Source: Seonamhaeicola sp. S2-3
GTDB lineage: Bacteria > Bacteroidota > Bacteroidia > Flavobacteriales > Flavobacteriaceae
DNA length: 64,000 bases
Reading direction: 5' to 3'
NCBI RefSeq assembly: GCF_001971785.1
Contig: NZ_CP019389.1
Span: 3,607,001-3,671,000 of the forward strand
The position numbers and the translations under genes were made by a program. A model generated the notes under the pieces. The model was not told where the DNA came from. It saw nothing but the letters and a program-made list of their open reading frames with translations, and did no database searches. This document shows, in pieces, positions 1 to 64,000 of this stretch (positions are counted from its first letter, which is position 1; each line of letters starts with the position of its first letter).

Positions 1-1430
1 TTATGAAAACCAATAACCACCGTATTATAAACTTGTAACTTACCTATTAATTCACCAAGTAGTTCTGCTTTTACATGATGTACTTTGGTATATTTTTTTA
101 ATTCGTTAAAAAAAGTAGCGCCCGTATCATCTCCCATTTCTACATAAGCAATTGTTTTAGTTTCTAAGTGCTGTATTGGTAACAAATTGTCCTTATTGGT
201 TACAACGGTTATAGCATTTTCAAGTAATTCTTCATATAAAATATCATCTTCTAATCTGTTTAAATCTTTAGTTAAATTATAAACACCAACAGGTTCATAA
301 TTATGCAACCCTACTTTGTATTTAGCTTGAAGGATTTTTTTAACAGAATGCTCTAATCTATCTTCTGATATTTCGCCATTATTATAAGCTCTAATAATTC
401 TTAAAATACCAACCTCAACATCTTCAGACATGAGCATAACATCATTTCCTGCTTTAAAAGCAGCCACATCAATTTCGCCTGTTAAATCAAAATCTGCAGC
501 ACCTTTCATGGTTAAAGCATCTGTAAAAATGAGTCCTTTAAACCCTAAAGAACCTTTTAATATGTTGGTAACAATATTTTTTGACAATGATGAAGGATAA
601 CCAGAACGACTCTCTAAACTAGGCACATTTAAATGCGCTACCATAACACTTGAAAGTCCTTCTTTTATAAGTTTTTTATAAGGGTACAGTTCTACAGAAT
701 CTATCCTTTTTGCATCAAAATTTATTGTTGGTAAGGTTTTATGTGAATCTTGTTCTGTATCTCCATGACCTGGAAAATGTTTTGCATTAGCCAATACCCC
801 TGCACTTTGCATACCTTTCATAAAGGCCAAAGCTTTTTCTGTAACGTTATCTCTATCTTCTCCAAAAGACCGGTTGCCTATTATTGGATTTTTAGGGTTG
901 GTATTAATATCAACCACTGGGGCAAAATTAAAATGAACACCAATTCGTTTACAGTGATCTCCTATATGTTTTCCAGTTCTCTCAATAAGTTCATTGTCTT
1001 TAATGGCGCCTAGTGTCATATTCCAAGGAAAAGCATAGGTAGAATCTAACCGCATACTTAAGCCCCATTCGGCATCCATACCAATTAACAATGGAATTTT
1101 AGAAGCAGATTGTAACTCATTATTTAATTTAGCTTGCCTTACAGGTCCACCGTTAGAATAAATAACCCCTCCAATATGCTGTTCCTTTATTAGTTTTATA
1201 ACTTTATTTTTAGTTGCAAGATCTTGATTAGACATAACTTGAACCATGTACAATTGACCTACTTTTTCTTTTAAGGTCATAGTTGAATAGACACTATCAA
1301 CCCATTTTTTTTGAGCTTCAACATCTTCTGAAAGCAAAGGGTTAGAGCTTATTTGCCCCCATGTAACATTAATAACGAAAAGAAAAAATACAGTAGTTAA
1401 AATTTGACGCATAAAAGATTTTTTAAGCAT
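1..1430 (-). CDS. Glycoside hydrolase family 3 beta-N-acetylhexosaminidase, C-terminus beyond window
   Basis: Partial gene: the reading frame is open from the ATG at 1430 to the left edge, giving about 476 residues. The start has a stop codon three codons upstream; a second in-frame ATG at 1412 gives the same signal peptide (hydrophobic stretch ending NVTWGQ). The GH3 catalytic domain follows, with the NagZ-type signature KHFPGHGDTEQDSH and the segment FTDALTMKG holding the likely nucleophile Asp. A GH3 C-terminal domain begins near ELLENAITVVTNKDN. The family removes terminal N-acetylglucosamine from muropeptides or chitin-type glycans, here in the periplasm or at the surface. Flavobacterial homologues often carry a C-terminal beta-lactamase-like domain; whether this one does lies outside the window. 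Confidence 0.88.
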   Translation of the reverse strand, partial: MLKKSFMRQILTTVFFLFVINVTWGQISSNPLLSEDVEAQKKWVDSVYSTMTLKEKVGQLYMVQVMSNQDLATKNKVIKLIKEQHIGGVIYSNGGPVRQAKLNNELQSASKIPLLIGMDAEWGLSMRLDSTYAFPWNMTLGAIKDNELIERTGKHIGDHCKRIGVHFNFAPVVDINTNPKNPIIGNRSFGEDRDNVTEKALAFMKGMQSAGVLANAKHFPGHGDTEQDSHKTLPTINFDAKRIDSVELYPYKKLIKEGLSSVMVAHLNVPSLESRSGYPSSLSKNIVTNILKGSLGFKGLIFTDALTMKGAADFDLTGEIDVAAFKAGNDVMLMSEDVEVGILRIIRAYNNGEISEDRLEHSVKKILQAKYKVGLHNYEPVGVYNLTKDLNRLEDDILYEELLENAITVVTNKDNLLPIQHLETKTIAYVEMGDDTGATFFNELKKYTKVHHVKAELLGELIGKLQVYNTVVIGFH

Positions 1431-1546
1431 ATTAACATTAAGTACTTAACACTAATAATCGTGCCAAAGTACTACTTTTAGAAACAAGATAAAAAGACTT
1501 TAAGATAGTTTTATAAAGAAGAGGTTAACTAGGTATTATTAGCAAA

Positions 1547-2770
1547 CTATTCAATTAAATCAATATGTCTGTCATGGTAGCCTAATAAGTATAAAACACC
1601 ATCTAACCCTATACTAGAAATAGAGCTTTCTGCATTTTCTTTTACAGTAGGTTTTGCATGAAATGCAATTCCTAAACCAGCAAGATTAAGCATTGGTAAA
1701 TCATTAGCACCATCGCCCACAGCTATAGTTTGGCTAATATCTATACCTTCTTTTTGGGCAATTTCTTTTAGGTATTCTGCTTTTTTCTCACCATTAACAA
1801 TTTCACCTAAATAATTACCTGTTAAGGCTCCATTTTTAATTTCTAATTGGTTAGCATACACATAATCTATACCCAATTCCTTTTGCAAATAGTGACCAAA
1901 ATAGGTAAATCCTCCAGACAAAATAGCGGTTTTAAATCCGTAGTTTTTCAAGGTATCTATTAATCTTCTAGCACCTTTAGTGATAGGAAGATTAACCGCT
2001 ACATTTTGCAAGACTTCTTCACTCAAGCCTTCTAAAAGTTTCATACGCTTTTTAAAACTTTCGTTGAAGTCTATTTCTCCTTGCATTGCAGACTCTGTAA
2101 TGGCTTTTACTTGCTCTCCAACACCTGCTAATTCTGCCAACTCATCAATAACCTCTGTTTGAATAAGCGTAGAATCCATGTCAAAACATACCAAGCGTCT
2201 GTTGCGTCTATAAATATTATCTTCTTGAAACGCAATATCAACATCCATTTCTTGTGAAATTTGCATGAATTTTTCGGTAAACTCTGCTTTATTTTCAATT
2301 TTACCTCTTATAGAGAGTTGTATTGAAGCTCTAGGATATTCTTCTTCTTTAACTAAAGATAAACGCCCTGTAAGACGTGTAATGGCATCTATATTTAAAC
2401 CTTTATCTGATACTAATTTTGTGACTTCAGATATTTGTTCTGCTGCTAATTTTTCGCCTAAAATAGTTACTATATACCTATCTTTACCCTGAAGGCTCAC
2501 CCAATTTTCGTAATCATCTAAAGAAATGGGATTGAATTTTGCTGTAACACCCAACTCATAAGCCTTAAACAATAAATCTTTTAATACGGCTGCTGATTTT
2601 TTTCCTTTTGGGATTTCAAACATAATACCTAATGATAAGGTATTATGAATATTGGCTTGACCAATATCTAACACTTTAGCACCGTATTCTGCCAATACAG
2701 AGGTTAAACCAGAGGTTAATCCGGGTTTATCTTGTCCGGAAATATTTAATAAAAAAATATCGTTAGCCAT
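1547..2770 (-). CDS. serB: Phosphoserine phosphatase with tandem ACT domains
   Basis: 407 residues. The N-terminal ~90 residues (DIFLLNISGQDKPGLTSGL) form one ACT domain and residues ~98-180 a second. A HAD phosphatase domain follows, with motif I DMDSTLIQTE (D197 nucleophile, D199), the SGGFTYFG segment and GDGANDLPML as motif III. It hydrolyses O-phosphoserine to L-serine in the last step of serine synthesis. The ACT domains suggest feedback control by serine, as known for two-ACT SerB proteins. It is the next to last gene of a minus-strand series and is followed after 116 bp by the GH3 gene. Confidence 0.95.
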   Translation of the reverse strand: MANDIFLLNISGQDKPGLTSGLTSVLAEYGAKVLDIGQANIHNTLSLGIMFEIPKGKKSAAVLKDLLFKAYELGVTAKFNPISLDDYENWVSLQGKDRYIVTILGEKLAAEQISEVTKLVSDKGLNIDAITRLTGRLSLVKEEEYPRASIQLSIRGKIENKAEFTEKFMQISQEMDVDIAFQEDNIYRRNRRLVCFDMDSTLIQTEVIDELAELAGVGEQVKAITESAMQGEIDFNESFKKRMKLLEGLSEEVLQNVAVNLPITKGARRLIDTLKNYGFKTAILSGGFTYFGHYLQKELGIDYVYANQLEIKNGALTGNYLGEIVNGEKKAEYLKEIAQKEGIDISQTIAVGDGANDLPMLNLAGLGIAFHAKPTVKENAESSISSIGLDGVLYLLGYHDRHIDLIE

Positions 2771-2844
2771 TTTTTTGGGTTTACGCTTTGAAAGTTGTAA
2801 AAATCAACATTCTATTTGAAATATAAAAAGAAGTGAAATAAAAT

Positions 2845-3330
2845 TTAGTTAAGAAATCTACTATGCCAACTTTCACTAGCTGGTACTTCCCAGTTTTCTT
2901 TAAACTCTGCTATGTTGTTAACCAGATTATTAAAGACAATGGTATTTTTAGAGATGGCCCTATCTTTTGCCATTTTTTTAAAATCTGCTAAAGATTTATA
3001 AGCTATGAATTCTCCTTGTTTGTAAGATACGTTCATTTTATCCATTAAATCTACATTGTATTCTTGCTCTAATTGTTGAATAAAATGTACAGAAGCATCT
3101 ATAGAGCACCCAGTGGCTGCGTTTAAATTTTGATTTAAACCAATGATGATAAAACGTTTATATTTTATTTGAAACCCAGAATGTAAATCGGCTCCATGAG
3201 CGGTCCAATTTTCAATAAAGGTTTCTAATTTAGAGGATATTTCGGCTATTTCTTCTTCTGTAAAAGAACGGTTAGCTTGGTAAATCCAAACTTTAGACTC
3301 TTCTGGTAATGTATTAAAATCTACTAGCAT
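2845..3330 (-). CDS. Conserved flavobacterial protein, often labelled ABC transporter ATPase
   Basis: 161 residues, soluble, no signal peptide or membrane segment. I recognise it as a conserved Bacteroidota protein that databases often call an ABC transporter ATPase. The sequence does not support that name: there is no Walker A (GxxGxGKS/T), no LSGGQ signature and no Walker B. Visible features are a W-rich N-terminus (SKVWIYQANRSF) and the segment ATGCSIDASVHFIQQLE. It starts 5 bp after the iron-sulfur protein gene ends, so it is probably co-transcribed with that module. Function unknown. Confidence 0.8.
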   Translation of the reverse strand: MLVDFNTLPEESKVWIYQANRSFTEEEIAEISSKLETFIENWTAHGADLHSGFQIKYKRFIIIGLNQNLNAATGCSIDASVHFIQQLEQEYNVDLMDKMNVSYKQGEFIAYKSLADFKKMAKDRAISKNTIVFNNLVNNIAEFKENWEVPASESWHSRFLN

Positions 3331-3335
3331 TTTGT

Positions 3336-4127
3336 TTATAATTCTTCTGAATTAGCAATTAGTTCAGCGATATCTAAAACTGAAATTTCGGATTCTTTTT
3401 CTTTGGCTTTAACACCATCGGTCATCATGGTATTACAATAAGGACAACCTGTTGCTATTATATTAGGGTTTGTTTGTAGCGCATCTTCGGTTCTTAGCAC
3501 ATTTATATCTTTATCGCCTTTTTCGGGTTCTTTAAACATTTGAGCCCCACCTGCCCCACAACATAATGCGTTACGTTTATGTCGGTTCATTTCAACAATA
3601 CTTGCATTGGTACTTTTTAGTATCTCCCTTGGTGCATTATATTCATTGTTGGCTCTTCCTAAATAACATGGGTCATGAAAAGTAATACGCTTTCCTTTGT
3701 ATAAATTACCTTTAAGTTTTAGTCGACCAGATTTAATTAACTCTTGAATAAACTGTGTATGATGCACTACATCATAATTTCCTCCTAATTCTGGGTATTC
3801 GTTTTTTAAGCAATTGAACGAATGGGGATCACAGGTAACAATTTTTTTTACTCCGTAAGCATTTAGTACTTCAATATTCATTAATGCTTGCATTTGAAAT
3901 AAAAACTCATTCCCAGCACGTTTAGCAACGTCGCCCGTGCAACTTTCTTCGGTACCTAAAACGGCAAAATCTACTTCTGCTTTATTAAGAATTTTAACAA
4001 AGGCTTTGGTTATTTTTTTGGCTCTATCATCAAAACTGCCAGCAGACCCTACCCAAAACAAAACCTCAGGTTTCTTGCCTTCTGCCATTAAATCTGCCAT
4101 GATTGGCACTTTAAGTTCATCACTCAT
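3336..4127 (-). CDS. CCG-domain iron-sulfur protein (HdrB/GlcF-like)
   Basis: 263 residues with two CCG (cysteine-rich) half-domains. The first holds TEESCTGD with TCDPHSFNCLKNEYP. The second holds FHDPCYLGR, ALCCGAGG and GCPYC. The arrangement matches the heterodisulfide-reductase subunit B and glycolate-oxidase GlcF families, which bind a noncubane or [4Fe-4S] cluster at the CCG motif. It has no membrane segment. The gene just upstream encodes a membrane protein with two [4Fe-4S] motifs, so the two probably form a membrane-anchored electron-transfer complex at the inner face. Natural substrate unknown. Confidence 0.85.
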   Translation of the reverse strand: MSDELKVPIMADLMAEGKKPEVLFWVGSAGSFDDRAKKITKAFVKILNKAEVDFAVLGTEESCTGDVAKRAGNEFLFQMQALMNIEVLNAYGVKKIVTCDPHSFNCLKNEYPELGGNYDVVHHTQFIQELIKSGRLKLKGNLYKGKRITFHDPCYLGRANNEYNAPREILKSTNASIVEMNRHKRNALCCGAGGAQMFKEPEKGDKDINVLRTEDALQTNPNIIATGCPYCNTMMTDGVKAKEKESEISVLDIAELIANSEEL

Positions 4128-4146
4128 ACCGTTAGGTTATTTTGAA

Positions 4147-5454
4147 TTATTCATTTTTCCAGTTTAATCTATCCATTTGGTTATAAGGCCATGGAGCACC
4201 ATTATTTTCAATATTACTCATCATATTATTTAGTTCTGTTGGGGCAGCACTTTGCTCCATAACTAAATAACGACGCATATCTAAAATAATTGACAATGGG
4301 TTAATGCTTACCGGACATTCTTCTACACAGGCGTTACAGGTAGTACATGCCCAAAGTTCTTCATGGGTTATATAATCTCCTAATAATTGTTTGCCATCAT
4401 CTTTAAATTCACCCTTATTGGCATCTATATTTTTACCTACTTCTTCTAATCTATCACGCGTATCCATCATAATTTTACGAGGTGATAGTTTTTTACCTGT
4501 TAAATTAGCAGGACATGATGATGTACACCTACCACATTCTGTACAGGTATAAGCATTAAGTAGTTGTACCCAGTTTAAATCTTGTACATCACTAGCGCCA
4601 AACTTGGCAGGCATTTCATCGTTTGTATCATCGGCAGGAGCTGCAAATGGGTCTGCATTGGGATCCATCATTAACTTAACCTCTTTGGTTACAGATTCTA
4701 AATTGTTAAACTGTCCCTTAGGTTTTAAGCTTCCGTAATAGGTGTTTGGAAATGCTAACAGAATATGCAAATGTTTTGAAAAATATAAGTAGTTTAAAAA
4801 GATTAAAATACCTACAATGTGTAGCCACCATGCACTTCTTTCAACAATATGTAGTGTAGCTTCTGGTAAATTACTAAACCACGGTGCTATAAATTGGCTG
4901 ATAACATTGCCATTATTCATGCTTTGAAATGCTACATCGGTAGCATTCATTATTAAAAACAGTGTCATAAGCACCATTTCAAAATACAAGATGTAATTGG
5001 CATCATTTTTTGGCCAACTAGTCATTTCTTTATTCCAAAAACGGCGTATTTTAATTACATTTCTCCTAATCCAAAATAGAGTAACAGATACTAAAACTAA
5101 AATGGCTAATATTTCAAAAATTCCAATTAGAACTCCGTAAGTTACTCCTATTCCAGAGAATGCTCTATGAGTACCTAATAACCCATCAATAATTATTTCT
5201 AAAACTTCAATATTAATAACAATAAACCCTACATAAACAATAGCATGCAACATGCCTGCAATAGGTCTACGCACCATTTTACTTTGCCCAAAGGCAATGC
5301 GCATCATGTTTTTAAAACGTTCTTTTTTGTTATTACTTACATCTACATCTTGCCCAAGCTTGATATTTCTAATTAGCTTTTTTACATTTTTAGTAAAATA
5401 ACCAATTCCGAAAATGAGTAGAATTGCAAAAATTATATTTGGCAAATAATTCAT
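4147..5454 (-). CDS. Membrane protein with 2x[4Fe-4S] dicluster domain
   Basis: 435 residues. About five hydrophobic segments occupy the first ~240 residues, resembling the cytochrome-b-like anchor of HdrE/NarI-type proteins. A cytoplasmic dicluster ferredoxin domain follows, with CTECGRCTSSCPANLTG and CTTCNACVEECPVSINP, each a CX2CX2CX3CP pattern. It overlaps the product logic of the downstream CCG protein: together they resemble an HdrCB or DsrMK-type quinol-linked module. The start lies 1 bp after the MlaD-like gene stop. Electron donor and acceptor cannot be told from the sequence. Confidence 0.85.
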   Translation of the reverse strand: MNYLPNIIFAILLIFGIGYFTKNVKKLIRNIKLGQDVDVSNNKKERFKNMMRIAFGQSKMVRRPIAGMLHAIVYVGFIVINIEVLEIIIDGLLGTHRAFSGIGVTYGVLIGIFEILAILVLVSVTLFWIRRNVIKIRRFWNKEMTSWPKNDANYILYFEMVLMTLFLIMNATDVAFQSMNNGNVISQFIAPWFSNLPEATLHIVERSAWWLHIVGILIFLNYLYFSKHLHILLAFPNTYYGSLKPKGQFNNLESVTKEVKLMMDPNADPFAAPADDTNDEMPAKFGASDVQDLNWVQLLNAYTCTECGRCTSSCPANLTGKKLSPRKIMMDTRDRLEEVGKNIDANKGEFKDDGKQLLGDYITHEELWACTTCNACVEECPVSINPLSIILDMRRYLVMEQSAAPTELNNMMSNIENNGAPWPYNQMDRLNWKNE

Positions 5455-5455
5455 A

Positions 5456-6403
5456 CTAGTTGTTTTCTTCTTCGTCTCCTGAATAAGGTATTTCTTTTTT
5501 AGAAAGTATTCTAAAATAGCGTTTTGGGTGCAGTTTAATATCTCTTAAAAGCTCCTCTAATTCTTCTGTTGCTCCTTCTAAATTGTTATATAAAGTCTCG
5601 TCTTTTAACAATTTACCCATAGAGCCTTCGCCTTTTTCTAAACCTGCTAAAATGGTGTTGAAGTTATTTAAAGTAGACTCTAAATTATCAATGGTTTTAC
5701 CAATGTTTGTATTAGCAATAGAATCTGATACTTTAGATAAATTAGAAGTTATTATTTCTACATTTGATAATGATTTATTTAAATTACTGTTATCATTTCC
5801 TAATAGGTTGTTAATAGATTGCGCCGAAACTTTAAATGTTTTAATAGTAGCGTTTAACTCTGCAATACTACTTCTTAAATTAGCTTTTGTTTGTTCATCA
5901 AAAACATCATTTATGTTTGATAGTGATTGTTTACTACTACCTAGAACAGCTTCTAATTTTTCTTGTAATGGCGTAAGTTTTTGGTTTACTAATTCACTTA
6001 ATCCAGCCTTAACACTTCCGGCTAACACATCGCCATCTTTGGCATTTTCTGCGCCATCAAATGCTGGTACAATAGCAATAGCTTTACCTCCAATAAGGCC
6101 TGTTTCATATAATTCGGCTTTACTATTTTTTGAGAATTGAAAATCGCTATCTACTAATAATTCTACTCTAAGTTTAGCAGAACCATCGCCTTTAAAGTCT
6201 ATTTTAGTAATCTTTCCTATTACTTTTCCGCTAATAGTTACTGGCATTGATGGGGTTAAACCTTCAACATTATCATATTCTGTATAAAACCTACGTGAAG
6301 AATCTAGTAGATTTTGTCCTTTTAAGTAATTAAACCCAAAAATAAGAAGTATTATTCCTGAAATTACTAATAAGGCTGTTTTAACTTCTTTTGTTATTTT
6401 CAT
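5456..6403 (-). CDS. MlaD/MCE-family lipid-transport protein
   Basis: 315 residues. One N-terminal membrane anchor (LLVISGIILLIFGFNYL) is followed by an MCE domain at about residues 35-115 (SRRFYTEYDNVEGLTPSMPV, then SGKVIGKIT). The rest is a long helical tail rich in Asn and Ser with predicted amphipathic helices. MCE proteins form hexameric rings in the periplasm that carry phospholipids or other lipids between membranes. No MlaE/MlaF permease or ATPase gene is next to it. It sits between the amidase gene and the iron-sulfur genes, an order I associate with flavobacterial genomes. Confidence 0.88.
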   Translation of the reverse strand: MKITKEVKTALLVISGIILLIFGFNYLKGQNLLDSSRRFYTEYDNVEGLTPSMPVTISGKVIGKITKIDFKGDGSAKLRVELLVDSDFQFSKNSKAELYETGLIGGKAIAIVPAFDGAENAKDGDVLAGSVKAGLSELVNQKLTPLQEKLEAVLGSSKQSLSNINDVFDEQTKANLRSSIAELNATIKTFKVSAQSINNLLGNDNSNLNKSLSNVEIITSNLSKVSDSIANTNIGKTIDNLESTLNNFNTILAGLEKGEGSMGKLLKDETLYNNLEGATEELEELLRDIKLHPKRYFRILSKKEIPYSGDEEENN

Positions 6404-6546
6404 CTAATGTTAGTTGATTTTTATGGTTGGGGCAGATGTAACTAGCCATGTGAATTTTAAAATTCTTATAAATTCTATTTTATGGCTCATTTTATAATTA
6501 AATATGTTTGAAAAACAAATTTAAAATAATTTTGAAAAGAACACTC

Positions 6547-7641
6547 TTAATTGGCTATTGTTTTTAAGGCTTCTGTTAACGGTATTTTTTTTCCATTTTT
6601 AAAAGCTACTACAAAACTAGAGCTATAGCCTTTGCTTCTGGCTTCTTCTTCTAACTGTTTTGTGGTTTCGTAATTAGTTGTACTACCATAATAGTATTTA
6701 TACAAACTACCTTCTTTTAATCTGGTAATTTCATTTAAGCCTTTAAAATTATATGGCTTGGTTTCTAATGCTTTAGAACTGGCTGCTATTTGAATTTTAA
6801 ATTCTATACCATTTGATTCTTTTGGAATTTCATCAAACTCTTTATTGTCACTAAAGTCTCCTATTGTAGCTATACTATTTTTATAATCTAAAATAGCTTT
6901 AGTTATAGCTGTTGAAATCTCTTTTTGACCTTTGGATGAATTTAAGTAAACACCTTCTCTCTTATATGTTAAAAAACCTACCTCTATTAAAACACTGGGC
7001 ATTACCGTTTGGTGTAATACTATAAAACCTGCCTGCTTTACCCCTCTGTTTTTACGTTTTAATGAATTGGTAAACTTATCTTGAATTATTCTAGCTAGTT
7101 TAATACTTTGGTCTAAATATTCTTCTTGTGCTATAGAGATTGCTAAAAAAGATTCTGGTGAATTAGGATTAAAACCATCATATTTTTGCTCATAATTACT
7201 TTCTTGAAAAATTACAGAATTTTCCTTTTTAGCTACTTCAAAATTAGTTTTATTTCTATGAGTTCCTAACACAAATGTTTCAGTTCCATGCGCTTGAGAG
7301 TTATGAGCGTTACAATGAACAGATACAAATAAATCGGCATTGGCTTTATTGGCAATGGCTCCTCGTACATCTAAATCTATAAAAACATCCTTTTTACGAG
7401 TATATACAACTTTAATGTTTGGATTTCTTTCTAGTTGCCTTCCTGTTTCTAAAACAATTTTTAAAGCAATATCTTTTTCTTTAAAACCACTCCCCATATT
7501 ACCTGGATCTTTACCACCATGCCCCGCATCTAACACTACAACAAACTTATTAGAATTAGATTGAGCATACACATTAGTATCTAAAGAAAATGTTAATACT
7601 GATATAATTAATACGAAAAGTGATAATCTGTACGTTTGCAT
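6547..7641 (-). CDS. N-acetylmuramoyl-L-alanine amidase
   Basis: 364 residues with an N-terminal signal peptide ending near LDTNVYAQ. The Amidase_3 domain spans residues ~33-250: VVLDAGHGGKDPG (Zn His), FKEKDIALKIVLE (Zn Glu), FVSVHCNAH (Zn His) and VLIEVGFLTYKREG (catalytic Glu). This is the AmiC type. The last ~90 residues (FKIQIAASSKALETKPYNF and after) resemble a SPOR-like peptidoglycan-binding module. It cleaves the bond between N-acetylmuramic acid and L-Ala during cell separation. It is transcribed divergently from lptD. Confidence 0.92.
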   Translation of the reverse strand: MQTYRLSLFVLIISVLTFSLDTNVYAQSNSNKFVVVLDAGHGGKDPGNMGSGFKEKDIALKIVLETGRQLERNPNIKVVYTRKKDVFIDLDVRGAIANKANADLFVSVHCNAHNSQAHGTETFVLGTHRNKTNFEVAKKENSVIFQESNYEQKYDGFNPNSPESFLAISIAQEEYLDQSIKLARIIQDKFTNSLKRKNRGVKQAGFIVLHQTVMPSVLIEVGFLTYKREGVYLNSSKGQKEISTAITKAILDYKNSIATIGDFSDNKEFDEIPKESNGIEFKIQIAASSKALETKPYNFKGLNEITRLKEGSLYKYYYGSTTNYETTKQLEEEARSKGYSSSFVVAFKNGKKIPLTEALKTIAN

Positions 7642-7792
7642 AAATATTTTAACGTCTAAAAAAAACGGTTTATTACTTGTTATTTTTAAGTGTAGATTTT
7701 ATTTTAAATTTTAAATCAATACACAGAAAAATATATGTAATTTTGGCAATTCAAAAACCGAGCCATACTTTTACAAAAATACATTAAAAGCG

Positions 7793-10507
7793 TTGCATAC
7801 AAACAACTTTAAAATACTTTTTGCTCTAAGTTTTACAGTGTTTATTAACACTATAAGCTTTGGTCAAGACATTCCTAAAAAACCAAAACCCATTATAGGA
7901 AATCCTGTTCAAGACACATTGGCTATTAATGCTAATGACATTAAAAAGGAAAAAGACATTGAAATTTCTAAAAAAAATCAAGATTCTACTGTAACAGATT
8001 CTGTAAAACCTAAGGAGTTATTAGAACATATAGTTAAATACAGTGCTACAGATTACACAAAGTTTAACCAAAAACAACAAAAACTGTATTTATACAATAA
8101 TGCCTCTATAGATTATGGAGACATGAATATAACTGCTGGTAGTATTACTATAGATTATAACAAAAACACCGTATATGCAAAAGGTATAACCGATACCATT
8201 GAGGGTTACACACAAAAACCTGTTTTTACACAAGGTAGTAATGTTGTAGAACCAGACTCTATTGTTTTTAATACAGAAACACAAAAAGCGCTTATTTACA
8301 ATTCTAAAACAGAACAAGGCGAAGGTACCGTAATAGCTAGTATCACAAAAAAAGAAAATGACTCTGTGTATTTTGTAAAAGAGGCAAAATACACTACTGC
8401 TGAAGACCTTGAAGATCCTGATTATTACATAAGACTTTTAAAGGCAAAAATAGTACCGGGTAAAAAAATAGTTACTGGGGCTGCTGGTTTGTATATTTAT
8501 GATGTGCCCACCCCAGTTTGGTTACCTTTTAGTTTTTTTCCACAAAGTGAAAAACACACATCTGGTATTATAATTCCAACTTTTGGTGAACAAAATAGTC
8601 GCGGTTACTTTTTACAAAACGGCGGGTATTACTTTGCTATAAATGATTATGTAGATTTAGCTGTTTTAGGAGATTATTACACCAACGGAAGTTACGGTTT
8701 AAGATTAGAAAGTGCTTATGCCAAAAGGTACCGTTTTAGAGGTAATGTAGCCTTTAGATATGAAAACTTAATTACCAGTGAATTTGGTTTCCCAGACTAT
8801 GCCAAAAGCACCATTTACAACATACGGTGGTCTCATAGTCAAGATTCTAAAGCCAGCCCTAGCTCTCGTTTTTCTGCCTCAGTTAATTTAGGTAGTAGTA
8901 AATATTACCAGGCATCAATAAATCAAATTAACTCTGGTAGTAATTATTTAACAAACACATTATCATCATCAGTTTCATACTCAAAAACTTTTGATACAGA
9001 ACCCGCAATTAATTACAGTTTAAGTGCCACACACTCTCAAAACACTAATACAGAAACTGTAAATATGACCCTCCCAACCTTTCAAGGAAGTATAGGGAGA
9101 GTTTATCCATTTGCATCCAAAACAGGCTCAAAAAAGGGGATTATTCAAAACATAAACTTACAATATAACGTAACGGGAGAAAACAGAATAACGACTACAG
9201 ACTCTCTATTCTTTAAAAAAGAAATGTTTGATGATGCCAAAGCTGGCTTTAAGCATTCCATACCATTAAGCACAAACTTTAAAGTATTTAAAAATTTTAG
9301 CGTTAGTGCTAGTACTAGTTATAACGAAGTATGGACATTTAAAACCATTGAAAAATATTATGACTCTGTTGAAGGCGAAGAAGTAACAGAAACCATAAAC
9401 GGTTTTGATTCCTATAGAACGTACAATTTTAGTACCAGTATAGGAACCACCCTTTATGGTATGTTTAATTTTGAAAAGGAAGGTAAGGATTCATATTTAA
9501 AAGCCATTAGGCATGTTATGAGGCCTTCTATTAGTTACAACATTAACCCTGCTTTTGATAAATATTATGACACCTACGAAGAAGAAGTTATTACTGCCGA
9601 TGGTTTAACAACTACAGATGTAGAATATTCAAGGTTTGAAGAATCTATTTATGGTGCACCTAATAAAAGTTTCTCAAGCTCTATGGGTATTTCTTTAGCC
9701 AATAACTTTGAAGCCAAAGTAAGAGATAAAGATTCTACTGCTACTGAAGATAAAAAAATAAAACTTTTAAATAGTTTAAACTTTTCAACAGCATATAATT
9801 TTGCTGCAGATTCATTACAATGGAGCCCTGTAAGGGTTAGTGGAAGCACCCAAATTTTTGATAACAAAATGAGTGTAAACTTTGGTGCTACCCTAGACCC
9901 CTACGCACTAGATAATAATAACACTAGAATAAATACATTTAATATTGATAATGGAGGCAGTCTGTTTAGGGTAACCAGTGCAAATTTAACTGCTAGCTGG
10001 TCTCTATCTAGTAAAGACGGGAATAACAAAGATAAAGGCAGAGATTCTGGTACAGGGGCTGATAATCCTGAAGATGTATTACCAGAAAATTTAGATTTTG
10101 CCAATGAGCAAATAGACAGAAACCAAAGAGGCAATAGAAAAGAGGAAGAAGAAGAAAATGAATTTTTCAACCATAAAATACCTTGGAATCTCCGTTTAGC
10201 ATATGCTATAAATTATGCCAACTCTAGAAGACAAAATGAAATATCATCACACTCACTTATGTTCTCTGGAGATATTGAACTAACCAGTAAATGGTCTATT
10301 GGCGCATCATCGGGTTATGATATAAAAAACCAAGGGTTTACTTATACACAATTGCGGTTTTCAAGAGATTTACAAAGTTGGAGAATGAATTTTAGCTGGA
10401 TTCCGTTTAGCGATAATAAATCATGGAATTTCTTTATTGGTATTAAGTCTAGTATTTTACAAGACTTAAAATACGAAAAACGAAGACAACCAGACCGACA
10501 ATTATAA
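7793..10507 (+). CDS. lptD: LPS-assembly outer-membrane protein LptD-like
   Basis: 904 residues. An OstA/LptA-like jellyroll segment (AKGITDTIEGYTQKPVF, FNTETQKALIYNSKT) precedes a long beta-barrel rich in alternating aromatic residues, ending in RRQPDRQL. The protein exports lipopolysaccharide to the outer leaflet. The start is TTG at 7793, giving the signal peptide HTNNFKILFALSFTVF...ISFGQ. No ATG is in frame before that peptide, so TTG is the best choice. A stretch TAATTTTG at 7738-7745 could be the -7 box. A run of charged residues near 780-800 (RGNRKEEEEENEF) is an odd insertion in the barrel. Confidence 0.88.
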   Translation: MHTNNFKILFALSFTVFINTISFGQDIPKKPKPIIGNPVQDTLAINANDIKKEKDIEISKKNQDSTVTDSVKPKELLEHIVKYSATDYTKFNQKQQKLYLYNNASIDYGDMNITAGSITIDYNKNTVYAKGITDTIEGYTQKPVFTQGSNVVEPDSIVFNTETQKALIYNSKTEQGEGTVIASITKKENDSVYFVKEAKYTTAEDLEDPDYYIRLLKAKIVPGKKIVTGAAGLYIYDVPTPVWLPFSFFPQSEKHTSGIIIPTFGEQNSRGYFLQNGGYYFAINDYVDLAVLGDYYTNGSYGLRLESAYAKRYRFRGNVAFRYENLITSEFGFPDYAKSTIYNIRWSHSQDSKASPSSRFSASVNLGSSKYYQASINQINSGSNYLTNTLSSSVSYSKTFDTEPAINYSLSATHSQNTNTETVNMTLPTFQGSIGRVYPFASKTGSKKGIIQNINLQYNVTGENRITTTDSLFFKKEMFDDAKAGFKHSIPLSTNFKVFKNFSVSASTSYNEVWTFKTIEKYYDSVEGEEVTETINGFDSYRTYNFSTSIGTTLYGMFNFEKEGKDSYLKAIRHVMRPSISYNINPAFDKYYDTYEEEVITADGLTTTDVEYSRFEESIYGAPNKSFSSSMGISLANNFEAKVRDKDSTATEDKKIKLLNSLNFSTAYNFAADSLQWSPVRVSGSTQIFDNKMSVNFGATLDPYALDNNNTRINTFNIDNGGSLFRVTSANLTASWSLSSKDGNNKDKGRDSGTGADNPEDVLPENLDFANEQIDRNQRGNRKEEEEENEFFNHKIPWNLRLAYAINYANSRRQNEISSHSLMFSGDIELTSKWSIGASSGYDIKNQGFTYTQLRFSRDLQSWRMNFSWIPFSDNKSWNFFIGIKSSILQDLKYEKRRQPDRQL

Positions 10508-10518
10508 AATCTATTTTA

Positions 10519-10899
10519 ATGAAAAAGATAATAACTACTACAAATGCCCCAGCCCCCTTAGGACCGTATAATCAAGCCATTCTTAGTAATAACACGCTAT
10601 ACATATCTGGTCAAATTGCTATAAACGTAGAAACTGGTACACTTGTTTTAAATGATATTGAAGCAGAAACACACCAAGTAATGAAAAATTTACAAGCTGT
10701 TTTAGAGGCTGCAAATATGACTTTTGATAACGTTGTTAAATCGTCTATTTTTATAAGTAATATGGATGATTTTGGTCTAATAAATCAGGTTTACGGAAGC
10801 TATTTTGATGAAGCTACAGCACCAGCAAGAGAAACTGTTCAGGTAGCTAGATTACCAAAAGATGTAAATGTTGAAATTAGTATGATTGCTGTAAATTAA
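10519..10899 (+). CDS. ridA: RidA-family enamine/imine deaminase
   Basis: 126 residues, the normal RidA length. The motifs APAPLGPYNQAIL, LYISGQIAI and the catalytic-Arg segment PARETVQVARLPKDVNVEI are all present. RidA hydrolyses reactive 2-aminoacrylate and related enamines made by PLP enzymes. It starts 11 bp after lptD and is probably co-transcribed. It ends 1 bp before the convergent kinase gene. A second, more divergent Rid protein is at 61210-61593. Confidence 0.93.
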   Translation: MKKIITTTNAPAPLGPYNQAILSNNTLYISGQIAINVETGTLVLNDIEAETHQVMKNLQAVLEAANMTFDNVVKSSIFISNMDDFGLINQVYGSYFDEATAPARETVQVARLPKDVNVEISMIAVN

Positions 10900-10900
10900 T

Positions 10901-12316
10901 TTAGGCAGAAGTTTCTTTTTTAGAATACTTAATAAGTAACTGTTTTAGCTTTTCTACCTGTATAGGTTTAGATAAAAAATCATCTATTCCTGCTAATTTT
11001 GCATTGGTTATATCATCTTTAAATGCACTAGCAGAAACCCCTATTATTGGTGTTTTTAACTTTGAATATTTTCTAGTTCTTTGTATAGATTTGGTAGCTT
11101 CATACCCATCCATATCTGGCATGTAAATATCCATAAACACCATATCAAAATCTAATATTCTATAAAGTTCTAGAGCTTCTAGCCCGTTTTTAACAAACGT
11201 ACAATCGGCTCCTTGTCGCTCTAATAAAAATTTAATAACCTTTTGGTTCATTCTATTATCTTCTGCCACTAAAACATTAAATTTTTCTTTTAAAATGGGC
11301 TTAAATTCTTTTTCTTCTATTTTTATATTCAATGTCTTTTTAAGTTGTAAACTAAAATAAAACGTAGAACCTTCATTTTCTTTTGTTTCTAACTTTAGCT
11401 CCCCTCCCATTAATTTTACTAATTGATGAGAAATAGTGAGCCCAATACCACCACCTCTATAATCACGCATCATAGTGGCATCATAAGCAATTTCAGAATC
11501 ATCAAAAATACGTCTTACCTCTTCGGGCTTCATGCCTATTCCGGTATCTTTTATATAAAACGTTATAATTTGCTCATTGTCTATACCAATTGTTTGATCT
11601 ATAATAATTGAAATCTTACCAGAATTGGTAAACTTAATAGCGTTATTTATAAGGTTTATTAGCACTTGTTGAATTCTAGCAGAGTCTGCCAAAACCAAGA
11701 ACTTATCTTTTTCTTCAGAAAGAAATTTATACTCAAACTCTAAACCTTTTTCCCAAGCTTGATATTCAAAAACTTTAAAGAGTTTTGTTAGGTCTGTTTT
11801 TAAGTCAATTGTTAGCATATTTAATTTAAAATCTCCAGCATCTACTTCTGCATTACTAGTTACCATATTAACTAATTGCAATAAGTGTTTTGATGAATAC
11901 TGAGCAATTTCAATCTGTGCTTGTTGATCACTATTTAATTCAGATTGCCCCAACATATTTAGCATACCCATAACGGTATTTAAAGGTGTTCTAACCTCAT
12001 AACTCATATTTGCTAAATAAATTGATTTGTGTTCTGCTAATCGTTCGGTTTCTTCAAGAGAACTTTTTAATTCATTAACTCTTTCTACCAAGTTGTTTCT
12101 AGTAATGTCATTTTTTAATTGATTTTTAAAAAAATATTGCAAAACAAAAACTTGTACTATAGCTATGGTAAATAAAGAAACTACTATGGTTCTTACATCA
12201 AAAAAATTCTCTAAAAAGGCATATCCTAAAAAAAGGATTAGAATTATAGATGCAAAAATTAAAAAAGAAAGAATTCTTTTAACGTTGGTTCTCAAATACT
12301 TTAATAGAAAATTCAT
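10901..12316 (-). CDS. Hybrid histidine kinase with Tyr at the phospho-His site
   Basis: 471 residues. Two N-terminal membrane segments (about 15-35 and 43-62) and a short coiled coil (~65-98) precede a HisKA-like domain. HATPase_c spans ~205-325 with N-box NLINNAIKFT, G1 DTGIGM and G2 GGGIGL. A C-terminal receiver (345-465) holds VAEDN, FMDIYMPDMDG (D396), S/T and K (LSKPI). The H-box reads MSYEVRTPLNT: Tyr106 (codon TAT) stands where SHEIRTPLN normally has the phospho-accepting His. The ATP-binding boxes look intact. It may be a pseudo-kinase, phosphatase or ATP-binding scaffold. No response-regulator gene is adjacent. Confidence 0.88.
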   Translation of the reverse strand: MNFLLKYLRTNVKRILSFLIFASIILILFLGYAFLENFFDVRTIVVSLFTIAIVQVFVLQYFFKNQLKNDITRNNLVERVNELKSSLEETERLAEHKSIYLANMSYEVRTPLNTVMGMLNMLGQSELNSDQQAQIEIAQYSSKHLLQLVNMVTSNAEVDAGDFKLNMLTIDLKTDLTKLFKVFEYQAWEKGLEFEYKFLSEEKDKFLVLADSARIQQVLINLINNAIKFTNSGKISIIIDQTIGIDNEQIITFYIKDTGIGMKPEEVRRIFDDSEIAYDATMMRDYRGGGIGLTISHQLVKLMGGELKLETKENEGSTFYFSLQLKKTLNIKIEEKEFKPILKEKFNVLVAEDNRMNQKVIKFLLERQGADCTFVKNGLEALELYRILDFDMVFMDIYMPDMDGYEATKSIQRTRKYSKLKTPIIGVSASAFKDDITNAKLAGIDDFLSKPIQVEKLKQLLIKYSKKETSA

Positions 12317-12448
12317 TTAAAAATTGTGGGGTGTAAACATATTTATAAATATACTAATAATAAAAACAAACTAAACATATTTATCTTTCATTACATATTC
12401 AAAGTTATTTAAAAATTGTACTTTTAATTTATTAAAATTAGAAAATAA

Positions 12449-13489
12449 ATGCGCATAGAATACGAAATAAAATTGGGATTTAAAGATGTAATGATTCGTC
12501 CAAAGCGATCTACCTTAAAAAGTAGAGCCGAAGTAAACTTAGAAAGAGATTTTAAATTTTTGCACAGTCCGCTAACATGGACAGGAATCCCTATAATGGC
12601 AGCAAATATGGATACAGTTGGCACTTTTGAAATGGCTAAAGCCCTATCTAAACACAAGCTATTTACCGCAATTCACAAACATTATTCTATAGCCGATTGG
12701 AATGCTTTTTCAGCAAACTTACCTGATGAATTCTCAAATTATATTGCAGTAAGTACTGGTATTAGTAAAGCGGATTCTGAAAAATTAGCAGAAATTTTAA
12801 AACATAACACGTTTATAAAGTTTATATGCATAGATGTAGCTAACGGCTACTCTGAACATTTTGCAGATTTTGTAAAACAAACCCGAGAATTATACCCAGA
12901 AAAAGTAATAATTGCAGGTAATGTTGTTACCGGAGAAATGGTTGAAGAATTATTACTTTCTGGAGCAGATATTGTTAAAGTAGGCATTGGTCCAGGCTCT
13001 GTTTGCACCACCAGAGTTAAAACTGGTGTAGGATATCCACAACTTTCTGCAATTATTGAATGTGCCGACGCTGCTCATGGCTTAGGTGGTCAAATTATAA
13101 GCGATGGCGGGTGTACTATCCCTGGTGATATAGCCAAAGCTTTTGGAGCAGGTGCAGATTTTGTTATGCTAGGTGGCATGTTTGCAGGACATGATGAAAG
13201 TGGCGGAGAAACTATTGAAAAAAACGGTAAACCCTTTAAAAAGTTTTATGGCATGAGTTCTACAACGGCTATGGAAAAACACGTAGGCGGTGTTGCAGAG
13301 TATAGAGCTAGCGAAGGTAAAACTGTTGAAGTACCTTATAGAGGGCAAGTAAACTCTACTTTGCAAGATATTTTGGGCGGACTAAGAAGTACATGTACCT
13401 ATGTTGGAGCAAAACGATTAAAAGAACTTACAAAACGTACCACATTTATTAGAGTTGCCGAACAAGAGAACCAAGTATACAACTCTTAA
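12449..13489 (+). CDS. guaC: GMP reductase
   Basis: 346 residues, the expected length for GuaC. It opens with the GMP-reductase-specific [15 protein letters not shown] and carries the active-site loop [11 protein letters not shown] with the catalytic Cys, followed by ISDGGC and [17 protein letters not shown]. It reduces GMP to IMP with NADPH in purine salvage. It has no CBS domains, which separates it from IMP dehydrogenase. A strong terminator lies 150 bp downstream. Confidence 0.95.
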
Positions 13490-13637
13490 CTTAAACTTCT
13501 CTTTAAGTATTTTTTAGGTGTTTTTTTGTTAATACGTAAAATTATTAAACATAAATTTCAGCATCTTGTAATTTTAAATGTTTAATACTTATTATTTTAC
13601 AAATATTAATTACATTTAAAAACATCGTTATTAAAAT

Positions 13638-13672
13638 CCTAAAAAAGCAATTGCTACTATTGCTTTTTTAGG
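13638..13672 (+). terminator. Rho-independent terminator after guaC
   Basis: Perfect 14-bp inverted repeat (left arm 13638-13651, right arm 13659-13672) with a 7-nt loop. The right arm contains a run of six T. It lies about 150 bp after the guaC stop and 31 bp before the next start, so it separates guaC from the transglutaminase locus. Confidence 0.8.
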
Positions 13673-13703
13673 TGAATTTATTTTTAAAAAACCTAGCATA
13701 CTT

Positions 13704-16700
13704 ATGGCGTTAAAAGTTGTGATTTCTCATAAAACAATTTACAAATATGATCGTTCAGTTTCTCTTTCTCCACATATTTTTAGATTAAGACCTGCTCCTC
13801 ATAGTAGAACTCCTATTGAGGCGTATTCTTTAAAAATAAAACCAGAAAAACATTTTTTAAATTGGCAACAAGACCCTTTTGGAAATTATTTAGCGCGTTT
13901 AACATTTCCTGAAAAAACAAAAGAACTTTCTGTAGATGTAGAAATAATAGCAGATTTACAATCTATAAACCCTTTCGATTTTTTTGTTGAAAAGTATGCC
14001 GAAGAATACCCGTTTAAGTATTTAGAAACTACAAAAAAAGAACTTTTACCCTATTTAGAAATTACAGATAACGGCCCGTTACTTAAAGAATTTCTAAAAA
14101 CCATTGATTACACCCCTAGAAAAACCATTTACTTTTTAATTGATATCAATAAAAAGATTTATGAGCATTTAAAATATAATATTAGAATGGATCCTGGTGT
14201 ACAAACCTGCGAGGAAACACTATCTTTAAAAAAAGGATCTTGTAGAGATTATGCGTGGTTATTTGTACAAACCATGCGCCATTTAGGGTTTGGTGCTCGT
14301 TTTGTATCTGGATACATTGTACAATTAAAATCTGATGAAAAATCATTAGACGGACCTTCTGGTCCTGAAGAAGACTTTACAGATTTACATGCTTGGACAG
14401 AAGTTTATATTCCCGGAGCTGGTTGGATTGGTTTTGATGCTACTTCTGGGCTTTTAGCCGGAGAAGGTCATATTCCTTTAGCTTGTACACCTTCATTTGA
14501 AAGTGCTGCCCCTGTAACAGGTGCCACCGATGTGTGTGAAACCGAATTCTTTTTTGAAAACTCTGTAACACGAATTTTTGAATCGCCAAGAGTTACTAAA
14601 CCTTATACCGAAGAACAATGGAATGCCATTTACAATTTAGGTTTTAAAGTTGAAGAAGAATTAGAACAAGGTGATGTTAGACTAACCATGGGAGGCGAAC
14701 CCACATTTGTATCAATTGATGATATGGAATCTCCAGAATGGAATACCGCTGCCGATGGTGAACATAAAAGAGAACTAGCAAAAAATCTATCAACAAGGTT
14801 ATATGACACTTTTGGTAAAGGAGGCGTTTTACACCAAGCACAAGGTAAGTGGTATCCGGGTGAACCCCTTCCCCGTTGGTCTATTGAAATATGTTGGCGA
14901 AAAGATGGTAAAGCTATTTGGAAAAATAAAAATTTGCTATCGCTATTTTCTAACAATCCCAAACTTCCTAAAAACGCCGATAAAAAATTCCTTGAAAAAC
15001 TAACAAAATATTTAGGGGTAACCGATTGGACAATCATGCCAACCTTTGAAGATAGCTTCTATTTTCTTTGGGAAGAAGGCAAAATACCTCTTGATATAGA
15101 TCCTACAAAAAAGGATGGAAATTTATTAGTAAAAAATAAATTACAAGAACTTTTAAAAGAAGGAACCACAAAACCCGTTGGATACGTATTGCCACTAAAT
15201 AACTCACAAAACACATGGTATACAAGTACGTGGGAGTTTAGAAGAAAGCACCTTTTTTTAATTCCGGGCAATTCTCCTGTTGGTCTCAGACTCCCTTTAG
15301 AATCTTTAATTCAAAAACCAAAACAAGATGAATTTCCTACTTTTGAACCAGATCAATTTTCAGAACAAAAAGAATTCCCCAATTATTCAGAATTAGTTGC
15401 AAAACGCAAGAGAGATTTTAAAACCAAAAGACTTAAGCCAAGTAAATTTAACTACTTTGTTCGCACCGCATTATGTGCCGAAATTAGAGATGAAAAACTA
15501 CATTTATTTTTACCACCATTAGATGCTGCCGAATACTATTTAGATTTAATTGCTGCCATTGAAGCAACATCACAAGAGCTAAACATTCCTGTTGTTTTAG
15601 AAGGATATGATCCGCCTCATGATAACCGTTTAGAGTCTATGAAAATAACTCCAGACCCCGGAGTTATTGAAGTTAACATTCATCCTGCTAAAAACTGGGA
15701 GGAACTCACAAACAACACTCTAAAACTTTACGAACAAGCTAAAAAAGCAAGATTAGGCACCGAAAAATTTATGCTAGACGGTAAACATACCGGTACTGGC
15801 GGAGGCAATCATGTTACCTTAGGAGGTGTAACTCCTGCCGATAGTCCGTTATTAAGAAAACCTAGTTTATTAAGAAGCTTACTAACTTTTTGGCAACATC
15901 ACCCCGGATTATCATATCTCTTTTCTGGTGCTTTTATTGGTGCTACAAGTCAAGCACCTAGAGTTGATGAAGCCAGAATGGATAACCTATATGAGTTAGA
16001 AATTGCTTTTGAACAAATACCAAAAAATGGAGATGTTCCTTTTTGGCTTACCGATAGGTTATTTCGTCATTTATTAACAGATATAACCGGAAATACTCAT
16101 AGAGCAGAGTTTTGTATAGATAAACTATATTCACCCGATTCTTCTTCAGGACGACTTGGTATTTTAGAGCTACGTGCTTTTGATATGCCTCCACATGCAC
16201 AAATGAGTTTAATGCAAAACTTATTGGTAAGAACTCTAGTTGCATGGTTTTGGAAAAAACCTTACGAACACAAACTAGTTAGATGGGGAACAGAACTACA
16301 TGATAAATTTTTAATAGAACATTTTGTACGCGAAGACATTAAAGACATTGTAGAGCAATTAAATAATGCTGGTTATAACTTTAAAGAAGATTGGTTTAAT
16401 CCGTTTTTTGAGTTTAGATTCCCCTTACATGGCATGGTTAATATCAATAACATTCATGTAGAATTACGTGCTGGCATAGAGCCTTGGAACGTTTTAGGTG
16501 AAGAAGCTACCGGTAGCGGTACAGCCAGATATGTAGATTCTTCGGTTGAGAGAATGCAAGTAAAAGTTTCTAATTTTAATAACGATAGGTACGTACTTAC
16601 TTGTAATGGCATAAGAGTAGACCTAAAAAGTACAGGAGTAAAAGAAGAATATGTTGCTGGTATTAGATATAAAGCTTGGAATCCGTATTCTGCCTTACAT

Positions 16701-17027
16701 CCTACTATTGGTGTTGACACGCCTTTAGTTTTTGATATTGTTGACCTTTGGAACAAACGCTCTATTGGTGGTTGCACTTATTTTGTATCACATATTGGAG
16801 GGCGCTCATATGAAGCTGCACCTATTAACAGCTTGGAAGCAGAATCTAGAAGAATAAATCGTTTCTGGGAGTTTGGGCATTCTCAAGGTCACATAGAAAA
16901 CATATCTCAAGGTTTTGAACCTTCTTATAGAAAAGTTGAAGTTCAAGAAAAAAAGAAAAAATTTAAGTATAAAGAACTTCCTATTAACATAGATTTTCCA
17001 AATACCTTAGATTTGCGAAAAAAATAA
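13704..17027 (+). CDS. Transglutaminase-like and DUF2126 fusion protein
   Basis: 1107 residues. Residues 1-90 are a transglutaminase N-terminal beta domain (SHKTIYKYDRSVSLSPHIFRLRP). Residues ~140-250 are a transglutaminase-like core with C180 (KKGSCRDYAW), H229 (DLHAWTEV) and D245 (GFDATSG), a full catalytic triad. The remainder, from ~310, is DUF2126, with MGGEPTFVSIDD and GTGGGNHVTLGG; related proteins were placed with amidoligase-type systems by comparative genomics. It heads a tight three-gene set: the next start is 6 bp away. Likely role is peptide cleavage or transfer in a ligase system, by inference. Confidence 0.9.
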   Translation: MALKVVISHKTIYKYDRSVSLSPHIFRLRPAPHSRTPIEAYSLKIKPEKHFLNWQQDPFGNYLARLTFPEKTKELSVDVEIIADLQSINPFDFFVEKYAEEYPFKYLETTKKELLPYLEITDNGPLLKEFLKTIDYTPRKTIYFLIDINKKIYEHLKYNIRMDPGVQTCEETLSLKKGSCRDYAWLFVQTMRHLGFGARFVSGYIVQLKSDEKSLDGPSGPEEDFTDLHAWTEVYIPGAGWIGFDATSGLLAGEGHIPLACTPSFESAAPVTGATDVCETEFFFENSVTRIFESPRVTKPYTEEQWNAIYNLGFKVEEELEQGDVRLTMGGEPTFVSIDDMESPEWNTAADGEHKRELAKNLSTRLYDTFGKGGVLHQAQGKWYPGEPLPRWSIEICWRKDGKAIWKNKNLLSLFSNNPKLPKNADKKFLEKLTKYLGVTDWTIMPTFEDSFYFLWEEGKIPLDIDPTKKDGNLLVKNKLQELLKEGTTKPVGYVLPLNNSQNTWYTSTWEFRRKHLFLIPGNSPVGLRLPLESLIQKPKQDEFPTFEPDQFSEQKEFPNYSELVAKRKRDFKTKRLKPSKFNYFVRTALCAEIRDEKLHLFLPPLDAAEYYLDLIAAIEATSQELNIPVVLEGYDPPHDNRLESMKITPDPGVIEVNIHPAKNWEELTNNTLKLYEQAKKARLGTEKFMLDGKHTGTGGGNHVTLGGVTPADSPLLRKPSLLRSLLTFWQHHPGLSYLFSGAFIGATSQAPRVDEARMDNLYELEIAFEQIPKNGDVPFWLTDRLFRHLLTDITGNTHRAEFCIDKLYSPDSSSGRLGILELRAFDMPPHAQMSLMQNLLVRTLVAWFWKKPYEHKLVRWGTELHDKFLIEHFVREDIKDIVEQLNNAGYNFKEDWFNPFFEFRFPLHGMVNINNIHVELRAGIEPWNVLGEEATGSGTARYVDSSVERMQVKVSNFNNDRYVLTCNGIRVDLKSTGVKEEYVAGIRYKAWNPYSALHPTIGVDTPLVFDIVDLWNKRSIGGCTYFVSHIGGRSYEAAPINSLEAESRRINRFWEFGHSQGHIENISQGFEPSYRKVEVQEKKKKFKYKELPINIDFPNTLDLRKK

Positions 17028-17033
17028 CATTGT

Positions 17034-19592
17034 ATGCCCTTTAGTTCTAATACATTATTTCAAAATTATTTTTCTGACTTTAAGAATTATGATGAAGTAT
17101 TAAAATCTAACATGACTATAAACCCCAATTGGGAAAAACTACTCAATAACCTAACACAATTTGGCAATGATAATTTAACAGCTAAACAAGCGGAGATTGA
17201 TTGGTTAATGGATGAAAATGGCGTTACCTATAACGTTTATAATGATCCCAAAGGGATGAACCGCTCATGGAACTTAAACATCGTTCCGTTTTTAATACAC
17301 CAAAAAGAATGGCAAGATATTGAAAAAGGCATCATTCAAAGAGCCGAATTACTAAACTTAGTTTTAAAAGATATTTATGGTAAGCGAGAGCTCATTAAAA
17401 ATGGTATTGTACCACAAGAAGTTATTTTTGCTCATCGTGGTTTTTTAAGGCAATGTGATCAAATTCAGTATAAAACAGCTAAAAATTTACTAATACATTC
17501 GGCAGATTTGGCTCGAGGACCAGATGGACGTATGTGGGTGGTAAATGACAGAACACAAGCCCCTTCTGGTATGGGATACGCCTTAGAAAATAGGTTTTCT
17601 TTAAGTAGAACCATGCCTAACATTTTTCAAGGGATTAACGTGAAAGATCCTTCTAACTTCTTCTTTCATTTTAATAAAATGCTTATTGAATCGGCGCCTC
17701 AAAATAAAGACAACCCTAATATTGTTGTGCTTACACCAGGACCGCTTAACGAAACCTATTTTGAGCACGCCTATATGACCTCTTTTTTAGGCTATCCGCT
17801 AGTTACTGGTAACGATTTAGTTGTTAGAAATGGTAAACTCTGGATGAAAACCTTAAAAGAACTTAAGCAGGTTGATGTGGTTTTAAGACGTGTAGACGAC
17901 GTGTTTATGGATCCGCTTGAACTACGCGAAGATTCCTATTTAGGAGTAGCTGGTTTGTTAGACGTTATTAGAGAACAACGTGTTACTATTATAAACCCTA
18001 TTGGTAGCGGTATTTTAGAAAATTCTGGTTTAATACCATTTATGAATGCTATTTGTAATTACTTTTTTAATGAAGATTTAATTTTACCACAAATAGCCTC
18101 TTGGTGGTGTGGACAAGAAAAAGAATGCCATTATGTACTAGATCATTTAAAAGATTTAGTTGTTAAACGTATTGACAGATCTAACCGAGAAAGTATATTT
18201 TTCTGTGAGTTTTTAGACAGTAATGAGTTAAAAACTTTAAGAGATGAAATTCTACTAACTCCATACCAATTTGTGGCACAAGAAAAAATTTCGTTTTCTA
18301 CCGCACCAGATTTTGTAAACGGTAATTTAGAACCAAGGAAAGTAGTATGCAGAACATTTTCTATAGCAACTAAAGATAGTTATACTGCAATGCCTGGTGG
18401 TTTGGTAAGAGTTGCTCCAGAACGAGAAAACTTATTTGTATCAAACCAAAGAGGTGGTGTAAGTAAAGATTTTTGGATTGTTACTGATGAGCTGCAACCT
18501 AATATTCAAAAATACTCATGGAACAATACCTGTAAAATTTCCATATCTCATATAAATGATTTGCCCAGTAATATGGCAGAAAACCTTTATTGGTCTGGTA
18601 GATATTTAAGCAGATCTTTAAGTACCGCTAGGTATTTACGTATGGTTCTTAATAAAATGAATAGTGAACAGTATCATAATAGAAAAACCGATTCTGAGAG
18701 TCTGGTATTTTTATTTAAATCTGTTACAACCATTACCTCTACTTTTCCTGGTTTTGTTGGAAAAGGTTCTGAAGAGATACTAAAAAATCCCTTAAAAGAA
18801 ATTATTTCATTAATAACAGATGAAACTCGTTTAGGAAGTTTTGCGCAAACCATGTTTAGTTTCAATAATTCTTATTACACTTTAAGAAGCTTATGGTCTA
18901 GAGATATGTGGCGTGTTTTTGATAGTATAAAAAAATTATGGGATAAGTTTAAAGAAAATAGCGATTACTCAATTCCAGAATTAGTTAAATTTTTAGACCG
19001 AATTGTTACACGTTTAATAGCTTTTATGGGACTAATTGAAGAAAGTATTTTAGTTAATCAAGGACTTCTTTTATACTTTATTGGCTTACAAGCAGAACAA
19101 GCTATGATGAATGTTGCTAAAAGTAGAGCACTTCTTGTTTTTAATTTTGATGAAGCTAGACAATATGAAATTTTAGAATCTTTTCTTCTAAGTAATGAAA
19201 GTTTAAATATTTACAGATACAGCTATCGTTCTCATTTAAGTTTAGAAAATGTGTTAAACTTACTTTTATTAGATAAAGAGTACGCTAAGTCTTTAACCTA
19301 TCAAATTAATCGTATTAAAAAAGATATTGATAGATTACCATTGCCCAAAAACACCGAAGGCATATCTAAATGCCAACAAAAAATTGCAAAAGCCAGTTTA
19401 TTAATTAAAAATTTAAACACAGATATGCTTTTACAATTAGATGAACATGAAGCCATAAGACAGAATCTAGACCATGTTTTAAGAGATTTAGGCAATTTAC
19501 TTCATGAGGCATCTATAGAATTATCAGATATGTATTTTAACCATTCTTATCAACAAAAGCAATTGGTAAATCAAAATTTTCCACTTTCATAA
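17034..19592 (+). CDS. Circularly permuted ATP-grasp protein fused to alpha-E domain
   Basis: 852 residues. Residues ~30-500 are the circularly permuted type-2 ATP-grasp domain (DUF404/DUF407): VYNDPKGMNRSWNLNIVPFL, HRGFLRQCD, LARGPDGRMWVVNDRTQAPSG and LRRVDDVFMDPLELR. Residues ~520-840 are an all-helical alpha-E (DUF403) domain starting LPSNMAENLYWSGRYL. Many bacteria encode the two halves as separate genes; here they are one protein. ATP-grasp enzymes join a carboxylate to an amine using ATP, so a peptide ligase role is likely, but the substrate is unknown. Its TAA directly abuts the ATG of the next gene. Confidence 0.9.
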   Translation: MPFSSNTLFQNYFSDFKNYDEVLKSNMTINPNWEKLLNNLTQFGNDNLTAKQAEIDWLMDENGVTYNVYNDPKGMNRSWNLNIVPFLIHQKEWQDIEKGIIQRAELLNLVLKDIYGKRELIKNGIVPQEVIFAHRGFLRQCDQIQYKTAKNLLIHSADLARGPDGRMWVVNDRTQAPSGMGYALENRFSLSRTMPNIFQGINVKDPSNFFFHFNKMLIESAPQNKDNPNIVVLTPGPLNETYFEHAYMTSFLGYPLVTGNDLVVRNGKLWMKTLKELKQVDVVLRRVDDVFMDPLELREDSYLGVAGLLDVIREQRVTIINPIGSGILENSGLIPFMNAICNYFFNEDLILPQIASWWCGQEKECHYVLDHLKDLVVKRIDRSNRESIFFCEFLDSNELKTLRDEILLTPYQFVAQEKISFSTAPDFVNGNLEPRKVVCRTFSIATKDSYTAMPGGLVRVAPERENLFVSNQRGGVSKDFWIVTDELQPNIQKYSWNNTCKISISHINDLPSNMAENLYWSGRYLSRSLSTARYLRMVLNKMNSEQYHNRKTDSESLVFLFKSVTTITSTFPGFVGKGSEEILKNPLKEIISLITDETRLGSFAQTMFSFNNSYYTLRSLWSRDMWRVFDSIKKLWDKFKENSDYSIPELVKFLDRIVTRLIAFMGLIEESILVNQGLLLYFIGLQAEQAMMNVAKSRALLVFNFDEARQYEILESFLLSNESLNIYRYSYRSHLSLENVLNLLLLDKEYAKSLTYQINRIKKDIDRLPLPKNTEGISKCQQKIAKASLLIKNLNTDMLLQLDEHEAIRQNLDHVLRDLGNLLHEASIELSDMYFNHSYQQKQLVNQNFPLS

Positions 19593-20486
19593 ATGAAATA
19601 CAAAGTATCACACACCACTAGTTATAAATACGAAGTAGGCGTAACTTTTTGTCATAACATAGCCACTATAAAACCAAAAACTATGCTTGGGCAAACTGTA
19701 TTAGATTATAACTTAGATATTACTCCTACCCCAACTGAAATCTCTGAAAAGTTAGATTTTTTTGGGAACACCGTAACTAGGTTTTCAATTCAAAAGCATC
19801 ATTCTGTTTTAAAAGTAACAGCCAATAGCATTATTGAAAAAGACAGTAGTTTACAACCAAATATTTATAATTCTCCTGAAGGACAAAACATAACTCTACA
19901 AGAAGCTTTATTGGCTTTAAAAAATATTAATTCTGAGCTATTAAACATACGCCAGTTTATATTAGAATCTATTTTAGTAGCAGGAATAACACCAGAAATT
20001 AAAGCCTATGCCGAAGTGTCTTTTAAACCAAAACGCTCTGTATTTGAAGCAGCGCATGAGTTAATGCAACGTATCTATACAGATTTTGAGTTTAATACCA
20101 AAGTAACCAATGTAGCTACCCCTATTAAAGAAGTTTTTGAAAAGAAAAAAGGTGTTTGTCAAGACTTTGCTCAAATAGCTATTGCCTGTGTGCGTTCTGT
20201 TGGCTTACCCGCAAGATATGTAAGCGGGTATATAGAAACATTACCTCCACCAGGAAAGGAAAAACTAGTAGGAACTGATGCTTCACATGCTTGGTTTTCA
20301 GTATACATTCCTGAGTTTGGTTGGGTAGATTTTGACCCTACAAACAATCAAATTCCTAAAAACCAGCATATTGTTATTGCTTATGGAAGAGATTACTATG
20401 ATGTTCCACCTCTTAAAGGTGTTATTTATAGCACTGGTATGAACAAAATGAATGTAGCTGTTGACATAAGACCCGCTGATGAATAA
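19593..20486 (+). CDS. Transglutaminase-like cysteine peptidase
   Basis: 297 residues. An N-terminal beta domain (KVSHTTSYKYEVGVTF) precedes a transglutaminase-like core with C189 (KKGVCQDFAQ), H232 (SHAWFSVYIP) and D248 (DFDPTNN). It has no signal peptide, so it is probably cytoplasmic. It is the third gene of the DUF2126 and ATP-grasp locus, with zero intergenic bases. In related loci an Anbu (HslV-like) peptidase is sometimes present; none is seen here. Confidence 0.92.
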   Translation: MKYKVSHTTSYKYEVGVTFCHNIATIKPKTMLGQTVLDYNLDITPTPTEISEKLDFFGNTVTRFSIQKHHSVLKVTANSIIEKDSSLQPNIYNSPEGQNITLQEALLALKNINSELLNIRQFILESILVAGITPEIKAYAEVSFKPKRSVFEAAHELMQRIYTDFEFNTKVTNVATPIKEVFEKKKGVCQDFAQIAIACVRSVGLPARYVSGYIETLPPPGKEKLVGTDASHAWFSVYIPEFGWVDFDPTNNQIPKNQHIVIAYGRDYYDVPPLKGVIYSTGMNKMNVAVDIRPADE

Positions 20487-20504
20487 ACAGCTTCATATTT
20501 TAGG

Positions 20505-21725
20505 CTATATTTTTTTACCAATAGAACCTTTTTTATTTGGAATAAGTTCATAAACAAAATCTGGTTTTAGTCCTATTTCTTTACTATGCGATACGTATAA
20601 AACTGCTGTTTCACTCTCTTTAGCAATTTTATTTATTAACTCTGTAAAAATACCAATATCGTCATCATCAAGTCCGTTTGTAGGCTCATCTAAAATAAGT
20701 AATGGCGGATGTTTCACCATGGCTCTGGCAATTAAAACCAAACGCTTATGTCCGCTTGATAAAGTTTGAAAATTTCTATCTTTAACATCAAGCATATTCA
20801 ATAAGTTTAACCATTGATGCGCAATTAATATTTGATTTTCATTAGGGTATTTATATAACCCTACCGAGTCATAAAACCCAGAAAGGATCATCCTTTCAAT
20901 AGTATCAGAACGCCTAAAGCCCTGAAGCATCTCTGATGTAAAATAGCCAATTTTCATTTTTATATCCCAAACACTTTCACCACTACCCTTTTTTACACCA
21001 AAAAGGTGAATATCTTGATTAAATGCCTTAGGGTTATCGCCAGAAATTAGTGATAATATGGTACTTTTACCAGAACCGTTTGGTCCTTTTAAATGCCAAA
21101 ATTCGCCTTGTTTAATTTCCCAACAAATGTCTTTTATTACCGTTTTATCTAAATAAGAAACTGTAACCTTATTAAACTTAACTAAAGATTTACTTGTTAC
21201 TGCTACCTTTTCAATGGGTTTTGGTAAGTCTTTTATAAAATGTTTCGTTGTTTTAGGAGTTAAACTATTAAAATCTTTTATTAATTCTATGCTTTTACCT
21301 ACAGGTTTGTAAACAGATTTTATAAAAGGAAGAATATCTCTTTTTCTGTTTGTTATTTGAATTATCCAGATGGTTTTACTTAAATCTTCTAAAGTTTCTG
21401 CAATGTTTTTTTGGGCTTCAACATCTAAATTTCCAAATACATTATCGGCTACAATATATTCTGGTTTATTAGCAATAATATAATTTATTAAAGCCTTTTT
21501 TCTTTCTCCTTCAGATGATTTTGTTAGTCCTTTCTTATTGGCAGTAGCAATATCTATATGTCCGTGGCGCCTTTCTTCTTCAATAAATTTGTTTATAGTT
21601 ATTTCTGAAAACAAGGCGCCTTTTAAATTTTGTAATTCGTTAATAATGCTACCTGCTAAAATGTTCTTTATTAGCGTTCTTTTATCGTCTTTATTAGATA
21701 TGTATATGGCTAAATGTTTCTTCAA
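20505..21725 (-). CDS. ModF-like double ABC ATPase with degenerate first half
   Basis: 406 residues with two ABC modules and no membrane segment. The second half is canonical: GPNGSGKSTILSLISGD (Walker A), LSSGHKRLVLIARA (signature), LLILDEPTNGLD (Walker B) and a switch His in YVSHS. The first half lacks a Walker A but keeps a signature-like SSEGERKKAL and a region resembling Walker B (PEYIVADNVFGNLD). The layout matches ModF/PhrA proteins. It is far from the molybdenum genes at 45 kb. Transported substrate, if any, is unknown. It ends 18 bp from the convergent transglutaminase gene. Confidence 0.8.
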   Translation of the reverse strand: MKKHLAIYISNKDDKRTLIKNILAGSIINELQNLKGALFSEITINKFIEEERRHGHIDIATANKKGLTKSSEGERKKALINYIIANKPEYIVADNVFGNLDVEAQKNIAETLEDLSKTIWIIQITNRKRDILPFIKSVYKPVGKSIELIKDFNSLTPKTTKHFIKDLPKPIEKVAVTSKSLVKFNKVTVSYLDKTVIKDICWEIKQGEFWHLKGPNGSGKSTILSLISGDNPKAFNQDIHLFGVKKGSGESVWDIKMKIGYFTSEMLQGFRRSDTIERMILSGFYDSVGLYKYPNENQILIAHQWLNLLNMLDVKDRNFQTLSSGHKRLVLIARAMVKHPPLLILDEPTNGLDDDDIGIFTELINKIAKESETAVLYVSHSKEIGLKPDFVYELIPNKKGSIGKKI

Positions 21726-21778
21726 AACTTTAATTGAATTTTAAAAAGGGCTCTAAGCTATTCAAAATATGTAAAACA

Positions 21779-21803
21779 AAAAAGAGGGATTACCCCTCTT
21801 TTT
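21779..21803 (-). terminator. Terminator after the N-acetylglucosamine-kinase-like gene
   Basis: Inverted repeat with 10-bp arms (21779-21788 and 21794-21803) around a 5-nt loop, GC-rich at the top (GAGGG/CCCTC). Read on the minus strand it ends in a run of T. It lies 24 bp beyond the stop at 21827. Confidence 0.75.
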
Positions 21804-21826
21804 AAAAATATGTAATTTTCTTATTA

Positions 21827-22687
21827 CTATAAGTTTTTAATGTGGAATGGTACTAAACCATCTATAGGTCTGCGTTCAAAATTACCAACTTTAAAGCCCA
21901 TTTCTTCGGCTACTTCTTTTATTTCATTTTGAGAGAAATACGCTATAGAACCAGCAAAATGTACTGGTACAGTTTTAAGCTCTTCTTTATATTGCATAAT
22001 CATATTTTTAGCAAATAAACGTATACCGTCTTTAATTAGATTAATGGTATATTCTGAATCTTTATGTAAAAACATAAATTCTGCAAAGCTTGCTAAATAT
22101 GCATTAGGATTAGGTTGTTTATACAAGTTATACTTTATAAAATCTGAATCCATATTATATTTTGAACCAAAAGCTACCTTTACATTTTCTGGCATATGGT
22201 TAAAATAGTAGTCTCTAATTAATTGTTTACCATAATAGTTTCCAGAAGCATCATCCATTAAAGTATAACCTAAAGATGCTACACGCTGATGTATATTTTT
22301 ACCATCATAATAACTACAGTTAGAGCCTGTACCCATAATACAAACAACAGCAGCTTCATTTGGTTGATTAATTGTTGAATAAACCGCTGCTAAAGTATCT
22401 TCGTTAACCTCAACATGGGCATTTGGAAAAAAATCTTCTAAAACACCTTTTAAAAGTTCTCTAGGTTTTTCTGTACCACAGCCTGCCCCATAAAAAAATA
22501 CGTGAGTTACTTTGTCGCTATTACTTTTTAACTCTTTGCTTTTTTTTATGATTTTTTGAAGTTTTTTTTCGCTCAAAATGGCAGGATTAAGCCCTTTTGT
22601 ACGAATTTTTTCCGTTAATTTATTACCTTCTTTGTCTACCGCTAACCAATCTGATTTGGTAGAACCACTATCAACAATTAAAATCAT
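21827..22687 (-). CDS. N-acetylglucosamine kinase-like ATPase (BadF/BadG family)
   Basis: 286 residues from the ATG at 22687. A longer in-frame start at 22732 exists but lies inside the gapA terminator, so the shorter start is preferred; it begins MILIVDSGSTKSDW, the phosphate-1 motif of the ASKHA fold. ICIMGTGSNCSYYDG and MDDASGNYYGKQLI are further nucleotide-binding motifs. Members phosphorylate N-acetylglucosamine or similar sugars. Its position after pfkA and gapA fits sugar metabolism. Confidence 0.85.
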   Translation of the reverse strand: MILIVDSGSTKSDWLAVDKEGNKLTEKIRTKGLNPAILSEKKLQKIIKKSKELKSNSDKVTHVFFYGAGCGTEKPRELLKGVLEDFFPNAHVEVNEDTLAAVYSTINQPNEAAVVCIMGTGSNCSYYDGKNIHQRVASLGYTLMDDASGNYYGKQLIRDYYFNHMPENVKVAFGSKYNMDSDFIKYNLYKQPNPNAYLASFAEFMFLHKDSEYTINLIKDGIRLFAKNMIMQYKEELKTVPVHFAGSIAYFSQNEIKEVAEEMGFKVGNFERRPIDGLVPFHIKNL

Positions 22688-22704
22688 AAAACCAAAAATA
22701 AAAA

Positions 22705-22749
22705 ACTCCACAGTAATCAAATGTAAAAACACTTAATACACTGTGGAGT
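22705..22749 (-). terminator. Rho-independent terminator after gapA
   Basis: Nine-base inverted repeat ACTCCACAG (22705-22713) and CTGTGGAGT (22741-22749) with a 27-nt loop. On the minus strand the second arm is followed by a T-rich tract. It lies 20 bp beyond the gapA stop. Confidence 0.7.
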
Positions 22750-22768
22750 GATATAATTACAAACTAAA

Positions 22769-24782
<2,014 letters not shown>

Positions 24783-24937
24783 ATCTTTAATTTGCTTGTA
24801 AAATTACTAAACAAAAACTATATAATCATAGTATTTACCCTATTTTAATGCTTACTTAACACTATAACGTTTTAGTAAATAACATTTTATAACAGGCGAG
24901 AAAATGATGTGCAAAATAAGTATAAAAAGTGGTAATT

Positions 24938-27900
24938 TTACTTTTTTGAAGTTGTTTTGTGAGTTATAAAATCTGGTAAAGAATTGTTGTTATTTTCTTC
25001 TAATACTTCTTTTTCTCGAGCTTCTTCTGTTTGCTTCTTTTTAAATAGGTTTTGAATGAGTTCTTTAAAGGTATCAAAATCTACATTATATGAAAGTCCA
25101 ACCCCTTGCGTATATCCAATATCTTCACCAAAATTTTGAATACTGTTTTCTCTATTAAAAACTTTAGCTACTAAAGTTCCTTCATCGTTTAACAAAAAAT
25201 CTATTTGAACATCGCCTGCTACAACTGTGTTTGTGGCATCTGCTCCTCCAATGGGCACTCCTACTTTACCATTTATAAGTACTCTGTCGCTAATTTGAGT
25301 TTGTAATGTAACCCCAACTCTATCATCGGTTTGGTAATCTGGACTGTTTTGTCCTGCTTCATAATTAACTCCTAAATTAAACTTACCGTTTCCGTTAGAA
25401 AAAATACCATTAATTATACCATTGAGCCTTTCTGCTATGGTTCCTGAGAAATTAAGTTCATTTAGACCACGAGAAAAAGACCCTGTTGATATTAAATATA
25501 ATGCTTGGTTTTGTTTATCATCTGGGGCTTCTAAACGGTACTGTAACTCTGATTTTACAGATGAATTCACATTAGGAAACTCAAAACTAAACTCTGGTGT
25601 GGGCTGTTCTAAATCGCCTGTTAAAGCAATGTTTAATTCAACTGGAATACTTCTATTTATAGGATTATCTAGCAATGGCGATGGGTTTGCTTGTGTTTTA
25701 TAAATGGCCAACATATCTATAGTAGTATTTCTTAAAGGGTCTCCATTCCACGCTATTGTTCCACCAGGTTGCACTATAAATTGTTTTTGCACTAAACCAC
25801 CGTAAGCAAAATTGTAAATCCCTTCAAATACCGCAAAATCTCCCCACATATTAAATTTTCCGTTGGTATTAATTTCTACTAAAATACCTCCTCTACCTTT
25901 TCCTTTTAGTGAATGGCCCGTATCTTTATCTATAATTATTTCTAAATCGGCATCTTCAGTTACATCTACATCAAAATCTAATTCTAAACCTTGAATTTCT
26001 TCAAAGGTTACTTCTTCGCCTTTATTTTTTGCTTCTTTTTCCTTTTTGGTAACAAAATGAATGAAAGAATTATCTCCAAAAGATTCTGTGTCATTTAAAG
26101 GAATTTTAAAGACTGTACCTGCTTTGGTTTCGGCAATTACATTAATATTTAATTGTTCTGTAGGCCCTTTTATTTGTGCAACACCTCCCATAAAACCACG
26201 CCCATAATACAAAGATTCTTCAGTTTCTTCTGTATCTAAAACTAATAATCGTTTCGTTTTTATGTTTAAATCTAAACTCCATTTAGATAGGTTTACGTGA
26301 CTTAGTGACCCGTCTAGAATACCTCTTGAGTTAAATTTTGTATCTGTTAGCTGAATATTATTAAAAATAAAACTTTGATCTTTTAAAGTTACCGAAGCAT
26401 TATTATTAAAAGCATAATCTACATTTAAATAGGGTATGCCTAAACCAGCATCTTCTAATTTAAGGTTGCCCTCTATATTTGGTTTTTTAAGATCTCCAAC
26501 TATATTTACCTCTCCAGTTATAAAGCCTCTAATATTAGACAGTACACCATCTAACAACGGATTGAGTGGTGATAGAACGAAATGATCAAAATTAACACCT
26601 ACATCTATTGTAGATTGTTTTCCTACTACATTAATATTTCCTTGAGCTATTAACGATTTAGAGATGTCATTTTTAATATTGGCATTTACCACATAGTTTG
26701 TTAGGTCTTCATTACCTTTAATTTCTGCATCAAAATCTCCCAACGGGAAATTATTGATTTTAAAATCATTTATAACAATGGTTGAGTTTGGTAAATAACT
26801 ACCATTTTGTTGCAGTATATCTAGCTTACCATTTACTTTTCCTGCAAGCGACAAGCTATCAATATCTGGGGTTATTTTTGCAAGATTTACATTTTTAAAA
26901 TTTAGCTTAATATCTTTTTGTGTAGAATCTTTTAAAAAGCCAGATAGTTTTATTTCTTCATCTTTATGGTTTATTTTTAAGTTATTGAAATTAAACTTAG
27001 TTAAAGCCTTATTAAAAGACAATTTATTTAAAGTATCTGATTTTTCATTAATATACCATTTCCTGTCTTTTATGGTGAAATCTGATTTTTTAAAGCCTAT
27101 AACAGATTCCATTTCTTCATTAATAGTATGATAAAAACTTAGATTATAAGTATCTTTATTTTGTTTACCGCCTTTAAACTCTGAACGCATAAACAAGGTA
27201 TCATTTACCGTAACGTTAATTAAATTGAATTTAGAAACGTTGTAAAATTTGGTGTTCAAACTATCTACTTCTACATAAGTATTAAAAAGCGGATTACTAT
27301 TATCTACCTGTAGTTCTATATTATTTGCAAAGTAATCATAAACCTTTATTTGTGGCGATTTAAAGGTGAGTTTAAAATTGGTTTCATCGCTTTCTACTCT
27401 ACCACGAATAAAGGTGTTTTTACCCAATTCAATTTCGGGAAAAATAACCTCTGCTATTTTATTGTATATTTTAAAATTGAAATCTATACTCTGATTAGTT
27501 TTTACTTTATGTGGAATATAATTGGTATATATGTGCCCTAAAGAATTTTCAAAAAGTTTTTTTAAATCGTTGAAAACAAAGCGTCCTTTTAAATCGCCTT
27601 CAATAATATCTGGCGATTTAAATTCTATATACCTAATGCTGTTATCAAATCTTGAAGATATATTGAATGTTTTAAAATAATAGGTATCATGCTCATTAGT
27701 ATAGGTAGTATTGCTAAATGAAATTCTTCCGTAGGCATCATCTAGATTGCTAGCATTCATGTTCATATTAAGCCTACTTTTAAAAATAGAAATACTATCT
27801 TTTTTTATAAAGTTAAGGGTGTTTAGATTGGCATAATCTACATCGGCTTCAAAATCGTATTTTTTTATTTCTTCAGAAAAATCTACTAATCCGCTAAATT

Positions 27901-29320
27901 GCATTTGAAGATTTTTATCGTTTACAATTAAGTTCCCATCAAAAATTTTGTTTCTAACATTACCCGCAACTTTTATACGGCTATAATTATAATTGTTGTA
28001 AACTATATTGTAAATATCTCCTTTTACTTTAGTATCAATAGTTTCTGTAATAAAGCCATTACCTTCAACATCAAAATCTAAAGATCCTATTCCTATTTTG
28101 GGGTCATCTAAAAAAACACCAAAATCAAACTCCTTAAATTCAACTTTACCATGATAAACGGCATTATCAATGTCATTTACTTTGGTCATTTTTAAATCAT
28201 TATAAACAACACCTATCTCTGTATCAATCTCAATATCTGCATTTACAGTTGTAGATGTTATTTGTGTGTTTCCGGTAATTGTAAACCTACCTAATCTTTC
28301 AAAAGTAGAAGGTATAGCTTCTCCTATAACATTGGGCAAAAGAGCTTTTAAGTCTGTATAAGTTGATGTTAAATTAGAAAATCTGCCATCCATAAAGAAA
28401 TTATTTTCTTCTTTGCTAAACAGATTTTTAAAGTCTATATCACCAAGTACTTTAGTATTTCTATTAGTTTTAAGGTTTAAGTTTGTTGCCCTTAAATTGT
28501 TTAAAGTGCCGGTTAAATTAACATCAAAAATAGCTCTTTGATTGTATCCAAACTCATCATAAATTAAATTAAGTTCATCTAACAAGATATCAGATTCTTT
28601 AAAGTTAGCTTCAACTAAAACCTTATCGGTAAAATACTGTAAATCTTCGCGCTTATATAAAAACTTAAGATCTCCTTTTAATGTAGACTCTGCAGTTTTA
28701 ATATTTAAATTATCAAAGGTCATTCCGGTAAGTGTATACTTAAAATTGGTCATCATATTTTTAATACTCAAACCTCTGCTATCTGTAAATGACAGCTTAT
28801 TAATTCTGGTGCTTACATCACTCCCTTTAATTAAAAAATTGGTAGCATTAATATTTAAATCTTTAAAATCTAAACGTTTAGAAACCTCTCTATTTTCATC
28901 TGTTAACTTAAAAATACCGTTGTAGACTGATACATCACTAGACGATAACAAAAAGGTACCATCTCCTTTTTTGGGGTTATCACCTTCAATTTTTTTAACA
29001 AAAATGTCAAGGTTAGTGTCGGTTGTATCTTTGTAAGTTTTAATATTTAAATACAAATCAATAATGTCAACATCACCAAAGGTCATCTTGTTATTATATA
29101 GATTATGAAAGTTTAAAATAGAGGTATTTAGTTCTGCAATATTTATTAATGTGTCTTTTTTATAATCTTCAATAAAAATATTTTTAAACTCTACATCGCC
29201 ATTTAACTGTAACCCTACTCTTTTAATACTAATATTAGTACCAAATTCTTCATTAAGCCTTTTTGTGGCATAATTACCTAAACTTGTTTGTACAGCAGGA
29301 ATAGAAAGCACTAACACCAA
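24938..29320 (-). CDS. TamB-like translocation/assembly module protein (AsmA-like repeats)
   Basis: At least 1460 residues of mostly beta-rich AsmA/TamB repeats, ending in the conserved DUF490 region (GKGRGGILVEINTNGKF, FQVQPGGT-like TIAWNGDP, and a C-terminal LGVNYEAG). TamB proteins span the periplasm and help barrel assembly or lipid transport. The given start is TTG at 29320, inside what looks like a membrane helix (IFLLIFIILVLVLSIPAVQ). The frame stays open to 29416 without an ATG, GTG or TTG, so the true start is probably upstream and unusual. The end coordinate is therefore a minimum. Confidence 0.85.
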   Translation of the reverse strand: MVLVLSIPAVQTSLGNYATKRLNEEFGTNISIKRVGLQLNGDVEFKNIFIEDYKKDTLINIAELNTSILNFHNLYNNKMTFGDVDIIDLYLNIKTYKDTTDTNLDIFVKKIEGDNPKKGDGTFLLSSSDVSVYNGIFKLTDENREVSKRLDFKDLNINATNFLIKGSDVSTRINKLSFTDSRGLSIKNMMTNFKYTLTGMTFDNLNIKTAESTLKGDLKFLYKREDLQYFTDKVLVEANFKESDILLDELNLIYDEFGYNQRAIFDVNLTGTLNNLRATNLNLKTNRNTKVLGDIDFKNLFSKEENNFFMDGRFSNLTSTYTDLKALLPNVIGEAIPSTFERLGRFTITGNTQITSTTVNADIEIDTEIGVVYNDLKMTKVNDIDNAVYHGKVEFKEFDFGVFLDDPKIGIGSLDFDVEGNGFITETIDTKVKGDIYNIVYNNYNYSRIKVAGNVRNKIFDGNLIVNDKNLQMQFSGLVDFSEEIKKYDFEADVDYANLNTLNFIKKDSISIFKSRLNMNMNASNLDDAYGRISFSNTTYTNEHDTYYFKTFNISSRFDNSIRYIEFKSPDIIEGDLKGRFVFNDLKKLFENSLGHIYTNYIPHKVKTNQSIDFNFKIYNKIAEVIFPEIELGKNTFIRGRVESDETNFKLTFKSPQIKVYDYFANNIELQVDNSNPLFNTYVEVDSLNTKFYNVSKFNLINVTVNDTLFMRSEFKGGKQNKDTYNLSFYHTINEEMESVIGFKKSDFTIKDRKWYINEKSDTLNKLSFNKALTKFNFNNLKINHKDEEIKLSGFLKDSTQKDIKLNFKNVNLAKITPDIDSLSLAGKVNGKLDILQQNGSYLPNSTIVINDFKINNFPLGDFDAEIKGNEDLTNYVVNANIKNDISKSLIAQGNINVVGKQSTIDVGVNFDHFVLSPLNPLLDGVLSNIRGFITGEVNIVGDLKKPNIEGNLKLEDAGLGIPYLNVDYAFNNNASVTLKDQSFIFNNIQLTDTKFNSRGILDGSLSHVNLSKWSLDLNIKTKRLLVLDTEETEESLYYGRGFMGGVAQIKGPTEQLNINVIAETKAGTVFKIPLNDTESFGDNSFIHFVTKKEKEAKNKGEEVTFEEIQGLELDFDVDVTEDADLEIIIDKDTGHSLKGKGRGGILVEINTNGKFNMWGDFAVFEGIYNFAYGGLVQKQFIVQPGGTIAWNGDPLRNTTIDMLAIYKTQANPSPLLDNPINRSIPVELNIALTGDLEQPTPEFSFEFPNVNSSVKSELQYRLEAPDDKQNQALYLISTGSFSRGLNELNFSGTIAERLNGIINGIFSNGNGKFNLGVNYEAGQNSPDYQTDDRVGVTLQTQISDRVLINGKVGVPIGGADATNTVVAGDVQIDFLLNDEGTLVAKVFNRENSIQNFGEDIGYTQGVGLSYNVDFDTFKELIQNLFKKKQTEEAREKEVLEENNNNSLPDFITHKTTSKK

Positions 29321-29421
29321 AATGATGAAGATAAGCAGGAAAATACCCGCTATTTTTGACGCTATTTTTAATACTTTTTTGATACCTGTTAAAGTTATGA
29401 TATTATTAAGAATAAACTACA

Positions 29422-29451
29422 TTTGTACTTACGAATGTTAAAGTACCTTTA
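29422..29451 (+). promoter_or_regulatory. Candidate Bacteroidota promoter of tsaD
   Basis: TTTG at 29422-29425 and TACCTTTA at 29444-29451, 18 bases apart, match the -33 and -7 pattern (TTTG, TAnnTTTG) with the last base different. It lies 51 bp before the tsaD start. Confidence 0.35.
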
Positions 29452-29501
29452 GACGTCTATTCGTTGCCAAAATTAACAATTATTGTGCCTAAAATTTATT
29501 A

Positions 29502-30524
29502 ATGGATTCACAAAATATTTTCATTCTAGGAATTGAGTCGTCTTGCGATGATACAGCAGCTTCTGTAATACACAACGGAAAAATTTTAAGTAATGTAATT
29601 GCTAGTCAAAAAATACATGAAGAATACGGTGGTGTTGTACCAGAATTAGCCTCTAGAGCACACCAACAAAATATAGTACCTGTAGTACATCAAGCTCTAA
29701 AAAAAGCAGGTGTTACCAAAGAAGAATTAAGTGCTGTTGCCTTTACTCGTGGTCCAGGACTTATGGGGAGTTTGCTAGTTGGCACCTCATTTGCAAAATC
29801 TTTGGCTTATGGTTTAAACATACCATTAATAGATGTTAACCATATGCAGGGGCATATTTTAGCCCATTTTATTGAAGAGGAAGATTTTAAAAAACCACCC
29901 TTTCCGTTTTTAGCTATGACCATTTCTGGTGGGCACACCCAAATTGTTAAAGTGAACCATTATTTTGATATGGAAGTTATAGGAGAAACTATTGATGATG
30001 CTGTTGGTGAAGCCTTTGATAAAAGCGGAAAAATACTAGGTCTTGGTTATCCTGCAGGACCAGAAATTGATAAACGCGCTAAATTAGGAAACCCAAAAGC
30101 CTTTAAGTTCACAAAACCAAAAGTAGATGGATTGAATTTTAGCTTCTCTGGATTAAAAACAGGTATCCTCTATTTTGTACAACGCGAAACCAAAGCAAAT
30201 CCTAATTTTATTAAAGAAAACTTAAATGATATTTGTGCCTCTATTCAATATACCATTATTGGAATTTTGGTTGATAAACTAAAAAAAGCCTCAAAAGAAA
30301 CTGGTATTAAACACATTGCTATTGGTGGCGGAGTATCTGCTAACTCTGGAATTAGACAAGCTTTAAAAGATGGCGAGCAAAAATTTGGGTGGACTACCTA
30401 CGTACCTAAATTTGAATATACCACCGATAATGCTGCTATGATTGCCATTGTTGGCTATTTAAAATATTTAGAAGGCCATTTTACCAAACAAGATATAATG
30501 GCTTCGGCTAGGTTAAAAATTTAA
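29502..30524 (+). CDS. tsaD: tRNA N6-threonylcarbamoyladenosine transferase
   Basis: 340 residues. ILGIESSCDDTAASV at the N-terminus, the metal-binding HxxxH in NHMQGHILAH, SGGHTQIV and the GGVSANSGIR motif identify TsaD. It transfers the threonylcarbamoyl group to adenosine 37 of ANN-decoding tRNAs and is essential in most bacteria. It is divergent from the TamB gene. Confidence 0.97.
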   Translation: MDSQNIFILGIESSCDDTAASVIHNGKILSNVIASQKIHEEYGGVVPELASRAHQQNIVPVVHQALKKAGVTKEELSAVAFTRGPGLMGSLLVGTSFAKSLAYGLNIPLIDVNHMQGHILAHFIEEEDFKKPPFPFLAMTISGGHTQIVKVNHYFDMEVIGETIDDAVGEAFDKSGKILGLGYPAGPEIDKRAKLGNPKAFKFTKPKVDGLNFSFSGLKTGILYFVQRETKANPNFIKENLNDICASIQYTIIGILVDKLKKASKETGIKHIAIGGGVSANSGIRQALKDGEQKFGWTTYVPKFEYTTDNAAMIAIVGYLKYLEGHFTKQDIMASARLKI

Positions 30525-30625
30525 ATAAGTTGTAAACAACCTATTCTTAAAAACTTCTCTGAGTTTTAAAATAACCGTATGGTTTTAAATTTAATTTTGA
30601 AAAAATTTCAATTAATTTATATACT

Positions 30626-31264
30626 ATGAAAAAACACCTACTTATTTACAGTTTTATTTTTTTATCATCTATTTTAACTGCCCAAACTAATGCAGAACAA
30701 GAACTAGCCAATATAGAAACCCATAAACAAGCTGAGAAATTTATTAAGGATAAGTATAATTTTAATAGTAAAATAATTGTCTTTAATGAAGAAAAACACA
30801 AAACAATATTGGCAAAATCTCTGTTTAAATTAAACAAAGGCCAAGTAAAACAAGAAGAAAAAGAATTTGAAAAAATACTATATAAAATACTAGATAGAAA
30901 CACCAAATCATATTACCGAGTGTCTTATATTTTCTTAGACGGCAACAAATATTCATTAGAAAGTATTGAAGAACTTAGAAAAACATTGATTAAAAAATAC
31001 AACAATGGCACACCTTTTTATCAGTTAGCTAATCAATATTCTATGGATAACAATGCTCAAAAAGGTGGTGATACAGGATGGTTTACAACAGGTGAAATGC
31101 ATCCAGATTTTGAGAACGCTTTAATTAACAATGAGCATGCTTTAAATGATATTTATACTATTAATATTCCTTCAAAAAACTGGTATTATCTTGTACTTCA
31201 AACCTACAAACCTAAAGATATAACAGAAATTGAAGTCCTTAAAATTGTTGAACCTAAAAACTAA
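30626..31264 (+). CDS. Parvulin-type peptidyl-prolyl isomerase, secreted
   Basis: 212 residues with a signal peptide ending SSILTAQ. A parvulin-like domain covers residues ~95-195: YRVSYIFLDG, then FYQLANQYSMDNNAQKGGDTGWFTTGEM, with the GGDTGWF segment typical of PpiC/SurA. It probably folds or chaperones envelope proteins in the periplasm. Its TAA overlaps the rsmE ATG by one base (TAATG), so the two are translationally coupled. Confidence 0.85.
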   Translation: MKKHLLIYSFIFLSSILTAQTNAEQELANIETHKQAEKFIKDKYNFNSKIIVFNEEKHKTILAKSLFKLNKGQVKQEEKEFEKILYKILDRNTKSYYRVSYIFLDGNKYSLESIEELRKTLIKKYNNGTPFYQLANQYSMDNNAQKGGDTGWFTTGEMHPDFENALINNEHALNDIYTINIPSKNWYYLVLQTYKPKDITEIEVLKIVEPKN

Positions 31265-31968
31265 TGCAACTCTTTTACAATCCAAATATCACAGAAAACA
31301 CCAAACAATTCACCTTTCCTAAAGATGAAAGCAAACATATTGTAAAAGTTTTACGCAAAAACACGGGCGATACTTTACATATTACAAATGGCAACGGTTG
31401 GTTGTTTAAAGCAGAATTAACAATACCCAACATTAATAAATGTCTGGTTACTATCACATCAAAAGCAAAACAACCAACCCGTGATTACAAATTACATTTG
31501 GCAGTAGCACCTACAAAAATGAACGATAGGTATGAATGGTTTTTAGAAAAAGCTACTGAAATTGGTATTGATACCATTACGCCTATTATTTGTGACCATA
31601 GTGAACGTAAAGTTATTAAACCTGCACGTTTTGAACGCATTTTGCAATCGGCCATGAAACAGTCTTTAAATTGTTATTTACCCAAACTAAATGAAGCTAT
31701 TTCATTTAAAGATTTTATAAAACAAGACTTTAATGGCAATTTATTTATTGCACATTGCGAAGAAACCAATAGAAAATCTTTAAAAAGCCAATTAAAACCA
31801 AAAACAGAAATCACCATTTTAATTGGTCCAGAAGGCGATTTTAGTACTAAAGAAATTGAAATGGCATTGGCTAATAAATTTATTCCTGTAACTTTGGGTG
31901 ATACCAGATTAAGAACAGAAACCGCTGCTATTGTAGCGTGTCATTCTGTAGCTTTTATAAACCAGTAA
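31264..31968 (+). CDS. rsmE: 16S rRNA (uracil1498-N3)-methyltransferase
   Basis: 234 residues, SPOUT fold. HIVKVLRKNTGD in the N-terminal PUA-like domain and LIGPEGDFSTKEIEMA plus LGDTRLRTETAAI in the knotted SAM-binding domain are the RsmE hallmarks. It methylates U1498 of 16S rRNA. It sits in a plus-strand run of RNA-modification and envelope genes. Confidence 0.95.
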   Translation: MQLFYNPNITENTKQFTFPKDESKHIVKVLRKNTGDTLHITNGNGWLFKAELTIPNINKCLVTITSKAKQPTRDYKLHLAVAPTKMNDRYEWFLEKATEIGIDTITPIICDHSERKVIKPARFERILQSAMKQSLNCYLPKLNEAISFKDFIKQDFNGNLFIAHCEETNRKSLKSQLKPKTEITILIGPEGDFSTKEIEMALANKFIPVTLGDTRLRTETAAIVACHSVAFINQ

Positions 31969-31969
31969 T

Positions 31970-32614
31970 ATGCAAAAAGTAATTTTACTTTTAATTTTTC
32001 ACTTTTCACTACTCACTATTAATTCGCAAGAATTAGCTGTATTAAAATACAAAGGTGGTGGCGATTGGTATAGCAACCCTACCTCTTTACCTAATTTAAT
32101 AGCGTTTTGTAATGAGAACATTAACACAAAAATAGAAGCGAAACCTCAAAATGTAGAAGTTGGAAGTCCAGATATTTTTCAATATCCATTATTACACATG
32201 ACCGGACATGGCAATGTATTTTTTAGTGACGATGATGCCGAAAACTTGCGTAATTACCTAATATCTGGAGGCTTTTTGCATATAGATGATAATTACGGTA
32301 TGCAACCATATATAACAGAACAATTAAAAAAAGTATTCCCAGATAAAGAATTAGTAGAACTTCCTGCTAATCACCAAATTTTTAACACCGCTTTTAGTTT
32401 TCCTAACGGACTACCAAAAATACATGAACATGATGGTAAGCGCCCACAGGCTTTTGGTATTTTTTATGAAGACAGATTAGTACTTTTATTTACTTATGAA
32501 AGTGATTTAGGTGATGGTTGGGAAGATGAATCGGTTCATAACGACCCACCCGAAGTACGCGAAAAAGCTCTTAAAATGGGGGCTAATATTGTTAAATATG
32601 CTTTTGAAAATTAA
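31970..32614 (+). CDS. DUF4159 domain protein, secreted
   Basis: 214 residues with an N-terminal signal peptide (VILLLIFHFSLLTINSQ). The remainder is a DUF4159 domain: KYKGGGDWYSNPTSLPNL, PLLHMTGHGNVFFSDDDAENLRNYL-type segment and GGFLHIDDNYGM, which resemble a glutamine-amidotransferase-like fold. No catalytic activity is known. It starts 1 bp after rsmE, so it is co-transcribed. Confidence 0.85.
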   Translation: MQKVILLLIFHFSLLTINSQELAVLKYKGGGDWYSNPTSLPNLIAFCNENINTKIEAKPQNVEVGSPDIFQYPLLHMTGHGNVFFSDDDAENLRNYLISGGFLHIDDNYGMQPYITEQLKKVFPDKELVELPANHQIFNTAFSFPNGLPKIHEHDGKRPQAFGIFYEDRLVLLFTYESDLGDGWEDESVHNDPPEVREKALKMGANIVKYAFEN

Positions 32615-32638
32615 ACCTGTACCAATTCAACATTACAA

Positions 32639-33139
32639 TTGCAACTAACTCATTATAATACACAATTTACAAAACGTACATTTCCAATAACGTTAATAAG
32701 CGATAACGTAACCAATGCCCCCAATATTGGTAGCTTATTTAGAATAAGTGATGCTTTTGGAGTTGAAAAACTAATACTTTGTGGTAACCATATTCCTTTT
32801 GGTAGAAAAATGACTAAAACATCAAGAGCTACAGAGAAATCGGTAAATTTTGAAATACATGAGTCTGCTTTAAAAGTTATTCAAGATTTAAAATCTAAAA
32901 ATTATCAAATTATTGCTTTAGAAATTACAGAAACAAGCACACCTATTCATACCTTTAAATTTTCGAAAGAAAACCCCATAGTTGTTGTAATTGGTGATGA
33001 AAATTTTGGAGTTTCAGAAGCTATTTTAAAACTTTCTGATACTACTATTCATATTGATATGTACGGAAAAAACAGTAGTATGAATGTGGTACAAGCCACT
33101 AATATTGCGCTGTATGAAATAACTAAACAAATGTTGTAA
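32639..33139 (+). CDS. TrmH/SpoU-family RNA methyltransferase
   Basis: 166 residues from a TTG start; no nearby ATG is in frame. The SpoU motifs are NAPNIGSLFRISDAFG (motif 1), VVVIGDENFGVSEAIL (motif 2) and IDMYGKNSSMNVVQATNIALYE (motif 3). It is probably a tRNA or rRNA 2'-O-methyltransferase. A second SpoU protein lies at 35450-35908. Confidence 0.9.
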   Translation: MQLTHYNTQFTKRTFPITLISDNVTNAPNIGSLFRISDAFGVEKLILCGNHIPFGRKMTKTSRATEKSVNFEIHESALKVIQDLKSKNYQIIALEITETSTPIHTFKFSKENPIVVVIGDENFGVSEAILKLSDTTIHIDMYGKNSSMNVVQATNIALYEITKQML

Positions 33140-33182
33140 CATTTCAAAACATGTACTAACAAATAGTTATTATATTTACTAA

Positions 33183-34271
33183 ATGAATTCTAAAATAATT
33201 TCAAACGGTATTTTAAGAGCTATTGCCATAATTTGTGGTGTTGTTTTAGTACTTTACCTATTATATAAAATTCAATCGGTAATTGGCTATATTGCTATTG
33301 CTGCTGTTATTTCATTAATAGGAAGGCCTGTTGTACTTCTTTTAAGAGAAAAACTTAAATTTAAAAACACCTTTGCGGTTGTTACAACCATGGTTTTACT
33401 ACTTGCTGTTTTTGGCGGATTAGTTAGTTTATTTATTCCTTTAATTATTAAACAAGGGCAAAATTTATCACTATTAAATATTGATGAATTACAAGGTAAT
33501 ATTGAAAATCTTTATATTGAAATTGTTACTTATTTTGATTTACACCAAATTGATGTAGAACAATCTTTAAAAGATTCTAACTTGTTTTCTAAGTTAGATT
33601 TTTCGGTAATTCCAGACTTTCTAAACACTATTATTAGTGGTTTAGGCAGTTTTAGCATTGGTCTGTTTTCGGTATTATTTATTTCTTTTTTCTTTTTAAA
33701 AGACAGCAAATTATTTGAAAACAGCATTCTTACGTTAATTCCAGATAATAAAGAAACACGTTGGAAAACTTCATCAGAAAAAATTAAAGATTTACTATCG
33801 CGTTACTTTGTAGGGTTAATTTTTCAAATACTCATTCTATTCATTATTTACATGATTGGGCTATTAATTATTGGTGTAGAAAATGCTGTTGTTATTGCTT
33901 TTTTATGTGCGCTATTAAATCTAATTCCCTACGTTGGCCCATTAATTGGGGGCGCTTTAATGATTACACTAACAATGACAAGCTCACTGGGGCAAAGTTT
34001 TAGCGATGTTATTTTACCAAAAACACTTTGGGTTTTACTTGTTATAGCCATTGGACAATTGGTTGATAATTTTGGAAGTCAGCCCATTATTTTTTCAAAA
34101 AGTGTAAAATCACATCCATTAGAAATCTTTTTAGTAATTCTTATTGCTGGTATTTTATTTGGAGTTTTAGGACTTATTATTGCCATACCTGCTTATACCG
34201 CTATTAAGGTTGTATTAAAAGAATTTCTTTCTGAAAACAAAATAGTTAAAAAGCTTACCAAAGACCTATAA
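33183..34271 (+). CDS. AI-2E family transporter (PerM/TqsA-like)
   Basis: 362 residues with about eight membrane segments and the family's conserved segments NLIPYVGPLIGG and a C-terminal VLGLIIAIPAYTAIKVVLKE. The family has varied proposed roles: AI-2 export, Na+/H+ exchange or permease function. The sequence does not decide which. Confidence 0.88.
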   Translation: MNSKIISNGILRAIAIICGVVLVLYLLYKIQSVIGYIAIAAVISLIGRPVVLLLREKLKFKNTFAVVTTMVLLLAVFGGLVSLFIPLIIKQGQNLSLLNIDELQGNIENLYIEIVTYFDLHQIDVEQSLKDSNLFSKLDFSVIPDFLNTIISGLGSFSIGLFSVLFISFFFLKDSKLFENSILTLIPDNKETRWKTSSEKIKDLLSRYFVGLIFQILILFIIYMIGLLIIGVENAVVIAFLCALLNLIPYVGPLIGGALMITLTMTSSLGQSFSDVILPKTLWVLLVIAIGQLVDNFGSQPIIFSKSVKSHPLEIFLVILIAGILFGVLGLIIAIPAYTAIKVVLKEFLSENKIVKKLTKDL

Positions 34272-34277
34272 TTTCTT

Positions 34278-35453
34278 TTGAATTTAGCCATTTTAAATAC
34301 TGATGTTCAGAGTTTTATTTCTGAAAACTTAAACGCTAACCTCACCAAACTTCTTTTAAAAGGTACTGCTTTTAAAAATGTTGAAACCAAAGACATTATA
34401 GAGCAAATTGAAGCTAAAAATCGCTGTAAATTAAAACTTCCCACTTGGTTTAATACTAATAATATTTACTACCCCAATAAATTAAATATTGAACAAACTT
34501 CATCTGAAATCACTGCCAATTATAAAAGTAAATTGATTTCTGGTGAAACAATTATTGATGTAACAGGCGGATTTGGGATAGATTGTTTTTATTTTTCAAA
34601 ACAATTTAATAATGTTACGCATTGTGAAGTAAATGAAAACCTATCTAACATAGTAAAACATAATTTTAAGCAACTAAAAGCCATAAATATTGAAACGCTA
34701 CATACAGATGGTGTGGCGTATTTAAAATTGCATTCAAAACCCTTTGATTGGATTTATATAGACCCGTCTAGAAGACATGATAACAAAGGCAAAGTCTTCT
34801 TTATAAAAGATTGTTTACCTAATGTACCAGAGCACTTAGAATCCTTATTTACTTCTTCAAAAAACATTTTAATAAAAACATCTCCTTTACTCGATATTTC
34901 GGTTGGTTTATCTGAATTAAAACACGTTAAAACCATACATATTGTAGCTGTAAATAATGAAGTAAAAGAATTACTTTGGATTTTAGAAAACAACTTTGAA
35001 GGTTCTGTAAATATTGAAACCATCAACATAAAAAAAGAACAAAACGAAACTTTTAGCTTCAATTTTAACAACACCCAAAAAGCCTCTAATTTCAACAAAC
35101 CACTCACCTATTTATACGAACCAAATGCAGCCATTTTAAAATCTGGAGGTTTTAATGAAGTATCCCACCAATTAAACGTTTATAAACTCCATCAACATTC
35201 GCATTTATATACTAGTAATACGTTAATTAAATTCCCTGGAAGAGTATTTAAAATTGAAAATGTTATTCCTTTTAATAAAAAGGCTTTAAAAAGTTTAAAT
35301 CTAAACAAAGCTAATATTACCACTCGTAATTTTCCTGAGACGGTAGCTCAAATTAGAAAAAAATTCAAAATTAAAGATGGCGGAGACACCTATTTGTTTT
35401 TTACTACAGATTTAAATAATAACAAAATAGTAATTGTTACCCAAAAAGCTTAA
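34278..35453 (+). CDS. Class I SAM-dependent methyltransferase with THUMP-like domain
   Basis: 391 residues from TTG at 34278; no early in-frame ATG. A Rossmann methyltransferase core holds IIDVTGGFGIDCFYFS (SAM motif I), ...DWIYIDPSRR with the DPSRR segment, and a C-terminal THUMP-like domain. RNA is the likely substrate. Its TAA overlaps the stop of the convergent TrmH gene by four bases (CTTAAG region), so the two transcripts overlap tail to tail. Confidence 0.85.
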   Translation: MNLAILNTDVQSFISENLNANLTKLLLKGTAFKNVETKDIIEQIEAKNRCKLKLPTWFNTNNIYYPNKLNIEQTSSEITANYKSKLISGETIIDVTGGFGIDCFYFSKQFNNVTHCEVNENLSNIVKHNFKQLKAINIETLHTDGVAYLKLHSKPFDWIYIDPSRRHDNKGKVFFIKDCLPNVPEHLESLFTSSKNILIKTSPLLDISVGLSELKHVKTIHIVAVNNEVKELLWILENNFEGSVNIETINIKKEQNETFSFNFNNTQKASNFNKPLTYLYEPNAAILKSGGFNEVSHQLNVYKLHQHSHLYTSNTLIKFPGRVFKIENVIPFNKKALKSLNLNKANITTRNFPETVAQIRKKFKIKDGGDTYLFFTTDLNNNKIVIVTQKA

Positions 35454-35908
35454 GAACGCGGTTTATCAATACCTCTATCGTACATTACAATACTTCCTGC
35501 AACTGATACATTTAAACTTAATTCTGACTTAAATTTTACTAAAAAGTGAGACTTTTTAATGGCCTGTTTAGAAAGTCCGTGATCCTCTGCTCCCAATAAA
35601 TACACACAACGTCTTGGGTGATGAAATGTTTCTAAAGGTTCTGCCTCTTCAGTTAACTCAACACCTACCAAACGCGCTCCTTTAGGTAAGTTCTTATAAA
35701 ATTCATCAAAGTTTTCATAATGAAAATAAGGCATTGCTTTTACTGCATTATGTGTATCACATGCTTGTTTTGCATACCTATTACCGATAGTAAAAATAAA
35801 ACTTGCGCCTAAATTTTGAGCCGAACGCCATAAAACACCTAAGTTTTCAGGAGTTTTACCATTCTGAATTCCAATTCCGAAAAACTCATTTGTGAAGTTA
35901 TCATTCAT
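35450..35908 (-). CDS. TrmH-family RNA methyltransferase
   Basis: About 152 residues. The ATG at 35908 (MNDNFTNEFFGIGIQNGK) is preferred over an in-frame start 36 bp upstream, since conserved sequence begins there. SpoU motifs are KTPENLGVLWRSAQNLGA, VYLLGAEDHGLS and SLNVSVAGSIVMYDRG. It is a 2'-O-methyltransferase of tRNA or rRNA by family. Confidence 0.9.
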   Translation of the reverse strand: MNDNFTNEFFGIGIQNGKTPENLGVLWRSAQNLGASFIFTIGNRYAKQACDTHNAVKAMPYFHYENFDEFYKNLPKGARLVGVELTEEAEPLETFHHPRRCVYLLGAEDHGLSKQAIKKSHFLVKFKSELSLNVSVAGSIVMYDRGIDKPRS

Positions 35909-36066
35909 AGTCGCAAAAATATAAAAGATAATAGCTTTTACCATTACTTATTATTATTACTTAAAACCTGTGCATTATTACTATAACTAACTGAAATAAT
36001 GATATTTATCATTTCAGAGTTTTAATAAATTTCTTAAATTAAGGTTCAATCTTAAAATCTATTGTC

Positions 36067-36516
36067 ATGAAAAATATATTGATCCCGGTTGAATTTGATA
36101 CCAACACTCAAAAATTAATAGATACAGGAAGCCTATTGGCCGAAAAATTCCATTCTAAAATTTGGTTAATTCATATTGCAGCACCAGAACCCGATTTTGT
36201 TCAATATACAAGTGGTACAGGTCCTAATAATGAAAGAGAAGCTAGAGCATTAGTTTTAAAAAAAGAACGAAAGATTATTCAAGAATACTCTGATGCGCTT
36301 AACAAAAAAAGTATTGATTCTACTGCACTGTTGGTACAAGGACAAACCATAGAAACAATTATGGAAAAGGTTGATACATTACATATTGATTTAATTATAA
36401 CAGGAAATAACAAACATGGTTTTATTTACAAACTATTTATTGAAAGTGTAAGCGATGAAATTATTAAAAAATCTAAAATTCCTGTGTTATTAGTACCTCT
36501 TGACTCTATCCCTTAA
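36067..36516 (+). CDS. Universal stress protein, single UspA domain
   Basis: 149 residues. The start KNILIPVEFDTNTQ, LDLIITGNNKHG-type ATP-binding loop (DLIITGNNKHG) and the ending IKKSKIPVLLVPL match the UspA family. Role in stress or energy state is likely but not specific. A strong bidirectional terminator follows. Confidence 0.9.
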   Translation: MKNILIPVEFDTNTQKLIDTGSLLAEKFHSKIWLIHIAAPEPDFVQYTSGTGPNNEREARALVLKKERKIIQEYSDALNKKSIDSTALLVQGQTIETIMEKVDTLHIDLIITGNNKHGFIYKLFIESVSDEIIKKSKIPVLLVPLDSIP

Positions 36517-36527
36517 AGTTTGTAAGC

Positions 36528-36563
36528 AAAAAATATCGAGGATTGCAACCCTCGATATTTTTT
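36528..36563. terminator. Bidirectional rho-independent terminator
   Basis: Perfect 14-bp inverted repeat (36528-36541 and 36550-36563) with an 8-nt loop, flanked by A- and T-runs so it works on either strand. It lies between the convergent universal stress gene (+) and transglutaminase gene (-) and can serve both. Confidence 0.82.
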
Positions 36564-36614
36564 AACTTTACACACTTGGTGAGATATTGCCACACATCAA
36601 AAAAAACAGTAAAC

Positions 36615-37637
36615 TCACCTGTTCTTAGGTTTAATACCTTTAATAACATAAGTTGCAACTACCTCATCATTTACCTTTAAATGCACATCATATAAGCCTC
36701 TTTTAAACACTTTTTTAAACTCTAAAATTTCTGTTTGCTTATTATATGAACTTGGTTGAATGGTTTTGTTGCTAGAACCGCTATCAACAACCAAACTGAA
36801 TGTATTTTCTTTTTGATTGTACGGAACTTTAAATTGAAATACCACTTCTGTATTTATAGCAACTTCTGATTTCATTTTAATTGGAAGAAGTGGTATTATA
36901 TGATATTTAAAAGCGCTACCATACACCAAAGGACCTGTTAAAAAATCATCAATAGAGGGCGGATTGCTTTTTATTAAAATCCAATTAGAATCTAAAGGAA
37001 AATGACTTTTAACAAACAGTTTTGGATCTGCCAAAAAATAACCTTCATTGTATTGTGGTACAAATACCCCTTCATCTAAATGAAAAAAACCACTAGACCA
37101 TGTAGGGTCAGACAGATACCATTTATTATTTAACTGCACCACATTCCATGTATGGTTTGGTATGCTTAATTCATTTATATTGGTAGATACAGTTCTTCCA
37201 TACCCATGAACCATTTTACAATTTAAACCAGCAAAAGAAGCCAATTCTCTAAGCAAATATGCGTATCCTGTACAAATTGTCTTCTTATGCTTTACTAATT
37301 TTTTAAGTGCTTTTTCTTTAAATTCAATATTCCAATTATAAAGTGCAATGCTATCATTTTTAAACTTTCTTCGCTTTTTTAAATTCTGAATGTGGTTACC
37401 ATAATCATTCCTAATATTTAGGCACACCCAAGTATAAATAGCTCTAAATTTTTCTACATCGGTAGCTAAATTTGATGTTAGTTTATGCGCTAATATGGGT
37501 AAGTCTTTTAAAGATTCTCCCTTTAAAGATTTTGCAATATCATCGGCTATTTTAAAATTTACATGCTTAAAATCAGTAGGTTGTGAAAAAACCTTAAAAC
37601 TTAATACTAAAACTAAAAGCAGCTTGTGCTTCCTCAT
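36615..37637 (-). CDS. Secreted transglutaminase-like cysteine peptidase
   Basis: 340 residues with a signal peptide (LLLVLVLSFKVFSQ). The core has C122 (KKTICTGYAYLL), H162 (PNHTWNVV) and D177 (YLSDPTWSSG). The C-terminus after ~250 looks like a beta-sandwich. It is exported, unlike the transglutaminase at 19593. It begins immediately after the stop of the CarboxypepD gene, so the pair is probably one operon. Whether it cleaves or crosslinks cannot be told. Confidence 0.88.
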   Translation of the reverse strand: MRKHKLLLVLVLSFKVFSQPTDFKHVNFKIADDIAKSLKGESLKDLPILAHKLTSNLATDVEKFRAIYTWVCLNIRNDYGNHIQNLKKRRKFKNDSIALYNWNIEFKEKALKKLVKHKKTICTGYAYLLRELASFAGLNCKMVHGYGRTVSTNINELSIPNHTWNVVQLNNKWYLSDPTWSSGFFHLDEGVFVPQYNEGYFLADPKLFVKSHFPLDSNWILIKSNPPSIDDFLTGPLVYGSAFKYHIIPLLPIKMKSEVAINTEVVFQFKVPYNQKENTFSLVVDSGSSNKTIQPSSYNKQTEILEFKKVFKRGLYDVHLKVNDEVVATYVIKGIKPKNR

Positions 37638-38312
37638 TTAAAAAATGCCTTTAATTTTTTGCCAAAGAGAGCGCTTAGATTTGTAAGATTGATTAGTATC
37701 AACCGCTCCCATTAACTCAACAAGTTCAGCTTCCATAACAACATTTAAAACGGTTTGGTCTTTGCCAATTGTAATACTTTTAGGAGAGTACCCTAAAGAA
37801 CTAAATATTAATACATCTCCTTCTTTTAACTTTTGAGGAAATGTGAATTCACCATCAAAATTAGTAGAAGTCCCAACCTTTGTTCCTTTTAACACAATAC
37901 TCATGTTTGGTAACGGAAGGTTTTCATGATCTAGAACAGTACCTGTTAATAAACCAACTTGTTCACTGGTTTTAGTAATTTCTGTTGATGCATTTGTTTG
38001 TTGGGCTTGTATGTTTTGAATTCCTACTAAAGAACATAAAGCAAAACTTAAAACCATTAAATAATTAAAATGTGTTTTTGTTTTATAAACTACTGGTTGT
38101 GAATACGTTTTCATTTGAGATATTTTAAAAATTCCACAGGTTTTTGATTGATTTTCTTCAAAGAACTTTAGTAGTTCTGTAGAGGTCATGTTTCTAAAAT
38201 CTATAACTTCTTTATTACAAAAGTTACAGAAAGCACCTTGAGATGTTTTAGCAAAATTACTAAACGTTTTTGAACAAGGGCTTTTTACCGAAATATTCAT
38301 TGTTTGTTTCAT
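37638..38312 (-). CDS. Membrane protein with Cys-rich N-terminal domain and CarboxypepD_reg-like domain
   Basis: 224 residues. An N-terminal ~55-residue domain carries four Cys (CSKTFSN, then AFCNFCNKEV, then KTCGIF), a pattern I recognise in flavobacterial membrane proteins and which could bind zinc. One hydrophobic helix (YLMVLSFALCSLVGIQ) leads to a CarboxypepD_reg-like domain (LTGTVLDHENLPLPNMS, FDGEFTFPQ, LIFSSLGYSPKSI). The beta domain is probably periplasmic. An ATG four codons in is also possible. It likely works with the transglutaminase encoded next to it. Confidence 0.8.
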   Translation of the reverse strand: MKQTMNISVKSPCSKTFSNFAKTSQGAFCNFCNKEVIDFRNMTSTELLKFFEENQSKTCGIFKISQMKTYSQPVVYKTKTHFNYLMVLSFALCSLVGIQNIQAQQTNASTEITKTSEQVGLLTGTVLDHENLPLPNMSIVLKGTKVGTSTNFDGEFTFPQKLKEGDVLIFSSLGYSPKSITIGKDQTVLNVVMEAELVELMGAVDTNQSYKSKRSLWQKIKGIF

Positions 38313-38428
38313 TGTAAAAATAATTTATTTACTCGAAACTAGGCATAAGATACAAAAAAGAACAGTTACATTGAGTGAACAGCTTTGTTGAATGAGTAAC
38401 ATTGCAATTACACAACTACTAAAAATAA

Positions 38429-38453
38429 GAAATCCCACATAAAGCGGGATTTC
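38429..38453 (-). terminator. Terminator after the porin gene
   Basis: GAAATCCC (38429-38436) and GGGATTTC (38446-38453), an 8-bp stem with a 9-nt loop; the minus-strand side is followed by TTATTTTT. It lies 50 bp beyond the porin stop. Confidence 0.65.
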
Positions 38454-38502
38454 AATTTTAAAATAATCATAACAATTCTAAAAATCAGATTGTAATCTAA
38501 TG

Positions 38503-39780
38503 TTATTTACTGGTATTTAAAAACTTAGGTTTAATTACTAACATTGCCCAAGCCCAATTTTGTCCATTGGCAGCATCTGTTTCAGTAACACCTTTTAACT
38601 CATACATACCATCTGCGGGAAATAAATGAGAGTATCCCAAAACTAAAGCATACCCTTTAAATGCTTTTTTATAAACCAAATCTATTTCTGTACCTAAAGA
38701 TTTTTCGCCACTAGGCAATTCTTGCTCACCACTAAAATTAAGTATTTTAGCCATTAAGCTAGAAGAGTTATTTAATTTAAAGTTTGCACTAGCATGAATA
38801 TCAAACAATCCAATGGAGTTAGCGTGATTACCTACATAGAAGTAATCCATAAATCCATTAAACTTATGGTTTGTTCCATATAAAGGGAAGAAAGCTCCAG
38901 TTTCACCAGTATCGGCATCGTTACCGCTAATAATTTCTAAACCAGCTCCCAAAGTTACTTTATCTGAAGTTTTATAAGCTACATCTAAACCTAACAAATA
39001 AGCGCCTTTAACATCAATTTCTCCTTGTCTTTTCCCCGTTTGAACAAAGGCATTAGCCGCTAAACCAAAGCTACCTACTTCATAATCTAAATGCGTACCA
39101 ATAGTTTGTAAATTACTTACACCATCTGGCTCACTACTACCATCATACTTCTGAAAACCGTTATTTAACAATAGTAAGCTACCAGAAAATTTCTCCCAAG
39201 ATTGTTTTAAATACAACATTTGCATGGTTTTATAAGAGAAAAAGCCTGTAGTATCGTAACCTGTGCCTGTTGAAACAAATCCTGTAGGGTTTGAATAGTC
39301 TTGATTAAATGCTAAAGCAAAATCTAAAATAAAATTCCCTTTTTTATGCTTTATTAAAGCAGCATCATGATTGCGTCCTTGTTGTGCCCAATCAAGACCT
39401 CCAAGAATTCTTTGATCATCATATGATAATACTTGACGCCCTATTTTAGTAGACCATCCTTCTCCTAATTTAATTTCTGCCCAAGCTTGAAAAATTGCAA
39501 ATGAGTTGTTTTGATCATAAGGTAAAATTTGCCTATTTTCACCCCAAACCATTACATCTTGTAAACTTAAATACACTTTATAACTTTCTGTTGTGAAGCC
39601 TGCATTTAAGCGTGCTCTAGTTGAAATTCCAAAACCAGCATCGGTATCATCTGCAATAAGACTTCCAAACCCATGACGATATTCTGTACGTGGTCTAAAC
39701 TCGCCATCTAAAGTAAATTGGGCTTGTGCAAATTGAGCCACTAAAGCCAAAATTGTTATTAATACATATTGTTTTTTCAT
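38503..39780 (-). CDS. Outer-membrane porin, alginate-export (AlgE-like) family
   Basis: 425 residues with a signal peptide ending VAQFAQA. The barrel starts FTLDGEFRPRTEYRHGF and has the aromatic, alternating strands of an AlgE-family 16- to 18-stranded porin, with IGRQVLSYDDQRILGG. I recognise such porins beside flavobacterial nitrate importers, so nitrate diffusion across the outer membrane is a reasonable inference. It lies 139 bp after nrtD and has its own -7 box. Confidence 0.8.
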   Translation of the reverse strand: MKKQYVLITILALVAQFAQAQFTLDGEFRPRTEYRHGFGSLIADDTDAGFGISTRARLNAGFTTESYKVYLSLQDVMVWGENRQILPYDQNNSFAIFQAWAEIKLGEGWSTKIGRQVLSYDDQRILGGLDWAQQGRNHDAALIKHKKGNFILDFALAFNQDYSNPTGFVSTGTGYDTTGFFSYKTMQMLYLKQSWEKFSGSLLLLNNGFQKYDGSSEPDGVSNLQTIGTHLDYEVGSFGLAANAFVQTGKRQGEIDVKGAYLLGLDVAYKTSDKVTLGAGLEIISGNDADTGETGAFFPLYGTNHKFNGFMDYFYVGNHANSIGLFDIHASANFKLNNSSSLMAKILNFSGEQELPSGEKSLGTEIDLVYKKAFKGYALVLGYSHLFPADGMYELKGVTETDAANGQNWAWAMLVIKPKFLNTSK

Positions 39781-39846
39781 GTTTTCTTGTTTTAAATTTT
39801 ATGTTTGAATTGGTTTTTAGTTGATTTTCTATAAACATACTCGTTG

Positions 39847-39854
39847 CAAATATA
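39847..39854 (-). promoter_or_regulatory. Candidate -7 box of the porin gene
   Basis: On the minus strand TATATTTG, a perfect TAnnTTTG, 67 bp upstream of the porin ATG. No clear TTTG lies at the -33 distance. Confidence 0.35.
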
Positions 39855-39918
39855 AAAAGACAACAACGTCCTCTATATGATAAAACTCATGTTTAAAACT
39901 GCATTTTTATTTTAAACC

Positions 39919-40752
39919 TTAATGCTCTAGAAAATCTATTAAGTGCTTTCTGTATTTGTAATAATCGTCGTGCTCTAAAACAGATTTTCTTGTCCTGGGT
40001 CTTTCAAAATCAACCTCTAAAACATCACCAATTTTAGCTCTAGGACCACTGGTCATCATTACCACACGGTCTGCTAAAAAAATAGCTTCATCAACATCGT
40101 GGGTAATCATTACAGCTGTAATTTTTTCTTTATTCCAAATTTCAATAAGAATGTCTTGAAGTTCACCTCTAGTTAAAGAATCTAACATGCCAAAAGGTTC
40201 ATCTAACAAAAGTACCTTTGGTTTAATGGCAAAAGCTCTTGCTATACCTACACGTTGTTGCATACCTTGTGATAATTCTGATGCCTTTTTATGAAATGCT
40301 TCTTCTAACCCTACTTTTTGAAGATAATACTTTGCGATATCATTACGTTGCTTTTTTGTTGCATGTGGAAATACTTGATTTACACCTAACAACACATTTT
40401 GAAGTGATGTCATCCAAGGCATTAAACTGGGTGATTGAAAAATAACACCCCTGTCTGGTCCTGGACCTTTAACATGTTTTCCTAAAACCGAAATATAACC
40501 ATCTGTAATATTGTTTAGTCCTGCTATCATTGAAAGCATGGTTGTTTTGCCACAACCAGAGTGCCCAATAATGGTAACAAACTCCTCTTTCATTATTTGA
40601 AGATTTAAATCTTCAAGCACTACATAATCTCCTTTTGGTGTTGGGTATACTTTTTTAAGTTTCTTTAAATCCAACATGACTTTTGATTCTGGAAAAAGGC
40701 CATTATCTGTTCTTTCTGTAGAAACTTTTTTATTTAATACATCTATACTCAT
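39919..40752 (-). CDS. nrtD: Nitrate/nitrite ABC transporter ATP-binding protein (NrtD-like)
   Basis: 277 residues. Walker [14 protein letters not shown], signature [15 protein letters not shown], Walker [16 protein letters not shown] and switch His in MITHDVDEA. The TauB/SsuB/NrtC-D subfamily is clear. It starts 11 bp after the other ATPase gene. Cyanobacterial NrtC carries an NrtA-like tail; neither ATPase here does. Confidence 0.85.
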
Positions 40753-40763
40753 AATTTTGGCTT

Positions 40764-41612
40764 TTAAAATCTGCTACCCACAAAACTTTTAGGTGCTAAA
40801 TCTGGTAAAACAAATTCTTCTTTTGCTTGAGACTTACGCTGATCACCTATATCCATTAAATATTCTATAATAGCATTTCTGGTTTCTTTAAAGTTTTCGT
40901 TATCATTCAACGCTGTCTTATCTCTGGGGCGTTCTATATTTATTTTAAACTCTGGACCTAAAGTAGCGTTTGGTCCTGGGCGTAATGGAATAATTCTATC
41001 AGCCATATAAATACCCTCGTCAACATCATTGGTAATTAATAAAGCGGTACGTTTATCTTTTCCCCAAATATTTAAAATTTGATCTTGTAAATTACCTCTG
41101 GTTAATGCATCTAAAGCTCCAAGTGGTTCATCCATTATAATCATATCAGGCTTCATAGCTAAGGCACGAGCAACCGCCACGCGTTGACGCATGCCTCCAG
41201 ACAACTCTTTTGGTAACTTACTAATTGCTGGTGTTAATCCTACCATTTCTATATAATGAGCCGCTTTACGTTTCCATACTGATTTTTTACGCTTTGGAAA
41301 TGCCTCTTTAACAGCCATCACTACATTTTGCTCTACCGTTAACCAAGGAAGTAATGAATAATTTTGAAATATTACTCCACGTTCATGACTGGTGCCTTTT
41401 ACGGGTTCGCCTTTAAACAATACTTCACCACTTGTGGGCTCTAACAAACCGTTAATTAGGTTTACTAAAGTTGTTTTTCCGCTTCCTGTAAAACCCACTA
41501 TAGCTACAAATTCACCTTCTTCAATACTTAAATTTATATTTGAAAGTACTTGAGTAGCATTATCTTCTTGACCGTACGTTTTATAAATATTATTTAATTC
41601 TAAATATGCCAT
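40764..41612 (-). CDS. nrtC: Nitrate/nitrite ABC transporter ATP-binding protein (NrtC-like, single domain)
   Basis: About 282 residues from the ATG at 41612; a TTG nine bases upstream is in frame but weaker. Walker [15 protein letters not shown], signature [15 protein letters not shown], Walker [14 protein letters not shown], switch His replaced: the sequence reads [10 protein letters not shown] where ...THD is usual. That Asn at the H-loop position is worth noting. It is paired with nrtD and may act as the less active site of a heterodimer. Confidence 0.85.
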
Positions 41613-41629
41613 GTTTTTCAATTTTAAGT

Positions 41630-42733
41630 TTATTGTGCGTTTTTATTGAAAGACACCATATTTTGGATGGTTAACATGATTCTATCTAATAAAAAACCTA
41701 TGATACCAATAACAAACATGGCTACAATAATTTTAGAGTTAGAATCATTGGCTCCGTTTTGAAATTCTTCCCAAACAAACAATCCTAATCCAGGATTTTG
41801 AGCTAAAAGTTCAATAGCAATAAGAACCATCCACGCTACCGATAAGGTAATGCGTAGTCCAGTGAAAATAAGTGGTAGCGAAGACGGTAATATTACTTTA
41901 AAAACCTTTTGAATGGGGCCTAACTTTAACACTTTAGCTACATTAATATAGTCTTTATCAACGGTTGAAACCCCCATAGCCGTATTTACTAAAGTTGCCC
42001 ACATAGAACATAAACCAACACTTATAAATGAAATGATAAAAGCGCTATCAGAATTTGAATCTTTAGTAACAGTCTTTACAATCATAAATACCAAAAGCAA
42101 CCAAACCACTGGAGATACTGGTTTAAAAATTTGAATTAACCAGTTAAAAGAACTTTTTAATGTTTTACTTAAACCAATTACAATCCCTATAGGTACTGCA
42201 ATAAATAGCGCTAGTAAAAATCCTGCAAATACTGTTTTTAAACTAGTTATAATTTGGTCTACAAAAGACGGTCTTCCTGTATACGTTATTGGAGCCTTAC
42301 CTTCAGCAATACGTTTTTCATTTAAAGCAGCGGTTTTTTCTTTAAAAGCTAACTTATCTGCACTAATTGCTCTATGGTCTGCTAATAGAGTTTTATATGA
42401 ATTCCATACTTGAGCAGGTGACGGTAATGTATTAGGTTGACAACCAACATCCCCTGATGCAATACAAGCAGCCATTTCATCGGCGGCCGCTTGCCCTTGT
42501 TCTTCTAGTGCTTTATTGATTTTATAATCTGCTTCAATGTTATAAAGTGTTTTGGCTCCTAAGTGCCATAATCCAATAAACAGTATAATTGAAGCAAGTG
42601 GCACTACGGTTTTACGTAAGAAGTTCTTAAAATCCTTCTTATCCAATTTTCCTGTAAATAATGACTTTAATGTGGTTATAAAACCTAACCCCACAAACTT
42701 GCTTACTTTATTTAATGTTATGCTTTGCTTCAT
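41630..42733 (-). CDS. nrtB: Nitrate/nitrite ABC transporter permease (NrtB-like)
   Basis: 367 residues. After one helix at ~43-62 comes a periplasmic stretch of ~100 residues that includes C90 and C98 and is longer than in standard NrtB. Five more helices (from ~165) follow, with the BPD permease EAA loop (NVAKVLKLGPIQKVFKVILPSS). It forms the channel of the importer. It sits 8 bp from nrtC and 24 bp after nrtA. Confidence 0.88.
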   Translation of the reverse strand: MKQSITLNKVSKFVGLGFITTLKSLFTGKLDKKDFKNFLRKTVVPLASIILFIGLWHLGAKTLYNIEADYKINKALEEQGQAAADEMAACIASGDVGCQPNTLPSPAQVWNSYKTLLADHRAISADKLAFKEKTAALNEKRIAEGKAPITYTGRPSFVDQIITSLKTVFAGFLLALFIAVPIGIVIGLSKTLKSSFNWLIQIFKPVSPVVWLLLVFMIVKTVTKDSNSDSAFIISFISVGLCSMWATLVNTAMGVSTVDKDYINVAKVLKLGPIQKVFKVILPSSLPLIFTGLRITLSVAWMVLIAIELLAQNPGLGLFVWEEFQNGANDSNSKIIVAMFVIGIIGFLLDRIMLTIQNMVSFNKNAQ

Positions 42734-42757
42734 GACTATTTTTTTTAGTACAACTTA

Positions 42758-44146
42758 TTAATTGTCTTTGTTTCCTATTTTAAAACTATTAATATACCCT
42801 ATTGGGTCTTTAGCATCATAGGTAGTTCCGTCAATAAAATCTGAAGTAGCCGGCTTATAACCATCGGTTTCAGGAATATCTGAAGCAGGGATATTTCCTT
42901 CTTCAACTAAAAGTTTAGCTGCTTTTTTCCAGATATCTGGACGATATATGTCTTTAATTGTTTCTGAATACCAATCTGCAGGTTTTGCTTCAGGAATTTG
43001 TCCCCATCGTCTCATTTGAGTTAAGAACCAAATACCATCAGAATAGAATGGATATGTTGCATTATATTTATAGAACACATTAAAATCTGGCATTTCGCGT
43101 TTGTCTCCTTTTTCAAATTCAAAGGTTCCTGTCATAGAATTTTCTAGAACGGCTTCATCTGCTCCTACGTATTGAGACATAGACAATATTTTAACTGCCT
43201 CTGCTCTATTTTGAGGCTCGTCTAACCATTTACCTGCCCTAATTAGAGCTTTTGTAACCGCTATTGCTGTATTAGGATTTTCTTCAACAAACTTTTTAGT
43301 CATTACAAATACTTTCTCTGGATTATTTTTCCAGATATCATAATTTGTTGTTACAGGCACGCCAATACCTTTAAAAACGGCTTGTTGATTCCAAGGCTCT
43401 CCTACACAATAGCCGTAAATGGTTCCTGCTTCTAAAGTTGCAGGCATTTGTGGTGGAGGCGTAACCGATAATAAAACCTCGGCATCTATTTGTCCTTGCA
43501 CATTATCAGCTGTATACATTCCTGGGTGAATACCCGCAGCAGCTAACCAATAACGAATCTCGTAGTTATGAGTTGATACTGGAAACACCATTCCCATTTT
43601 AAAGGCTTTACCAGAGTTTTTATACTCATTAATAACAGGCTTAAGAGCATCTGCTTTAATAGGATGTACAGGTTTACCATCATCTCCCTTTGGTACATTT
43701 GGTTTCATTTTAGACCAAACATCATTAGAAACTGTAATACCGTTACCATTTAAATCCATTGAAAACGGAGTTACTAATTCTGCTTGACGACCAAAACCCG
43801 CGCCTGCAGCAATAGGTTGTCCCGCCAACATATGAGAGCCATCTAATTGACCATCTATTACACGGTCTAATACATTTTTCCAGTTTGATTGTGCTTCAAC
43901 AGAAACAAACAAACCTTCATCTTCAAAAAATCCTTTTTCTTTTGCAATGGCTAAAGGTGCCATATCGGTTAATTTAATAAACCCAAAAGTTAATTGAGGC
44001 TTTTCTATATCTAATGATTTTGTTTTTGAAACTCCAGCTGCTATTTTTTCTACTGAACTTTCTCTCTTTTTTTCTTTACTTCCACATGCAAATAGTAAAA
44101 CTGCCATTGGTAGAATAAAGATTGATTTTTTGATTAGTGCTTTCAT
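42758..44146 (-). CDS. nrtA: Nitrate-binding lipoprotein (NrtA/CmpA-like)
   Basis: 462 residues. Lipoprotein signal [23 protein letters not shown] places Cys21 as the lipid anchor. The rest is the CmpA/NrtA periplasmic-binding fold: [38 protein letters not shown] and [15 protein letters not shown]. It captures nitrate or nitrite for NrtBCD. It is the first gene of nrtABCD. A 16-bp palindromic operator candidate is 23 bp upstream. Confidence 0.9.
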
Positions 44147-44168
44147 ATTAAAGTTGTTAAATAATTAC

Positions 44169-44184
44169 TAAGTATTTATACTTA
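44169..44184 (-). promoter_or_regulatory. Candidate operator TAAGTA-N4-TACTTA before nrtA
   Basis: Perfect inverted repeat of six-base half-sites, 4-bp spacer; seven-base arms if flanking bases are counted. It is 23 bp upstream of the nrtA ATG. Members of the same motif class lie before three other genes of this island. Here the adjoining -7 box is poor (TAGTAATT). Confidence 0.5.
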
Positions 44185-44261
44185 ATTTTTAACAAATATA
44201 TAAGTAGATAAAAACAATCATACTGCCAAAAACCACATTAAAAACACTTTTTATCACATAA

Positions 44262-44287
44262 AAAAACCTGCAAATTTGCAGGTTTTT
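44262..44287. terminator. Terminator between globin and nrtA genes
   Basis: Perfect 26-bp palindrome with an A-run on one side and T-run on the other, centre AAATTT between CCTGC and GCAGG. It lies 87 bp beyond the globin stop. Confidence 0.75.
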
Positions 44288-44373
44288 AACACAATTATTT
44301 GATTTTTAAATATTTAACACAAACAGCCGAAATAAGTATCCACTAGTAATTAATACTTATCTACATGTTGTTT

Positions 44374-44802
44374 TTAAGTAATTTCTTTTTGATAAGCAGC
44401 TTTCACCATAATTCCAGACATGGTAGTATAAACATCTACCCATGCATTTTTTACTTCTAAAGTAAAATCTGCACCTAAACCAGCTTCTAATGTTGCTAAT
44501 AAAGCCTCTCCTACGGTATAATAATGAAATTCTTCTACCTTATAATCTAAATGTCTTTGCCCTAAATCTTCTAAAACAGGAACTAAATCATTAAAGTTTT
44601 TTAACCCATTAATAGCGGTTCCTAGCATAGACATAAGTTTACGTCCTTGTATTTTCATTAATTCATTATCCGTAGGAAATAATTCTTGTAAATGCGGATC
44701 TAGTTCAAATAATTTGGCATAAAAATACTCTGCAGCTGTATTGGCAATAGGTCGCATTTTATTAAATGATTCTTGTACTAAGGCTACTGTTTTTGCTTCC
44801 AT
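44374..44802 (-). CDS. Single-domain bacterial haemoglobin (globin)
   Basis: 142 residues and no FAD or NAD domain, so a plain globin rather than flavohaemoglobin. Features are helix-CD Phe in ELFPTD and proximal His84 in LGQRHLDYKV, aligned by eye with Vitreoscilla haemoglobin. Globins beside nitrate genes are often linked to nitric-oxide handling or oxygen binding. It lies between the Fnr-like gene and nrtA on the same strand. Confidence 0.88.
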   Translation of the reverse strand: MEAKTVALVQESFNKMRPIANTAAEYFYAKLFELDPHLQELFPTDNELMKIQGRKLMSMLGTAINGLKNFNDLVPVLEDLGQRHLDYKVEEFHYYTVGEALLATLEAGLGADFTLEVKNAWVDVYTTMSGIMVKAAYQKEIT

Positions 44803-44942
44803 ATTTTAGGCTTTAAATATTCTTTTTTAAGAAAAGAATTGTTTATGATGCAAAACTAAAAGAGTTGTTACAAAAAAAATATAGAAATAAACAGGAAGAA
44901 ACCTGCCTTTACACCATGTTTAAAAAAAATAAAAATATTTAA

Positions 44943-45692
44943 CTAGCTATCTAAGAAAAAGTTATGCTCGCTAATTTCTTTACTAAGAAGTTCTACATCA
45001 TTAATCCCTATTTTTTTTCCACTAGCAGAAATTAATCCTTCCTTTTTTAAAGCAGAAAACACCCGTATAACTTGTTCTTCTGAGGTTCCTGCATAATCTG
45101 CATATTCTTTTCTACTTAGTGGTAAATTTAAAAATCCATTAAGGTTTCCAAACTTTCTATTAATATATAATAAGGTATCAACAACACGTTCTCTAACGGT
45201 CATTTGAGATAAAGATTTAACTTTAGATTCGCTTCTATTAAGCTCGTTTGCGTAAAAAAGCATTAAATTATAGGTAAATTCAGAGTTTTCTCTCAACCCC
45301 TTTTGTAATGATTCTTTAGAGAAGTAACAAAGCGCAGTATCTTCTAAAGCAATAGCTCCAATAGGATAGTACTCTTCGGTTCCAAAGCCTCTATGACCAA
45401 TAATCTCACCATTTTTCGCAAACCTTACTATCTGTTCCTTTCCATTAATACCTGTTCTAAACACTTTTACTTTGCCTTGAAGGATAAAAAATAATCCGTT
45501 AACAGGAGCTCCCTCTATAATAAATTGCTGGCCTTTTTTACAAAATATTTCATTTTTCTCATCTAAAAAATCTGAAGTCTCAAGTACTTTTAAGCTCTTT
45601 TTTACTAAGCAAAATGTGTTAGTACAAGCATCACAAGACACTTTATCTAAATTTAAATGTTTTGATTTTGAAAATGAAGCCGCTTTTAGCAT
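44943..45692 (-). CDS. Crp/Fnr-family regulator with FNR-like cysteines
   Basis: 249 residues. Residues ~40-150 are a cyclic-nucleotide-binding-type beta-roll and ~165-235 an HTH_Crp domain (LSRKEYADYAGTSEEQVIRVFSALK). Cys residues at 20, 23 and 28 (CDACTNTFC, spacing CX2CX4C) and 122 (TALCYFSKE) match E. coli FNR C20, C23, C29 and C122. An [4Fe-4S] oxygen or NO sensor is therefore plausible. In the recognition helix Glu and Arg are in the usual places. It sits between the globin gene and the divergent moeA. A candidate operator lies in its own promoter. Confidence 0.87.
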   Translation of the reverse strand: MLKAASFSKSKHLNLDKVSCDACTNTFCLVKKSLKVLETSDFLDEKNEIFCKKGQQFIIEGAPVNGLFFILQGKVKVFRTGINGKEQIVRFAKNGEIIGHRGFGTEEYYPIGAIALEDTALCYFSKESLQKGLRENSEFTYNLMLFYANELNRSESKVKSLSQMTVRERVVDTLLYINRKFGNLNGFLNLPLSRKEYADYAGTSEEQVIRVFSALKKEGLISASGKKIGINDVELLSKEISEHNFFLDS

Positions 45693-45709
45693 AATTTTTT
45701 GATTCGGTT

Positions 45710-45731
45710 CAAATATACGTAATAATACGTA
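45710..45731 (-). promoter_or_regulatory. Candidate operator plus -7 box of the Fnr-like gene
   Basis: TACGTA-N4-TACGTA at 45716-45731; reading on the minus strand, its last TA starts a perfect -7 box TATATTTG (45717 to 45710). The gene's ATG is 18 bp further. No TTTG lies at -33. Confidence 0.5.
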
Positions 45732-45856
45732 GTTTTTATTTTTATAATAAAATTATCAAGTATTGGCTAAATATATGTATTCTTTCAATACAAGTACAAT
45801 TATTATACAAAAAATTATGAAATCTGCAATAGAAAAAACAAGTAAATCACTTACAT

Positions 45857-45886
45857 ATTCGTTATATTTACAAGGATATAACGAAT
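45857..45886 (+). promoter_or_regulatory. ModE operator (molybdate box) before moeA
   Basis: Perfect 11-bp inverted repeat with an 8-bp spacer whose core is CGTTATAT-N8-ATATAACG. The known E. coli modA ModE site, from memory, has CGTTATAT-N8-ACATAACG, the same spacing. It contains TATATTTA, a possible -7 box, and ends 5 bp before the moeA ATG, suggesting repression. A ModE-type protein is the next gene. Confidence 0.85.
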
Positions 45887-45891
45887 GAAAA

Positions 45892-47070
45892 ATGATTTCA
45901 ATAAAAGATGCTATTGCATTAGTAAAAAATAACACATCTGCATTACTTGAAGAAACCACCAAATTGGTTGAAAAAGCAAACGGCTATATACTTTCAAAAG
46001 ATATTATTTCTCCTGTAAACATGCCTCCTTTTAGACAATCAGCCATGGATGGTTATGCTTTAAACCCACACAAAAATTTAACATACAATTTAATAGGAGA
46101 AGTAAAAGCGGGTGACGCCCACCAACCTATTTTAAAACCTGGTGAAGCGGTTAGAATTTTTACAGGTGCTGCTGTTCCTAACACAGCAAGCGCTGTAATT
46201 ATGCAAGAAAAAATTACCTTAAAGAGCAACTCAATTATAATAACACAACACATTAAAGAGGGGCAAAATATTCGTCCGCTTGGAGAACAAGTTAAAATTG
46301 GTGAAACTGCCTTACAAAAAGGTACTAAACTTAATCCTGCGGCAATAGGCTATCTTACTTCATTAGGAATTACAAAGGTTTCAGTTTACAGAAAACCCAC
46401 TCTAGCCATTGTTACAACAGGTAACGAACTTATTGAACCTGGACAAGAATTAAAACATGGTGAGATTTACGAAAGTAATTCTAAAATGTTATTAAGTGCT
46501 CTGTATAGCCTGAAATATTATGATGTTTCTTTTTATAAAGTTGAAGACAATTATGGAAAAACCGTTAATTTATTACAATCGGCTATCACTAAAAATGATG
46601 TAGTGATTATAACAGGCGGTATTTCTGTGGGCAATTATGATTTTGTTGGAAAAGCTTTAAACAAACTTAAAGTTAAAGAAGTATTTTATAAAGTAAAGCA
46701 AAAACCTGGAAAACCGCTTTTCTTCGGGAAAAAAAACCAGACTTCTATTTTTGCATTACCAGGAAATCCTGCTGCAGCACTAACGTGTTTTTATATTTAC
46801 GTGTATGTGGCGCTTCAAAAAATGATGGGTAGAGCCAAATTAGAATTACCAAGAATACAAGCAACTTCAAAATCTAATTTTATAAAACGTGGCGACCGTC
46901 CGCAGTTTCTTAAAGCTATTTATACTGAAGGTGAAGTTGAAATTTTAGAGGGTCAGAATTCCTCTATGTTACAAACTTTCGCCATTTCAAACGCTTTGGT
47001 TTTTGTGCCTGCTGAAGTTTCTGAAATTAGTATAAATGATACGGTGGAAACCATTTTACTTCCTTTTTAA
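45892..47070 (+). CDS. moeA: Molybdopterin molybdenumtransferase
   Basis: 392 residues. Domain order is MoeA N (FRQSAMDGYAL near the start), MoeA core with MQEKITL and ITGGISVGNYDFVGKAL, LPGNPAAALTCFYIYV and a C-terminal beta domain. It inserts Mo into adenylated molybdopterin. First gene of the molybdenum-cofactor operon, controlled by the ModE box just upstream. Confidence 0.95.
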   Translation: MISIKDAIALVKNNTSALLEETTKLVEKANGYILSKDIISPVNMPPFRQSAMDGYALNPHKNLTYNLIGEVKAGDAHQPILKPGEAVRIFTGAAVPNTASAVIMQEKITLKSNSIIITQHIKEGQNIRPLGEQVKIGETALQKGTKLNPAAIGYLTSLGITKVSVYRKPTLAIVTTGNELIEPGQELKHGEIYESNSKMLLSALYSLKYYDVSFYKVEDNYGKTVNLLQSAITKNDVVIITGGISVGNYDFVGKALNKLKVKEVFYKVKQKPGKPLFFGKKNQTSIFALPGNPAAALTCFYIYVYVALQKMMGRAKLELPRIQATSKSNFIKRGDRPQFLKAIYTEGEVEILEGQNSSMLQTFAISNALVFVPAEVSEISINDTVETILLPF

Positions 47071-47081
47071 ATTAAATATTT

Positions 47082-47420
47082 ATGAGTTATAAAATAAAAA
47101 GCAGAATTTGGATTGAAAATAACAACAATGTGCTTTTAGGGCAAGGTAGAGTACAACTTTTAAAGGCCATTGAAACAACTGGCTCATTATCAAAAGCCGC
47201 AAAATCGCTTAATATATCCTATAAAAAAGCATGGAGACTGTTAGATTCTGTAAACAAATCGGCAAAAAAACCGGTTACTATAAATAGTATTGGCGGTAAA
47301 GGCGGAGGTGGCGCTGAACTTACTCCTTACGGCAAATCTTTAATTAATGCTTTTGATGACATTAATAAAAGTTGTTGGGAGTTTTTAGATCAACAAGTTG
47401 AAAAAATTAAACTATTATAA
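47082..47420 (+). CDS. modE: ModE-type winged-helix regulator without MOP domain
   Basis: 112 residues, only the DNA-binding part of ModE: IWIENNNNVLLGQGRVQLLK, then the helix-turn-helix GSLSKAAKSLNISYKKAWRLL and wing GGKGGGGAELTPYGKSL. The E. coli protein continues with two MOP molybdate-binding domains, absent here. It starts 11 bp after moeA, and a ModE operator is upstream of moeA, so autoregulation is likely. How it senses molybdate is unclear. Confidence 0.88.
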   Translation: MSYKIKSRIWIENNNNVLLGQGRVQLLKAIETTGSLSKAAKSLNISYKKAWRLLDSVNKSAKKPVTINSIGGKGGGGAELTPYGKSLINAFDDINKSCWEFLDQQVEKIKLL

Positions 47421-47549
47421 GTACAATATTGTTGAATTATGGATAACAAAGAATTTACAAAAAACTAGAGTTAAGAACCAGACAATTTGGGATATCAATA
47501 CTCAAACTATCTTCTTCTTTTCTGCACTTAAGACACTTATAACTACAAC

Positions 47550-48290
47550 ATGCTACAATTAGAAAACATATATATCTTTTTACTATTACTACCTATAGTA
47601 TCATTTTTATACGCTAGTGTAGGTCATGGTGGTGCTAGCGGTTATTTGGCTTTAATGGCCTTGTTTTCATTTGCACCAGAAACCATGAAACCCACTGCCC
47701 TATTATTAAATTTATTCGTAGCTGGCATTGCCTTTTATTACTATTACAAAGCAGGTTATTTTAATAAAAAACTTTTTTTATCATTTGCAATTGCCTCCAT
47801 ACCATTAGCTTTTCTAGGAGGTTCTATAGAGATAGACGCTTCATTATATAAAAAAATTCTTGCTGTTTTATTAGTTTTTGCCATACTTAAAATGTTGAAT
47901 GTTTTTGGAAAAGAGAATAGTTCTACTATAAAAATAAAACTTTGGCAAGGACTTTTAGTTGGTGGCATTATCGGATTCTTTTCTGGCTTAATTGGTATTG
48001 GCGGAGGCATTATTTTAAGTCCGGTGATTTTACTACTACATTGGGGCAACATGAAAGAAGCTGCTGCAGTTTCAGCTTTATTTATTTGGGTGAATTCTGC
48101 TGCAGGACTAATTGGTCAACTAACAAGTGATATCACTTTAGAAAAAGAATCATTTTTTCTTGTAGCCATTGCTTTAATTGGTGGCATTTTAGGAGGCTAC
48201 TACGGTAGCAAAAAAATAAACAATATGAATTTACGATACATTTTAGCATTTGTATTGATAATAGCATGTGCTAAACTATTTTTTACATAA
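47550..48290 (+). CDS. TauE/SafE (TSUP) family permease
   Basis: 246 residues, about eight membrane helices, with the TSUP repeat signatures YASVGHGGASGYLALMAL (near 25) and GFFSGLIGIGGGIILSPVIL (near 150). The family exports sulfite, sulfoacetate or related anions; sulfite can arise from the sulfur steps of cofactor metabolism, but the substrate here is not known. It lies 129 bp after modE; its stop is 1 bp before the mobA ATG. Confidence 0.85.
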   Translation: MLQLENIYIFLLLLPIVSFLYASVGHGGASGYLALMALFSFAPETMKPTALLLNLFVAGIAFYYYYKAGYFNKKLFLSFAIASIPLAFLGGSIEIDASLYKKILAVLLVFAILKMLNVFGKENSSTIKIKLWQGLLVGGIIGFFSGLIGIGGGIILSPVILLLHWGNMKEAAAVSALFIWVNSAAGLIGQLTSDITLEKESFFLVAIALIGGILGGYYGSKKINNMNLRYILAFVLIIACAKLFFT

Positions 48291-48291
48291 C

Positions 48292-48873
48292 ATGATAAAA
48301 AACCACATAACAGGTATTATTTTAGCAGGCGGCAAAAGTTCTAGGATGGGAACCGACAAAGGCTTTTTAAAGCTAAAAGACAAGCGTTTTATTGAGTATA
48401 GCATTGAAGCACTAAAGCCTTTGGTTGCTAACATACTAATCATTTCTGATGATGCTAATTATGATATTTTTGGCTTTACACGTGTTGATGATCTTATAAA
48501 AAATTCTGGTCCGGTAGCAGGAATTTACTCTGGTTTAAAAGCCTCTAAAACCAAGTTCAATTTAGTGTTAAGTTGTGATATTCCATTAATAAAAACAGAT
48601 GTTTTAAAACGGTTGATTGATGCTGTTGATACTACTTCTGAAGTCGTTCAAATTGAAAGTGAAGGTAAAAGTATGCCTTTAATTGCGCTTTATAAAAAAT
48701 CTACAGCCCCCACTTTTAAACATGCTTTGTTAAACAATGAAAGACGTCTAAGAATTGTATTAAAATCGTTGAAAACAAAAAACGTTGTCTTAGGCACTAA
48801 GGAGCATAAAAGTACCGTAAACATTAATACTCCAAACGAATTAAAAACTATTGAAAATGCTCATAACAGTTAA
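48292..48873 (+). CDS. mobA: Molybdenum cofactor guanylyltransferase
   Basis: 193 residues from ATG at 48292; an in-frame start 24 bp upstream lies inside the permease gene and is less likely. It has the nucleotidyltransferase loop IILAGGKSSRMGTDKGFLK and the Asp motif LSCDIPLI. It adds GMP to Mo-molybdopterin to make MGD, as needed by the NasA-type nitrate reductase in this window. It overlaps moaD by 17 bp. Confidence 0.92.
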   Translation: MIKNHITGIILAGGKSSRMGTDKGFLKLKDKRFIEYSIEALKPLVANILIISDDANYDIFGFTRVDDLIKNSGPVAGIYSGLKASKTKFNLVLSCDIPLIKTDVLKRLIDAVDTTSEVVQIESEGKSMPLIALYKKSTAPTFKHALLNNERRLRIVLKSLKTKNVVLGTKEHKSTVNINTPNELKTIENAHNS

Positions 48874-49090
48874 ATATTTTGGACAAATAGTTGAAGTAAC
48901 CAACAAAAATGAGGAAACTTTAGAAGTTTCGGGAACTCAAGTTTCAGATGTTTTAAATACGCTAAACAAAAAATATAATCAATTAAAAAACAAAGACTTT
49001 CAAATAGCTCAAAACCATGAATTAGTAGCCTTAGAAACCAAATTAACTGGAGCTGAATTAGCATTACTTCCTCCTTTTGCTGGCGGATAA
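48857..49090 (+). CDS. moaD: Molybdopterin synthase small subunit
   Basis: About 77 residues from the ATG at 48857 (MLITVKYFGQIVEVT), preferred to a TTG six bases before. Ubiquitin-like fold; the ending LLPPFAGG gives the C-terminal Gly-Gly that is adenylated by MoeB and thiocarboxylated. It donates sulfur to cyclic pyranopterin monophosphate with MoaE. Confidence 0.92.
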   Translation: MLITVKYFGQIVEVTNKNEETLEVSGTQVSDVLNTLNKKYNQLKNKDFQIAQNHELVALETKLTGAELALLPPFAGG

Positions 49091-49098
49091 ATTACATT

Positions 49099-50193
49099 AT
49101 GAATAGATATAACCGACATATTATTTTATCTGAAATTGGTCCAAAAGGACAAGAAAAACTGAATAAAGCTAAAGTTTTAGTTATTGGTGCTGGAGGTTTG
49201 GGTTGCCCTATTTTACAGTACTTAACAGCGGCTGGAATTGGAAAATTGGGTATTATTGATTTTGATGTGGTTGAAATATCAAACCTGCAACGTCAAGTCT
49301 TATTTGGTAAATCTTCACTAGGCAAAAACAAAGCTCTAGCTGCAAAACACCAATTAGAAAATTTAAATGATGAGATAAAAATCACGGCATACCCAGAAAC
49401 TCTTAACTATAAAAATGCACTGGAGTTATTTAATTTATACGATATTATTGTTGACGGTTCTGATAATTTTGAAACGCGTTATTTAGTAAACGATGCTTGT
49501 ATCATCACCAATAAACCACTTGTTTTTGGTGCCATTTACAAGTTTGAAGGGCAAGTATCGGTTTTTAATTATAATAACGGACCATCTTATAGATGCTTAT
49601 TCCCTACTCGACCCAAAAAAGATACTATTCCTAACTGCTCAGAAATTGGGGTTTTAGGAGTTTTACCAGGAATTATTGGTTCTATGCAAGCCAACGAAGT
49701 TATTAAAATTATTCTAGGTATAGGTGAAGTTTTATCAGGTAAATTACTGTGTTATCATTCGCTTTCAAATCAAATTTCAACTTTAAAAATCAATAAAAAT
49801 AAAAAGCTTATAAATGAAATTTTAGAATCAGCATCAAACTTCAAAAACAGAACCTTAAAAATTGATTGTAATTCTAATATTGAAACTTCAATAAGAGAAA
49901 TCATCAACAAAAAAAACATTCAAATTATAGATGTTAGAGAACCTGATGAGCAACCAAAAATTGAAGGTTTAAACATCAAAAACATGCCTTTAAGCACTTT
50001 GCAATTCAACTTAAACTATTTTCAAAACAACAAAACTAAGTACCTTTTTTGTCAGTCTGGAATACGAAGCAAGAAAGCTGTAGAATACCTAAAATCCCAA
50101 AATATTACAAACTGTTACAGCCTTGTAGAAGGGGCGTTAGACATTAAAAATTATTTAAAAAATCAACTTAAAGAGCAAACAAATGCCAAATAA
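49099..50193 (+). CDS. moeB: MoeB-like sulfurylase with rhodanese domain
   Basis: 364 residues. An E1-like ThiF fold comes first (VLVIGAGGLGCPILQYL; Asp in IIDFDVVEISNLQRQVLFG), with the residue RCLFPTRPKKDTIPNCSE where zinc-binding pairs usually sit (only one Cys in each half). A rhodanese domain follows (IIDVREPDEQP; active-site Cys in YLFCQSGIRSKKA). It adenylates MoaD and can provide persulfide sulfur itself. It overlaps moaE by 11 bp. Confidence 0.92.
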   Translation: MNRYNRHIILSEIGPKGQEKLNKAKVLVIGAGGLGCPILQYLTAAGIGKLGIIDFDVVEISNLQRQVLFGKSSLGKNKALAAKHQLENLNDEIKITAYPETLNYKNALELFNLYDIIVDGSDNFETRYLVNDACIITNKPLVFGAIYKFEGQVSVFNYNNGPSYRCLFPTRPKKDTIPNCSEIGVLGVLPGIIGSMQANEVIKIILGIGEVLSGKLLCYHSLSNQISTLKINKNKKLINEILESASNFKNRTLKIDCNSNIETSIREIINKKNIQIIDVREPDEQPKIEGLNIKNMPLSTLQFNLNYFQNNKTKYLFCQSGIRSKKAVEYLKSQNITNCYSLVEGALDIKNYLKNQLKEQTNAK

Positions 50194-50626
50194 AAAAATA
50201 AAAAACGTTTTTAAAGCAGGTCCCATTTCTTCAGAGTTTATAGGTAATTCTATCTATAAACACCAAACAAAAACAAGTATTGGAGCCCATAATATTTTCT
50301 TAGGACAAGTTAGAGCAGACAAGGTAGATGGAAAAACAGTCTCTGCCATAGAATATACTGCTTACGAAGACATGGCAAACCAAAAATTTCATGAGATTAG
50401 AGAAGCCGCTTTTGAAAAATTTAATTTAACCTGCATGCATATTTACCACAGTTTAGGCACGGTTAAAGTAGGAGAAATATGCTTGTTTGTTTTTGTATCA
50501 TCACCAAGACGAAAAGTAGTTTTTGAAGCTCTGGAATTTATTGTTGAAGCCATTAAGGCCGATGTGCCTGTTTTTGGAAAAGAAATTTTTGAAGATAACA
50601 CTCACCAGTGGAAAGTAAATAATTGA
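50183..50626 (+). CDS. moaE: Molybdopterin synthase large subunit
   Basis: 147 residues with GAHNIFLGQVRADKVDGKTV, LEYTAYEDMA-type segment (IEYTAYEDMANQKFHEI), a His in MHIYHSLGTVKVGE and the C-terminal VPVFGKEIFEDNTHQWK. Together with MoaD it forms the dithiolene of molybdopterin. Confidence 0.94.
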   Translation: MPNKKIKNVFKAGPISSEFIGNSIYKHQTKTSIGAHNIFLGQVRADKVDGKTVSAIEYTAYEDMANQKFHEIREAAFEKFNLTCMHIYHSLGTVKVGEICLFVFVSSPRRKVVFEALEFIVEAIKADVPVFGKEIFEDNTHQWKVNN

Positions 50627-50652
50627 TTATTGACTAATTAATATTGATTATT

Positions 50653-50997
50653 ATGAAGGATGCATTAAAAAAACGCACTAAATTATTTGCTCACAATTGT
50701 ATAAAAATAACACAACTGTTACCAAATAACTACCTCGCAAATCATATCAAAGGGCAACTTATTAGATGTTCAACCTCTGTAGCTGCAAATTATAGAGCCA
50801 CTTGCATTGCACAATCTAAACCTAGTTTTATTGCTAAAATTAGTATAGTTATTGAAGAAGTAGATGAATCTAATTTTTGGCTTGAATTTGCTTTAGATGA
50901 AAAATTAATTCATGAAGACAAAATAAATTATTTACTTAAAGAATCTCAAGAGTTAACAGCAATCTTTATGGCTTCCAGAAAAACAGCTAGTAGGTAA
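50653..50997 (+). CDS. Four-helix bundle protein (S23/IVS-type)
   Basis: About 114 residues from ATG at 50653; an in-frame TTG at 50644 is less likely. It is all-helical, with the family segment LIRCSTSVAANYRATCIAQSKPSFIAKISIVIEE. Such proteins are often found inside 23S rRNA insertion sequences or as scattered accessory genes, and have no established catalytic role. Its place between moaE and moaCB is odd; both sides carry short GATTATT repeats. Confidence 0.85.
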   Translation: MKDALKKRTKLFAHNCIKITQLLPNNYLANHIKGQLIRCSTSVAANYRATCIAQSKPSFIAKISIVIEEVDESNFWLEFALDEKLIHEDKINYLLKESQELTAIFMASRKTASR

Positions 50998-51024
50998 TAA
51001 TCAATTTTAAATAATAAATCTAAA

Positions 51025-51936
51025 ATGGTAGATATAACACACAAAAACACCACACTTAGAACCGCCACCGCCCAAGCCGTTGTTTCGGTAAGTAAACCCG
51101 AAACCATTGAAGCTATTAAGAATGATACCGTACCCAAAGGCAACGTTTTTGCTATGAGTAAAGCGGCAGGTTTATTAGGTGTAAAACGCACCCCAGATAT
51201 TTTACCAGATTGCCATCCACTTCCTATTGAGTTTACAGGGGTTGACTATGAAATTAACGGATTAGAAATCACGGTGTTTTTCACTGTAAAAACCATTTAC
51301 AAAACGGGTGTTGAAGTTGAAGCAATGCACGGAGCAAGTGTAGTGGCATTAAACATGTACGATATGCTAAAACCCATTGATAAAGGCATTGAAATTCATA
51401 CAATAAAACTTTTGAAAAAGAAAGGTGGAAAATCCGATTTTAAAGATAAGTTTAGAAGCCACTTAACCGCTGCTGTTGTAGTGTGTAGCGACACTATTTC
51501 GGCTGGTCATAAAGAAGATAAAGCTGGTAAAGCTATTATTGAAAAACTAAAATCTTGTGACATTAGTATATCTGAATATGTTATCATTCCCGATGAAAAA
51601 GATAGTATTCAGAAAAAAGCAAAAACTTATCAGGAACAAGGTATCGATATGGTGATTTACACTGGAGGCACCGGACTTTCAGGTAGAGATGTTACTCCTG
51701 AAGCCCTACTACCATTGCTTGATAGAAGAATTCCTGGTATTGAAGAAGCTATTAGAAGCTACGGACAAGAACGAACTCCATATTCTATGCTATCTAGAAG
51801 TATTGCTGGAACTATTAAAAACACGTTAATTTTAGCGTTACCAGGGTCTACAAACGGTGCAAAAGAATCTATGGATGCTATTTTTCCTGCTGTATTACAC
51901 AGTTTTAGAATATTAAAAGGTGCTAGACATGATTAG
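51025..51936 (+). CDS. moaC: Bifunctional MoaC-MoaB fusion, molybdenum cofactor synthesis
   Basis: 303 residues. Residues 1-140 are MoaC (MVDITHKN, AMSKAAGLLGVKRTPDILPDCHPLP, MHGASVVALNMYDMLK), which makes cyclic pyranopterin monophosphate. Residues ~148-303 are MoaB/MogA-type (AAVVVCSDTISAGHKEDKAG, YTGGTGLSGRDVTPEALLPL, LALPGSTNGAKE), the adenylyltransferase of molybdopterin. It is probably made as one fused enzyme and is expressed with moaA. Confidence 0.93.
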   Translation: MVDITHKNTTLRTATAQAVVSVSKPETIEAIKNDTVPKGNVFAMSKAAGLLGVKRTPDILPDCHPLPIEFTGVDYEINGLEITVFFTVKTIYKTGVEVEAMHGASVVALNMYDMLKPIDKGIEIHTIKLLKKKGGKSDFKDKFRSHLTAAVVVCSDTISAGHKEDKAGKAIIEKLKSCDISISEYVIIPDEKDSIQKKAKTYQEQGIDMVIYTGGTGLSGRDVTPEALLPLLDRRIPGIEEAIRSYGQERTPYSMLSRSIAGTIKNTLILALPGSTNGAKESMDAIFPAVLHSFRILKGARHD

Positions 51937-51964
51937 TAGTGAATAGTGAATAGTGAATGGTGAA
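51937..51964. repeat. Tandem 7-bp repeat between moaC-moaB and moaA
   Basis: Four head-to-tail copies of TAGTGAA, the last being TGGTGAA, in the 44-bp gap between the two genes. It begins one base after the stop. Such a heptamer array is prone to slippage; effect on moaA expression is untested. Confidence 0.7.
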
Positions 51965-51980
51965 TAATCAAAATATTTAA

Positions 51981-52988
51981 ATGAATAACGAAACAAAAAT
52001 ATTACAAGATTCTCATGGTAGAAATCATACTTATTTGCGTATTTCACTTACTGAAAGATGTAATTTAAGGTGTACCTATTGCATGCCAGAAGCGGGTATT
52101 CCGCTATCACCAAAAAGCCATTTAATGACTTACGAAGAAGTTTTTGATATAGCTAAAATCTTTGTAAAACATGGTGTAACTAAAATAAGATTAACTGGTG
52201 GCGAACCTTTAGTTAGGAAAGATTTCTCTGTAATCTTAGAAAAATTGGCGTTGTTACCTGTGGAGTTATCCATAACATCAAACGCTGTGATTATTGACAG
52301 ATTTATTGATGTTTTAAAAACCAATGATGTTAAAAATATAAATGTAAGTTTAGATTCACTCAATAGAGATAAGTTCACACACATCACCCGAAGAAATCAA
52401 TTTGATAAAGTATACAACAACATTTTACTTTTAATTAAAAAAGGCTTTCATGTTAAATTAAATGCAGTTTTAATGAAAGGATTTAATGACGATGAAATCA
52501 TTAATTTCATAAATTTCACTAAAGACTTACCTATTTCTGTACGGTTTATAGAATTCATGCCTTTTGATGGTAATAAATGGGACATGAGTAAAATGGTATC
52601 GTATGCAGACATTATGAAATATGTGAATGACTCTTTTCTTGAAAATAATGTTATCAAGCTACAAGACGCTCCCAACGACACATCAAAAAACTATAAAATT
52701 AAAGATTACAAAGGAAGTTTTGCCATTATAAGTTCAGTAACCAATCCGTTTTGCGATTCGTGCAACAGATTACGTTTAACTGCCAATGGGCAACTAAAAA
52801 ACTGTTTGTTTTCTTCTACAGAATCAGATTTGTTAACCACTTTAAGAGGAGGGAAACCTATTGAACAAGTTATAAAAAAAGCGGTTTTTGCAAAATTAAA
52901 AGTACGTGGAGGGATGGATACATTAAACAAATTGCAAAAACCGCACCTCCATAGTAAAAACCGTAGTATGATAACTATAGGAGGTTAA
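51981..52988 (+). CDS. moaA: GTP 3',8-cyclase
   Basis: 335 residues. The radical-SAM motif CNLRCTYC (CX3CX2C), the C-terminal cluster FCDSCNRLRLTANGQLKNC and the final GG (MITIGG) are all present, as is GGEPL. It converts GTP to 3',8-cH2GTP, the first step of molybdopterin synthesis, with MoaC. Confidence 0.95.
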   Translation: MNNETKILQDSHGRNHTYLRISLTERCNLRCTYCMPEAGIPLSPKSHLMTYEEVFDIAKIFVKHGVTKIRLTGGEPLVRKDFSVILEKLALLPVELSITSNAVIIDRFIDVLKTNDVKNINVSLDSLNRDKFTHITRRNQFDKVYNNILLLIKKGFHVKLNAVLMKGFNDDEIINFINFTKDLPISVRFIEFMPFDGNKWDMSKMVSYADIMKYVNDSFLENNVIKLQDAPNDTSKNYKIKDYKGSFAIISSVTNPFCDSCNRLRLTANGQLKNCLFSSTESDLLTTLRGGKPIEQVIKKAVFAKLKVRGGMDTLNKLQKPHLHSKNRSMITIGG

Positions 52989-53002
52989 ACTTATTTTATT
53001 AT

Positions 53003-53359
53003 TCATTTCTTAAATAAATCAAAACTTAAAACTTCGTTAACGTAATTTACCGATATTCTGTCTCTAACAATATCATTTGGCAAAGAAATTTTCATTTTAA
53101 AATATGCCGAAGGATAACAATAATTATGCTTTCTTTCTTCAATTTCATTTTCCTTATTAATTTTACTTTTATCTGTTGTAATAACTAGATTACTACCAGC
53201 TATATAAAAAACAAAATCTTCTTTAACATAACCTGGTATTTTTAATTCATAATGAAAAGTTGTGTCTGTTTCAGAGGTTCTTAAATCTGGTTGTTTCCTA
53301 TTAGCATACCTATAGGAAAAACTTATTGATTGGATAACTTTTTTATCAATCTGTAACAT
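53003..53359 (-). CDS. Small Hsp20-like protein
   Basis: 118 residues from the ATG at 53359 (MLQIDKKVIQS); an in-frame start 78 bp upstream gives an unlikely hydrophobic extension. The core resembles an alpha-crystallin domain: FHYELKIPGYVKEDFVFYI, LVITTDKS, YFKMKISLPNDIVRDRISV, NEVLSFDLFKK, with the usual central turn and GVL-like end (NEVLSFDL). The match is modest, so a chaperone role is a guess. It sits convergent to moaA, between the two operons. Confidence 0.6.
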   Translation of the reverse strand: MLQIDKKVIQSISFSYRYANRKQPDLRTSETDTTFHYELKIPGYVKEDFVFYIAGSNLVITTDKSKINKENEIEERKHNYCYPSAYFKMKISLPNDIVRDRISVNYVNEVLSFDLFKK

Positions 53360-53573
53360 GATAATTGGAAAGAAATTTAAATAGTTATAACTAAAAAACA
53401 ATAAAGAAATAGAGTAGAATACGTGTTTTAAAAACACACAATGTTAAATTGTTTAAATATCCTATCTAGCAGAAAATCAATTAAATTTACTACAAAATTA
53501 GGAGTTATGCAATAAAAACTAAACTATTATAAATTAATTAACAAAAGAAGTTTAACCGATGGGACTAAACAAT

Positions 53574-55010
53574 TCACACTTGTTTTACCAAAACCTTCTT
53601 TTTTAAGCTAGTTTTAGGTGCTTCACAAAGTGAGCATTTGTAGGTTTCGGGTAATGTTTCAAACGGAGTGTTTGGTGGTATATTTTGACTAATATCACCA
53701 TACGTTTCACTATAAACCGTTAAACAATCAGTACATTGATAAACATGTTCTTCAATAACTTCTTTTTTTGTTTCTTGTGTTTCTTTATTATCTCTTTCAT
53801 TGCCTAATTGCTCAAAATACAGTTTGCTTAACTCCATTAATAGCCCCGGAAGTTCTACTTTATCAACATCTTGAACATGCATAATGTATTCTCTGGTATT
53901 GGGGTCGAAGTTTTTAGCGTATAGTAAATTATATGTATCTCTTATTTTGAAATTTCCTATATTTTCTGGTGGTCTATTTTTTTCAATAACTATAGATGTG
54001 AAGTTATAAGTATCACTGTTATATTTAGTGATTCCAAAGGTTAAACCATAGGTACTAATATCATTTTGGTCAAAGTTAGTAACTAGGTATTTTTTTAAAT
54101 TTAAGGCTTCTTTGTTATTTACAGGAACATGCCAATTCATTTCTAACATAGAGTGCCTTACATTAATACCAAATTTACCTAAAAGTTTCTCCCATTGTAA
54201 CTTTGATTTCTCTGGAATACCCTTAACTATAAAAGATTTCCATGGTGTAATGGATATTTTCCCAATCTTATTTTCAGAACACAAATCACACATGGCTTTT
54301 AGAAAAGATACATCATACCGGTTATTTCTCCAATACAACCCAAGCCAATAGCGGTCTGTTCCAATACGGTTCATTCCTTCGTAGTAAGGAAAAGGATAAA
54401 AAGGAATATTTAGAGGTTTATCAACGGTTCTATTATTGGTATCAACAGCATCACTAACCAATTCAAAAACAGTTTCTATAGTTTCTGGTTCTTCTATTAG
54501 AATGTTTTCTATAGCTTTTTCAATTTTGTCCATATCCCAACTATAAATAAGAGCTGGATACATAACGGTTTTCTTCCAATTTGGAAGTCTTACATACAAA
54601 TACCAATAGTCTTCATGCTCTGAGGCTATAAAATTTACATTTCCTGTAAATAATGGCACTAATCTCTGTTTGGGGTCTGTGACATTTATACGCAGCTTTG
54701 GAGTATATTTAAACTGTTCTAAAACATACAAGTACTTATCACTTGTAAGCCATGAGGTACTAGCTAAAATCTCAGCAGAAACATAAGACGAGGCTATATT
54801 TTCTACTTTATCTCTTTTGGGCTTTACAAACTTAATTTTATTAAACTGGGTAAATTTAGTTTCATTAATTTTTTCTGGGAAAATAATGTCTTGACGCGAC
54901 CCAAAAGATATGGCATTTAACCCTAACGCTTCTGCAGCTTCACAAATGTATTTTAATTCTGCAGGAGATAAAACTCCTCCGTTTATCATTAACCTATATC
55001 TTTCGTCCAT
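53574..55010 (-). CDS. Siroheme-reductase-like protein with C-terminal rubredoxin
   Basis: 478 residues. Residues 1-50 and ~205-265 resemble the two ferredoxin-like half-domains of nitrite/sulfite reductase (LSPAELKYICEAAEALGL; KIGKISITPWKSFIVKGI). The expected siroheme and [4Fe-4S] cysteine motifs (CX5C and CX3C) are absent; only C23, C241 and C244 lie in this part. The tail is a rubredoxin with C426, C429, C459 and C462. It overlaps the nitrate reductase stop by one base. A likely role is electron transfer, not nitrite reduction. Confidence 0.8.
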   Translation of the reverse strand: MDERYRLMINGGVLSPAELKYICEAAEALGLNAISFGSRQDIIFPEKINETKFTQFNKIKFVKPKRDKVENIASSYVSAEILASTSWLTSDKYLYVLEQFKYTPKLRINVTDPKQRLVPLFTGNVNFIASEHEDYWYLYVRLPNWKKTVMYPALIYSWDMDKIEKAIENILIEEPETIETVFELVSDAVDTNNRTVDKPLNIPFYPFPYYEGMNRIGTDRYWLGLYWRNNRYDVSFLKAMCDLCSENKIGKISITPWKSFIVKGIPEKSKLQWEKLLGKFGINVRHSMLEMNWHVPVNNKEALNLKKYLVTNFDQNDISTYGLTFGITKYNSDTYNFTSIVIEKNRPPENIGNFKIRDTYNLLYAKNFDPNTREYIMHVQDVDKVELPGLLMELSKLYFEQLGNERDNKETQETKKEVIEEHVYQCTDCLTVYSETYGDISQNIPPNTPFETLPETYKCSLCEAPKTSLKKKVLVKQV

Positions 55011-58000
55011 TATGCTAATGTTTTTGCTTTGTGAAGTATTTCTCTAACTTCGGTTTTACAACTTCCACAACCTAATCCTGCACCCGTTTGTTTACATAAT
55101 TCTGTAAAATCTGTACACCCGCCTGCAATAGCTTCTTCTATATTACCCGCTCCTACTTGACTACAAGAACAAATTAATTTACCAATAACGGGTTTATCAT
55201 TTGAAGCACCTCTTAACAAAGTATCACGCTTTTCAGACATTTCAATTTTACTTTCTATAAGGGTTTTAAATTCGGCAAATTCATTTTTATCTCCCATTAA
55301 CACAGCTCCAACCAGTAAATCGTCTTTTACAATACACTTTTTGTAATACCGTTTAGAAATGTCTGTAAAAATAACTTCTTCATAGCTGGGGTCATTTTCT
55401 GGCACATCAATTTCACCTATACTGCATAGATTTAAATCGTTGAATTTTAAAATATTCATTAAAACCGAACCATTATAAAAACTACTAATATCTCCCGCTA
55501 TAAAATTAGCCAATACATTAGCTTGTTCTTCTGCCGCTGATGTAATTCCGAAGAGTTTATTTTTAAATTCTGCTATTTCTCCAATGGCAAAAATATCTGG
55601 GTTTGAAGATTGTAAATGTTGATTTACAATAATACCTCTACCACATTTAATACCATTTTCTTTAGCAATTTCTATGTTAGGAATGGTTCCTATAGCATAT
55701 ACAATGGCATTGGCTGTAAAAAGCTTTCCACTCTTTAAACTAATATTAAGTTCACCTGTTTCTTCGTCATCAAAAACAGTACTTACTTCATTATCAAAAT
55801 AAACTTGAATACCGCGTTCTTGAACATCTAGTGCTAATAATTTACTTGACACTTTATCTAATTGGCGCTCCATTAATCGAGAACCGCGTTGCACGATAGT
55901 TACTTTTACATTTTTATGCTTTAAAGCAGCCGCTAATTCTAATCCTAAAAGTCCGCCACCAACAATAGCCACATGCTGTTCTTCTGGTGGTAATCCGGTG
56001 GCTTCTAAATACAATTTAAATTCATCGGCATCACTTTTGTTACGCATAGTAAATCTACCTGGTAAATCTATTTGAACATCTCTTGGTATAAACGCTCTAC
56101 TACCCGTTGCCAATATTAATTTATCATAAGAATGTGTTTCGTTATTACTATCTGTTACTAATTTTTCTTCTGAATTAACTTTAGTAATTAAGGTTTCTGG
56201 ATGTAAATGAACATTTAATTTATCCAGCTCTAATTTTTTAATTTTAAGCAATTGTTCCCATGTTAATTCTTCTGTCACATACTCTGGCAACAACACTCTG
56301 TTATAAAATAAGTTAGGTTCTTTAGAGAACACATGAATTTCATCTTTTTGATTGTATTCCCTATAATCTTGAATAAATCTAAACGCCGCAGCTCCTGCTC
56401 CTGCAATTAGTATTTTATCTTTTTGTTTTTCATATTTAGAAACTGCTACTCTTGTAAACTTAAAATCGGGTTCTTTTGAAAGGGGATCTACATGTGTATT
56501 GGTTAAATTGTTAGCTCTGTTTAAATCATTTTGTAATTGTTTTCCCCAGTGCATGGGTAAAAACACAACTCCTTTTTTAATATCTTCAGTAACTTTTGCA
56601 CGTACTCTTACTTTACCATTTTCACCTTTTATTTCGGTAATATCTCCATTTTTAATTTTATTTAAAAAGGCATCAACAGGATTAATTTCTAAAACAGGTT
56701 TTGGGTAATGTGTTTTTAATCTTGATACCTTTCCGGTTTTTGTCATGGTATGCCATTGATCTCTAACACGTCCGGTAGTTAAAATAAGAGGATAATCAGC
56801 ATTTGGAAGTGCAGAAGTATTTTCTATAGTTGTAGCAACATTAAAAACAGCTTTTTTTGAAGGTGTATAAAACACTTTATCTTGAAACAAACGCGGTGTT
56901 CCTTCATGCCTGTATTGATTAACAGGCCATTGAAAAGTACCTTCGTTTTTTAATCGATCGTAATTTAAATATGATACATCAATATTGGTACCCTTAGTCA
57001 TGGCACAATACTCGTCATATATTTCTTCTGTTGAGCTATAATTGAAACCTCTAAAACCCATACGTTGCGCAAAGTCACAGAAAATTTCAACATCTGGTCT
57101 TGCTTCACCTGGTGGATTAATTTCTTTAGGCAGATATGAAATTCTACGTTCAGAATTTGTCATAGTACCTTCCTTTTCTAACCAACCCGCAGCAGGCAAT
57201 ACTAAATCTGCATAAGCAACCGTATCTGCTCTATGAGAAATATCCTGAACTACAACAAATTTGGCATTTTTCATGGCTTTTTCAATCTTGTGAGTGTTTG
57301 GTAAACTCACTAATGGATTGGTACAAGCTATCCAAACTGCTTTTAGTTTTCCAGATTCTAAAGCATCAAACATTTCGGTTGCGGTTAATCCGGGTTTAGG
57401 ATTTATTTTTTCAACTCCCCAAAATTGCGCTACTTCTCTTCTATGTTCTTCATTCATTAAATCTTTATGAACCGCTAAAAGGTTTGCCATTCCACCAACT
57501 TCACGTCCACCCATAGCATTTGGTTGTCCTGTAAGCGAAAATGGTCCTGAACCAGGTTTTCCTACCTGTCCTGTAATTAAAGAAAGGTTTAAAAGGGCTA
57601 TGTTCTTATTTACACCAACCACACTTTGATTAAGTCCCATAGCCCACATACTAATAAACCCTTTAGAAAGCCCAATAATATCGGCTGCTTTCTTTATATC
57701 TTTTTGGTCTATACCACATAATTTTGAGGCAACACTTAGCTTTGTTTTAAATATTTGCTCTTTATATGCTCTAAAACCTTCTGTGTGGTTATTTATAAAA
57801 TTTTCGTCTATAAGCCCTTGTTCATACAAACGCCTTCCTATGGCATTATAAAGTATAATATCTGTTCCTGGAAGAATTTGTAAATGTAAATCTGCAAAAC
57901 GCGCGGTATCTGTTTTACGAGGGTCTACTACTATAATTTTTATATCGGGGTTCTCTTCTTTATGTTTTTCTAATCTTCGGAATAAAATGGGATGACACCA

Positions 58001-58531
58001 TGCAGGGTTTGCTCCTGTAATTAAAAAAGTATCTGCTAATTCTATATCTGCATAAGAAATGGGCACACTATCTTCTCCAAAGGCCTTTTTATAACCTACT
58101 ACCGCAGAACTCATACAAAGTCTTGAATTAGTATCAATATTATTGGTTCCTAAAAATCCTTTAGTAAGCTTATTTGCTATATAATATTCTTCAGTTAAAC
58201 TTTGTCCTGAAACATAAAAGCCAACACTATCAGGCCCGTGTTTTTTTATAATTGATTTAAAAACGCTTGCTGCTCTATCTAAGGCATCATTCCAACTAAC
58301 ACGCTCTCTAGGATGAGAACGACTCCAACGCATTTCAGGATATAAAATTCTATCTGAAGTATCATTTACAACATAATGCAAGTTTCTTCCTTTAGAGCAT
58401 AGCATTCCCTTGTTTACAGGATGCTCTTTATCGCCTTCAACAATAACTTTGTTGTTATTATCTTTTTTAACGATAATTCCACATCCAACTCCGCAATAAG
58501 AGCATGTTGTTTTTACTTCATTTTGAACCAT
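55010..58531 (-). CDS. nasA: Assimilatory nitrate reductase fused to NirB-type FAD module and BFD [2Fe-2S] domain
   Basis: 1173 residues in three parts. Residues ~1-690 are a molybdopterin oxidoreductase with C10, C13, C17 and C45 for the [4Fe-4S] cluster and Mo-ligand Cys139 (RLCMSSAVVGYK). Residues ~704-1095 are an FAD/NAD(P) module like NirB: ILIAGAGAAAFR, FYNRVLLPEYV, VAIVGGGLLGLELA. Residues ~1118-1165 are a BFD-like domain with C1121, C1123, C1155 and C1158. It reduces nitrate to nitrite; the fused module probably feeds NAD(P)H electrons in. Nitrite reductase itself is not seen nearby. Confidence 0.9.
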   Translation of the reverse strand: MVQNEVKTTCSYCGVGCGIIVKKDNNNKVIVEGDKEHPVNKGMLCSKGRNLHYVVNDTSDRILYPEMRWSRSHPRERVSWNDALDRAASVFKSIIKKHGPDSVGFYVSGQSLTEEYYIANKLTKGFLGTNNIDTNSRLCMSSAVVGYKKAFGEDSVPISYADIELADTFLITGANPAWCHPILFRRLEKHKEENPDIKIIVVDPRKTDTARFADLHLQILPGTDIILYNAIGRRLYEQGLIDENFINNHTEGFRAYKEQIFKTKLSVASKLCGIDQKDIKKAADIIGLSKGFISMWAMGLNQSVVGVNKNIALLNLSLITGQVGKPGSGPFSLTGQPNAMGGREVGGMANLLAVHKDLMNEEHRREVAQFWGVEKINPKPGLTATEMFDALESGKLKAVWIACTNPLVSLPNTHKIEKAMKNAKFVVVQDISHRADTVAYADLVLPAAGWLEKEGTMTNSERRISYLPKEINPPGEARPDVEIFCDFAQRMGFRGFNYSSTEEIYDEYCAMTKGTNIDVSYLNYDRLKNEGTFQWPVNQYRHEGTPRLFQDKVFYTPSKKAVFNVATTIENTSALPNADYPLILTTGRVRDQWHTMTKTGKVSRLKTHYPKPVLEINPVDAFLNKIKNGDITEIKGENGKVRVRAKVTEDIKKGVVFLPMHWGKQLQNDLNRANNLTNTHVDPLSKEPDFKFTRVAVSKYEKQKDKILIAGAGAAAFRFIQDYREYNQKDEIHVFSKEPNLFYNRVLLPEYVTEELTWEQLLKIKKLELDKLNVHLHPETLITKVNSEEKLVTDSNNETHSYDKLILATGSRAFIPRDVQIDLPGRFTMRNKSDADEFKLYLEATGLPPEEQHVAIVGGGLLGLELAAALKHKNVKVTIVQRGSRLMERQLDKVSSKLLALDVQERGIQVYFDNEVSTVFDDEETGELNISLKSGKLFTANAIVYAIGTIPNIEIAKENGIKCGRGIIVNQHLQSSNPDIFAIGEIAEFKNKLFGITSAAEEQANVLANFIAGDISSFYNGSVLMNILKFNDLNLCSIGEIDVPENDPSYEEVIFTDISKRYYKKCIVKDDLLVGAVLMGDKNEFAEFKTLIESKIEMSEKRDTLLRGASNDKPVIGKLICSCSQVGAGNIEEAIAGGCTDFTELCKQTGAGLGCGSCKTEVREILHKAKTLA

Positions 58532-58689
58532 TTACACAAGGGCTTTTGTACTAATTAAACCAATATTTTAATATCAAACAAGACTTACTTTATATTATTA
58601 GCAATCCTTTTAAGAAAGATTTTATTATTAACCAAATTCATAAAATTTGAGTTTATTAATAAAGAATTCCATTTAAAAGAAGTTCTTTA

Positions 58690-58741
58690 ATGCTATTCCC
58701 GATTTAATATTTAGTTGGAAAAAAAATTTCGGGAATAGCAT
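58690..58741. repeat. Long-loop inverted repeat, 13-bp arms
   Basis: Arms at 58690-58702 and 58729-58741 (ATGCTATTCCCGA and its complement) around a 26-nt AT-rich loop, in the gap between narK and nasA. There is no T-tract at a terminator position. It may be a structural RNA, an attenuator or a degenerate element. Confidence 0.55.
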
Positions 58742-58756
58742 ACTCTCAAAGAAAAT

Positions 58757-58773
58757 TCTGAGTAAAACTCAGA
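58757..58773 (-). terminator. Terminator after narK
   Basis: Seven-bp stem TCTGAGT/ACTCAGA with a 3-nt loop, followed on the minus strand by ATTTTCTTT. It lies 12 bp beyond the narK stop, so narK and nasA may be separate transcripts or partly terminated. Confidence 0.5.
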
Positions 58774-58785
58774 GAATAATTTATT

Positions 58786-60219
58786 TTAAATTTTTACTTC
58801 TGCAGGTTGAAGTTCTCCTAAATTTTCATTGGTAATTAATTGTGGCGCATGTTCTTTTTCATCGGCCGTAGAAAACTTAATTGTTAATGCCACAATACCC
58901 GTTAGTACAACTATAAAACCAATAACAAAATACCCTTGCGATACTGCTGCCGCCGATGCTTCCGATTGTGCTAATTTTACAGCTTCTTCTCCTAATCCTT
59001 CATTGGCTGTAATAGCTATTTTTTCGGCTAATGCAGATTTTGATTTTAAAAATAACGCAGCTAAAAAAGCCCCTACATTACCTCCTGCTCCTACAATTCC
59101 TGATATAGAACCAATTGCTTTTTTGTTAATAAAAGGTACCACAGAAAATGTTGCTCCTTCTGCCATTTGAACACTTAAACTAAATAATATTAAGAATATA
59201 AAACCTACCACAATACTTGTTGTTGTAGAAAAAGTAACTAACATAATTCCTTGAATACACAAAATAAACGACAAGAATAAAACACGTCCTCTTAAGCCTT
59301 TTAGTTTACCAAAGCGGTCTCCAAAGAAACCACCTAAAGTTCTAGCAAAAATATTCATTAAAGCAAAAGATAATACAATGTTACCAGCTGTTAATCGCTC
59401 TAACTGAAAGGTATTTTGAAGATAGTCATCCATAGTTCCATAAACAGTTAATTCAATACCAAAACTTGCTGCATAAACAATAAATAAAATCCAAATTCTA
59501 TAATCTTTAAGTACTGCTAAAAAACCAACTTCATCTTTCTTTTTTTCAATTGCAACACCTTGTGCTCTTAATGCTTTAAAGTTTCCTTTTGGAGTATCTT
59601 GTGTAAAGAAATAATAAACGATACCCATTAGAAAACAAACAACACCAGCAATTACCATAGCATATCGCCACGCTTCGGCTTCAGCCACCCCAAAACTTAC
59701 TACCGCAGCGGCAATTAATGGCATTCCTAATCTATTAGCACCACCACCAAGGTTGCCCCAACCTGCAGATGTTGCATTTGCGGTACCTACTATATTAGAT
59801 GAAAACATTAAAGAAGTATGGACTTGAGTAATTACAAAAGAAGCCCCAATGAATCCAATAAATAATCGGCAAATTAAAAATTGAGTTGGTGTTTGAACCA
59901 ATCCGCAAAGAACAACTGGAATTGCTCCTAACATTAACAAATAAGTATAACAAATTCGTGGTCCGTACTTATCGCATAATTTACCAATGAGCAAACGTGC
60001 AAAAACAGTACCTGTTACTGCAAGAATAATGGAGTTCCATTTTTGATCTGGTGTTAACCCTAAATCTTTAACCACATCTGGCATAAATGGTACAATACCA
60101 AACCATGCAAAGAAACACATAAAGAATGATATAGCTGTTATCCAGAATGTACGTATTGAAACGTTTTTTAGGTTAAAAAGTGATAGTTTTGTTGCTTTTT
60201 GTGCTTGAATATTTATCAT
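58786..60219 (-). CDS. narK: MFS nitrate/nitrite transporter
   Basis: 477 residues, about 12 helices. NarK/NNP family segments are clear: FFAWFGIVPFMPDVVKDLG, GNLGGGANRLGMP and SGIVGAGGNVGAFLAALFLKSK, the two nitrate-signature regions. It imports nitrate or exchanges it for nitrite. Operator-like palindromes and a -7 box lie directly upstream. It is the second nitrate uptake system in the window, beside NrtABCD. Confidence 0.93.
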   Translation of the reverse strand: MINIQAQKATKLSLFNLKNVSIRTFWITAISFFMCFFAWFGIVPFMPDVVKDLGLTPDQKWNSIILAVTGTVFARLLIGKLCDKYGPRICYTYLLMLGAIPVVLCGLVQTPTQFLICRLFIGFIGASFVITQVHTSLMFSSNIVGTANATSAGWGNLGGGANRLGMPLIAAAVVSFGVAEAEAWRYAMVIAGVVCFLMGIVYYFFTQDTPKGNFKALRAQGVAIEKKKDEVGFLAVLKDYRIWILFIVYAASFGIELTVYGTMDDYLQNTFQLERLTAGNIVLSFALMNIFARTLGGFFGDRFGKLKGLRGRVLFLSFILCIQGIMLVTFSTTTSIVVGFIFLILFSLSVQMAEGATFSVVPFINKKAIGSISGIVGAGGNVGAFLAALFLKSKSALAEKIAITANEGLGEEAVKLAQSEASAAAVSQGYFVIGFIVVLTGIVALTIKFSTADEKEHAPQLITNENLGELQPAEVKI

Positions 60220-60239
60220 AACTACGTATTTTTACAAAA

Positions 60240-60271
60240 CAAAACTAAGTATTTTTACGTAAAAATACGTA
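60240..60271 (-). promoter_or_regulatory. Double operator and -7 box of narK
   Basis: TAAGTA-N4-TACGTA (60246-60261) and TACGTA-N4-TACGTA (60256-60271) share a half-site. The first shares its final TA, read on the minus strand, with a perfect -7 box TAGTTTTG (60247 to 60240). Two more TACGTA hexamers lie at 60223-60228 and 60279-60284. Confidence 0.55.
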
Positions 60272-60493
60272 TAAAAATTACGTAATTAAGAATAAATATG
60301 AGATTACTAATTTATAAAACCTGTTTTTAAGGATTTTATAAAATGAACTAGAAAAATAAGATAAGTATTAGTGGTTTAATAAAACTTAAGTATTAACCTA
60401 CTGAGTAAATAAGCACAAACAAATTAGTTTTAGCCTAAAATGCTAAATAATACATCATTAATTTTACAAAAAAGACTAATGAAATCATGTTTT

Positions 60494-61159
60494 TTAAGCC
60501 AATTGATATTGCTTAGCTTTATCTGTAAGTTCTTTTAAATTAGAAACTTCTAACTTCTTCATTAAGTTAAAGCGATGTACCTCAGCGGTACGTTTACTAA
60601 TTTGTAGTTCTTCGGCTATATCTTTATTATTTTTTAACTCTAAAACCAAACTAAGTATTTGTTTTTCCCTTTTAGTAAGTTTAAATGGTAAGTTTTTTGA
60701 TTCTTGTTTTTTTGCTGACGAAACTACTGGTGTTCCATTTACAAAATTGTTCATTATAATTTCGGAAACATCTCCTGTAAAATACTTACCTCCAGAAGCC
60801 ACATTATTTAAGGCTTTTAAAAATTCATCTTTACTAGCTCCTTTTAATAAGTAACCATCGGCTCCTGCTTGAATGGATTGCACCACATATTCTTCAGAAT
60901 CATGCATAGATAGCACTAAAGTTTTAACATCTTTATGTTTTGCTGTCATTTCTTTAACCACTTCAATACCATTCATTTCTGGCATTCTAATATCAACAAT
61001 GAGTACATCTGGTTTGTTTTTGGTTATTACTTCTAAAGCCTCTTTACCGTCTGAAGCCTCATCAATCACTTCAATGCCTTTTTGGTCTTCTAAAAGTGCT
61101 TTGATACCATCTCTTACCAAAGCATGATCATCTGCTAATACAACTTTAATCACATCCAT
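60494..61159 (-). CDS. NarL-like LuxR-family response regulator
   Basis: 221 residues. Receiver domain: DDHALVRDGI, phospho-acceptor Asp in LIVDIRMPEMNG, LKGASK. C-terminal LuxR HTH: LTKREKQILSLVLELKNNKDIAEELQISKRTAEVHR. The kinase gene upstream is NarX-like, and both sit next to narK, so nitrate or nitrite control is likely. A candidate operator is 33 bp upstream of its ATG. Confidence 0.9.
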   Translation of the reverse strand: MDVIKVVLADDHALVRDGIKALLEDQKGIEVIDEASDGKEALEVITKNKPDVLIVDIRMPEMNGIEVVKEMTAKHKDVKTLVLSMHDSEEYVVQSIQAGADGYLLKGASKDEFLKALNNVASGGKYFTGDVSEIIMNNFVNGTPVVSSAKKQESKNLPFKLTKREKQILSLVLELKNNKDIAEELQISKRTAEVHRFNLMKKLEVSNLKELTDKAKQYQLA

Positions 61160-61186
61160 AATCTTAGTTTCCTAATACAAAAATAA

Positions 61187-61208
61187 CAATTTTAAGTATT
61201 ATTACGTA
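61187..61208 (-). promoter_or_regulatory. Candidate operator and -7 box of the NarL-like gene
   Basis: TAAGTA-N4-TACGTA at 61193-61208. Read on the minus strand its last TA starts TAAAATTG (61194 to 61187), close to TAnnTTTG. It lies in the 50-bp gap after the RidA gene, suggesting the regulator gene has its own promoter within the gene series. Confidence 0.45.
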
Positions 61209-61209
61209 A

Positions 61210-61593
61210 TCATCTATTTTTAAGTGCAGTAACCTCTATTTCTATCTTCATTTTTTTATTAGCCAAACCAGCAGATAGCATTGTAGCAGCGGGTTTTACA
61301 CTGCCTAAATATTTTTTTAGTACAGGCCAACAACACTCAAAATTACTTGCTTTTGATAATATATAAGTAACTCTAACTATATCTGACAAACTAGCACCTG
61401 CCTTTTCTAGTGTATTCTTAATATTAATAAAACATTGTTCTGTTTGTTCTATAATATCTTCACTAATAGTCATTGTTTCATAGTTATAGCCTGTGGTTCC
61501 TGATACAAAAACCCAATTATCTTGCACTACTGCTCTTGAATACCCTATTTGTTCTTCAAATACAGAACCGGAGTTTATTAGTTTTTTTGTCAT
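61210..61593 (-). CDS. RidA-like protein inside the two-component operon
   Basis: 127 residues with the YjgF/Rid fold (VVQDNWVFVSGTTGYNYE, IVRVTYILSKASNF, PAATMLSAGLANKKMKIEIEVTAL). In the catalytic-Arg position of true RidA (PARxxV) this has PAATML, so it lacks that Arg and may not deaminate enamines. It lies between the kinase and regulator genes. Confidence 0.85.
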   Translation of the reverse strand: MTKKLINSGSVFEEQIGYSRAVVQDNWVFVSGTTGYNYETMTISEDIIEQTEQCFINIKNTLEKAGASLSDIVRVTYILSKASNFECCWPVLKKYLGSVKPAATMLSAGLANKKMKIEIEVTALKNR

Positions 61594-61644
61594 TATACAC
61601 TAATGGTTTTAATGTGATATTCAGGTGCTTCTGGAATGATAAAA

Positions 61645-63465
61645 TCATGCTTCATTCAACGGTATGTTAAGTGTTACGCGCGTACCCTTTCCTGGTTCTG
61701 AATGTAAAAACAAACGCCCATTAATATATTTAATACGTTCTTTCATAAACGTCATCCCCATACCGCCATCTCCTTTTTTTACTTTTTCAACTTTATCTGG
61801 ATTAAATCCTTTTCCGTTATCATCAATCACAATACTCAATATATTTTTGCTGCTTGATAAGGACACTAAAATATGCGAAGAGTCTGCGTATTTAATGGCA
61901 TTATTAATAGCTTCTTGTGTAATTCTGTAAATATTGATTTCTGTAAGAGAATCTAATCTACCACTAAAGTCTGTTTTGTTATAAACAATAATTTCTTTAC
62001 CAGTAAGTTTTGCTAATTCTTGAGTTAGTTTTGTTAGCGCAGGAACAATACCATGATCTGACAATTCTGGTGGTGTTAAATTAAAAGTAGCAGTTCTAAC
62101 TCCTTTAATAATATTTGATGTAAGTTCTTTTAAATGCTCTATTTTAGATGTTGTTTTTTTTATGTCTGAAACGTCAATACTTTCTAAATTATACTTTAAA
62201 CCTGTAAGCATTTGCCCAATACCATCATGAACATCCTTAGCTATACGATTTTGTTCATTTTCTTGATTTTCAATAATTTTACTGGAGATGATTTTTTGCT
62301 GATTCATCTTCTCCTCAAAACTTTTTTTGGTTAACCTTTCAATTTCTAATTGCCCTTCTTTTCTTGTGGTAATATCTGAGGCAATTATTAACAATTCAGA
62401 TTTATCATTTACTGGGTTAAAAGGAATTATAGCCATTTCAAGCCATACATTTTTATTGTTTTTGGTTAAAGCCTTAACCTCTCCTTGCCACCCTGTTTTT
62501 TTATTTTTAGAAATTAAATTTTCAATAATTTCTTGTTCATTTTCATTAACCGAAAGTACCTGCGCAAAGTTTACAGACGCATTAAACTTACTTAAACTAA
62601 AAAGCTTTGAAAACTTTTTCCCCATATGCACAACCCTACCGTCTGGTTTTATTCTGGCAAAAAGCAAAGTTTCATCCATAGCATGACTTAAAGCTCTTAA
62701 TTCTTTAATAGATTTTTCTTTAGCTTCACTTAAAACATCGGCATTATAAGCCATTTCTTTGGCCTTTTTTTCGGCAAGTATTAAATCTGATAAGGTTTTC
62801 TTAACCGTTTTTGCTGTAGGCAAAAAAATAAATAGAAACTCTGCTAATAAAAGTAGTAAGGTGAATACCATTAAAAACATTTCTAATTTACGCAACCACG
62901 CTATTTTTTCTTCGGCCTCTAAATCGTATTGATTTACAATACCATCCATTTTGTTTAGAAAATCACCTTCGTTTAATTTTACTTGTTCTATTTGAGACTT
63001 GAAACTTTCAGTAGCTATGTTAGGTGTGTTTTCTATTTGATTTATAATGGTTTCTGAAGCATTTTTAATTGCATTAAACGCAGGGTTAATATTGTTAAAC
63101 ATAGCTGAAACCACCTTACTGTTATTACCTGGTAACCCCAAACTATCATTTCCATTTTGAAGTGCATTATGAGACAACACCCAAAGTGCTAAGGTTTGTT
63201 TTAAATTGTCTTTTATTGCAATTTTTTCTAGGCTATTTTCATTGGTTGAAAGTGATAAAATTTCTTTGGTAAGTTTTTGACTAAGCATACGTTGCCTACC
63301 AGCAACGTTAATTATTCTAGAATCACTTTCTTGATCTTTTAAATGTTTTCTAATAAGAATTTGACTAACAATAACCGAAAGTGCAATGGTACTAAGCGCG
63401 ATAATATATAAACGACGTAATCGTTCAAAAGTACTTTGGTCTAATGAATTACGATTGCTTGTCAT
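61645..63465 (-). CDS. NarX-like nitrate-sensing histidine kinase with PAS domain
   Basis: 606 residues. Two membrane helices (about 20-38 and 196-215) bracket a periplasmic PilJ/NarX-type sensor with a P-box-like motif NVAGRQRMLSQKLTKE (53-68). A PAS domain follows (~255-370), then HisKA_3 with the phospho-acceptor H413 in KDVHDGIGQML and HATPase_c (ITQEAINNAIKYA, DDNGKGF, GGMGMTFMKERI). It probably senses nitrate or nitrite in the periplasm and phosphorylates the NarL-like regulator. Confidence 0.88.
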   Translation of the reverse strand: MTSNRNSLDQSTFERLRRLYIIALSTIALSVIVSQILIRKHLKDQESDSRIINVAGRQRMLSQKLTKEILSLSTNENSLEKIAIKDNLKQTLALWVLSHNALQNGNDSLGLPGNNSKVVSAMFNNINPAFNAIKNASETIINQIENTPNIATESFKSQIEQVKLNEGDFLNKMDGIVNQYDLEAEEKIAWLRKLEMFLMVFTLLLLLAEFLFIFLPTAKTVKKTLSDLILAEKKAKEMAYNADVLSEAKEKSIKELRALSHAMDETLLFARIKPDGRVVHMGKKFSKLFSLSKFNASVNFAQVLSVNENEQEIIENLISKNKKTGWQGEVKALTKNNKNVWLEMAIIPFNPVNDKSELLIIASDITTRKEGQLEIERLTKKSFEEKMNQQKIISSKIIENQENEQNRIAKDVHDGIGQMLTGLKYNLESIDVSDIKKTTSKIEHLKELTSNIIKGVRTATFNLTPPELSDHGIVPALTKLTQELAKLTGKEIIVYNKTDFSGRLDSLTEINIYRITQEAINNAIKYADSSHILVSLSSSKNILSIVIDDNGKGFNPDKVEKVKKGDGGMGMTFMKERIKYINGRLFLHSEPGKGTRVTLNIPLNEA

Positions 63466-63477
63466 TTTTATTATTTA

Positions 63478-64000
63478 TTACCCCTGTATAGCCTGCTTTA
63501 TTAAAGAAAGATTTTTATCTGAAAAACTTAATTGTAAGGCCGCCTTATGTCCTTTATCAGACATTTTTTTCCAAGTTTTTTGAAGAATATCTATAACCTT
63601 TTCATCTTCGTGTTTAGCCGCAAATTCTTCAAAATAGTAATCTAGAAAAACTAGACAAACTGTATCTTCTAGAATTTGAGATTCTTCGTTTTTCTTAATT
63701 AATTTTTTAGTAATGAGTTGTGTTATTCTTTCAATATATTGGTCATCATACCCCACCTGCTTTAAAATATCTGCAGTTATTTCAGCATGCATTTTTTTAA
63801 GTGTTTCTCGCCACTCTAAATATCCCACACGATCCATAGGATAATCATCTCTAGGAATTTGCCATCTACAAACATGTTGTGCCCTAGCTGCAATTTGTAA
63901 TGCCTTAGATGCGTTGGGTTCAAACTGTAGTAATTTGCGTGTCATTCGCTGTGAATACAGTAACTCTTTAGGATAATCTATACCTGCAACTTGGTATGTA
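63478..64000 (-). CDS. DUF4202 protein, N-terminus beyond window
   Basis: At least 174 residues; the frame continues to the right edge with conserved YPKELLYSQRMTRKLLQFEP, so the ATG at 63945 is internal. DUF4202 proteins are about 190 residues and helical, with His in AARAQHVCRW and MHAEI resembling an HD-like metal site. I associate the family with nitrite or sulfur assimilation gene sets; the function is unknown. It lies 12 bp before the kinase gene. Confidence 0.85.
   Translation of the reverse strand, partial: TYQVAGIDYPKELLYSQRMTRKLLQFEPNASKALQIAARAQHVCRWQIPRDDYPMDRVGYLEWRETLKKMHAEITADILKQVGYDDQYIERITQLITKKLIKKNEESQILEDTVCLVFLDYYFEEFAAKHEDEKVIDILQKTWKKMSDKGHKAALQLSFSDKNLSLIKQAIQG

Follow-up and report, generated by a model that had tools for sequence, protein, structure and literature searches.

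We found that the nitrate island in the window, which is the whole 64,000-nucleotide stretch of Seonamhaeicola sp. S2-3 DNA analyzed, encodes a Crp-family regulator that is FNR-type by fold, ligands, and operator geometry. Comparison of promoters among relatives suggests that it acts at a set position before the nitrate uptake genes and a globin gene to turn on their expression. With some reserve, we consider it a probable FNR-type activator of transcription that serves a single pathway, with a predicted [4Fe-4S] cluster and an altered operator preference. Through it, nitrate use may depend on O2, NO, or Fe-S status, with both the cluster and its signal being predicted. To our knowledge, assimilatory nitrate uptake is not usually regarded as gated by an FNR-type cluster, and no described Bacteroidota nitrate FNR was found in open-licence papers. 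Were the reading true, nitrate use in marine flavobacteria would hinge on O2, NO, or Fe-S supply. The features are listed in Table 1.

Table 1. Features of the nitrate island, with positions in the window.
Feature	Position	Strand	Remarks
FNR-like Crp-family regulator	44943-45692	minus	249 aa; Cys20, Cys23, Cys28 (CX2CX4C), Cys51, Cys122; HTH recognition segment GTSEEQVIR
Single-domain globin	44374-44802	minus	142 aa; resembles haem domain of flavohaemoglobin
nrtA	42758-44146	minus	ABC substrate-binding protein of nitrate type; heads the nrtABCD operon, downstream of regulator
nrtB, nrtC, nrtD	39919-42733	minus	permease and two ATPases
Outer-membrane protein gene	38503-39780		follows nrtABCD in conserved order
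nrtA promoter dyad (TG-N8-CA) TGTGGTTTTTGGCAGT	44222-44237	minus	centre -41.5; weaker than family consensus YATG-N8-CATR
nrtA -7 box TATATTTG	44193-44200	minus	flavobacterial sigma-A type TAnnTTTG
Globin promoter degenerate class II dyad CCTGTTTATTTCTATA	44880-44895	minus	half-site CTG kept, C+5 to T
Dyad and -7 box, ATGAGTTTTATCAT-N22-TATATTTG	39847-39890 (G000:C1:3646847-3646890)	minus	before outer-membrane protein gene
Palindrome TAAGTATTTATACTTA	44169-44184		just downstream of predicted nrtA start; probable operator of the NarL-like response regulator and not of FNR
Palindrome TACGTAATAATACGTA	45716-45731		overlaps -7 box in the promoter of the FNR gene; probable operator of the response regulator
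NarL-like regulator	60494-61159		
NarX-like kinase	61645-63465		PilJ-type sensor domain

Fold of the regulator and comparison with known systems

The five cysteines named in the first-pass annotation (20, 23, 28, 51, and 122) were confirmed in the translation of the minus-strand ORF. So was the spacing CX2CX4C, against CX2CX5C in E. coli FNR, and it was shared by 118 of 120 orthologues. Pfam placed the protein in the Crp/Fnr superfamily, with matches to PF00027 (cNMP-type beta-roll, 5e-18) and PF13545 (Crp-type HTH, 1e-14). The NCBIfam Fnr model NF008365 was the best match, at 66.7 bits, far under its cut-off of 228. The AlphaFold2 model (pLDDT 83) was closest to the P. gingivalis Crp/Fnr protein 2gau, and A. 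fischeri holo-FNR was among the top structural matches (Z 22-23, within fold matches of Z 20-25 overall). C122 aligned with FNR C122 (ALCYF vs MVCEI) in the HMMER alignment to A. fischeri FNR, and our own alignment agreed.

The FNR proteins of E. coli and A. fischeri are O2-sensing [4Fe-4S] activators of the Crp family. At 23-24% identity in structural alignment, the regulator shares with them the fold, the C20, C23, and C122 columns, the recognition-helix residues E and R, the TG-N8-CA geometry, and the class II position at -41.5. It differs from them in the shorter cysteine spacing, in the additional conserved C51, and in a Ser at the position of Asp154; its operator is without the -4 A of TTGAT in the FNR site, and it is tied to one pathway, whereas FNR serves a global regulon. 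In E. coli FNR, Asp154 blocks dimerisation when the cluster is absent (PMC4214427). The matching position was Ser in all 120 orthologues, so that the E. coli monomer-dimer switch is not simply transferable, and the switching mechanism of the regulator may differ. Because three tested features of E. coli FNR are missing (the spacing, the NCBIfam cut-off, and Asp154), we filed the regulator as a variant, not as FNR itself.

Other Crp/Fnr regulators resemble it in part. Campylobacter NssR, with Cgb, is likewise a Crp/Fnr regulator whose partner is a single-domain globin, but NssR is not known to carry the FNR-type cysteine cluster or to be placed with nitrate uptake genes. Bacillus-type FNR has the same CX2CX4C, but at its C-terminus and with Asp as the fourth ligand. 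Cyanobacterial NtcA is also a Crp-family regulator of nitrogen assimilation, but it senses 2-oxoglutarate, is not known to have a cysteine cluster, and reads a GTA-N8-TAC site.

Conservation of the cysteines

The proposal that the cysteines at 20, 23, 28, and 122 hold an FNR-type cluster presupposes their conservation, and this check was passed: the four columns were Cys in 96-98% of the orthologues (n=120). Among these non-redundant sequences, Cys was kept in 118 at each of the three N-terminal positions C20, C23, and C28, in 119 at C51, and in 115 at C122 in the beta-roll, and no other column reached 90% Cys. C20, C23, C28, and C51 were conserved at 98-99%, against less than 60% in most neighbouring N-terminal columns (21, 22, 24, 26, and 35-45), and the residues near the cysteines varied freely with the exception of Asn25. 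All three N-terminal cysteines were lost together in two orthologues (L086 and L087). Gene order was kept in both, and the class II dyad before nrtA was lost in L086 and half lost in L087.

A CX2CX4C motif plus a distant Cys would also suit zinc, and C51 is as conserved as the others, so we considered whether the cysteines form a zinc site or a redox disulfide instead of an Fe-S cluster. This is quite improbable in our judgement, given that C20, C23, and C122 match the FNR ligands column for column and that the fold matches holo-FNR. A putative [4Fe-4S] cluster is the assignment we kept. C122 alone is no marker of a [4Fe-4S] protein, because it was Cys in every sampled Bacteroidota Crp/Fnr paralogue; their N-termini carried CX2C, CX4CX2CX2C, or CX2CX4C, and those with CX2C only had C122 as well. 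As judged from these sequences, C122 predates the nitrate-FNR group.

Loss of C122 and gain of C95 in one clade

Five orthologues were without C122, having His (four) or Tyr (one) instead: L054, L055, L075, L080, and L188. Exactly these five had Cys for Gly at position 95, while C95 occurred in none of the 115 sequences with C122. The nrtA dyad was kept in all four C95/H122 orthologues examined. The five sequences form one clade in the tree, so the swap counts as one evolutionary event, and independent repeats of the loss were rejected for these sequences. No new genome of the clade was among the best matches of a further search, as judged by score.

The pattern suggests that the fourth ligand moved from 122 to 95 in this clade, which would fit a need for four thiols. 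C51 is the less likely candidate for that ligand, since the five sequences without C122 gained C95 despite having C51, and since one orthologue without C51 kept the other four cysteines. Tentatively, and with somewhat more doubt than belief, we propose the wider picture of a flavobacterial FNR lineage that came to serve nitrate uptake alone as a switch, that prefers an operator of its own, and that in one clade has its fourth ligand relocated from 122 to 95. If it is true, C122 and C95 orthologues would make a natural pair for probing how ligand position tunes cluster sensing; the swap and the lineage without N-terminal cysteines would both be ready-made tests of cluster ligation.

The nitrate island

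The nitrate setting and the globin neighbour, both recognized in the first-pass annotation, were borne out. The island is assimilatory, as indicated by NasA, which has a fused FAD/BFD part and 4Fe4S and 2Fe-2S domains, together with a nitrite-reductase-like protein and cofactor genes. Among 299 genomes of the family, about 48 had both the regulator and nrtA, six had nrtA only, and one had the regulator only, so that the two occurred together in about 48 of the 55 genomes having either. The order regulator-(globin)-nrtABCD-outer-membrane protein, on one strand, was found in nearly all of 114 loci; nrtA was present in 106 of them, and the globin gene adjoined the regulator gene in about half. 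A search of viral contigs found no match.

A class II dyad before nrtA and the globin gene

At loci bearing the regulator, a TG-N8-CA dyad was placed exactly 29 nt before the TAnnTTTG box in 95/102 nrtA promoters and 48/55 globin promoters, counts that are not independent because the loci are related and some were entered twice under two locus ids. In an offset scan, TG-N8-CA hardly ever occurred at that spacing in narK, nasA, or FNR promoters. In flavobacteria the -7 box runs from -12 to -5 (PMC9723704), which centres the dyad at -41.5 of the predicted starts, the position of a class II activator. With the box so placed, relatives have the dyad where a class II Crp/Fnr activator of these promoters would bind, and in the window itself both dyads, of nrtA and of the globin gene, are weaker than theirs. 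The combined pattern of dyad and box recurs genome-wide, with 131 matches in 12 genomes against 26 for the reversed control, about five times as many.

The dyad was found in none of the nrtA promoters of the six genomes lacking the regulator, which are partly of one lineage and have promoters with further differences. The link that the first-pass annotation proposed between the regulator, nitrate use, and the globin is supported at the sequence level by co-occurrence, conserved order, and the class II dyad at both promoters. Another TG-N8-CA, at offset 74 of nrtA, was rejected as an operator, since by eye it looks like the terminator stem of the gene upstream.

The general FNR paralogue

The same genome has an FNR paralogue (MGKCEQC) beside the cbb3 oxidase (cco) genes at G000:C1:2510.5 kb (L248), which probably runs the general low-oxygen regulon. 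Paralogues of this type (L002) share with the nitrate FNR the Crp/Fnr fold, the C122 column, and the class II geometry of the assigned sites; they differ in having the N-terminal CX2C only and the helix TATESAIR, at 37% identity. The probable sites are ATGAY-N4-RTCAT, found at class II positions before hemN, ccoN, and a c-type cytochrome gene of this genome (names read from translations).

As the hemN and ccoN sites share geometry and class II position with the nrtA dyad, the nrtA and globin dyads might belong to the general paralogue, with the nitrate FNR acting elsewhere. We regard this as quite unlikely. Base -4 was A in 25/28 sampled general sites and G or T in 94/102 nrtA sites, and in two of the six genomes lacking the nitrate FNR, the search gave a match at general-paralogue level, yet nrtA had no dyad. 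The difference at -4 means that the two FNRs seem to read different operators, with the nitrate FNR as the likelier reader of the nrtA dyad. If so, TG-N8-CA at -41.5 together with the -4 base (A vs G/T) would let the two regulons be read from genomes. Among moeA promoters, 17/44 had a dyad of the general type (ATGACACATGTCAT-like) one base further out, with its centre at -42.5 (L050, L059, L060, and others).

Proposed mechanism and signal

In the proposed mechanism, Cys20, Cys23, Cys28, and Cys122 (Cys95 in place of Cys122 in one clade) would hold a [4Fe-4S] cluster, and the cluster-bearing dimer would bind the TG-N8-CA dyad and recruit RNA polymerase. When the cluster is lost to O2 or NO, or is not built because Fe-S supply is short, nitrate uptake and globin expression would fall. 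Sequence does not separate O2, NO, Fe-S sufficiency, and a role without a cluster, so sensing of O2 or NO is something we infer.

As with NsrR, the physiological signal could be NO or nitrite-derived reactive nitrogen, with the globin as a detoxifying output. The regulator adjoins a globin akin to the flavohaemoglobin haem domain, the dyad precedes the globin gene in the 48/55 loci above, and FNR-type clusters react with NO, as described for FnrP (PMC4771820). We nevertheless think this unlikely: in about half of the loci the globin gene is absent next to the regulator, whereas nrtA is there in nearly all, and if NO took the cluster from a class II activator, globin expression would fall instead of rise, unless activation came from the apo or nitrosylated form.

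The regulator could also read Fe-S supply instead of a gas. Several Fe-S clusters go into nitrate and nitrite reductases, and uptake would then be on only when clusters can be built. The assimilatory setting, with the Fe-S domains of NasA, is consistent with this, as are the separate cbb3-linked paralogue, which probably covers the low-oxygen regulon, and the Ser at 154 in place of the Asp that gates E. coli FNR (PMC4214427). FNR-type clusters are, however, usually O2-labile, and we give this explanation only a small chance. An FNR-type activator whose predicted cluster may respond to O2, NO, or Fe-S status is the reading retained.

A second palindrome in the island promoters

The palindrome TAMGTATNNATACKTA was found in 102/102 nrtA promoters and in many FNR, globin, narK, and other island promoters. 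As an operator of the FNR it was rejected, since it persists in the six genomes that have nrtABCD but are without the nitrate FNR, and the NarL-like regulator was found in 60/60 genomes searched. On the same grounds the palindrome was assigned to the two-component pair, most likely as the operator of the NarL-like response regulator. Its frequent placement over the -7 box or downstream of it suggests that the response regulator acts as a repressor there. The NarX/NarL-like pair would then be a second input, through its own palindrome round the start site, and would act on the FNR gene too.

Near-perfect copies of TAMGTATNNATACKTA are the two in Table 1 and those at 60246-60271 and 61193-61208 of the window, with another at 3517-3532 of L217. 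These copies stand at the promoters of nrtA, FNR, narK (twice, overlapping), the NarL-like regulator, and a nirB-like gene. A RidA-like ORF, read by eye, lies between the NarL-like regulator and the kinase (61213-61593, minus strand). Beside the sensor kinase, a DUF4202 protein (Pfam PF13875, 63478-63945) recurs in the nitrate island.
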